Shown one piece after another: positions 1 through 64,000 of a stretch of DNA of 64,000 bases. Origin of the DNA: Mugil cephalus (Eukaryota > Chordata > Actinopteri > Mugiliformes > Mugilidae); NCBI RefSeq assembly GCF_022458985.1, contig NC_061777.1, forward strand, positions 13,171,668-13,235,667. The letters are read 5' to 3'. A program made the translations under genes and the position numbers. The first letter of the stretch is position 1. Each line of letters opens with the position of its first letter. The notes beneath the pieces were generated by a model, which was not told the origin of the DNA, did no database searches, and was given only the letters and a program-made list of their open reading frames with translations.

Positions 1-767
1 AGAGTGGGGTGCTGAGCCGCATAGCAACACCAAGACGCACCAACAGTCTCTGTTTCGTTCCTCGCCATTTCATCATTACAGACTCTGACACTCCATTATT
101 CAGCGACACCCGGGTCCAAACGGCATCCATAAACACAACTCTCTGTGCTCCTGTGTGATGCTGTTTAACTTTTGTTACTTGGTTACACAAACAAACTGCG
201 CACCTGACTGTCTCTGCTTCACCTCAGTGTCATGTCAGCCTCACCTGGTGTCACAGGGGGCTAGGCAGCATGACCAGAAATCTGTCTCTCTTCATCTTAC
301 GGCCCCGAGAACACACAAACACACACACAGGGCTTCTGTTCCTGTGTTGGCTGTTATCTGAAAAGCAATATTTCCCATCTTGGGCGCTCAGGTTGCCATG
401 ACGCCGTCGTGTCTCTCCTCTAAATGTGTTTACCCAAGCCTGGACTCGGTCTTCTTTTTTTATTGTTCCCTGCTATATATGCTGATGCTCAGTCTGCTGA
501 GAGTAATGTAAACACTCCGGGGTCCATCGTGGCCCCGCCGCCAGAAAAAGAACAGAGGCCCACAGTTCCACTCCATACACAAACGTTACATAATGAAAAC
601 ACCACCCATGGATTCTCTACTTAGGATCGTGTGTCTGTAGCTGTCAGCGCAGCCGTAAATGCGCACTCTCTTGAATGCGCGTTGCTGCCGTGTTAAGCGT
701 GCTCCGTGGTTGTTGAAGCAGACACAGTTCATGTTAACCTTTTGTTTTTTTGTGTTTCCCTCTTTAG

Positions 768-17210
<16,443 letters not shown>

Positions 17211-18740
17211 CCTGTGTTCAGTGCGCACCGGGGCTCGGCATGGCATCACCCCCATCATGCCCCCCTCCCTCCTCACCGGCCCTCACCCATCCCCACCCAC
17301 TCCTCCCCCTCCATTCATCTGATGAGCGCCTCCACTCTGACAGGCCAGATGGACAAGTTTTGGATTGTGTGTGTGTGTGTGTGCGTGTGTTTGTGTCAGT
17401 TTGCTTCGTGTCTCTGTTGGCAGTGGTATTCATTATTATATTTCTCTTCCGGACACACACTGTTAACACAAAATCTACCTTTCCGCAGCAAGAGGGCGCC
17501 AAAGTTTCTAATATGCTTTATTTTAAGCTTTAAAATTTAACATTTTTGTTTTTTCTACTCAAACTTGACTTTGTGCCAGTTTGCTAGTATAATGAAACAC
17601 ACCATACAAGAGAAATATATTTTATCTTATACCCTATTTAAATTATTTTTAACTACTTTTTCCTGCCTCACATTTGACATTATTCACACTTTTGTCTCTT
17701 AATTCCTCTAAAGGGAAAACTATATGCTCAGTTATTCTGGTACTTTTCAAACCAAGCTTGTTGATGTCTTGAATTAAGTGCTTATGATTCTTATGTAATC
17801 AAACACAGTGGCGCTTTTTAAAACGCGTGCACAGGGAAATTCTGTCACTACTCATGCGGTTTCAGCGTTGCTGCAGAACAAGCGTTGAGTAACTTTTTAA
17901 TGAACATTTTAACTCAGATTTTTTTTTTTTAACAGCAAACATTATTGCAGTTAAACCTGTTTTTATTTAGGTACATGCATAGAAAAGGGGATGGGGTTGG
18001 AGTCTGAGGATGTACAGCTGTATTTTCTCATTACTTGATGTACAAAGGACCTCACTGCACTGTCGTCCAGCATCACTGCGCAGCCCTGCCAAACACACTC
18101 ACACACAGCTCTATTCAAGGACTCCATGTTTATGCTTGAGTACTTCTTTTTTTTTTTTTTTGGATTATTATTATTTTGTTAGTGTGTACATTTTCAAAAA
18201 GCTTTGTTTAAAGTTAGTGAATAAGCTCAAGCTACCAGACTAGTGGCTCCTGAAACAAATCGGGGTGACTTTCTGTTTGAAAGCCGGCTTTCAGGAAAGA
18301 CATGATTAATCATGACTGATATCTGCCAGTTGTATATTTAACAAAATGAAGTTAAGAGAAAAAGATAAACATTTAGATGAAGATTTTTATTTGTAAAGTT
18401 GTAGAAATGTCTACAATTTGCTTTCAAAGTTGATTTTTTTTGGGGGGGGTGGGGTAGATCTGAGAAATTATTTGAGAATGACTTTACTGCTGCCGACTGA
18501 AAATCGAAAAAACCTTCCACTAAGCAGTGAGTGTTGTGTATATAAGAGCTTAAACACTTTATTATTTCATGTTTCTGTGCACCACGGCGAAATGTGAAAT
18601 AACGATTAAACCAATTTGAGAAACGAATGCGTTTGCGGTGAATCATTGATCCTACGTACGAAGGGTTGAACGTGTTTTACGGTCTCCTACTTTTACAACC
18701 CTACATTTTGTAGTGTCCAAGGGAACAGGCGGGACCAGGG
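17211..18740 (+). other. smtn 3' UTR and flank, convergent with selenom
   Basis: Sequence after the exon B stop contains a (TG)n run (about 17368-17392) and AT-rich DNA with T tracts. No clear AATAAA was seen on the plus strand. AATAAG (about 18221) and ATTAAA (about 18605) are possible weak signals. The selenom 3' end approaches from the other strand, so the two transcripts are convergent and may come close or overlap. Confidence 0.4.
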
Positions 18741-18759
18741 GTGAGTTTTTTATTATTAT

Positions 18760-18765
18760 TTTATT
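18760..18765 (-). terminator. selenom polyadenylation signal
   Basis: AATAAA on the minus strand, about 70 nt beyond the SECIS core and roughly 500 nt after the selenom stop codon. It is the first good signal downstream of the SECIS. Confidence 0.55.
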
Positions 18766-18814
18766 TTCCTGTTTTACAACCCTTCCACTTGAATCTTCTT
18801 GTGTGTATCGGTCC

Positions 18815-18900
18815 AACCCACCAGAACAGGTAGCATCAACCTCAGGCCAGTCGAACGATTTCAGCCTGAGGCATCATTCAGTTTCACAGTAGGTAGGAAG
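18815..18900 (-). promoter_or_regulatory. SECIS element of selenom
   Basis: On the minus strand the core reads ATGA (18877-18874), a strand TGCCTCAGGC, an apical AAA (18861-18859), a returning strand GGCCTGAGGT, then TGAT (18838-18835). The paired GCCTCAGGC/GGCCTGAGG helix, the 12-nt spacing from ATGA to the apical A run, and the ATGA/TGAT quartet fit the eukaryotic SECIS pattern that recruits SBP2 to recode UGA. It lies in the 3' UTR of the gene with the in-frame UGA, as required. Mammalian SELENOM SECIS elements are reported to carry CC in the apical position; this one has AAA. Confidence 0.88.
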
Positions 18901-19270
18901 AAATCCAAGACACACAAGAGAACACAAATGAGGCAAAGACACTGGAGACCGCTGACAAATAATGGGGAAAAAAAAAAAAAAAACTAAATGAAACGCACAC
19001 GAACTTCCAGTCTTTGGGTGGGAAAGCACTCACAGAGCAGCTTTTTGGATTCTAATGCTGCAAAAAAAAAAAAAAAAATGAACGAGTGTCGTGAAAAATG
19101 TGTGCAAATTCAGACTGCGGACCTTTTAATGGGAATTCTGCTGATGATAAGAATTTGTCCTTCCCAAAAGGCTGATCCATGATCTGCTGCTTTTATTCTG
19201 AAACTCGTCTACAATCAGCTGCAAGTATCAGCTGGTCATGGAGCAGCTGTGGGGAAACTTGCGTCCACTC

Positions 19271-20370
19271 TTACAGGTCGGTGTGCTCCGCTTCTGCGCC
19301 GGGCTCTGAGGAGGCGTTTTCTGTGGCTGGAGAAGCTGGAGAGGCAGTGGAGGATTTGTGAGCGGGCTCATCTGGAAACGGGCTGTCTTTGGCGGGGGAG
19401 TGGCGGAACTCCTCTGGCACCTCGTCTTCCGGTTGAGCTTTCTTGTAGAACCCCAGTTTCCCCAGCAGCTCGTTGATCTCAGAGCGGGTCATGTCAGAGA
19501 GAGCAATCCTCTGTGAAGGAAACAAATGTTGAAGAAAAATTGTAATACTTCATGACACACTGCGTTATCTGTCATACAGTACAGTGTAAGTATAGTGTAT
19601 TTTATGAAAAATGAGAAGAGGGCTGATGGAATACTAAAATTGGAGGCATTAATTGTGAAGAAAAATTATGAACAATTTAATAATTTATGTTAATGCATCA
19701 AATAATTATGTGTAATTTAGATCCAGTTAGCTCTACGGAACATTTTACATGTCTTTGGGGTCACTTTGTTTTTTTGTAAATATTTTACAAGAGGTGTTGT
19801 CAGATGTGAGGAGGTTTTAGTGCCCAGGTGGTTCTGGAGTGTGACAAAGCAAAAGCTTAAATTATCCCCAAAACCTCCGCATGCAAGGCACAAAAACCCG
19901 ACAGGTCTGATTCTATGACTTGGGGTAGAAACAGTTTCTGTATACAGCGCAAAACAACCAATAAATACAACAAAGACTTACATCCAGCTCTTCATAATAG
20001 TGGTTGAGGAGAACGAGCTCAGGGTCGGCCCCAGGAATGTGCTTCATCACCAGGTTATGGCTGAGGTAGCGACAGTCAAGGATTGTTCGGAAATGTGACG
20101 GTGCAACGTATCAACAGACAATATTTAAGATTAGGGGTCTTCAGCGTTTTTCAGGCCAAGGACCCCAAACTGATGAGAAATTAAGTAGGGACCCACTGCC
20201 TACTGTATGTGTTGTTCTATAAATATACATTATTAACAAATTGCATTCAATATTAAGTCATTCAAATAATACACAGGTTCAAATAATCTTTTTTTATTAT
20301 TTAAAATGTGCAACAGTAGAGTGGCTGTGCAACTGCAATAAACATAAACATATCTGACATGAACATACCC

Positions 20371-20404
<34 letters not shown>

Positions 20405-21619
20405 CATGCACTGTTAGCTTCTCTTATGCTAACAATGCAGCATGTGTCTGGGATGTGACTTTACTAAAATATGTTGGATTCATGTGTATTGAAGTTGAAG
20501 TTAAAGACCTGTGTTTAAGATGCAGCAGTGTTAAAGGATACTAAAGAGGAATATCCTGGACCACAAAGGCTTTGACCTGCAGACACAGAGGTAAGTATTA
20601 CTATCACGAGCCGACTCTGGTTTCATTAGCTGATCTGTCAGGGGGATTATGTGTAACCGGAGGCGTAAAAATGTTTGTCAGGGAGTAAACAGATTTGGCT
20701 TCACCCTGCCGCTGACACTGGCTCCCAGTGTGTTTTGTTCCTGTCGACTAACTCACCTCCCTGAGCCTGTTCAGCTGTCATCCTCCACAAGTCTGGAAAG
20801 AGGCAGAACAAAAGACACAGGTAATGGTTACAAGCAGCTCTCACGTCTAGGAGAAAGACGTTACTTGGACTGCGAATCAGATTCCTTAACAGTTATTATA
20901 TGTACAACTAAAATGTGTCGTCAGCTTCTGTGCTCTCAAACACCTCTCAGTTGCACTCTGCCATCGCTGAAACTTTGCACCTTTTCCACAAAGCACATCC
21001 TTAGCTAAGCCTGAGGGAAGGATGTCTAACCTATTTTTCCAGATATCTGAGCCTCAGGTGTTAACACCGACACAACAGGAGCAGCATCAGATAATGCTGT
21101 TCCTCAGCAATGCTGGCAGGTTGGTGATTAGGTGACACCCTGGGGACAAATTGCACAGTGTCACACAAAAACAGTGGTAGATTTTCTGGGGCTTTTGTGC
21201 CAGAGTGCGACCTCCTGTTACACCGCCGGAGTGGCCTGTCCAACTCCAAATAATCACCGGGTCGCCGTGTAGTATTGGAACCTGCGGTTGTTACAGGAGT
21301 ACAAATGTGTTGAATGGGTGAATGCGCATGCACGTCCGTTTAGTAAACTCACGCATGCGCCCAATGCGGAGATTTTTGTAAAAAGAAGCGTACCCTGTCG
21401 CGCGTTTTAAACAAATCTGAATGAGGAAACGTTATTTGGTGCCTCGGCCCTAAATCACAATGAACATACTGTAATCCAGCACTGATCTATGACAGAAAGA
21501 GAAGCGGACTCGAGGAATCCTACCTCCACCTTCGCTTTTGCCAGCCCGTCCAGTTTCTTCAGGTCCACATCATAGGCCGAGGCGCAGTGAAGTAAACTCG
21601 CCAACACGACGAGCCACAT
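19271..21619 (-). CDS. selenom: selenoprotein M (thioredoxin-like ER selenoprotein)
   Basis: Minus-strand exons: 21619-21524, 20792-20757, 20576-20542, 20060-19982 and 19510-19271, giving 161 residues. Residues 1-15 form a signal peptide. The second exon encodes TCGG, then UGA at 20780-20778, then QLNRLRE. This makes the CxxU redox motif at residues 34-37, with selenocysteine 37. Then come [28 protein letters not shown] and an LGFYKK segment, all matching the vertebrate SELENOM fold. The C-terminus is a long acidic Ser/Pro/Ala tail ending HTDL, a variant of the HADL ER-retention signal of mammals. Every junction is in phase and the splice sites are canonical. A SECIS element lies downstream. 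The gene converges on smtn, the same neighbour as in human. Confidence 0.93.
20137..20300. repeat. degraded interspersed repeat in selenom intron
   Basis: It contains TTTTCAGGCCAAGGACCCC and AAACTGATGAG, followed by GGGACCC. From memory this is a fragment of a dispersed fish DNA-transposon-like family. It lies between the last two internal selenom exons, followed by AT-rich DNA. Confidence 0.4.
20371..20404. repeat. (TA)n microsatellite
   Basis: An interrupted TA dinucleotide run in a selenom intron. Confidence 0.95.
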
Positions 21620-21954
21620 CTTTTTTTTTCTTTTTCTATCCCTCCTCCTGGTTCAGATTGCGGACCAGGACTCGCACCACTGCGGGTCCAGTATCTACCT
21701 TCAGACGACTGAAGGTAGTTGAGCTAAGGGGAGGAGGAGGAGGAGGAGAGATGATGAGCAGTTATGTCACGTCCGGATCTCCTGCCACGTCAAATTTCTC
21801 CCAAAGGAGAGAAAGAGGCGTGGAGATGACTTTCGTTGTTTATCTGCAGCATCCCCATCCAGATAATCCCATAGATTTTATTTGTAGCTCAGTGTAAATG
21901 AATTGAAAATTTAAGAGACCACTACCACTTCATAAAACCTTTAGGCTGGCGGAT

Positions 21955-22290
21955 GATACAGTGGTTTGAAAAAGTGTTTGTGCCCTTCCTGATTTCTTCT
22001 TCCTCTTTTTTTTTTTTTTGCATGTTTGTCACAACTACATGTTTTAGATCGTCAAACAAATTTAAATGTGAGACAAAGATAACACGAGTAAACACAGAAT
22101 GCAGTTTTTAAAAGAAGGATTTTATTATGAAGAGTCAAAAAAAAAAAAAAAAATCCAAACCTACTTCGCGCTGTGTGAAAAAGTGTTTGCTCTGGTTAAA
22201 ACAACTGTTATGTTTATCACGCATGAGTTCAAGTTCTCTCAATTTCTCTAACCACACCCGGACCCATAACGTCCGGGTGTGGGGCTGAAC
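21955..22290. repeat. teleost interspersed repeat with GAAAAAGTGTTTG motifs
   Basis: It contains TGAAAAAGTGTTTGTGCCC near 21967 and again GAAAAAGTGTTTGCTCTGG near 22179. Between them are the characteristic GCATGTTTGTCACA and CAAACAAATTTAAATGTGAG segments and an A tract. From memory this is a very abundant fish family, most likely a nonautonomous DNA transposon. It lies just upstream of the selenom promoter. Confidence 0.6.
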
Positions 22291-22787
22291 GGGGCTGTTT
22301 CAGGACCTGGTAGACTTGCTGTGATAAATGAAATGATGAATTCTGCTGTCTACCAAAAAATCTTGCACTGTGTTTACCCTGTGGATGATGGGGTTTGTTC
22401 TATTGTGTTGTACCAGCGCGTATTTCTGTTATTCTGACAGCTAAACAACAAATGCTTGTATTTGATTTAATCCAGTTTAACACCACAACAAACTGCATCC
22501 TCCAGAATTCAACATAAAAACACAGCATAAATCTGACACATTCTCTAAGTACGTTACTAGTCTTTTATTTAATGAGTGTTTGTAAAAAACAAAACAAAAA
22601 AACACGGCTAAACCACTGGAAAAGAGATTCTCTCTTATCTTTAAGTAGTAAAGAAAGGTCCCTCAAATAAGGCGCAGATGCAACCAGTCTACAGTTCCTT
22701 TGTTGTGACTAGTTGAATTCCTTCAAGGTTGTCTCTCTGCAACATGTCTAGGGCAGGACCTGCAGTACAAAAATTAATGTAACCCTA

Positions 22788-24554
22788 CACTCAACAAGGT
22801 TTCTCAAGCAGCGTTATTCATTCACTAACATCAAGGTGAAGATCAATAAATAATAAGTGGTATGTATGTGCCAAGTCATGACGCAAACACATAAAACAGA
22901 GCTGGTCTGGAGCAGCGGTAGAGATCAGTTAGAGACAATAGCATTTGAAGACTGGTGAGGTCTGACCACACCTAAAGATGGTCACATGTGATCCAATAGT
23001 CCAGATCAGGTCTTAATGCAAAGTCTGAAGAGGCCCTAGGAGCACGTGATATTATGGAGGTCATGACCGAGTGAGACAGAAAACCCAGACAGGCACAGAG
23101 AGAACGTGCCTATTATTATAGTATAAAAATACTATAAGGGCCACTAATGGCCTTCCACTGGATTGGCTGGGGGCTAAACCGTAAGCATGAGCTTGGTGTC
23201 TTGAGGAGGCTGAGACCTCCACCTGCAGCTACAGTGGGCTGATCATCTGGCTGTTGGGTTGGACAGACCAGAGTCAGCGGAGGAGGTTGTACCTTTCAGC
23301 CCAACCTCTAAACTATTAGTGAGAATGAGAAACAGGTCCTATATAAAAGCTCCTGCTGGCAATTCGATGACGTCATGGTGACATCATCAGGAAGAAGAAC
23401 GAATGTGGCCAATAGCCACGCCCCTTATGGGCGTGTTCAGGTGTTTTGATATTAGAGGTTTATTTGAAACCAGCCAATGTTATCATTATGAGGTCATGAC
23501 CATAGACTGTTTAAGGAAGCGGGACAAAAAGAATCCAGGAAGACATTACCCCAAAGCTCTTGACGACTTCAGTCGTTTTGCTGTTTAGTTGAAGAACTGA
23601 AACTCTAAACGTCACAGAGTATGCTCTTGATCCCATGCACATAGGGGACTGGAGGATGCCACAGTCACCTTGTTTATCAAACATTTGGTCTACTGACCTG
23701 ATGTCCTGTGTCCAGCCAAGTCTTGTCCCAGTTGTCCATTTCTTATCAGGTTGGTCCCTTCGTCCCCGGCCCCATTCTCCCGAGTGGTAGTAACTAACCA
23801 CTGTACTATGGTCATGACACCGGAACACGCCCATAAAGGGTGTGGCCATAGGCCACATTCGTTCTTCTTCCTGATGATGTCACAATGATGTCATCAACTT
23901 GCCAGCGGGAGTTTTTAAATAAGACCTGTTTCTCATTCTCACTAATAATTTAGAGGTTGGGCTGAAAGGTCCAACCTCCTCCGCTGACTGGTCTGTCCAA
24001 CCCAACAGCCAGATGATCAGCCCACTGTGGCTGCAGGTGGAGGTCTCAGCCTCCTCAAGATAAGCCCCCAGTCAATCCAGTGGAAGGCCATTATTTTCCC
24101 TTATAGTATTTTAATACTATAATAATAGGCACGTTCTCTCTGTGCTTGTCTGGGTTTTCTGTCTCACTCGGTCATGACCTCCATAATATCACGTGCTTCC
24201 TAGGGCCTCTTCAGACTTTGCATTAAGACCTGAACTGGACTATTGGATCACATGTGACCATCTTTAGGTGTGGTCAGACTTGACATCAACATGTGTCTCC
24301 AAATGCTTCCCCTGATTTCATCTCAGTTTCGTGCCCTGACACCTGACATCATCTGGGGTCCAGTAGAATATTTTAACATCTGTTGTCTCTAACTGATCTC
24401 TACTGCTGCTCCAGAACCAAGAACAGCTCTGTTTTATGTGTGTGCGTCATGACTTGGCCACACACGCACAACTTAATATTTATTGATCTCCACCCTGATG
24501 TTAGTGAATGAATGAGGCATAACGCTGCTTATGTAGGAGAAACCCTGTTGAGTG
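22788..24554. mobile_element. 1.8-kb inverted repeat with arms of about 0.72-0.75 kb and a 300-bp loop
   Basis: The left arm, about 22788-23505, is matched in reverse complement by about 23806-24554. Matching pairs include CACTCAAC (22788) with GTTGAGTG (24547), ACACATAAAACAGAGCTGG with its complement near 24435, CACGTGATATTATGGAGGTC near 23043 and 24180, and GTCATGACCATAG (23493-23505) with CTATGGTCATGAC (23806-23818). The left arm carries an extra segment of about 45 bp near 23448-23492. No convincing transposase frame exists; open frames across the loop are short and repeat-like. The size and symmetry suggest a foldback-type or head-to-head inserted nonautonomous transposable element. I could not identify a target-site duplication. 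Confidence 0.75.
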
Positions 24555-25349
24555 TGACATATTGTGTTTCTATAAGCAGGAATTCTGCTGTGACCTGGAG
24601 GTCAATCTTGTGTGGAGGCCGGAGACATTTCACCACCTGCTGTTGGAGCTACAGGACTCATTCTCTCTCATTTTACCTGATGTTTAGGAACAAAGTATCT
24701 GGAAAGTTTTATGTAAAGTGGTGTGTTTTGAGCTTTATTTCATCATAATTTATTTTACATGTGATATGTCACCGGGGGAAAAAAATTACACCACACTGTG
24801 CAAACATGGAGTAAACACCTGTAGTAGTTCACAACTGACACTATGAGGAAGTTCACACTATACGCTAGTGTTGAGTGAAACTAACTGATCAGTGTTGAGA
24901 ATTGTTGCATTTTAACTATAGGAAGAGTCAGTAACACTTTGGGAGTGTAAACATACACTTGATGTGGATCATATAGACACTTATATTGATTTTGCTGTGT
25001 ATCGACTCCAGTGACTCTGTCATTCTTGATGAATGATTTTCAGTCAATTATATATATGCAGATCTGTTATCCTGCACAGAAGTTCAGTTTCCTATCAGAA
25101 AGTAAATGAAGTAAAGTTTTTAATGTTGGTGAAATGCATTGTTACTCTCTGTATGTCTTGCCTGTTACTCTCTACATTTATATTACCCCCCTTCAAGAGA
25201 GGTGACATGTGGTTTATATGTGTGACATGTTTATATACTGTACAATATGTCATAATATTTAGTACTGCAATAAAGATTTACAGAAAATGCTGCAGGATTA
25301 GAGCTCCCTATGTGCAGAATGTGCGAAACGGATCCAGATGCTAATGTGA

Positions 25350-25740
25350 CTCCTAGTTTCAGGCAATCTCTATTAATTACAAATGGAATGGGGACATTGT
25401 AGTTTGCGACAACATACATAGAGGCGGAAAAATAACAAGAATAAAGAGCAAACTGTATAAAAGATAAATAATAAGATAAAAATAGAATAAAATAAACAAT
25501 ATATAAGTATTGGTATATAAACGAAAAGTACCGAATTGCACAGATAATGTCTGTCGGCTATTGCACAGAGTTGTACACAGTACAGAGTAAGTAGTGAATG
25601 GTGAGAGTGTTGAAACCTTGAGGTGTGATAATATTGCGCATATTAAGAATGTTTGCTGTGGCGCCTAACAGCAGCAGGAAGGAAAGACCTTCTGGATCTG
25701 TCCTTCACACAGCGAGGATGAAGCAGTGTGAAGGTTAAGT
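25350..25740. repeat. LINE 3'-end-like remnant
   Basis: An A-rich, stop-rich stretch is followed by GCAGCAGGAAGGAAAGACCT and then CTGTCCTTCACACAGCGAGG. From memory this matches the 3' portions of L2/Maui-type fish LINEs that pass as short peptides in annotations. No reverse-transcriptase domain is present. Confidence 0.45.
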
Positions 25741-27540
25741 TAATCAAAGTTAATCGTGATTTAATACATTTCATATACTGTCAAGAAAGGTGAAGATGAA
25801 GAGAGAGCCCTGAACTATTTACCTTACTTGGGGTCTGTACTGCCTGAGCAATGTTTGTATTTCTAATTGTTGACAATTTACAAAGTCAATATGTATTGCA
25901 GCTAGATGCTATCACATTGTACTGTGTGTACACGTGTCCCTAATATTTGTTCCCCGGCATGTGTGTAAGAGACTTAAGTTTCTGTTTCTGTTTGCCAACT
26001 ATATATTTCACATATTAAAGTTCAGTTCATGAAGCAGTAGAACTGAAAAAAAAAAAAAAAAAATGTATTAGCTGCAAAAGAGCAGAACATAGAACAACGA
26101 CAAAGGGATATGTTGAGGAAAGTGGGAAAGAATGAAGCACCACGTTGTTAAGTTATGATACAAACACTGACCTATATACTGCACAAAAAACTGTCAGTGT
26201 GATTCACAGCAGGGCAGAAGAGAAAGGCATAGAGCACTGCTGATCACGGCAGAAAAATAAATCTACTGAATAATGCACAGGTCTGTAATTAGGCCAAATG
26301 ATGGTGTTTTTAATTAACATTTGCATTTAATAAATCACAGTTGTGTATATTCCCTATATTCCACACACAAATAATATAAGCAGCGTGCACTTTTTTATTA
26401 TATGGCTGGAAATGCTGTCTGTGTCTTTTTGATTAAATTATCATAAAACAGTCTCAAAAGAGTCCACACATCCTGCAGGAGTTTAATTACTTCTCCATAC
26501 CACCAGTAGCTTCAGGCAACCATGTAGTTCACCACATTAACTGCAGAGCGCGGATTTTTCCGGCTAGCTGTGGTCTGAAAGGGCACATGTACATGTACAC
26601 ACACATGCACAGGTTCAGTTTTGACTCATTAATTTTGGAAAGGCCACAGACATTTAAGGCTTCACGGAGGCTGATTAGGTACCCTCAGGTGTTTCCACAG
26701 CAACATGCTCTGAATAAGGGTAGATGCATGTTGGGTTCCTTTAAATAAACACTTGTCCTGATTGTTACATGCACCATGTAAATATAACAGCAAAGTGAGG
26801 TGTTACTTTATTACAGACGTTTATCCCAACAACTGTCAGGCTCTGTAACATCAACATATAGTAGCACTCCTGTCATTGTTATGATATATTACACTCCCTG
26901 TATAATTTGCTCCACAACAAATCCAAGGGTCCAGTTTTCCTATGTTCTATAACACTTATTTTTCTCAAAGTGCAATACTCATAATTCATAATATTCAGTG
27001 GTATGTTCATATTGTATATTTAACCTGCACCACTTCTACCTTGCTTGTTTTTTCACTTATCTTTATTTGGGTAGAACCATCATAAATGCTTTGTATCTTT
27101 GAACATATTCTTTATTCCCTGTTTTATTTTATTTCTATTTTTGGGTATCACTAAAGTCTCTTCTACTAACACACAGAAATACACTGCTGTGAATGTTGTA
27201 TCTAACCAATCTTACCTGTTGCCCCTCCATTTTTCAAACACGTGAAATCTAAGACTCGTTTCAATTTTTGAGCTTGTTTTTTGAGCCTTTTTCTTTGTGC
27301 CACTTAAAAGGTCCCGTTTAATCGATTGAAATGGTAAGGCCATACCTACAGTGTTGTTCTGCACCTATGCCATGCGCTTCACCACACCGACCACTGGGCG
27401 GCAGCAGCGGCTCATCATAGAGTTGGAGTACATAGAAGCACTGCTGATACTGAACTGAATGAATTGTTAACGCTCTTAACAATTAATGGGGAAATTAACC
27501 CCGACATATGCGACAGTGACACTTATATATGTTCTCATGG
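25741..27540. other. gene-free AT-rich stretch
   Basis: I see no coding, RNA or conserved regulatory feature. It contains an A-rich tract near 26045-26063 and scattered short repeats. Confidence 0.5.
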
Positions 27541-28148
27541 GAGTCAGCGTAGATCAGACGCACGACAGGTGGATGTCGGGAGGCCTGCCGACGCCATGTT
27601 AGTTGTGTAATTGCTCTGACGCGTCTTTTCTGCTCGCTGTGGATCTGTGCGCTCCGGAGTCAGTACAGTAATCATCGCCAACATCGCTGGCAGACTGTGT
27701 CCGCTCGTTTACGGAAGCTGTCTCTCCCGTGTTGTCCCCGGACGTCTTCTGTTATTTGAAGGGCACGTCGGCACAGGCGGGCTTCTGCAGCCAGTTTCTT
27801 TAAACGCAGGAGGAGACGCGTGCGTTTCTGAGAGATGTAGTCTGCCCGTCCTGCAAATCCCTCGCCTGCATAGCTCCAAACCCACCTGCTCCTCCTCACT
27901 GCCATCTCCACCGCCGTGGAACGAAGGTAGGAAAGGAAGGAAGGAAGGAAAGAAGGCAAGCGCTGAGATGCCGATGGTTTCTTCATACTGGGGGCGGCAG
28001 GAAGGGAAAGTTCAGTGTGTTTCTGGTTAACCTTTAACAGAGAGAGATTCTTGTACATCTGCCACAGACACCGAGCAACCCCTACATCTCCAGAAACGGT
28101 GCACTCGGCGTAGCAGTTGCAACACTTGGCAGAGAAGAACCTAAACAG
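27540..28148 (+). promoter_or_regulatory. GC/CpG-rich block: putative inpp5j promoter and noncoding first exon
   Basis: This is the only GC- and CpG-rich block between selenom and the inpp5j coding exons. It includes a run of GGAA units (about 27926-27950). Two donor-like sites lie at its end: ACGAAG|GTAGGA (about 27926) and AAACAG|GTAAAG (about 28148). The inpp5j ATG exon at 32.6 kb has an acceptor directly upstream of it, so a distant noncoding first exon is expected and this block is the best candidate. Open frames over it (27647-28030 plus, 27672-28058 minus) resemble nothing I know. Confidence 0.4.
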
Positions 28149-31100
28149 GTAAAGGTGATAAATAATCGGTTACACGCATGCGTTATGTGCCAGCTCGAAA
28201 CCTGTCAGGGACATTTATAGTGTTACAGGATGTGCTTCTGTCAACCAAGGCAAGGAAACATCACTGTTTACTTTTGTTTCAGGCTGACAGCAGCTGTGGA
28301 GGAATTCTTGAAACCTGATTTTTGAAGTAGCGGATGTGTTTACATGAGAGGTGCCACGGATACAGTGTGTTTGTGTTAGGGCATTTGTTCGTAATTTAAA
28401 ACTAAATCGTAATTAAGAACAACCCTGTTCAGTTCGCACTTGTCCCACCATCTGCAATGACAGGAAACAAGCTGATGAACACACACTGGCTGTGTCTAGA
28501 GTTTTCTTCCCTCATTACCAGCATTTATACACAAACACATGCGGGCACCCATGTGTCTGGGATAATATCTGAGGCGAAACACAATTAACATGACCTTCTT
28601 TTTCAGCCATAAAAATTGTCCTTGAGTGTAATTAGGCCAAATACTCTCCCGCTGGTTTCCTTTTTCAGCTGAGCTATCACTGATTTATGTCCCACCTAGC
28701 GTGAAAGTGTATACCTTGTGGTGTGGTATAGTGTTTGCATAGGTAAACCAGTTATAAAGTGCCTTTCATGTTCTTCACATTTCCATATTGTTGTGTATCA
28801 GAAGCTTTTCCAGATAATCATTACCATCAGCTGACGCAAATGTGACATCAGCTGCTTGCTTTACTCTTACACTAACGTACAGGAATGCACAGGGAAGCTG
28901 TTGTGCATTCCTAAACAGTGCATTTAATTTATGTCCAAATATAGTGGTTATTGCTGTATTAACAGGTTTTCTCTTCAGTGAAACAATAATTGTTGTGCTG
29001 TGAAGCTGCAGTTGCAGCATTTTGTCGCAAGCCTGTTTGTGTGTTTAATCACGTTTACTTAAAAACCAGGAAGTAGGCAACAAGAATATGTGGGTGATGA
29101 GCCAAACTCTCTGCAAGGGGGTTTTAATGTCATGCATATGAAGACATTAGTACAAATGCATTGGGGCTGTTTCACATGTCAGTGGAAGCATGGAGGATTT
29201 ATTTATCATCCTTAATGAGCTCTGGATATCAAACTTGGTACAGCTACATCAGATGCACAGTGTCAGTTATTTCATAAAGGAGATGTTACTTTTGCCACAC
29301 AATGAGCTTTATTTCTCAGTAGAGAGCGTTTAAAGCCAAATGCATACAAAAAATTATTCCACTTGACTGATTTCTGTAATCGTTAGTTGGCAGAATCTGA
29401 AATTGCAACTTACGTCAGTTTTGCATTTCAGACGTTACGCTGCACCTCATCAGCACTTGCCTCAAGTGTCAGAATATAAGTAAAATCATTTTGACATCCT
29501 GCAGTCTTTACTATGACTTCATCAGGATGATTAAGGGCCTCGGATGCAGGGGAGAGATGCTCAGCGGCACTAGGACCTGGAGGAGCCATTTACAGCTGTG
29601 GCAGCAGCTGCCAGTGTCATTTCTGTCGGGGTCATCATTAGTATCCCTGTCACAGGGGCATATGGCTCTGGAGGCCCTCAACATAAACACACTGCTTTCC
29701 CGTAATTCCCACAATAAACACAAAATTGATTCGAAACGTCATCAGCAACAAATTGGAAATCTGTGTCAGAGCAAGGTAGCCGCGCGTTCCTTTGTGTTTA
29801 CCACCAAATAAGAAAGCAGTATGGCCGTTTGCCCAAATCTGTCATCCAGAATTATTCGTTGTTATCACTTAATCCCACCGAAGGAGCCGAGCAGACTGGC
29901 TGTAGCCTGCTGTTTGGGTTAGACTACATCCTTCCTGGCTCCCTCAGCCCTCACCCCCTCTGGAGGGTGCATGTAAACACTATGACACATTTGTTATAAT
30001 CAAATCATTCCACTCTCCCCTCCGTGAACGTGAGCGGAATAGGAAGCGGTAGTCTGTCATAACTGTTCCCAAGAAAGGCAAAATATTTGCCTCTTGCTCT
30101 TTCATACACAAATGTAAACATTATTTCAGTGTTAGAAATAGGAATTGCGAACGTCGAACGGAGGAACCCCTGCAGGTGCTACTTCCACATTTCAGTTTGA
30201 TTAATGTCTCACATTATGACGTTTCCTTCTTTCATTATCGCCTTCGCACAGCGTTCACTCCTCTCCCATTAACAGCTGACACAGCGTCAGAGCGTGCTCT
30301 CATTCCCATGTTCCTGAGCACACAAAGATACATTATCATTGGCTGCGATCTATATCCGGCTGTTATGACTGTGGCCGTTGGGGACTGTGGCACGTCGACG
30401 TCATCGATAGTGACTGCGAGATGGTTGGCTGAGGGAAACAATACAGAGCACGTCGCAGGGGGAGCGTCAGTGTCACCTCGGAGCGCAAAGAGGAAAGGAC
30501 CGAATAGATTTTAGGTCAGGAATAGTATCGTCGCTCAGCTGGATGTGAAAGGAAAAATGTAGGGTGGCAAAAACTAAAACTGGTGCTGGAGCTGAGGCGA
30601 TTCAGTGCCCGTACAGTGAAGGTGGTTAAGATGGAAGACTGGTCTGGTGGGAGATGGAGAGAGAGTGAGAAAGAGAGAGAAAGGATTATAGAAATGAGAT
30701 GATAAGAAAGAGAGAGAGAAGGGGGATTAGAGCTTGGAAAAATAGACAGTGCCACAGGGAAGTGTGAGAGGATCAATTTAGAGACATTCTGCGAAGAGAC
30801 ATGATGTTGCCACTGAAGGGGCTGTCTCGCCTGGCCTCTCCCTCCCTTGAGCTCGTTTTGCACCCACCCACTCCCACGTGTGCCCACTCGCCCTGCGACC
30901 CTCCTCCACACTGCCCTCTCCTCTAAACGCCATACATGGGCCATAGGAATACACCATGCCCCGCCAGGCACCAGGTTATTGGTGGACGGAGAGATTGGAG
31001 GGGGTTTCTAGGCACACGTGGAACACAAAGGAATGAAAGTCATGGCCTCCCGAGTGTTCAAGGTCATGTGAATAATTCTGAGGGAGCTCTGTTGTTTCTG

Positions 31101-32570
31101 TGCCCCCAGGCGAATAGCCCGCTCTCCCTGCTGACCAGAAATATGTCCTCAGCGTGCAGGATGTGATTTCAGCTGTTTGGAGTTTGAAGTAATGGGTTAA
31201 TGTTTGCCACGACTGGCACTAAAGGATTTGACGTCTCCTCACCCACGGTCAAAACACTCACTTTTCTGGACGCCGCATATTTGTCTTGAGCCATCGCTGA
31301 CTGGAACTTCAGAATCAGAGTCAGAATCGTCTTTATTGTCACGTACGAGGAATTTGTTGTTGTGTTTGACACAATAACATAAGCCTGGACAATCGAACAA
31401 ATCGAAATATATAAATATAGGATAAGCTGTGCAGATGTGCATTAATAGGCAGAATGTAAACAAAAAAGGTGATGTAACACGTGAGGCTTCAAAGTGTCTG
31501 ATTGCCATCATTGGCCCAAACATGGCTCTTTTAAGACTCAGTCATGTTCAGCTTGTCCACGACATTGTGGCTATTCTTTTGCTTTAGGAATTTAACATCT
31601 GAGGAACCTCTTATTGATGATCAATATATGAACTCCACTGCTCTTGATCCAATTCTAATTGGTTACATCTTTCTAGTAATGTTCCGTGTACCTGATTTGT
31701 CTTCAGTCATTGCTTCTATCAACACAAATTCTCATTTATTTAGCAAATGTTCAACAAAATGCGGCACGTGCTCTGCGTTTAAATCGTGCAGCTGGTTAGC
31801 TTGAATGGCCATTGTGTTATATCAAACAGCACCAGAGAAATGAGACGGAGACATTTATTCACATGATAATTGAATGGATTGTTACTTGAATCAGCCGGCT
31901 TAAATTCCTCCTTTATTTCCGTCCTCCTCCTGTCCTCGTGTGTCCGTCTGATCTCTCCGCAGCCCCCTCCCTGCGTCTGCGTTGTTGTTGTTTATTCCAC
32001 GCTGTCGATTTTTGCTGTTCTGGACCGTGCAGCAGTTCTTCATGTGTGGCAGGTGCTCTGAGCTGATACGAACTGACTGAGCATCTCCCTGGTTAGTAGA
32101 GGGCCGCCAGGCAGCTTTGGTAAAACTAGAGAGGATGCAAGGCTTTTTTTCCCCTTCAAATCTCTTTTCTAGCAGAGTTAAACATGTCTCCTCTGGTCTC
32201 TTTCTAGCTGTTGTTTTTAGGAGTTTTATTCAATGCATATCACTGTTGCCAAGGCTGTGAGAAGGAAGGTAATTGAACAGTCACGATGGTGGGAGCCTGA
32301 ATGACTCACTCGGTTGTCTTCCTGAGTTAATAGAATCTCATGACAGTCTTCCACTCATCAACTAAGTGACTGGTCATTTGCAAAAGAGCCTGCATGTTCT
32401 GCTGCCGAGTTTTTTCAGTATAAGAAACCTTCCTTGTAGCCCCTCTTACTTTCCTTTTGACATAATGACATCACCATATAAACACATTAGGTCTTCTAGG
32501 GCCTTAGAACAGAAATTTTCAAGGTTAGTCGTGTTAAATTCTCACAGTGCAAACATGATGTGTTTCATTC
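28149..32570 (+). other. putative inpp5j first intron
   Basis: No coding feature is recognised. It holds purine-rich DNA (GA repeats, about 30640-30725) and a short LINE-tail-like repeat (about 31310-31475, with AGAATCAGAGTCAGAATCG and TCTTTATTGTCAC). The rest is ordinary unique-looking sequence. Confidence 0.4.
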
Positions 32571-32610
32571 AACAGAGACATCATCTTTGTTGTCACAGAA
32601 ATCCCAAGCA

Positions 32611-35600
32611 ATGGACGCTGATAATCAGAGCCAAAGCCAGACACAGGAAGACAACAAAAACAGAGGAGCGGAAGATTTAACGGAATCTTCGGCTCCAGCT
32701 TCAGACACAGCGACTCCACCCTCTGATCCCAGCGCAGGTCAGTCTGCGCTCCCTGCCCGGCCTCGGCGGCCCCAGAGAAGCGCGAGAGTCGAGGGCTCTG
32801 TAGACATCTCCGAACCCAAAGCTGAGCCCAAAGCTGAGCCCAAAGCTGAACCCACCCCACCGGCTAGCCAGGGCGAGTGCGCTGCTGACGGCAATGTGGC
32901 AAGTCATTCCAAACCCGGCGTTAAGGGTGGTGCTAAAGGTCATGGCCACCAGCCGGTTAGGGCCGCCTCAGTCCCACACCCGTATGCCAGCAGGCCTGCG
33001 CCTCATCATCTGAACACTCACGCACAGAGAGCCCTCTCTGTGGCAGGTACCGCCGACACCCAGGCCCAGCCTGTGGAAGACTTCAGGCAAGTTCTCTAAT
33101 CTCTTGTCATCATTATTGCTTAACACAGTCATATGTTTCTGTGTCACAAATGTACTAATTTTTTGTTACAGATTGCACAAGTGACACATCAGTGTCATCT
33201 GTTTTAACAGGAATCATGGTGTATATGTATTGCATTTCCAAATGACATAACCAAGCCATTTAGGGCTATTTATCTACTTAAATAGCACATGTACATTGGG
33301 TGCTGAACCACTTGACACTAGCTGGATTTCTGGAGTTGCGCAGTCTAAATGTCCTATATCCTAAAACACAACCTCCGTGTGGAACCACACCAGGAATTAA
33401 GACGCAAAACAAACCACTTCTTGATCTGCAAGTCTTGCCACACACTGCTTTCTCTTACGCAGCATATGTACTGAAGGGATGAAGGAGACTTTCACTCCAT
33501 GCGTTTTTTAAAGGTCACCAGTCCACGAGCTAAAGAGCTAAACACAGCCCAACATTTACGTATTTGTTTTTCTTGCATGTTTTTGTGTAGGCTGAGCTCT
33601 TAATAGTAAAATATCCGGTGACATAATATGTCTCTGTGGTAATGTCTGAAAGACAAATAAAGAAGAAGTTGTGGTGGTGAGAAATTAATCGAAGAGACTA
33701 TACAATGTTAGCGGGGCAAATATGATGCATTGTCTCATTCAGTCTGTAGGTTGTGACACAGGTGTGTAGGAGTTGATTGTTTGTTGTAAGAGGTGTTATA
33801 TAAGACCCCCTTTTTTTTCAATAGGGTCCACATCATCACTTGGAACGTGGGTTCAGCGACGCCCCCCGATGACATCAGTTCTTTGCTTGGTCTGCATGTG
33901 GGAGATGGAAACACAGACATGTACATCATCGGGTGAGTGCGTTGTCGTCCTTTTTTCGTCGACATAAAGCTCAATTGCCCATTAACGGTCTCCTGTCGTT
34001 GCGCACGTCAGCACTGCCCACAACGTCACTAATGAGCTGTTTAAATGACTCCCTCCTAAATCTCTTCCATTTATTAATCCACTATTACTTTATTAAAGCC
34101 CCCTCTCATTATTTACTCATACGTCTGTCTGCTGTTGACCTTTTACCTTGTTGCGTGTCACTTTTCTTCAAGGCTGCAGGAAGTGAACTCCATGATTAAC
34201 AAAAGGCTGAAAGATGTCCTCTTCACAGACCAGTGGAGCGAGGTCTGCATGGAGAGACTCAGCCCCTTTGGTTACGTGCTGGTCAGTAATGGCTTTTCTT
34301 GTAAACACATATGCACGCTCTCGCAGTCAACTGCTTGACGGCTTCGATTCACGCGGCGTACGGGGTCGCTGATGAGATCTCTGCTGCTTGCTGCTGTTTC
34401 GGCTCCTTTTGTTCCCCGAGCAACGGATGGGGTGATAATTTATAACTCGCGTGTAATGTCAGCGTATCTGCTATCTTCCACCGTCTGCCAAGCTGATAAG
34501 GCAAAGTCGAGCTCTCGCTGACTCTTGGTCTCCCTCTCTCCACTTTATATACATGGCCTCTTTACCTCTTTCTTTCCAACTCCTAATTGCTATATATACC
34601 CAGCGTGAACATCATATACTACAAAATCCTGTGGGTTTTATGTAGTGCAATTACTTGCTAATATACTGTATGTTCCACATCAAGTAAACATGTATGGTAT
34701 GTTTTATTTTTTAAAGAATACAAGCCACAGCTGTGGTTGGTGTTCGTCTGCTTCTGCAACGATGCTTGACTCAGTTGGCATGGTGAGCCAGGGAGCGTGA
34801 ATCAGCTGTCGAGCTGAAAGAGCTAGACAAATGTCTCCCTGGGTGCTGTTTTATTTTTGGATCACGTTGTTGTCAGTGTTGATAGGCCTCTGACAGTGAG
34901 ACTGACGCCGTCCTCCGGCTGTCTCATGGTCGACTACGTTAGTTTGAACCTCGTTAAAACGATCTGGATGTGACCTTTTTGCGCGGCCCTCGTGGAAATT
35001 AATGCTCTGAGCAGGTGCGGGAGTGTGTCACCCTCTAATGTAGAGAGAGATTCTGTCTAGTCATGACTGACACCCCATCTGTTGTTTATGTCTTCTCATC
35101 AGGATACATTGTCAGGTTCAAACTGTAACTGCTTCAGGCGCGAGTGAGTCTGCTGCAATCAGCCCTTCACTGCAGAACCACACAATTTTTATGATTGTTC
35201 GCCGCACAGTTGCTGCTGATTGTCACAATAACCTATATTTAGGTCTGCAACGATTTAGGTGTATATTAGTACCGCGGCGTTTCCAGTTTCAGGCATCGTT
35301 TGCGACATGGCACAATATTTTTGAATGTTTCACAGCTCTTTTCTTTGGTCATGTGAGCGCTTTACAAGGTCAAACATATATCCAGTTGCACACATTATCT
35401 CCCTCTCTTTTTCTCTCTCCCTCTCTTCGGGCTTAAATGTCCTTTCTGTTCTTAATCGAGACGTAGCCTGGCAGCCTTCAGGAGCTTCCAACGAGCACTA
35501 ATGTTGATAAGAAATGCTGTTCGCCCACTGCATATGCAGGAGTAGGTGCATTCTTTCAGACTTTACACAAGTACAAGCACACACAGACACACACACCGAC

Positions 35601-38600
35601 TGTCCGTGTCTGCACACATACCGCAGAATTGCGTCCGACCACTTTACGGTTCAGTAAAGTCCATTACGCAACAAAGTTGCTTCAACAGCCACTTAGTATA
35701 CAAGCAAGGGGGTCTTCTGTCACGTGGAGATGTACGCCTCCATTACTGCCCACAGGGCATTTCAGGCTGGGTGTGATTGTGCTTCTTCAGACTGTGGTTG
35801 GGGGTTGGGATTTGTAGACAACTGGGAAAAAGGGGGGAGGGAGGCATGGATGGACATATCTGGGAAGGGGGGCGGGGGGGCTGACGTGGCGTGCAACTAG
35901 ATTGTCTTGTTCCACTTTGCAAATGCACGTGTCGCGTTCTTGCCCACTGTTCTTTCTACAGTGCAAAAATATCTGCCCCATTTTTCGCAAAAGAGGTGCA
36001 TACCTGGGAGGACAGTGCAGGACTTTACTGGACAAGTAAGTCCTCCGCTAAAATCATTTGCAACCACAGCGAGGTTAGACCACACACTGTAAGTCGTTAA
36101 TGTGCAGTGGTTCATGTGCAGCAGTGGGAGAGCTTGACCACAGGCTCCTGCAGGGCAAAACGCAAATGCACAGGGGTAGAAAGAGGATGAGTGCAAATAA
36201 AGGTCAAGATAGTTCATATTTATACAGTTAGCCGGTCATGCAAGTGAACTTTACGTCCGTTATCTTCAGAAAATAATGCAAAATGCTTCCTCATAACTCT
36301 CCTGGTTATTCATGTTATCTTGTCCTCCTGCTTTCAGGTGACATCCCAGCGGATGCAGGGGTTGTTACTGCTGGTCTTCGCCAAATACTATCATCTTCCC
36401 TTCCTCCGCGGAGTCCAGACTGAGACCACCCGCACGGGCCTGGGGGGTTACTGGGTGAGACGGCTACTGACACCTTTCTGTTATCTTTAGTGTTATGGAA
36501 ACTTCACACATGGACACAGAGCGACACAAAGAATGTGAACCACATCTCTGTTTTGAATGCTGGAACTCATAACCCACAGAACATTTATAAGAACATTTGC
36601 ATGGGAACGCTGCATCATATCTTGAAATTTGTTAGTCAAATGCAGCTTTATCCAGTTTTATGAAAATAAAGAGACAGATGTAGGTAGCTCTCAGCCAGCT
36701 GCTCAGTAGTGTTTGGAATGCACATTTCTTTTATGGATTTAACTCGTGGGAAAAGTGGATAAAACTTCAACAATAAGCAACTATTCCATATTAATTTTGC
36801 CATCAAGTACAAGCTTGTTTTTTCAGAACAGTTTGTTGCCATGTTACTACAAGACTGTAAAGATAGAACTAAGATCCCAGTGGATGACTGTCTGTAGGAA
36901 CTCAAATATCACGACTTTGTGCCAGTTTTATGCTGAAACATCTTTTTAGTGGGTCAGAGTAGTTAAAAGATAGTGGAATAAAGCTTGCACCCCCCATTGT
37001 GCACTTAACTGCTAACATTAAATATTAATATTGTTTCTCTGTGGTCCTTAATTAGTAAACTTCCTGTTTCTCATGGCAGGGGCAGACATTTAGTGTAGAT
37101 AATATACTTACTAATTACAGCCCTCAGACACTCTCGTCATGACTGACAGTATTAATTTAATCCATTAATTTAGTTTGGCCTACAGGGAAACGTCCGATAG
37201 CAGCACACAAACAGGTTATTCCTCTTTCCCTCTTTCCACCAGTGACTGCCATCTTCTTGTCAATGTTGTTCAACTTCTACTTGTCCATGTTACAGGGTAA
37301 CAAAGGTGGAGTGAGCGCCCGCATGTCGGTGTTCGGTCACACCGTCTGCTTTCTTAACTGCCACCTGCCGGCTCACATGGAAAACTCGGATCAGCGCATG
37401 GAGGACTTTGAGAGCATCCTGCAGCAGCAGCAGTTCGAGGGCCAGGCTGCCACTGGGGTTCTTGACCATGAGTAAGTCAGCGTGAAAGAACACATGGTCG
37501 ACACACACACACACACACAAACACACATTTGGACTCTTTACATCTGCTCATGGTTTCTGAGGGAAATTATATCACAATCTCAATGAAAAACGTATTTGGA
37601 AGTATGAAATTCCTGCTTTTTTTCAGTGTTGTGTTCTGGTTTGGGGATCTGAATTTCCGCATCGATGACCTGGACATGCAGGTTGTAAAAACAGCCATTG
37701 ATAACAGCAAGTTTTCCATGTTGCTGGAAAAAGATCAGGTAAAGAAATAAACATTCATTTAACAAGACTCTTCATAAATCTATTTGCAAATGTTCGCAAA
37801 GGTTTTAGATACACTGTGTACGTTACATCATCCGTGTTCATGGCAACTAACTGATAGAGTAATATTTTTAGACAAGTAGCACACTTGACAGTAGTGCACT
37901 CTGCATACTGAAATCCACTCCAAACTTATTTCCCAAAACATCTTTATATTAGAAGTTTAATTTTACACCAGAATGCTCATGAAGACTTGCTATTTAATGA
38001 GCTGAAGTTATGTTATAAAGTCAGGCAATAGAGGTCTGGTGAAGTATGCACTGTGTAGTTAATGCCACTAGAGGGCAGTAAAGAAACGCATATTAAAAGA
38101 GCTGTCAGTAATTGTATATTATTTCTCATTTTTGTAGCTGAACATGGCCAAAGACAGTGAGACGGTGTTGGAAGGATTCCAAGAGGGGCCTCTGAAGTTC
38201 CCTCCAACATACAAGTTTGACGTGGGAACAGATACATACGACACAAGGTCGGTGATGCCGGGGGTGCTATTATGAATTCTAGGCCACTGACCAGATAGTT
38301 CATCCTCTGAAAGGTTCTCACTCGCCTGAAGGGGCCATGTTTTTTCCTACATTTATTGGCTTTAAAAAAGATGATATAATTTTTTTTTTTGTCTTCCATT
38401 TCCCCGTTTTCTGGCAACATTTTAGTGGAAAGAAACGGAAACCAGCTTGGACCGACCGGATCCTGTGGCGTCTCAGAGCCACCGCACCTGCCGCTCTGAA
38501 CGCAGGGAAGCGTGGCTCCATTTCAGGGCTGACCAGCGGAACCAAGGTGACGCAGCACTCCTACCGAAGTCACATGGAGTACACCGTCAGTGACCACAAA

Positions 38601-39950
38601 CCAGTGTCTTCAATCTTCACCCTGCAGGTAGGACACAACAGGAGATTAGTAAATACCAAACTTCTACACACAATTTTTAAATAAAATACATTCTACACTT
38701 GACAAAGTCAGTATTTGTATCAGCAAATAACTTTTGATACCCCAACTGTTTTTGACAATACTGTATCCTCATCATCTTTTCAGGTCATCTTGCAAAACCT
38801 TACAAAACCTTGGTACTAAACAAATGTCTGTGCTAAATGTTTCTGTAGTTCCCATACAAGGTGGATATACCTATGGTCACACTCATAGTGGAGGATGAGT
38901 GGAACAGTGTTTCTGATGCCACTGCAACATTCAAAGTTGCGCCCAGTTACCCCCGCAGCTCCTGGGACTGGATTGGACTGTACAAGGTAACTAGTCTTAC
39001 CTCTGCTTCAACAAGTGACCTGTAACATTTCAAGGAGCCACGTTAGCAGATCATCAGATATGTGTAGCTTAACAATATGTTTCTGTTCACGATGCTTCTG
39101 CTGTTCCCATAGGTGGGTTTCAAACACCACAAGGACTATGTGGGATACGTGTGGGCCAAGCAGGAGGAAGCTGACTTTCATAGACAAGAACATGAGGTAA
39201 TCCGGGTGCATGTTGAACTGTCTTCAGAGATAATTTCCTTTCTCATTTAATAAACGTCTGAGGAACTGTTTTCCAGGTAACCTTTACTGAGGAGGAATTG
39301 CCCAAAGGCTCAGGGGACTTTATCTTGGGTTACTATAGCAACAACATGAGCACCATTGTGGGCGTAACAGAGCCATTTCAGGTAACCATAACTCACTGCT
39401 TTCCTGAGGTTGAAACAGTCTAATGTTTGAGATTCAAAGAGTTTATTGTCATGTGCACATAAGGAAACATGTTTCACTGTACAATGGAATTCGTCTTTGC
39501 CATCCACACGAATGACTAACAAGATAAATTCTTAAAAGTGGAATATAAAATAGATATAATGCAAAATATAAAATAAGCAGTGGAAATGTACATTGAAAAT
39601 GTGAACGATGACCTAAATTAACCTATTTTTCTGTTTATCCCCAGATCCAGCTGCCCACAGGCCTTGACGCCAGTTCTTCTGACAGCTCCGACTTCAGTTC
39701 AGAAGATGACAGCACTGTCGTCCACATGAAGATGAGGTCTCGCAGTCCCAGCCCACGCAAAGGCAAACACCGTGGCCATCGCAGCGGCAGTAAGAGCGGC
39801 AGCCGCTCCGGCAGTCCCGCGCAGGCCAAAAAGAAAGAGCCCGACGCCACGAAAGAGCGTGAGTCCACAGGACGGCCAGCAGAGGGCAGCAGCAGCCAGC
39901 AGTCAGGTGCTGGGGAGAAAGACAAAAACACAGAGGATTCGGGAGTGTGA
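32611..39950 (+). CDS. inpp5j: inositol polyphosphate 5-phosphatase J (PIPP)
   Basis: Removes the 5-phosphate from PtdIns(4,5)P2, PtdIns(3,4,5)P3 and related inositol phosphates. Coding exons: 32611-33086, 33825-33932, 34173-34281, 36338-36454, 37296-37471, 37627-37738, 38138-38247, 38426-38627, 38849-38986, 39113-39196, 39277-39381 and 39645-39950 (680 aa). Residues 1-158 are a Pro/Ser/Ala-rich low-complexity region with a short AEPK repeat. The catalytic domain spans about 159-470: ITWNVGS near 163-169, LQEVN 196-200, GDLNFRI 335-341, PAWTDRILW 409-417 and SDHKPV 458-463. A SKICH-like domain (471-579, with [10 protein letters not shown]) follows, then a Ser/Arg-rich tail with RSRSPSP. The order matches INPP5J, whereas INPP5K lacks the long N- and C-terminal tails. 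Frame requires a GC donor after the first coding exon. The start is the first ATG after the acceptor ttcaacag. Confidence 0.93.
33087..33824 (+). other. GC-AG intron of inpp5j
   Basis: The exon ends GACTTCAG and the intron begins GCAAGT, the classical GC-donor consensus. The acceptor is caatag at 33824. Joining here gives the conserved [11 protein letters not shown] in frame. The nearest GT (33091) would shift the catalytic domain out of frame. Confidence 0.85.
39425..39610. repeat. LINE-tail-like repeat in last inpp5j intron
   Basis: It contains TTCAAAGAGTTTATTGTCAT followed by GTGCACATAAGGAAACATG, then an A/T-rich end. It resembles the element near 31310 and fish LINE 3' ends from memory. 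Confidence 0.45.
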
Positions 39951-41617
39951 TCCATCCCAAAGTCCCTCTGTTGTCATCAGTCACAAAACCAACTGTTGTG
40001 TCTTTTACTCCATACATCCACTTCACTGTATATTTTCTGCCATGAAAATGTACAGTTTCTTATGCCATGTTTTTCAGGAAAAGCCATCTGGTTTGTCCAG
40101 ACGGTTTTCTTTGCCTTGTGTTGTTTTATTAAGATGTGCACATTTTTATTTATTTTTACGTTATTTGATTTTTTTTTGTAAACCTTTCACTTTGTCTAGT
40201 GTTACTTCTATCTTTGTCCGTTCTCAGGTGTGGACAGTACAGGGAGCTGACACCTTGCATTAGAAAACACTCAAGGATTTATGGTCAGGTAGAGTAAAAG
40301 AGTGGTTATTCAATGCTTTTTAGAAACCATATTCCTCATTTATTTTATTTTTTTTACAGTGCTTTGAAATTCTGCACTGATGTACCTAGCAGTCATGTCA
40401 GCAGACTGCAGTTAAGCAACAGAAAAAGATTATGGGACGAGGCGTGGGACATACTTGACACAGACATTGCTCACAAATCACTCACCGTTTCCTTTTAGTT
40501 GTGGAACATGTATCTGCTTGCAAACAAATCGGCTCGTGCCAATTGGATTTCGTTCGAAAACATCTATGAATCAACAGCAGCTCTGTCAACAATCACGCAC
40601 ATTATTCTTTTCTGTGAATGCAGAAAGCCTTTGACTTATATGGATACAACCCAGTGGACATTCCCTGCATTAGAAAGTCATATATATACAGGGAGCATTT
40701 CCTTCCAGGGTGCATAAAATATGACCAGAATCAAAGTAGGTGGAGATTGGGATTCAGGTGGCTCGGCCCCTGACCGTGGCTGCAGCACAACACATGTCAG
40801 TGTAGAGAGTGAATGTGAGCGTAAAGGCCTTTAAATAGACCGCCATATCAGTGTAGTGGGGTGTGATGGGTATAGGAAGCTAGCTGTCAGCTGACACAGC
40901 ATAGCTGTCTTGCCAGAGCTGATTAATTGTCGGCCACTGCCGTTAACGCTGGGCCAGCTACAGCGTTAACCACTACAGCAATACCTGACCCAATGTGAAT
41001 TTGCTCTCACACACATACTTTTAACGTGACTATTCACTTTTAAACAATTTTCCCCATGACAAAAAAAAATGCTTTTTTCAAATAATGTTATTAATATTTC
41101 AAAAGATTAAACCCAGAACGAGACAGTATTTAATCTGGATACGTCACACAAATGCGAGTAGGAGCTCTACTATGTAGAGCTACGACAGGGATTTGTATTG
41201 TGCTGTAGGTAGTGTCACACACAAAGCTGACATGTTCCACCATCATGAAACATCACAATGCTAATGTGATGTTTCATGTAAACGAAATAGTCCTATTCCT
41301 CTTCAAATGATTTCCACCTTTCAGTTTTGCTTTTTCTTTTCATTGCACTATGTTTGTTTTGCTCACATCCTCCCTCAGTGATCCTGGTGATTAGCTGACA
41401 GTGACAATAATCACAATAGTCGTGTTGCAGTGTTACTGTGTAATCTCTGATGCACCGTCTTACACTCTTTGTACTTTTGGGCTGTTAGCGTAGGGCAGTG
41501 TATACTGTTGTAGCTGTGACCTCAGTGTGTAAGTCAGTAGTTCGTTTTTCTGTGTATGTGTATTTCTGAAAGTGTGTGTGTGTGTGTTTTGAATGGTGGA
41601 GGTGTGTCTGTGTGTGT

Positions 41618-41653
<36 letters not shown>

Positions 41654-44600
41654 CAAGCCGTGGCAGTAAAAGGGGTGTGACTGTGTTTGCATGGTTTGCT
41701 GCTGGACATACTGTACATTCCGGTACTGTGGTTTTTGTGCCGTAAAGTGCTGTTTTTTGACTCCTCTTTGTCATAATCGTGGCTGTGAAAATTAAAAAAA
41801 AAAAAAAAAAAAGGAGAAAACATGGTAAGGACAGTATAAAAATGTATCTTCAGTGTAAACGTCATAGGTGAAGAATTGCAGGGGTTACACTTGCATCAAT
41901 CTGAAATCATTTCATAGTACATTCATGTATTTTCTTGAGTTTGGAACAAACTCTTATGGACCTTTGTTTAAAATTACATATTTAAAAAAAAGATTGTCAT
42001 ACTTTAGATAATCTAGATAACTATGCTGTCTACTGCAGTCATGAATAGTGGCTATGTATTGTGAGATGTTAATGAAAAAAATGATATGCAGAATGTCATC
42101 GTTTTGTAATTATGTGGCTGAATATTGAAGAAAAAAGTATGTAAATGACAAATATGAAGTATGGTAGAAAATATCAAATAGAAGACAATCTATGCCGCAA
42201 AGATTATTTTACTTAAATTATGTATTTATTTTCTTATTTAAATGCTAAATAAGATTGAATTCTGCTGGCCAGTTGGGGAGAATCATCTCAGTGGGAAAAT
42301 CAAAATAATATCAGAGAATATTGATAGTTATTTTCTTTTTCTATCGGGAACTTTTATGGCAGATGGTGATTTCTCCGGTTTCCATCTTAGTGAACTCAGA
42401 CCATGTATTACTTTTATTGTCACGAGTGTAGATTGTTTAGTCTACAGGTGTTTGTATAAATGTGAATGAAACTACTCAAAAAAAACAACTGAATACTCCG
42501 GCAAGCTTGTGAGATATAGATTTTTTGGTCTCTGAAGATTTATATTTAACTCAGTGAAATCATCTGATCAGAGAGGCAAGATGGTTGTTCAACGGTTGCT
42601 TGCGTTGTTCTCCAATCCAAAAACTCGTGCAACACTGTCCAAAGAAATATACTCCCTTTCAAATTGTGGTTTGTCTTTTTTCTTCTATGTCTCTGTGATT
42701 TATGACAAGTGGAGGATTAATTGCTTTTAAATGAAATGTGTGGGAGAGAATGACTTGGCAAAACGAACGGAAACAATAACGGGGCTGATTGTACACAAAG
42801 TAAATAAGGGCGATGGCCTTACAAATTAAAATGCAATTTGCTGAGACGACACAATCTGGGTTGGTGAAACACGTGCACCAATAAGTGCAAACTTTCCCCC
42901 ATTTGCAAGTCACTATTATAATCCTAAGTGTTGCTCCTGAACTCTACATTCATTTATTTTGCTGCTAAGGGCAGTATTTCTTTATAAACGTTTGGGGGAA
43001 ACAAACACTAACCCACATCCTGCCGAAGTCAATAGTAGGTGCTTCTTGCATCATGCTTTTGCCCTTTGAAAAGAAAGTGTCCACCTGGCAAATTGTATGT
43101 ACGGACTACACTGATGCAACACTGGTCAGGGATTGAGTTGCTTAGCTGCGAGACTATAAATGCCAAGTCATCATGAAAATGAGAAAATTAATATGTTGCG
43201 CCTTGATAAGAAAACTAGGTATAGTGGGATGAGTCATGTTGTTACTAGCCGCCACCTGGCAGGACTGAAAACTTGTGTGTGTGTGCTTAATTCTCATTGG
43301 TACATACAATTGTCATCCGATGCTATCTTGATGATTTATCTAGAGTAAAATTACTAAGTAATAACAGAGTTATCTAACCTCCACAGTGGCTGACCCATTT
43401 ACAGTAAGGTGACGTTGTTAGATCTCTTAAGAACACGTCACACGTATCCGTGATTTATGATGTAAATCTCGGCTTTGATTAACACAACTGTTGTGTCGTG
43501 TTGTGTTGTGTACGCCGGCATAAATGCTGAGTCACTGAGGCAAGCAATGAATTTGTATCCAATTAAATCTTAAAAACAGGATATATAGCCATAAAAGTCC
43601 TCATATTCACACTGACAATCAGACAACATTAGCTGTCATTGTAAAGCAGCAGTAAGAGTCGCTGACGTTTTAACTTTTTCTCAGCTACAAAGTGTGGAAA
43701 AGATTGAGTATAAATCCATCCTTTTTGATGAAAAACACAGACCTGAATGCTGTAACATCCTGAAATGAAAGTAGAAATACTTTCACTTCTCTTCACTTCA
43801 GACTTTCTCCTCCTATTAATAAAATCACCTTGTTTTGAAGCTAAAAAACCTGGTAAACTTGCCCCTTTAAAGACAAATTAAACCCACACGAAGCCTGCAA
43901 AGGTACAACATATTCACAATTGTTGCTTTTGATTGTATTATATAGCAGGGCCTGAAGCACAACAGGGACATGAGCTTTGTGAGTACAATATAATCAAGTT
44001 ATGTTGACAAACAATATCAAAAGCATCTGCTCTTCTTTCCACTGTCTTGTGTTTAGTTTGCCGCAAATGTATTTCCAGGTTAATTTGGCTGTGTCACCAG
44101 GCCAGTTTTTAAAACACATGTTCCGATATACTCAAGATAGACGGGATCAAGCAAGTTATCATATAAATTATATCAGCCCTGGTTTCTACCAAACTTTAAT
44201 ACTGGCTTCTGGGAAACAATTATTGCACGTCTGGTACGCTTAAGCCTGTGATAAAACACAAAGACAGGAGTTTATAAAATACACAACAAGAGAAACTTCA
44301 TCTTCTACAAATCCAATAATGATTCAGTTAACGCCTTTTATTAGGTTATTATTTGTTTATTATTAAAAACCCACATGAGAATTTAAACTGTGTTTGCGTA
44401 TTTGTGTTGGGAGCAAGAGATTAAGAGAAAACTATGAAGAAGCAGAAGCAGGATGTGTGTGAACGTGTGGCCACTGGGTGGCAGACATGTGAGAAGTTAA
44501 CGCTTCAAAATCAACTGTTTCATAATGTGCAACAAACTTAAAAGTGGTATTGTTTCTAAAATGAACCCTCAATGTAACATAACATGACAACACAACTCAT
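39951..44600 (+). other. inpp5j 3' UTR and intergenic DNA
   Basis: No further gene is recognised. A long (TG)n tract lies at about 41571-41652 and an A19 run at about 41793. An ATTAAA at about 41788 precedes the A run and could mark a distal 3' end, but this is uncertain. Open frames on the minus strand (41460-41865) are translations of the CA repeat. Confidence 0.45.
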
Positions 44601-44634
44601 ATTAAAACTCGACTCATTTTAAATCTCAAATCTC

Positions 44635-44765
44635 CCTTAAAACTGAAGAAGCTACTTAGATGAGCGGCGAAACCTGTATTCTCAAAATTCTTAAAGTCCA
44701 GTTGCTTTTGAAATGTTTTTTTTTTTGGATATACCATGACATGGATGACTGACAACACAACTATT
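44635..44765 (+). repeat. retroelement-tail-like repeat upstream of mat2a
   Basis: Reads CTGAAGAAGCTACTTAGATG, then AGCGGCGAAACC, then AAAGTCCAGTTGCTTTTGAA, a T run, and ACCATGACATGGATGACTGA. This is the same tail type as at 5613-5650. From memory it is a common fish retroelement end, possibly Penelope-like. Confidence 0.5.
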
Positions 44766-44939
44766 TCGACTGACTTTTAATTATGAGCATTCCGTTCACA
44801 CCATCTTCCAACACACCTGACTAGTAACCAGGCGCTCCTATCACTAATATCGCGTCAGCACGTGGCCTCTGTCAAATTGGATAAGGCATTCTTGGTTGCA
44901 GTGAAGCTTGTCCCCCGGATATGCTGAATGGTACGGTCC

Positions 44940-45148
44940 ACCTCATTGTTACGTCATCACGTCAGCCTCCAGAAATAAATAGTGGAGCTCTGCGCCATGA
45001 GGCTCACTTACAACAGAGGGTCCGTCCTCCCAGAGACAGAGCGAAGGCAGGGAAACACGCCGAGGCACTGCTTCAACTAAAAGAAAAACAAGAAACGCCG
45101 CCACAACACTTTAAATTGTCGTACCAGCAGCAGAAGCAGTCGTGAACG
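44940..45148 (+). promoter_or_regulatory. mat2a core promoter and 5' leader (putative)
   Basis: Two CRE/ATF-like ACGTCA cores (about 44951-44964) lie upstream of a TATA-like AAATAAATA (about 44973-44981). This predicts a start near 45005-45010 and a leader of about 140 nt. An ATG at 44997-44999 opens a 27-codon frame ending at 45080; it counts as a uORF only if transcription starts upstream of it. The main ATG context is GAACGATGATGAAC. Confidence 0.4.
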
Positions 45149-45151
45149 ATG

Positions 45152-48100
45152 ATGAACGGACAGATGAATGGTTTCCATAACTCCCTCATTGACGAGGACT
45201 GCTTCTTGTTCACGTCAGAGTCGGTCGGAGAAGGACATCCCGGTAAGATCCAACATGCCGGCCCCCTTGTCTTTATCCTGCAGCCGCTTGTCTGATGAAG
45301 TGTATCGCATTTAGAAATTTACGCCATTCTCTAACATCTCTGTTAATTCTGCGTTTAATTTGTGTGGGGGGGGAATTGGTATAAATGTAATTAAAACGTT
45401 AACGGCCTTTAACGAGGCCGGTATCAAGAGCACGCGCTGCAAGCTAATGTTAGCTAGCTAACGTTAATCTTTAGTGAATAGACCGAGATCTCGTTTGTCT
45501 CAACGAGCGACAACTAACATGTCGTAGTCCGTGTCACTCGTTAACTGTTGATGTTAAATTATATATTATTGTCCCGCTCTGATTAAAAATTTCCCGTTTT
45601 TGTGTAAATGCTTTATCATCCAGTGCTATTCTTGAAGCACGCGGTGGACAGTGGTAACGCGATCCTCCGTACAGAACGTGTAAGGCCGTTTTAATAGCAT
45701 CCCTTAGATCTTTGTTTAGCGTTTATACAGTATATCGCGCACTCTTTCCGGTGCCCGTGTACTTGGCGCGCTCTCTTCTCCACCACATGTGTCCGTTACC
45801 AGCTGAAATGGCGTCTGCTGAGCCACTCCCACTGAATATGAACCGGGCCGGGGGCGCTAACCTGCCTCAGCTGATGCTCAGACCCGGTGTTCTGGTTTGC
45901 GTCCGTTCGTGGCTCACGGTGTCATTTTGTTTTTTTTTTTTTTTTTTTTTTTGTTTTTTTTGCAGACAAGATCTGCGATCAGATTAGCGATGCAGTCCTA
46001 GACGCCCATCTGAAGCAGGATCCCGATGCCAAAGTTGCTTGTGGTAAGGACACTTCTTGTTTCTGCTTGCTCATATTACCCCAAATCATATGGTGACGTG
46101 GACATGTAAAATGTTATTTATTTTTCTTATTTTCTTGCCTCGTGCAGAGACTGTTGCCAAGACTGGGATGATCCTGTTGGCAGGCGAGGTGACATCTCGC
46201 GCCACTGTCGACTACCAGAAAGTTGTCCGTGACACCATCCGCCAAATTGGATACGACGACTCCTCCAAAGGTGTGGTCACCACGTTCTGGTTTGTGCTTA
46301 AATACTGAATTGCTTGGGAGTTCTCTTTGGTGTTAATCAGCTGTGCTCTGTCTTCTGCACAGGCTTCGACTATAAGACCTGCAATGTCCTTGTGGCCTTG
46401 GAGCAGCAGTCTCCTGATATTGCCCAGGGCGTTCATGTCGACCGCAATGAGGAGGACATTGGAGCAGGTGACCAGGTCAGTAGCGGTGCGCCTGGAGTGA
46501 AATTACAAATGGCTGACCTTTTCTTTTTTTCACGTTTTTAATCTCTGCCTTAATATATCTTGCTCTGCAGGGTTTGATGTTTGGATATGCCACCGATGAG
46601 ACTGAGGAATGCATGCCTCTCACAATTGTCCTTGCCCACAAGCTGAATGCTAAGATGGCTGAACTGCGGCGCAATGGCACCCTCCCATGGCTCCGGCCAG
46701 ACTCAAAGACGCAGGTAAAGCCGTTACATCATTTCCCACGCTACACACACACACATTTTGCTTTTATCAAGAGATGCCGGAGACGTAGAAAATTAACCGC
46801 CTTACCTCCTCACAGGTTACTGTGCAGTACCGCCAGGACCGTGGTGCTATGCTCCCAGTGCGCGTGCACACGATTGTCGTCTCCGTTCAGCACGATGAGG
46901 ATATTTGCCTAGAGGAGATGAGAGATGCTCTGAAGGACAAAGTCATCAAGGCAGTTGTTCCCTGCATCTACTTGGACGATGACACCATCTACCACCTGCA
47001 GCCCAGTGGGCGTTTTGTCATCGGGGGCCCACAGGTAAATGTCTCACGGTGTGGCTTTCAGGAACTGCATACCATGTGAGTAACTTAACCCGCTTAACCT
47101 CTGTAATTCTATTACAGGGTGATGCCGGCCTCACTGGACGTAAAATCATTGTGGACACTTACGGAGGCTGGGGAGCCCATGGTGGTGGAGCCTTCTCTGG
47201 GAAGGACTACACAAAGGTGGACCGCTCTGCTGCTTACGCTGCACGCTGGGTGGCAAAGTCTCTGGTGAAGGCTGAGCTCTGCAAGAGAGTCTTGGTCCAG
47301 GTGAGTGGTAGCATCAAATTCACTAGTCTTCATTTTAGACAGAGGGGCTACAAGAGGTTCCTGCCTTAAGTTTTCTGTGTTAGATACTGGATATAATACA
47401 TCTATGTGTGCTGTATTAGGTGTCCTATGCCATTGGAGTTGCCCACCCCCTCTCCATTTCTATCTTCCACTATGGGACCTCCCACAAGAGTGAGAGGGAG
47501 CTGCTTGACATTGTGAAGAAGAACTTTGATCTCCGTCCAGGAGTCATTGTCAGGTAATGTATGACTCCTGAAGCCACCTGCTACTCAATGAATCGGCAGC
47601 TCCTGGCTCCTTCGTCTTTCCCGTCCCATATTTTTTTTTTCTTATTCAGTTGCCAGTATTGTTTTTGTTTTTTTGTATGTGTTTGATTTTTTTTTTCAAT
47701 GTGTTAACTGTATACTACAGGGTAATAGCTAGCACCATCTTTACCTTTGTGAGTCAATGCTACAGTTTGTGACATCAATTCTTTATACGTGTACATATAC
47801 AAACAGTGGTGGCAAAGGTTGTTTTTATTAGGGCAGACATTACTATAATCTGGCTAATGAAATCACATCATAGCCTAGTTAGATAAGCGCTGCTCTGTAA
47901 ATTGGATAAGTGCGGTTTCCATCTGCAAGCTGCAGTGTCCTGTTTGGTTGGCATGGTAAGTGTCAGAGCATCACGTTTCCCACTCCACCAGCCAGTATCA
48001 ATATTCATTTATTTACGGGGGATGGCCTTTGACACTCCCACTGGCTAATGTGAGCGCTAACACTTGTGTGAATATGAATGCGTGCATCTGAGTTCACTGG

Positions 48101-48241
48101 GTTTGACTGCTGCTAAATGTGTTGATTATGTATTCCAGGGAGCTGGATCTGAAGAAACCCTTGTATCAGAGGACAGCAGCCTATGGCCACTTTGGCCGAG
48201 ACTCCTTCCCATGGGAGGTGCCCAAAAAACTCAAATACTAA
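45152..48241 (+). CDS. mat2a: S-adenosylmethionine synthase, MAT2A type
   Basis: Makes S-adenosylmethionine from methionine and ATP in the cytosol and nucleus. Exons: 45152-45242, 45966-46043, 46148-46270, 46363-46475, 46571-46714, 46816-47034, 47118-47300, 47420-47553 and 48139-48241. This gives 395 aa, the length of human MAT2A, with all phases continuous. Key segments are GEGHPDKICDQ (26-36; His29 in the ATP site), [12 protein letters not shown] (131-142), the glycine-rich GGGAFSGKD (278-286) followed by [10 protein letters not shown], and a C-terminus ending VPKKLKY. A second ATG directly upstream at 45149 would add one residue; the start at 45152 matches human MNGQ. Teleosts often have two mat2a copies and I cannot say which this is. 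Intron 8 (47554-48138) is the equivalent of the mammalian regulated retained intron. Confidence 0.97.
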
Positions 48242-48261
48242 ACCTGTTAAGCTTTTCCCCC

Positions 48262-48294
48262 CAGGCCTGTTGGTGTATACTACAGAGAAGCCTC
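48262..48294 (+). promoter_or_regulatory. METTL16-type hairpin 1 of mat2a
   Basis: TACAGAGAA at 48281-48289, flanked by AGGC (about 48263-48266) and GCCT (48290-48293), which can pair. It lies about 40 nt after the stop codon, the position of mammalian hp1, which controls retention of the last intron. Confidence 0.88.
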
Positions 48295-49021
48295 CAGGGT
48301 TCAGGGGGTGAAATGCCCTTGTCTCTCTAATATTGCTATCATTTACCATGACTCCCTTCCTCACTCCTCCTCCTCCCTCCTTTGTCTTGTTACTGTTTTC
48401 TGCTGGTTGCAGTATCATGCTGGGTCCTTAGAGGCATGCCTCGGAAACTTGATGTTTGAAAGAACAGGATCGGTTCAATGAACTTAAGCCCCATAGTGCT
48501 TCATGTTGTCCTATATTTGAGGTTCCCCTGCTTCTTGTTAGACACAGAGTAGCTGCGTTCAGTTGTTTTCCCTTGGGCATTCCACACTCGCTGATGTTGT
48601 CTGTCTTCTATTCAGTATCATGGCAGTAGCATATTAGGCATTGTACGATAGTCCTCTTTAATTTACTGGTGCTACTGGTGTTAGTCTCAATGTAGAAGCA
48701 TAATTTGATAGTTTGAGGGTCCTCTGATCCAGCATTGTCCTCCAGAAAATTTTAGCTTTTTTTTTTTTAAACATTCCTCCCGTGTCAGTGTGGTACAGTA
48801 ATTCCTCCACCAGGTGTTACTTTTTTTTTTTCTTTGAGTTAGCTGCTGTGTCCCCTCGTCTTTGTGGAGGATGCTAGAATGGCACAATTAAAATTCAAGG
48901 GTTGTTGCTGTTTTCACTAAAAATGCTATGCATTGCAGGCTATGGGGCTAGCCAAATCATAATTCAAGCTCTCAAATGAGCGTAACGCCTCAGATGCCTC
49001 TGCAGACCGTTGCTGTATTCT

Positions 49022-49043
49022 GACGTAATACAGAAAAGTCAGA
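49022..49043 (+). promoter_or_regulatory. METTL16-type hairpin 2 of mat2a
   Basis: TACAGAAAA at 49029-49037 within a loop closed by CTGAC and GTCAG, a perfect 5-bp stem. Confidence 0.85.
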
Positions 49044-49218
49044 AGCTGCTATGTCACTGCTCTGGTCTGCAGAGGTATTGGTTCTACTTGACGGCCGTGG
49101 AAATTTAAATTGTTATGCATTGAAAATCAATTTTTAAATTAATCCTTTTTAAATGTAGTTTCACTTTTTTATGGTTTTGAGTGACTAAAGGCCCTATTAC
49201 TCCTTAAGTTTATCGACT

Positions 49219-49244
49219 GCAGGTGTAGCTACAGAGAAACCTGT
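49219..49244 (+). promoter_or_regulatory. METTL16-type hairpin 3 of mat2a
   Basis: TACAGAGAA at 49230-49238, closed by CAGG (49220-49223) and CCTG (49240-49243). Confidence 0.85.
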
Positions 49245-49335
49245 CTGTCTTTATTCTTAAAGGGGGTGTGTTCTTTACCGCAGAGTCTTACTGGCTAGGA
49301 ATCAGACTTCAACACTATTTATTTGTTCTCTGAAT

Positions 49336-49361
49336 CTCGGCGTGGATACAGAGAAGCCGAG
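49336..49361 (+). promoter_or_regulatory. METTL16-type hairpin 4 of mat2a
   Basis: TACAGAGAA at 49347-49355, closed by CTCGG and CCGAG, a perfect 5-bp stem. Confidence 0.85.
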
Positions 49362-49428
49362 TTTTCAGAAGGCAGCTTTAAATCTTGAATTCCTTTTGAC
49401 TTGATCTTTCAGTGTTTTGCTTGAGGCC

Positions 49429-49455
49429 CCAGAGTGTTGTACAGAAAAGCTTTGG
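49429..49455 (+). promoter_or_regulatory. METTL16-type hairpin 5 of mat2a
   Basis: TACAGAAAA at 49440-49448, closed by CCAGAG and CTTTGG, a 6-bp stem with one G-U pair. Confidence 0.8.
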
Positions 49456-49635
49456 TTGGCCTCAACAAGAAGTTGTCACTGGCTACTGTTAATGGCTATT
49501 TTACAACCTTTTTTTTTTACTTTTGGACTGCAGATCTTATTTTTCAGGTGGATTAGTTTTAAGATCCCTATTTAAAAAAAAGTCTGGTGCAATTCTAAGG
49601 CTTTGGCCTATCCCCAAAAATGTGATGGCAACATT

Positions 49636-49661
49636 TGGTTGGTGTGGTACAGAGAAACCAG
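49636..49661 (+). promoter_or_regulatory. METTL16-type hairpin 6 of mat2a
   Basis: TACAGAGAA at 49648-49656. TGGTT upstream can pair with AACCA overlapping the motif end. Confidence 0.78.
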
Positions 49662-49898
49662 CCTTGTTTACATAACCATCACATGTGTGGGATACAGTTG
49701 ATACAGTTTTGTTCCCCTTTACCTCCCAGAGTTCATCCTGTTGGCTACAGTTAAGTGTAAGAGTGCCTTTTCTATTTCCTCTACTCCCTTTTTGCTTTTC
49801 TCCCCTCCCACATACATGCGTTCAACTTCCAGAGGAACAAGTAGCTTATACTGTAATATGCTTCATGTCTAGGCTGGGTAGTGTCCTAAATGCTCTGT

Positions 49899-49904
49899 AA
49901 TAAA
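49899..49904 (+). terminator. mat2a polyadenylation signal
   Basis: AATAAA followed within 20-30 nt by T/G-rich sequence. It is the first good signal after the six-hairpin array. Confidence 0.8.
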
Positions 49905-49920
49905 CTACTCCTTTCAAAAT

Positions 49921-52900
49921 CCTTTGTCTCATTGCTTTTCTTGTATTTTCACTGATAAGAAAAAAAAATAAATAAATAACTTGATGCGCTCAAGTTAAAC
50001 CCCACAGTAAAAGCAATCATTTGCAATAATGGAAGTGTCGATTTTCATCTTATAAGACTCAAACCTGCACGACTGCTATGAGGCTATGAGGGGTATTACC
50101 CCACGTTATGGGCTGCCTACTCAAGCAGGTTGACTCCACCCAATGGTAACGAATTACAACAATGTCTTAAAGAAAAACAACATTGCAAAGCATTTTGTGT
50201 TTCAATGCCTTTGAGGCAGTGTGCAGCTATGCTAGGCAGTTGTGTGCATTGCTCATGCTTCCATGGAGATAAGATAAAAGGATAAAAGCAGCCACTTTAA
50301 CCACCAACTGTCCCCGACCTGTCCTGAACAATTTGCTTCATACCTGTGTGGTCCGACATTCAACTCAACAAGTTTTGTTAGTTCACAGTGTTTTTCCATC
50401 ACTATTATGGTGTCATTGGAATGAATGGGTGAATTCTCTTTTGCCCTGACAGGTTGTCTTAATCCTCATATCTGTTACATGTAACTAAAAACGGCTCATT
50501 CTTGCAGGCGACGTGTATAACATGTCAGCAGCATACGCTTACTTGCGGTTCATTAGGTAAACTAGTGAAAACTAATGTTGTATTTTAGAGACTGTAGTTT
50601 GTATTGCCGTTGTGTTGTATTCACACATGATCCTATTTTGACAAGTTATTTTAGTTGGATAAACAACAGAGTCACTTTTGTACTTAATTTAATCCAGTTT
50701 ATCGGCACCACAGTTTACATCCATCAGTCGTGGAGGGGGATTTAGTGCAGGACTGTCACATTATAATGCATTTGTTTTCACTAGTGTAACTAATGAACTG
50801 GCCAATGAGAATATATTGTTTGAAAACTCACTGCATTTAACAGTGTGACATAAAGTATCTGGTGGAAGCAGGAGGTTTCATAATTATTGGTAAATTGGCA
50901 GTCTTACATGTTGCTCCTGGACCTGGTCCATCTCTGAGCAGATTGACACCAGTGAGCCCCTTTCATAAAAAGACCAGTATACTATTAGTGGGGACAAGAG
51001 AGATTAAACGGCTCAGCCAGCTGTCGCAGTGTTCAATGCAAGCACATGTATGTTAGTAGTTTTGTGTTGTGAAACCAGAAGTTGCCAGAGAGGATGGGAC
51101 TAGGTATTTTAAAAGCACGAGACCAAGATTCACCTTTCACCATGATTCAGACTGTAAACATTCCAAGATGCATAAAGGGAGAGGCTTATTTCTTTGTGCA
51201 ACAGGTTTTACAATTTACAGTTTAATGAAACTAATTTATATTCTCCTTTGGTTTGGTCACAGTGCTTACAGCTTTTACCTTTATTCCACATTATACAATA
51301 AATTGCTTTAAATTACATTATGTGCAAAATAGACACTTTTTCACAGAACGGGTTAGTAAAGGATTGTTTGTGTAATAGACAATGTGTAACGCCAGAAGGA
51401 GCGACAAATCCTGTGAGATACACATGTACTTTTCCCGAACAATGGCCAGTGGTACAGACAAATTCTGCAATAATAATAATTAAAAAAAGAAGGAAAAATT
51501 GTATTCTTTGTTAAACAATAGAGCACTAATGTTTTCATCATTTTTAAAAGGTTAATGATAAGTCTTCATGAAGTGTAACATTCAGGGGCATTTGCAGCGT
51601 TGCACTCGGACCACTTTATCAAGGTTTACTCACACGTGTCAAAGTGACCCTTGAATTGGTTGCAGAGGTGAGACAAAACATCAGGAATGTGTCAGTGTGA
51701 CCGGTTAGTACTTTGGCACACATACATACATAGGTTGTGACCCGACCATAAAAAGCTGTTTTTCACCACAGAATAGTGAAGCACAGAACAATCACCTCAC
51801 GGCAGAAGTTGACCTAGCAGTATGGAGCAACAAGGAGAAGAGATGCAAATCAGCTGCACCCAACCACATTATTCACTGACTACGCTAAAGCTTGTATGGT
51901 TTCATTCCTTTTTACCTAATTTCCCTTCGGGGATGAATTAAGTAATCCTAAAAAAGTCTTCCAAATAAAACAAATGACAAATTCCACCATGTGTCCTTTA
52001 ATACATAGAAATACTGATAAATCACTTTGGTCTATCTTGTAATTTAAGTGTTGTTTGAAGTCAAATTCAAAGACAACACAAAGACTCAGGCTAGAACATT
52101 AAAAACAGTGGGCAACAAAAGGTGAAAGGCAAACATAATAATAATTTTATTTATAAAGCACTTTTGATTAAAAAGTACAGTAAAAACCCAGAATACACAA
52201 TAAAAACTCCAGGACCTATAAAATAAAAACGGCTTCTAAGAAAAATAAATAAAACGGGTCCAGTGACTGGAAGTTAAGAACAAATTGCAAAGGCCTGTCT
52301 GAACAGGAAAGTCTTAAGGCCTCTTTAAAAAAAACATCCAGAGGTTAAAGATTCCTCACGACACGACGAGCAGTGGAGCAAAAGGCCTGGTCTCCCGTGG
52401 TCCGCAGTTTGGCACGGAGAACATTATTCTGCATCTGTGTGTGCAATTTGTGCGAAGATAAGACTGTTATAAATATATTTGGTAAGTTCAGGGACAACGT
52501 AAACTAAGATTGGCCAAGTCTGTGAAGGAAGGCTGTGTAAAGCATGTGACAGCTCGTCCACAAAGGCTACATAGTCAGAACTGGACCTTGGGATCATCTG
52601 TGTGAGCAAGTCTAAATATTTCTCAGACCCATAATAAGTACAAGTTTATATTGTCGTTATTATAAGCTGTGTTTGATACTCAATGCTCTGAATCTACTCT
52701 TCTCCACTTCACTCTACCTTTTAGAGAAATTAAGGTACATTCACTGGGTCTCTGGGTTTTCACCAGTTGATAAATAAAATGTCCATTACCAAGGAATTTA
52801 AAAAGAACTTAGGTATCTTACTCTGACTGAAAGCTATATGCAGAGCGCCTCAGCGGTTAGTGACATGAACAGACATGCCAGTATTAGTAAGACATACTAT

Positions 52901-55900
52901 TACATATTGTAATTTTTTATTTATTTTTTTTTTTGCACGTTATTTAACTTTCAGGTGCACGGCTTGTGTTGGGTAATGAGGGAAGGGGGTGGGAGAACAA
53001 GAATGCTGTGAGAATGTGACATGTTTGTCAGCTCATTCACACTTTATGACAGGGACAGCTGGACGATCTGCTGAAACAGGTTCAGTCACAGAACACTTCA
53101 GCCTTGAAGGGTTAATGAAGGTAATTGCTATGTTTAACTTTGCCTAGAGGAGAAGATTGAATGGAAAACGACACGGGACATTTTGCAGATGACTGATCAC
53201 TCTTTGTCAGCCATTAATGGGCTGCAGTGTATTTTTCCACAAAAGGAAAGAAACTAAATGAATTAGGGAACATTTTTAATATCTGCCCACTTCTCAGATT
53301 GTATTTATTTGTTTTTTGTTTTTTTAATTTACCTGTGATCCCACAGCCTGCCCACCAGGTGTGTGATTACCTGATTTGTCGCTACGTGTGGGTTGTGTCC
53401 CAGTGTCCCTCTTTTTTTTCTACTCATGTTTTAAACCATTTCATTATGAAATAGCCAATGTGGCTTAATGTTTTTTTTTTTTTTTTTTCTTTTTTTTTTC
53501 GAGCTAGAGGAGTGCCTTGGTGCCTTGCTTTGTATGTCCCTTCCCAAAGAGCACCCGAGTTGTATGCACAAAAAAAACTTCCTGAGCACCTGTAATTTGC
53601 CTAAGCACATCTAAATATGTGGATGTAACTTTTAGATCAAAGAAAAGGAAACGTTAAAATGAACTGAACATTCCTACCAGCAGTGGGTTTATTCAAATTT
53701 GAGTTTCTCATATTTACTTTGAGGTACAAAAACCTGCCTGACTAAAGCTCATTTGGAAATTTTAACATTAATCATCGTCTTATTTTGGAGTATTCACATG
53801 TGGTTTAGAGTTACTAAAAAAGTCTTCAACATATGTCCTAAAAATGAAGCTGAAACTAAGGCGACTGGACCTATCCGAACAGTTTATGGGTTTATTAGGA
53901 ACATCTGTGTTCATAGGGCCCGTCTAAAACAAGACAACTACTAACCATACTCTGCATTTAGGAAGCTCTCCCTTGTGAATGGTATTTTATGACCCCTACT
54001 TGATATCTAGATGTACTTCTTGTACTTCTTGAAATCCGGCCAAGCACATCACTACAGTTACAGTATATCAAGTAGTAGCATTAATACTCGGGTGACACCA
54101 TCGAACACCAGTAGCCGTTTAATTACAGCAGCTGTACGCGGCCCCACTGGCTCAGCCAAACGTCTATATTTAACTGAATGCTGGTGGGGGGGTTGACACC
54201 TCCACGGCCTTGAATGGGCAAGATCCACTCAACACTGCAACAGGATCGCGGCAGTAGCAGAAGCTTTTGGATGATGAAGTGAACAGGTCTGGAGGAGGCT
54301 TGATACCTCACACAGACTTTTTTTGGTCAATCTGATGATTTGCTTTCCCATAACAACGGGAAGAGAATCTTTCCACAACAAAGGTCTCGGCTGGGCACCG
54401 CCTGTCCTCAGCTCGCACGCCAGCCCAAACAAACCAGGAGAGAAACCAAACACAACACAGCGTAGAAACAATGACAGATAACTTTAACCTTCAACGTCTT
54501 TAATTGTTTCACGGCCTGTGCGATAGTCGGCAGGTCAGCTGTTCGGTCGAGGTCAGTGGGATTTCTTGTAAGGGTTAGCGGGCGATAGCTGATGCAACAT
54601 TTGTAAGAGCTTGCTGTTCTGCTGTTGTGCAGGAAAGCGAAATCAAATCCACTTCTTTCTTCTTTTTGTTCTAAGTAAAGATGTGTGTCAAATCGAAAGG
54701 AACTTTTTTGGAACGTAATGGACAGACAGGGAAGGGGAAAACGCACATTTTGTTAAGTATTCTCAGCCAGTGGTTCTGAATTTCTCGACAGAGAAAGCGT
54801 CACGTGCACTAGCTGTGCTGAAAAATAACACCTCATCATGAAGTGGCTGATTTCTAATGCACCTTTAAATCGAGCTGTGTCATAGTTACCTGTGTCCATA
54901 GTTGCACAATTGTGTCTACGGGAGTTCATTCATTCTGCCTAAAACGTATTTCAGCTGAACTCTACCATTGTGCCCAACCCAGCCTTAATTCTATTGTTTT
55001 GAGTTACATAATTTGCTACTGAGGGGGTTGCACCGATGGAGGGGAAGGTGCAAAGGTGAGATGTGTGATTGGGTCATTTTTCAGCCAATTGAGGATCTGT
55101 GAAATCTGAGATAATCTGGGGGGAACAGGAGGGTGGGAGACATGTGAATGGGTCCCCTCTCTCACAAATTCAGTCACATGCTGAACGAAGGAAGGAAAAG
55201 GGAGCTGGCGTGCAGGGCGTTGACATTCTGGAGGGGAGTGACCACGTTCCACCAATAGCTGCGCAGAGCGCACTCCTCTTTGACAAGTCTTTACGTAACA
55301 CTGCATACTTGGCCCGCCATGTGCGCGAAGGATGAAGTTAGCATATTTTCATGCATTAATGAAAACAGTGTCTTAATCTCTTATTATGGTGCGGATCAGC
55401 AGAATGTCTGCGCAAATGCCAAATCAACTTATTCTTTTCTGGAAATCTGTTTCCACTTTTCATGCACATGGGTTGAAGGAAAGAAAAAAAAATCAGCCAT
55501 TCAATCTCTTTGAAAGGGCACAAACTGTAGAAGCCTTTTGCTTGCGGTGTTTTTGAAGCAGGAATGAGGACTGGGTTCAGAGGTCTCAAGAATTTGACTG
55601 GAGGGAGTTTGATCACTACTGACTGGTTCCAACTTTACCAGTGTTTCAGGTTCAATGGTTGAGCTACAGCAGCAAAACATGTTACGCAAGACCGTAATTA
55701 CCTTTTGAGTTTTTAAGTAAAATTGAAACCTGGGTTGTATTTTAACTTGTTAGCTGCATAAGCATGACTCAGTCGTCAAACTGAACTTGGCCTGTATGTA
55801 AGATGTCGCCCTGGTTTCTGACAATGCACAGCAACTTCTTTGAGCCCCCTGCATTTTGTCAGACGAGCAGCTCTCAGTATCATTTGTCATATACACGAGT

Positions 55901-57959
55901 GTAGACTTTATATAGTTCTTTGGGGATTATGTGTCTATTGCTGTGAGGAAATAAACGAGAAAGAACTGGCGGAAGAACCGTCATATTCAAATTTAAAACC
56001 AAATTAAAATGTCGTTGGTATGGAAACGACACTCTATGGTCTGCATGTTATACACAAGAAGAATTGATAGAAAATGGCTGTTGAGGCACGTGGAAAGTGA
56101 AACAGCCTGAAAGGCCGTAAGACAGACGAACACTGCCATCTGCTGAAGACATTGCGTGAAACACCTTGGTTTTTCCTGTGTGTTTGGCTGTTCTTGTGCT
56201 TCACGGGCGCTTACAAAATGTACACAACACCAATATTGTAAAAATAATAGAAAACACACACATTTTATGACTGTTCAGTTTCACATCCAGACACAATTCT
56301 GCAGCAATGAATGGCTTTTTATGTTAATGTCTCTTTATATGTAAAACGTTCTCAAAAAATATTACATCATAAAAAAGAAATGTCTCAAGGACCCCAAATA
56401 AATTAGCACATTGAAAACAATGATACACTGTCGCCAACATTAGCATTGCTGCCACATCTACAAGACTCTCCGAATCAATATCAAACTAAATTTTTTTTTT
56501 TTTTTTTTTTACATTTCTAAACACGATACATCACAGACAGGCTAATTAATGTTCACTAAAATGTTTACATGTTGTCCAGAAAAGTGAGATCTTTGTAAAC
56601 ACAAGACCAATGTCCCGTTGAGGAGAAAGGTTTTAAAAATAACCTTTCTGCATGTTGTAATCCAAGGTGTCTCAGAGGTCTTTTCAGAGGGTGGGCACCC
56701 CTGTTGGCTCGAATACAGAGTTGATGTACAAAAGTAGATATGCATGCATCACTCGGGTGGTGGAAAACCTGGCTCGAAAAATGTCTCATCCAGCACTGGC
56801 TACAACTGCCAACACTGTAGAGCAACCAAAAAAAAAAACAGAAAAGAAAATGGAGACGGACTTTAAAGAGTTTCACAATACATGCAATGAAACTCATTTC
56901 GAGATCTGTAAAGCTACATCAGCCTTACGTTGGATTTCGAGCTAACCATTCCTCTTCTGGAGAAAGATAAGCTGCCATCCTACTTTCGCCTAATCCTCAC
57001 ATCTAAATGCGTTGTAGTGGTTGTTTCAGTCGTTTACGCTAAAAGCAGATTATGAGTGTCTACGCTAAACACAGGCAGTGACTTTACATTGATAGCTCTG
57101 TCAGGTTTGGTTTGCAGTTACAGGTTTTCTGCCTACCCTGGTTTTAAAACTGTAGTTAAGGAACATTTGTCACTGTGCCCCATCTGTCAGTGAGAGTAGC
57201 ACAACCACTGCCGGCGTGCACTCTCCCAATGGTATACCCTGCTCTGGTTGTCGAATTTCTTTTTGATTTGGGGCATCAGAAACTTTTCTTGGACGGCTCC
57301 TGGGTTCTATATCTTCCTGATGGCCAGGGATGGTGAATCTAGAGAACCTTGGTTACATTAGTAACGCTGTGTTCCACGGTGACGCCCCTCCTCATCAAAC
57401 AACCACTGCTGGTTCACGTAAAATGCCTCACTACTGGTGCACCCGCACAGGAATGTCACTACAGACACTAGGTTTTTAAGTTCCAGTATGAGGTGTACCG
57501 ACATTAAACTGCTGTTGCGTTTCTTAATCAGCACCGTGAACGCGCTGTGAAGGCTTGAATGTTCATTGACATGTAAAAGTCTTACACTGTAGCTCTCACT
57601 GTTAAGAGACCTACAACACATTTCCCCAGGTCCAGTCAAGTTGAATGTGTACACTACAAGTCCCCAGTAATGTGAAGTGAGGTATGATGTAACATTTCAC
57701 AAAAAAAAAAGAATAAACAAAAATCTCACAGTTGCCACCCAGCGATACTGTCTGTGATCAGTGCAGTTCTCTTCCCCTTTAGATGACTCTGTGTCATCAC
57801 ATTAGGTCTCTGCTGACAGTAACTATACGTGTTCCCAGAGTCCTCATTATGCCGAACACATAACAATATCAATGCTATGAAGGAGCACAGAAGTGTAAAT
57901 CAATCAGTGCTCCTCTGTGTCTGTAGCAACCTGTCATATCATAATCACAGTTTTTTCAT
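49921..57959. other. 8-kb gene-free region between mat2a and the C2orf68 homologue
   Basis: I recognise no coding exon on either strand; the open frames are short and lack in-phase splice sites. It contains a LINE-3'-end-like repeat (about 52135-52400, with ATTTATAAAGCACTTTT and a GAGCAGTGGAGCAAAAGGCC segment), a T-rich run (about 53470-53495) and a T22 run (about 56490-56511). Its right end is likely the 3' UTR of the minus-strand C2orf68 homologue, whose poly(A) site I could not place. Confidence 0.45.
52135..52400. repeat. LINE 3'-end-like repeat
   Basis: It begins AATAATTTTATTTATAAAGC, is A-rich with GACCTATAAAATAAAAACGG, and then reads CTGAACAGGAAAGTCTTAAG and GACGAGCAGTGGAGCAAAAG. The order is that of a common fish retroelement tail from memory. 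Confidence 0.5.
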
Positions 57960-59329
57960 TCAGCGCTTGTCTCGTCTTTTATCAATTTCCTTTCGAATTC
58001 GAGCTTCCAGAGCTGCCCTCATGGCTGAATCCAGGATGTTCTTCTCTGAAACACATTCTACAACCTTTTCAGGCTTATCCCCCTGTAGAAACAGAAACAA
58101 AAATGCAACAAAATTAAAACCAAAGCAAACATTAAAGACCTACCAACGTTATACAAAAGAATGTGCGTGAACCTTGTGCACAAGGAAGGACGTAACGGTG
58201 CCACAGTCTGCCTGATAGTCAAGCCAGAACAGTTTAGTCCCATGCGTCTCCGTCTCTGTGCTTGACCCGCTCTCATTCCACTCTTCAGCGTCAGCACCAG
58301 CCCCCGGCTCTGATCCATCTGAGAAAACGGACACGCGCATTTATTTACTCCAGGGTACATCCAGTCATCAGCAGAAACCTAGAAAATCACCCCAGCACAT
58401 CAATCTTACGTCTCCGTCGAGGATGGTACACTTGGATGTCGGGTCGACGGGGTTTCCGGGGGGTTGTGGTGTGCCTCCGTCGCTGGAGCTCTTTTGCTTG
58501 CTTCACTTCTTTATCATAGTCGTCACTTGAAAAGACAGGACACAAAGCTTTTGTTATTGAGTGGAAAATATATGGCACATGCTTGTCAAATTCACCAAAA
58601 TAAACTATTTCCTGTGCTAAGTCACACCAACTCTGCTATTCTCTGGGGATTGTGGTGTAAAACAAATTGACTTATTTATATTCCTTCAAGTTTGATTCAC
58701 TGAAATGCATTTCAAAAACAGAAATACTATTTGGTTATACTTCATATAGCTATGTTGTGGTGCCAGTGGTGAGAAAGAAAGGTCTTCAGGTCGTACACTA
58801 AACACCCCTGAGACCTGATACAGCCCAACAACCAGGGGAGGAAACATAAACACAGCACATACATTTCTTGGCTAAATTTAGACGTGTATGTTTTCCCTGG
58901 TTCTTGTCATGTCAAGCGACATATCTTCGATTGTTTCTTCGTTGTCGCTCTGATTCGATTTAAACATTAAAATCAACCTGTGATTATTTTCTTTCCTCAA
59001 TAAACAGTTGTGTTCTGTCAACCAAAACCAGAGGCCTGCGAGACATTTTCGTTTTAAAAAGTGTCTTAATCATTCATTATTCTACAGCCCCTTTCGTTAC
59101 TGCTAAATATTTACTTGTATGTACAAAATATGTAGCAACTACTTCTGTCGTGTCTGAATGTTTTGAACTAGCTCGTATACGTCTTACTAGCATCAGCTAT
59201 CGGTAGCTGAAAAACTCACCGAGCAATCTGGTTTCTCCGGATATGGTGCAGGAAGCCGTGGCTCATATCCAGGCGGCCCGCACGTTTGTATTTCAACGGA
59301 TGCTCTCCATCGTCCCTTAAAATATCCAT
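57960..59329 (-). CDS. c2orf68: UPF0561 family protein (C2orf68 homologue)
   Basis: Minus-strand exons 59329-59220, 58525-58410, 58318-58173 and 58082-57960 give 164 aa with continuous phases; human C2orf68 is about 166 aa. The N-terminus has the family signature GRLDMSHGFLHHIRRNQIA. A basic stretch follows (RRRHTTTPRKPRRPDIQVYH), then an acidic Glu/Ser/Thr segment (EEWNESGSSTETETHGTKL), FWLDYQADCGTVTSFLVHKG, and a charged C-terminal helix ending DKRRDKR. No catalytic motif or membrane segment is evident and the molecular function of the family is unknown to me. It is divergent from usp39, as in human 2p11.2. Confidence 0.92.
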
Positions 59330-59797
59330 CTCAACAAGAGATTCCAATACAACAGCTATGTGTACAAGCCGACCGATGATAGCAACAAGTCTCAATCAGA
59401 GTACCGTGTACTGACAAAAAGCTACATAGCTATAGCTGGCTAACGGTAAGTTGTTGTCCAATTATAACACTCGCGGAGTTTTAAAAAAACACAAAATCGT
59501 AAAAACAACAACAGAGTTTAATTATTCAACCTTATATAACCCACCTAAACAGAAATACTCATACAATGCAAATCTTTCCATATATTCACTTGTAGTTTAG
59601 TAGTGATAACCCGCTAAACATATGCAGGTTTGTTCTCAAACTCCGGGATATGTCTAAGTGGGCCACTCGCGATCTCCGGCGTCCAACCGCCGCGAGTTTC
59701 GATGTGTACGGTGTTTGACCCATTCATCTCTTCCAATTGACTCAAAGCCGTGTCTTCTATGTTGTGTGGACATTAAGACGGCAAGCTAAGCATTGCG
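59330..59797. promoter_or_regulatory. bidirectional promoter between C2orf68 homologue and usp39
   Basis: There are only 468 bp between the two divergent start codons. The central part (about 59640-59710) is CpG-rich with CTCGCGATCTCCGGCG and CCGCCGCGAG segments, while the flanks are AT-rich. No TATA box sits at a convincing position for either gene. This suits a shared housekeeping promoter. Confidence 0.65.
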
Positions 59798-62700
59798 ATG
59801 GTTTCTCTTAAGCGAGAAAGAGAGGTCGATGTGGACGATGACGACAATGAAGACGAAGGTAGGTGTAATTTCTTATAACGTTTGTCTTGCGTTTGATTAG
59901 CTTGTAGCTATGTAGCAATAGCCGCTGGTGCGTTTGAATTTGTTACCGGGTTGCTCCAGTTAACACACAGGCGGGGACAGGCTGTTCCATGACTGTGTCG
60001 TTAAAACATATGCACCGCTCGTCCAAAACACTCCGTGTATGAAAATCAGCACCCTTCTACAACCTTTAGGCTAGGTTAGCTAGCATGTTTAGCTAGTTTG
60101 CGTTTAAACAATTGTCCACAATTTGTTTTGACCGTGTTTGTTATGACTCACTTTTTGTTGCAGTGGCAACCAAAATAGGACGGGGACGTGTAGTAGAAGA
60201 CAGAAGAAGCCGGCACTGTCCTTATCTTGACACCATTAACAGGCAAGAGTTACATGTCCATGGCTAATAACAGTGCTAAATGCTAGTTAGCCGCATCAAA
60301 CACAACTAATTTCCAGTTTTGTTGATTTTTCAGGAGCGTGCTGGACTTTGACTTTGAGAAACTCTGCTCCATCTCTCTCTCCCACATCAATGTCTACGCC
60401 TGCCTTATATGTGGAAAATACTTTCAAGGTAGGCAGATGACCTCACGTGTTAACCAGGCATCAAACTCCTTGTTGTACTTTGACTAATTTGGCGTTTCCT
60501 TGTTTCTTGCAGGTAGAGGTCTGAAGTCTCACGCGTACACTCACAGTGTTCAGTTTACACATCATGTGTTCCTCAATCTGCACACACTCAAGTTTTACTG
60601 TCTGCCAGACAACTATGAGATCATTGACTCATCACTAGAAGACATAACAGTAAGTAAAGCAATGCAATACAGAATTCATATTATTATATTAAATTAAACT
60701 GAGTTTACTGCCAGACTGACCTTAATATGTAGTGATATCTGTGCTTATAAAATATTACATCACCACTTATAACACAGTACACTAATTTGTTGCAACTTCT
60801 ATTTCTGCAGTACGTGTTGAAGCCAACTTTCACCAAGCAGCACATTTCAGGACTGGACAAGCAGGGTAAACTGTACCGAGCCTACGATGGTACAACCTAC
60901 TTGCCGGGGATCGTAGGGCTCAACAACATCAAAGCCAATGACTATGCCAATGTTGTGTTACAGGTATGGCTGAGTAATTATATGTCTTATCTGGGCTTTA
61001 GGACAATTATTTCAGACAATATCAACCATTCCACATTTACCTCCTCCTCTCAGGCGTTTTCCAATGTGCCACCTTTGCGAAACTACTTCCTGGAGGAGGA
61101 GAACTACAGAGGGATCCGCAGGCCACCTGGGGACATCATGTTTCTCTTGGTGCAGAGGTTCGGCGAACTGATGCGCAAGCTTTGGAATCCGCGAAACTTC
61201 AAGGCTCACGTGTCCCCGCATGAGATGCTGCAGGCTGTGGTGCTGTGCAGCAAGAAGAACTTCCAAATCACCAAGCAAGGTGATCCCCTGGATTATCTAA
61301 ATTATACGTAACTGTTGCTAAGCAGGCTTTTAAAACATGCTGCCTTTTGGAGCCTAATTCTGTTCCTGTTCTGCAGGAGATGCTGTGGACTTCATGACAT
61401 GGTTCTTGAACGCTCTGCATGGTGCACTTGGAGGCACAAAGAAAAAGCCATGTGAGTGGAAGAATAATCAGAGGGAGTTTGACTCCTAATTGTTAAGTTA
61501 TAACATATGCAAATAAAGCTTTTAACTGTGATACCAAAGCAGAATCTCTGTTACTTTCCTGAATTTAAAATGTGTTGGTTTTTTGGAAAAATGCATGTTA
61601 AACTCTGTCCTTAATGCTGTTTCTGCCCTCAGCGATCATCACAAAAGCATTTCAAGGCTCTATGCGGATATTCTCCAAGAAACTTCCTCACCCAGATTTA
61701 GTAAGTTTCCTGCTTATGTTTTAAAATCATTCATGAAGAATATTTAATGTATCTTGGCTTTACAAATTAATAATTGTTAAATAATTGGACCAAGGTTTTT
61801 GTGATAAACAGTTATAAAATGCTTCTTTTTATTTGGAAGGATTTATTTTGTCACATATTTGAACTAAAGCTGACGCACCCTCCTCTCTAACGTTTATGTT
61901 TTTCAAATATTTCTAGCCACCAGAGGAAAAAGAGGCTTTGCTTGTGACAGAGGAGTACCAGGAGCAGATGTCCGAGTCCACTTTCCTGTTTCTGACCCTC
62001 GACCTCCCAACTGCTCCACTGTACAAGGATGAGAAGGAGCAGCTTATCATCCCGCAGGTCCCTCTCTTCAACATTCTGGGCAAGTTCAATGGCAGCACAG
62101 AGAAGGTACTGATTCGTCCACACCGCGCCGACTTTGATGAACAAAAGCAAAACAGATACCAGTGTTGCAATTGTTAATATCTAAATGCTGTTATTATTAC
62201 TACGGACAAAGACTTTACTGTATCATTTTCAGATACAAACAATCTTAGAACAAAGTGTCCAATTTCTATATACATCCTCTCTATTTAAATTTAGTTTTAT
62301 ATAGAATTATAAAATAGATTTAGTCTATTAACTGTAAATAACAATTCAACAGTGACAATATACTACTGCGCTTTCCGGTCTCGTTCATATTCAGGAATAC
62401 AAAACCTACAAAGAGAATTTTCTCAAAAGGTTCCAGTTGACCAAACTGCCTCCGTACCTCATCTTTTGCATCAAAAGATTCACCAAGAACAACTTCTTTG
62501 TGGAAAAGAACCCCACCATTGTCAACTTCCCTATCACGTAAGTGCTGTTCCTGTTCTATAGGACAAGGGGTGTAGCCTCAACATAAGTTGATGGGAGTAA
62601 TTAATAACGTTATTTATTGTTTTATTATGCTCACTTGTGTGTATGTGCATTTTGTTCTTGATATAAGAATCGACTTGTCAGTTATGTCACTTTGTATTCA

Positions 62701-63377
62701 CTTCAACAGGAATGTAGATCTTCGTGAGTACTTGACAGAAGAAGCTCAAGCTACGGAGAAGAACACGACTTATGATCTTGTTGCAAACGTAGTGCATGAT
62801 GGGAAACCTACTGAAGGAGCGTACAGGATACATGTTCTGCATCATGTAAGTAGCAGATAGAAATTTATAGTGGGATTAACAAAAGAAAAGAAGTAAACTT
62901 AAGCCAGTGTCGCATGAATGTACGTTGTCTTAAACTGTAACGTGGCTCTTGGTTTGATCAGGGTACTGGGAAGTGGTACGAGATGCAGGACCTGCAGGTG
63001 ATCGACATTCTCCCACAGATGATCACGCTGTCAGAGGCTTACATCCAGGCAAGTCTACCTACTGACTCATTCTGTGTCGTACTTTTCTGTGCAACATTCA
63101 CAAGGCGTTGTTTTTTAAAGACTAATCGTCTGTACAGACGTTACATCCTCTACTATCGGTATTTAAGGGTTGTTTAATTTAAATTCTTGCAGTTGTAGTA
63201 ACGTAGTGAGGTTCTGAATAATGATGCATTAACTAACTTCACTTTTAATTAATTGTGAAGCAAATATGGTCTTTGAACATGAGAAGGAGTCCTAGATTTA
63301 CTAATTATGTCTTTCTCAAATAGATCTGGAAGAGACAACAGAGTGACGATGACACAAACAACCACATGGGGGAGTAA
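59798..63377 (+). CDS. usp39: USP39, inactive ubiquitin-specific protease of the tri-snRNP (Sad1 homologue)
   Basis: USP39/Sad1 acts in assembly of the U4/U6.U5 tri-snRNP. Exons: 59798-59858, 60164-60242, 60334-60428, 60513-60649, 60811-60963, 61054-61279, 61377-61451, 61633-61700, 61917-62105, 62395-62537, 62710-62845, 62962-63048 and 63324-63377 (500 aa). A short basic/acidic N-terminus is followed by a ZnF-UBP domain (about 37-124; C39, C58, C70xxC73, H85, H89). The USP-like domain starts near 150. In its Cys-box region (GLNNIKANDYANVVLQ) Asp168 occupies the catalytic cysteine position, as in all USP39 proteins I know, so it is not expected to be a protease. The C-terminus reads IQIWKRQQSDD. 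The N-terminal tail is about 65 residues shorter than in human. Two introns need GC donors (60243 and 63049). Confidence 0.96.
60243..60333 (+). other. GC-AG intron 2 of usp39
   Basis: The exon ends ATTAACAG and the intron begins GCAAGA; the acceptor is ttttcag at 60333. The join gives TINRSVLDFDF in frame. No GT donor nearby keeps the frame. Confidence 0.85.
63049..63323 (+). other. GC-AG intron 12 of usp39
   Basis: The exon ends ATCCAG and the intron begins GCAAGT; the acceptor is caaatag at 63323. The join gives the conserved AYIQIWKR. Confidence 0.85.
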
Positions 63378-63565
63378 GTTCCTCAGAAGTTTTGTTTGAA
63401 AACAGCTGGGTTTTTAACGGATTGAAAAAAATAGAATCAAGGATGACATTGTCGGGAGAACTGCAGGACATTATTAACAACCTCAATAAGTAAATAAATA
63501 TAAAGGTCTTTTTCGTGTTTTTTTTTTTTTCACACTTTTATCTTTTTACTGTTTGGAAATTTCTA

Positions 63566-63571
63566 AATAAA
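63566..63571 (+). terminator. usp39 polyadenylation signal
   Basis: AATAAA about 190 nt after the stop codon, followed by T/G-rich sequence. Confidence 0.75.
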
Positions 63572-63599
63572 CCTTCTCCAGGACACGCGTCTCCGTTTG

Positions 63600-64000
63600 T
63601 ATGTTAAATTTAAGTAACACACATCCGATTAATTTAAATTTGGGACTTTTATTTGTACAGTCATTTGCGACAGGAATCATCAAAAAAGTAATACAATGTA
63701 ACAAGCAGATCTGCATTTACTATATGTTGACCTGCCACTTGTACAAATTGTCTTATAACTCTGTGACTTATTTCATTACAACGGTATTATTGCCAGTCAT
63801 TCATAATCACATATAGGAATACATAAAATAACACTGTTCACAAAACTTGCCAGCCTCAGTCATGCGAAACGGAGTATTTCATTCATGACCGAAATAACGT
63901 ACCCCCACACCCACACCCACTCCCCCATCCATCCACCACCACCACCACCTTTAGATAAAAAAAAAATCAGTGCATTACATTTATTAATAACAATAATCGG
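63600..64000. other. AT-rich flank with a C/A-rich simple repeat
   Basis: No gene is recognised. At 63901-63953 there is a simple repeat of CCCACA and ACC units. The stretch may be the 3' flank of a neighbouring gene outside the window. Confidence 0.4.

What the first reader, a model, noticed from the sequence alone, without database searches (positions are those of the whole stretch)
48262..49661. Six METTL16-type UACAGARAA hairpins conserved in the mat2a 3' UTR
Six nonamers (48281, 49029, 49230, 49347, 49440, 49648) each sit in a short stem, four with UACAGAGAA and two with UACAGAAAA. Mammalian MAT2A mRNA is known to carry six such hairpins. METTL16 methylates these (m6A), and the first one couples S-adenosylmethionine level to splicing of the last intron while the others affect mRNA stability. 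Number, spacing and the placement of hairpin 1 right after the stop codon all match, so the feedback circuit very likely operates in this animal.
Basis: partly seen in the sequence, partly recalled or inferred. Interest (0 to 1): 0.8.

Follow-up and report, generated by a model that had tools for sequence, protein, structure and literature searches.

The report
Fish mat2a METTL16 hairpins, ordinary orthologs
A fish gene for making the cell's methyl donor carries the same six RNA hairpins known from the mammalian gene, as expected, but a second copy of the gene in this fish keeps three of them and lacks the one that controls splicing.

Summary
Six UACAGARAA nonamers lie in the 3' UTR of an intact nine-exon mat2a gene. 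Each sits in a GU-N(2-4)-nonamer core with a stem; the window's two other nonamers do not. Rfam already holds these elements as MAT2A_A to F. All six match in order, though only A and D pass Rfam's cut-offs. This is the fish ortholog of a known vertebrate element.

Two 4-mers that mammalian splicing of this intron needs (UGUA at the acceptor, UGUU after the stop) are present at matching places. That the circuit "very likely operates" is inference. METTL16 could not be searched for (tool busy), and the one fish test seen (zebrafish mettl16 mutants, 3 dpf, passages) reports no mat2a splicing or expression defect.

New here: the genome shows five MAT loci. The closest relative, on C19 (90% identical protein), keeps orthologs of hairpins B, C and F but lacks hairpin 1. 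Its last intron is 84 nt against 585 nt, with a more pyrimidine-rich acceptor and no UGUA there. This looks like a natural separation of splicing arm from decay arm. Its function is untested.

The parts
45149..48241 (+). mat2a coding region, nine exons (45149-45242, 45966-46043, 46148-46270, 46363-46475, 46571-46714, 46816-47034, 47118-47300, 47420-47553, 48139-48241), 396 aa
   Evidence: open joined frame with GT-AG introns; all three S-AdoMet_synt Pfam domains; best PDB match isoform type-2 (MAT2A) 841.9 bits against 768.9 for type-1 (MAT1A)
47554..48138 (+). intron 8 (last intron), 585 nt; by position the homolog of the mammalian detained intron
   Evidence: CAG|GTAATG ... TTCCAG|GG; acceptor has 10 of 17 pyrimidines at -20 to -4, tied with intron 7 for lowest of the eight introns. 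Detention itself not tested
48129..48132 (+). UGUA at -10 to -7 of the intron 8 acceptor: candidate CFIm25 site
   Evidence: sequence; human site is 9-12 nt upstream of this acceptor (PMC8139829). Weak by itself: 47990-48300 holds three UGUA and three UGUU
48245..48248 (+). UGUU just after the stop codon: candidate CFIm25 site, 112 nt from the UGUA
   Evidence: sequence; human pair is 114 nt apart (PMC8139829). Chosen over a second UGUU at 48268 by its spacing
48251..48316 (+). hairpin 1 (A), nonamer 48281-48289 UACAGAGAA
   Evidence: Rfam MAT2A_A 60.1 bits, cut-off 40; the one match found in the genome, with 63 of 142,022 first-look candidates scored; inner stem 0.85-0.94 and outer 0.88-0.92 pairing probability around a 2x2 internal loop
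49002..49070 (+). hairpin 2 (B), nonamer 49029-49037 UACAGAAAA
   Evidence: Rfam MAT2A_B 21.8 bits, below cut-off 45, E 0.73; 7-bp stem; R1 34.5 bits (R1 was built from the six)
49218..49245 (+). hairpin 3 (C), nonamer 49230-49238 UACAGAGAA
   Evidence: Rfam MAT2A_C 27.7 bits, below cut-off 47; 6-bp stem; R1 31.2 bits
49329..49369 (+). hairpin 4 (D), nonamer 49347-49355 UACAGAGAA
   Evidence: Rfam MAT2A_D 39.0 bits, cut-off 32; 6-bp inner stem
49416..49469 (+). hairpin 5 (E), nonamer 49440-49448 UACAGAAAA
   Evidence: Rfam MAT2A_E 25.3 bits, below cut-off 46; 7-bp stem; folding z-score -4.03 for 49420-49465
49619..49685 (+). hairpin 6 (F), nonamer 49648-49656 UACAGAGAA
   Evidence: Rfam MAT2A_F 45.7 bits, below cut-off 51; 7-bp stem

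Best explanation
These are the six METTL16 hairpins of a fish mat2a mRNA, orthologous one to one with Rfam MAT2A_A to F. By analogy with mammals, METTL16 binds hairpin 1 and methylates the fourth base of the nonamer when SAM is plentiful. When SAM is scarce it dwells on hairpin 1 and, through CFIm at the intron 8 UGUA and the post-stop UGUU, promotes removal of intron 8. Methylation of hairpins 2-6 speeds decay of the mRNA. Shown here: gene, hairpins, predicted stems, order, intron and motifs. Inferred from mammals: binding, methylation, intron detention, decay. Not shown: that the circuit runs in this animal. A second mat2a-like gene on C19 keeps orthologs of hairpins B, C and F. It lacks hairpin 1 (A), D and E, the long last intron and the UGUA at the acceptor; its nearest UGUU lies 54 nt after the stop. 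Most likely it answers SAM, if at all, through mRNA decay only.
For: Six of six UTR nonamers in the GU-linker-nonamer-stem context and far above chance. Rfam A-F in order. Each of the seven pairs of the common stem has a double change among the six hairpins, 90.5% of 42 cells paired; four of five measures were reached by 0 of 500 shuffles, the fifth by 1. Against the Rfam consensus, 21 of 108 pairs changed on both sides and stayed paired, 19 on one side, 54 the same, 5 broken, 9 gapped. Six hits of 29.0-35.2 bits with a model built from these hairpins, next best in the window 14.6. Pairing probabilities mostly above 0.85 in flanks up to 150 nt. UGUA and UGUU at mammalian-like places. C19 gene: hairpins of 34.5, 33.3 and 27.6 bits, next best 9.7 in L010:3400-7500; similarity of B and F with flanks and of the C core; short intron; no hairpin 1. 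L011-L013 hold no nonamer in 9,901 bases each.
Against: Four of six hairpins score below Rfam's cut-offs, and B alone (E 0.73) would not stand out from chance. Models cross-match: C scores higher on hairpin D than on hairpin C. Hairpin 1 is not more stable than shuffles, z -0.25 in the 89-nt context, and shorter pieces fold differently. Zebrafish mettl16 mutants at 3 dpf show no discernible mat2a splicing or expression change (PMC11099167). METTL16 was not tested in this genome. No RNA data. The covariation is among hairpins of one gene, with a structure read from them; that is on alignments fitted to the models. UGUA and UGUU are common 4-mers.
Confidence: 0.8

Rival explanations
1. The hairpins are conserved and methylated, but in fish they act mainly on mRNA stability or only in some tissues or stages. 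Intron 8 detention by hairpin 1 is weak or absent in embryos.
For: Zebrafish mettl16 mutants at 3 dpf: no discernible mat2a splicing change and no decline of mat2a mRNA; the legend names mat2aa for splicing, mat2aa and mat2ab for expression (PMC11099167, passages). The C19 gene keeps three decay-type hairpins without hairpin 1.
Against: Hairpin 1 has the highest Rfam score of the six here (60.1 bits), and the pyrimidine-poor acceptor and both 4-mers are present, which is not expected if the splicing arm were idle.
Confidence: 0.25
2. The C19 gene is not a post-duplication partner that lost hairpin 1. It is an older MAT2A-type duplicate, or one that never had the splicing arm.
For: The tree leaves window gene, C19 gene and the MAT2A of the PDB as an unresolved trio. 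Synteny could not be tested (tool busy).
Against: Rfam's MAT2A_A matches the window gene over its full length at 60.1 bits, so hairpin 1 is probably older than the fish lineage. B and F are shared with flanks and C in its core. Protein identity of 90.0% over 361 aa is the highest of the ten pairs compared.
Confidence: 0.2
3. The nonamers are chance or a local repeat.
For: Two nonamers lie elsewhere in the window without a stem, so the motif alone is not rare.
Against: Shuffles of the UTR give at most 1 where 6 are seen. The stems differ in sequence but pair. Order and family identity match Rfam.
Confidence: 0.005

Closest known systems
MAT2A 3' UTR stem loops A-F (Rfam RF02260-RF02265; hp1-hp6 of the METTL16 literature)
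   Same: number, order, nonamer, GU-linker-nonamer core, position of hairpin 1 right after the stop codon, gene identity
   Different: hairpin B carries UACAGAAAA where the Rfam consensus has UACAGAGAA; four of six score below curated cut-offs; hairpin 1 stem has a U-G pair in place of C-G next to the loop
[quoted passage not shown]
   Same: UGUA near the last-intron acceptor and UGUU after the stop, 112 nt apart here and 114 in human; UGUU as the paper states for vertebrates other than zebrafish, which has UGUA there
   Different: UGUA lies at -10 to -7 here, in human 9-12 nt upstream; binding not tested
C. elegans METT-10 site on the sams 3' splice site (PMC8208822, passages)
   Same: a UACAGAAAC site in a stem that regulates a SAM synthetase
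   Different: that site is at the intron 2/exon 3 acceptor; here intron 2 ends gtgcag|AGA without the motif, so this is the vertebrate layout

Membership tests
Rfam MAT2A_A-F / METTL16 hairpins of MAT2A | gene is a MAT2A-type SAM synthetase | tested here: met
Rfam MAT2A_A-F / METTL16 hairpins of MAT2A | UACAGARAA nonamer with GU and a 2-4 nt linker in a paired stem, six times | tested here: met
   6 of 6 UTR nonamers; 0 of 2 others in the window
Rfam MAT2A_A-F / METTL16 hairpins of MAT2A | covariance-model match in the order A to F | tested here: met
   six of six in order at E up to 1 in a 5.5-kb search; B only at E 0.73
Rfam MAT2A_A-F / METTL16 hairpins of MAT2A | score above each family's curated cut-off | tested here: inconclusive
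   2 of 6 (A, D) pass; B, C, E, F are below
Rfam MAT2A_A-F / METTL16 hairpins of MAT2A | stem covariation | tested here: met
   among the six hairpins and against the Rfam consensus; not across fishes
METTL16-MAT2A SAM feedback circuit | METTL16 with C-terminal vertebrate-conserved regions in the genome | not tested
   search for PF05971 in the genome did not complete
METTL16-MAT2A SAM feedback circuit | m6A at the fourth base and SAM-dependent intron 8 splicing and decay | not testable with these tools
   needs RNA; zebrafish mutant result is negative for splicing and expression (PMC11099167)
CFIm25-dependent last-intron splicing | UGUA near the acceptor and UGUU between stop and hairpin 1 | tested here: met
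   common 4-mers, so presence is weak evidence

The most novel reading that the evidence does not exclude
After duplication of mat2a in this fish lineage the SAM feedback was split. The window gene kept the whole device: long last intron with a pyrimidine-poor acceptor and UGUA, the post-stop UGUU, hairpin 1 and five decay hairpins. The C19 gene lost the splicing arm (hairpin 1, long intron, UGUA at the acceptor) but kept three METTL16 hairpins, and so is a decay-only SAM sensor. The two arms of the METTL16 circuit would then be separable modules in nature, and one animal would hold both versions side by side.
Probability: 0.45. Interest if true: 0.55.

Novelty: new member of a known kind. Interest (0 to 1): 0.38.

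Why it matters
The window confirms that the cis parts of a known vertebrate regulatory element are complete in this fish, with the two CFIm25-type 4-mers in place. The pair of mat2a genes is the useful part: one has the parts of both arms of the METTL16 circuit, the other only decay-type hairpins. That is a ready-made comparison for asking how much of SAM homeostasis runs through splicing and how much through mRNA decay.

Tried and rejected
Chance origin of the nonamers: rejected. The two other nonamers in the window, 16808-16816 (-) and 25279 (+), as further hairpins: rejected, no stem. Taking the UGUU at 48268 as the CFIm25 site: set aside for 48245, which fits the human spacing. The invertebrate 3' splice-site mechanism: rejected, intron 2 acceptor lacks the motif. 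Folding of short pieces as evidence for hairpin 1: misleading, it folds otherwise in 33 and 49 nt; the longer context gives the Rfam shape. Literature: the original papers that I looked up by DOI (Parker 2011, Pendleton 2017) are not held, so they are cited through later papers. The listings of searches name no mat2a paralog without hairpin 1. Most of these listings are capped (for example 15 of 187 papers, 10 of 2,481); I saw titles, starts of abstracts and, in six papers, passages. Subscription papers are mostly absent.

Not achieved: METTL16 in the genome, C19 exon 1, gene neighbours of the C19 locus, a genome-wide search with the hairpin model, any comparison with other fishes.

Weak spots: the L012 row takes its exon-1 piece from a place far downstream (9716-9760), surely a chance match, and the L011 row lacks 30 residues of exon 6; both rows went into the tree as they were. 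An earlier count said that no UGUA or UGUU lies near the C19 stop codon; one search shows one UGUU 54 nt after it, and this report is right.

Full report
What is there. The window lies at C8:13171668-13235667 of a 634.8-Mb assembly in 24 contigs; a teleost is my inference. A nine-exon gene at 45149-48241 encodes 396 aa with all three SAM-synthetase domains. Its best solved relative is SAM synthetase isoform type-2 (MAT2A), 841.9 bits, ahead of type-1 (MAT1A) at 768.9.

In the 1,684-nt 3' UTR six are found, where 5,000 shuffles gave at most one each. Six of the window's eight nonamers fit GU, a linker of 2-4 nt, the nonamer and a stem of at least three contiguous pairs; the two outside mat2a do not. 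Hairpin 1 has three inner pairs, a 2x2 internal loop and an outer stem. In flanks of 15-150 nt the stem pairs form with probability mostly above 0.85; the lowest are 0.69 for the outer pair of B and 0.76 for D with 150-nt flanks. Left out of this are positions that do not pair: the internal loop of A and the seventh position of C and D. The acceptor adenosine is unpaired at 0.71-1.00.

Rfam already knows these elements. In a 5.5-kb search MAT2A_A, B, C, D, E and F match in that order, B only at E 0.73. At Rfam's own cut-offs only A and D pass. The C model scores better on the D hairpin (37.6) than on the C hairpin (27.7), so the C assignment leans on order. For the A family one match was found in the genome, with 63 of 142,022 first-look candidates scored.

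Structure. On an alignment of the six core hairpins, 90.5% of 42 cells pair, each of the seven pairs has a double change, and sliding the partners by one to three columns drops pairing to 30-45%. This is covariation among hairpins of one gene with a structure read from them. Against the Rfam consensus, over six alignments (C over its core only) and 108 pairs, 54 are the same, 19 changed on one side, 21 on both sides, 5 broken and 9 gapped; those alignments are fitted to the models. Thermodynamics alone is mixed: B, D and E fold better than shuffles (z -2.4, -2.8, -4.0), while A, C and F do not clearly (z 0.4, -1.5, -0.8) (A also -0.25).

Difference from the consensus. Hairpin B has UACAGAAAA where the Rfam consensus has UACAGAGAA; the C19 copy of B has UACAGAGAA, so the change is probably recent in the window gene. 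A review says the same change in human hp5 enhances methylation in vitro (PMC7927073, passage).

Splicing arm. In human cells removal of the detained MAT2A intron needs a UGUA 9-12 nt upstream of the acceptor and a UGUU between stop codon and hp1, 114 nt apart; the UGUU is said to be conserved in vertebrates except zebrafish, which has UGUA (PMC8139829, passages). The window has UGUA at 48129-48132 and UGUU at 48245-48248, 112 nt apart. These are common 4-mers: 47990-48300 holds three UGUA and three UGUU. The acceptor has 10 of 17 pyrimidines, tied with intron 7 for lowest of the gene's eight introns. A UGUA also overlaps hairpin C (49224), as the human one overlaps hp3.

Does the circuit run in fish? 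In mammals METTL16 on hp1 promotes splicing when SAM is low, and methylation of hp2-6 destabilises the mRNA (PMC7927073, PMC8139829, PMC9778287, passages). Methionine-depleted fish were not mentioned in the passages I saw. METTL16 could not be searched for in this genome.

A second mat2a-like gene. The SAM-synthetase C-terminal domain is found at five loci, 14 matches in all: the window, C19 near 12.148 Mb (L010), C13 (L011), C19 near 2.83 Mb (L012) and C16 (L013). Protein identities to the window gene are 90.0% (361 aa), 83.9% (329), 74.3% (373, with one short piece that is surely a chance match) and 81.3% (391). L010 scores higher with MAT2A than with MAT1A, 739.7 against 694.1 bits; L013 is marginally nearer MAT1A, 737.1 against 734.6. 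In a seven-row tree L011, L013 and MAT1A group (93/99), while window, L010 and MAT2A are unresolved.

Of the four other loci, each read over 9,901 bases, only L010 has hairpins: 5163-5189, 5373-5400 and 6415-6441 with 33.3, 27.6 and 34.5 bits, next best 9.7. L011-L013 have no nonamer on either strand. The three align with B, C and F, with flanks for B and F and in the core for C, and their stems form. The rest of the device differs. No nonamer within two mismatches lies in the 400 nt after the C19 stop codon, and D and E are missing. The last intron is 84 nt and its acceptor has 13 of 17 pyrimidines. From the start of intron 8 to 150 nt past the stop there is no UGUA, and one UGUU, 54 nt after the stop. 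Exons 2-9 of the C19 gene match without an internal stop in the aligned exon parts; exon 1 was not found in the stretch read.

Reading. The window feature is the expected fish ortholog of a known element. Since hairpin 1 exists in the Rfam family and in the window gene, loss from the C19 gene is simpler than gain; that the two genes are partners of the teleost duplication is not shown. A decay-only second gene is my most novel reading; no RNA evidence bears on it yet.

Noticed in passing
L010:4385-6441 (G000 C19, about 12.149-12.151 Mb): Second mat2a-like gene with hairpins B, C and F but no hairpin 1 and an 84-nt last intron.
   Followed up: yes
window 49013-49019 with 49027-49033: Hairpin B could also form an alternative 7-bp stem CUGUAUU/AAUACAG (read by eye) that would bury part of the nonamer; the METTL16-type stem still has about 0.89 probability in flanks of 30 nt or more.
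   Followed up: partly
window 60751-61311: Open frame that matches USP39 (tri-snRNP-associated protein 2, E 7e-72); a further piece in 62576-62860 matches the same UCH domain. From recall USP39 is also a neighbour of human MAT2A.
   Followed up: partly
window 37161-37750: Two open-frame pieces match Exo_endo_phos2, the second below the curated cut-off; the first was sent with five wrong leading residues.
   Followed up: no
L012 (G000 C19, about 2.83 Mb): A divergent SAM-synthetase gene, about 74% identical to mat2a, on the longest branch of the tree.
   Followed up: no
L010:239-310: A tRNA gene by Rfam, 56.9 bits, upstream of the C19 gene's exon 2.
   Followed up: no
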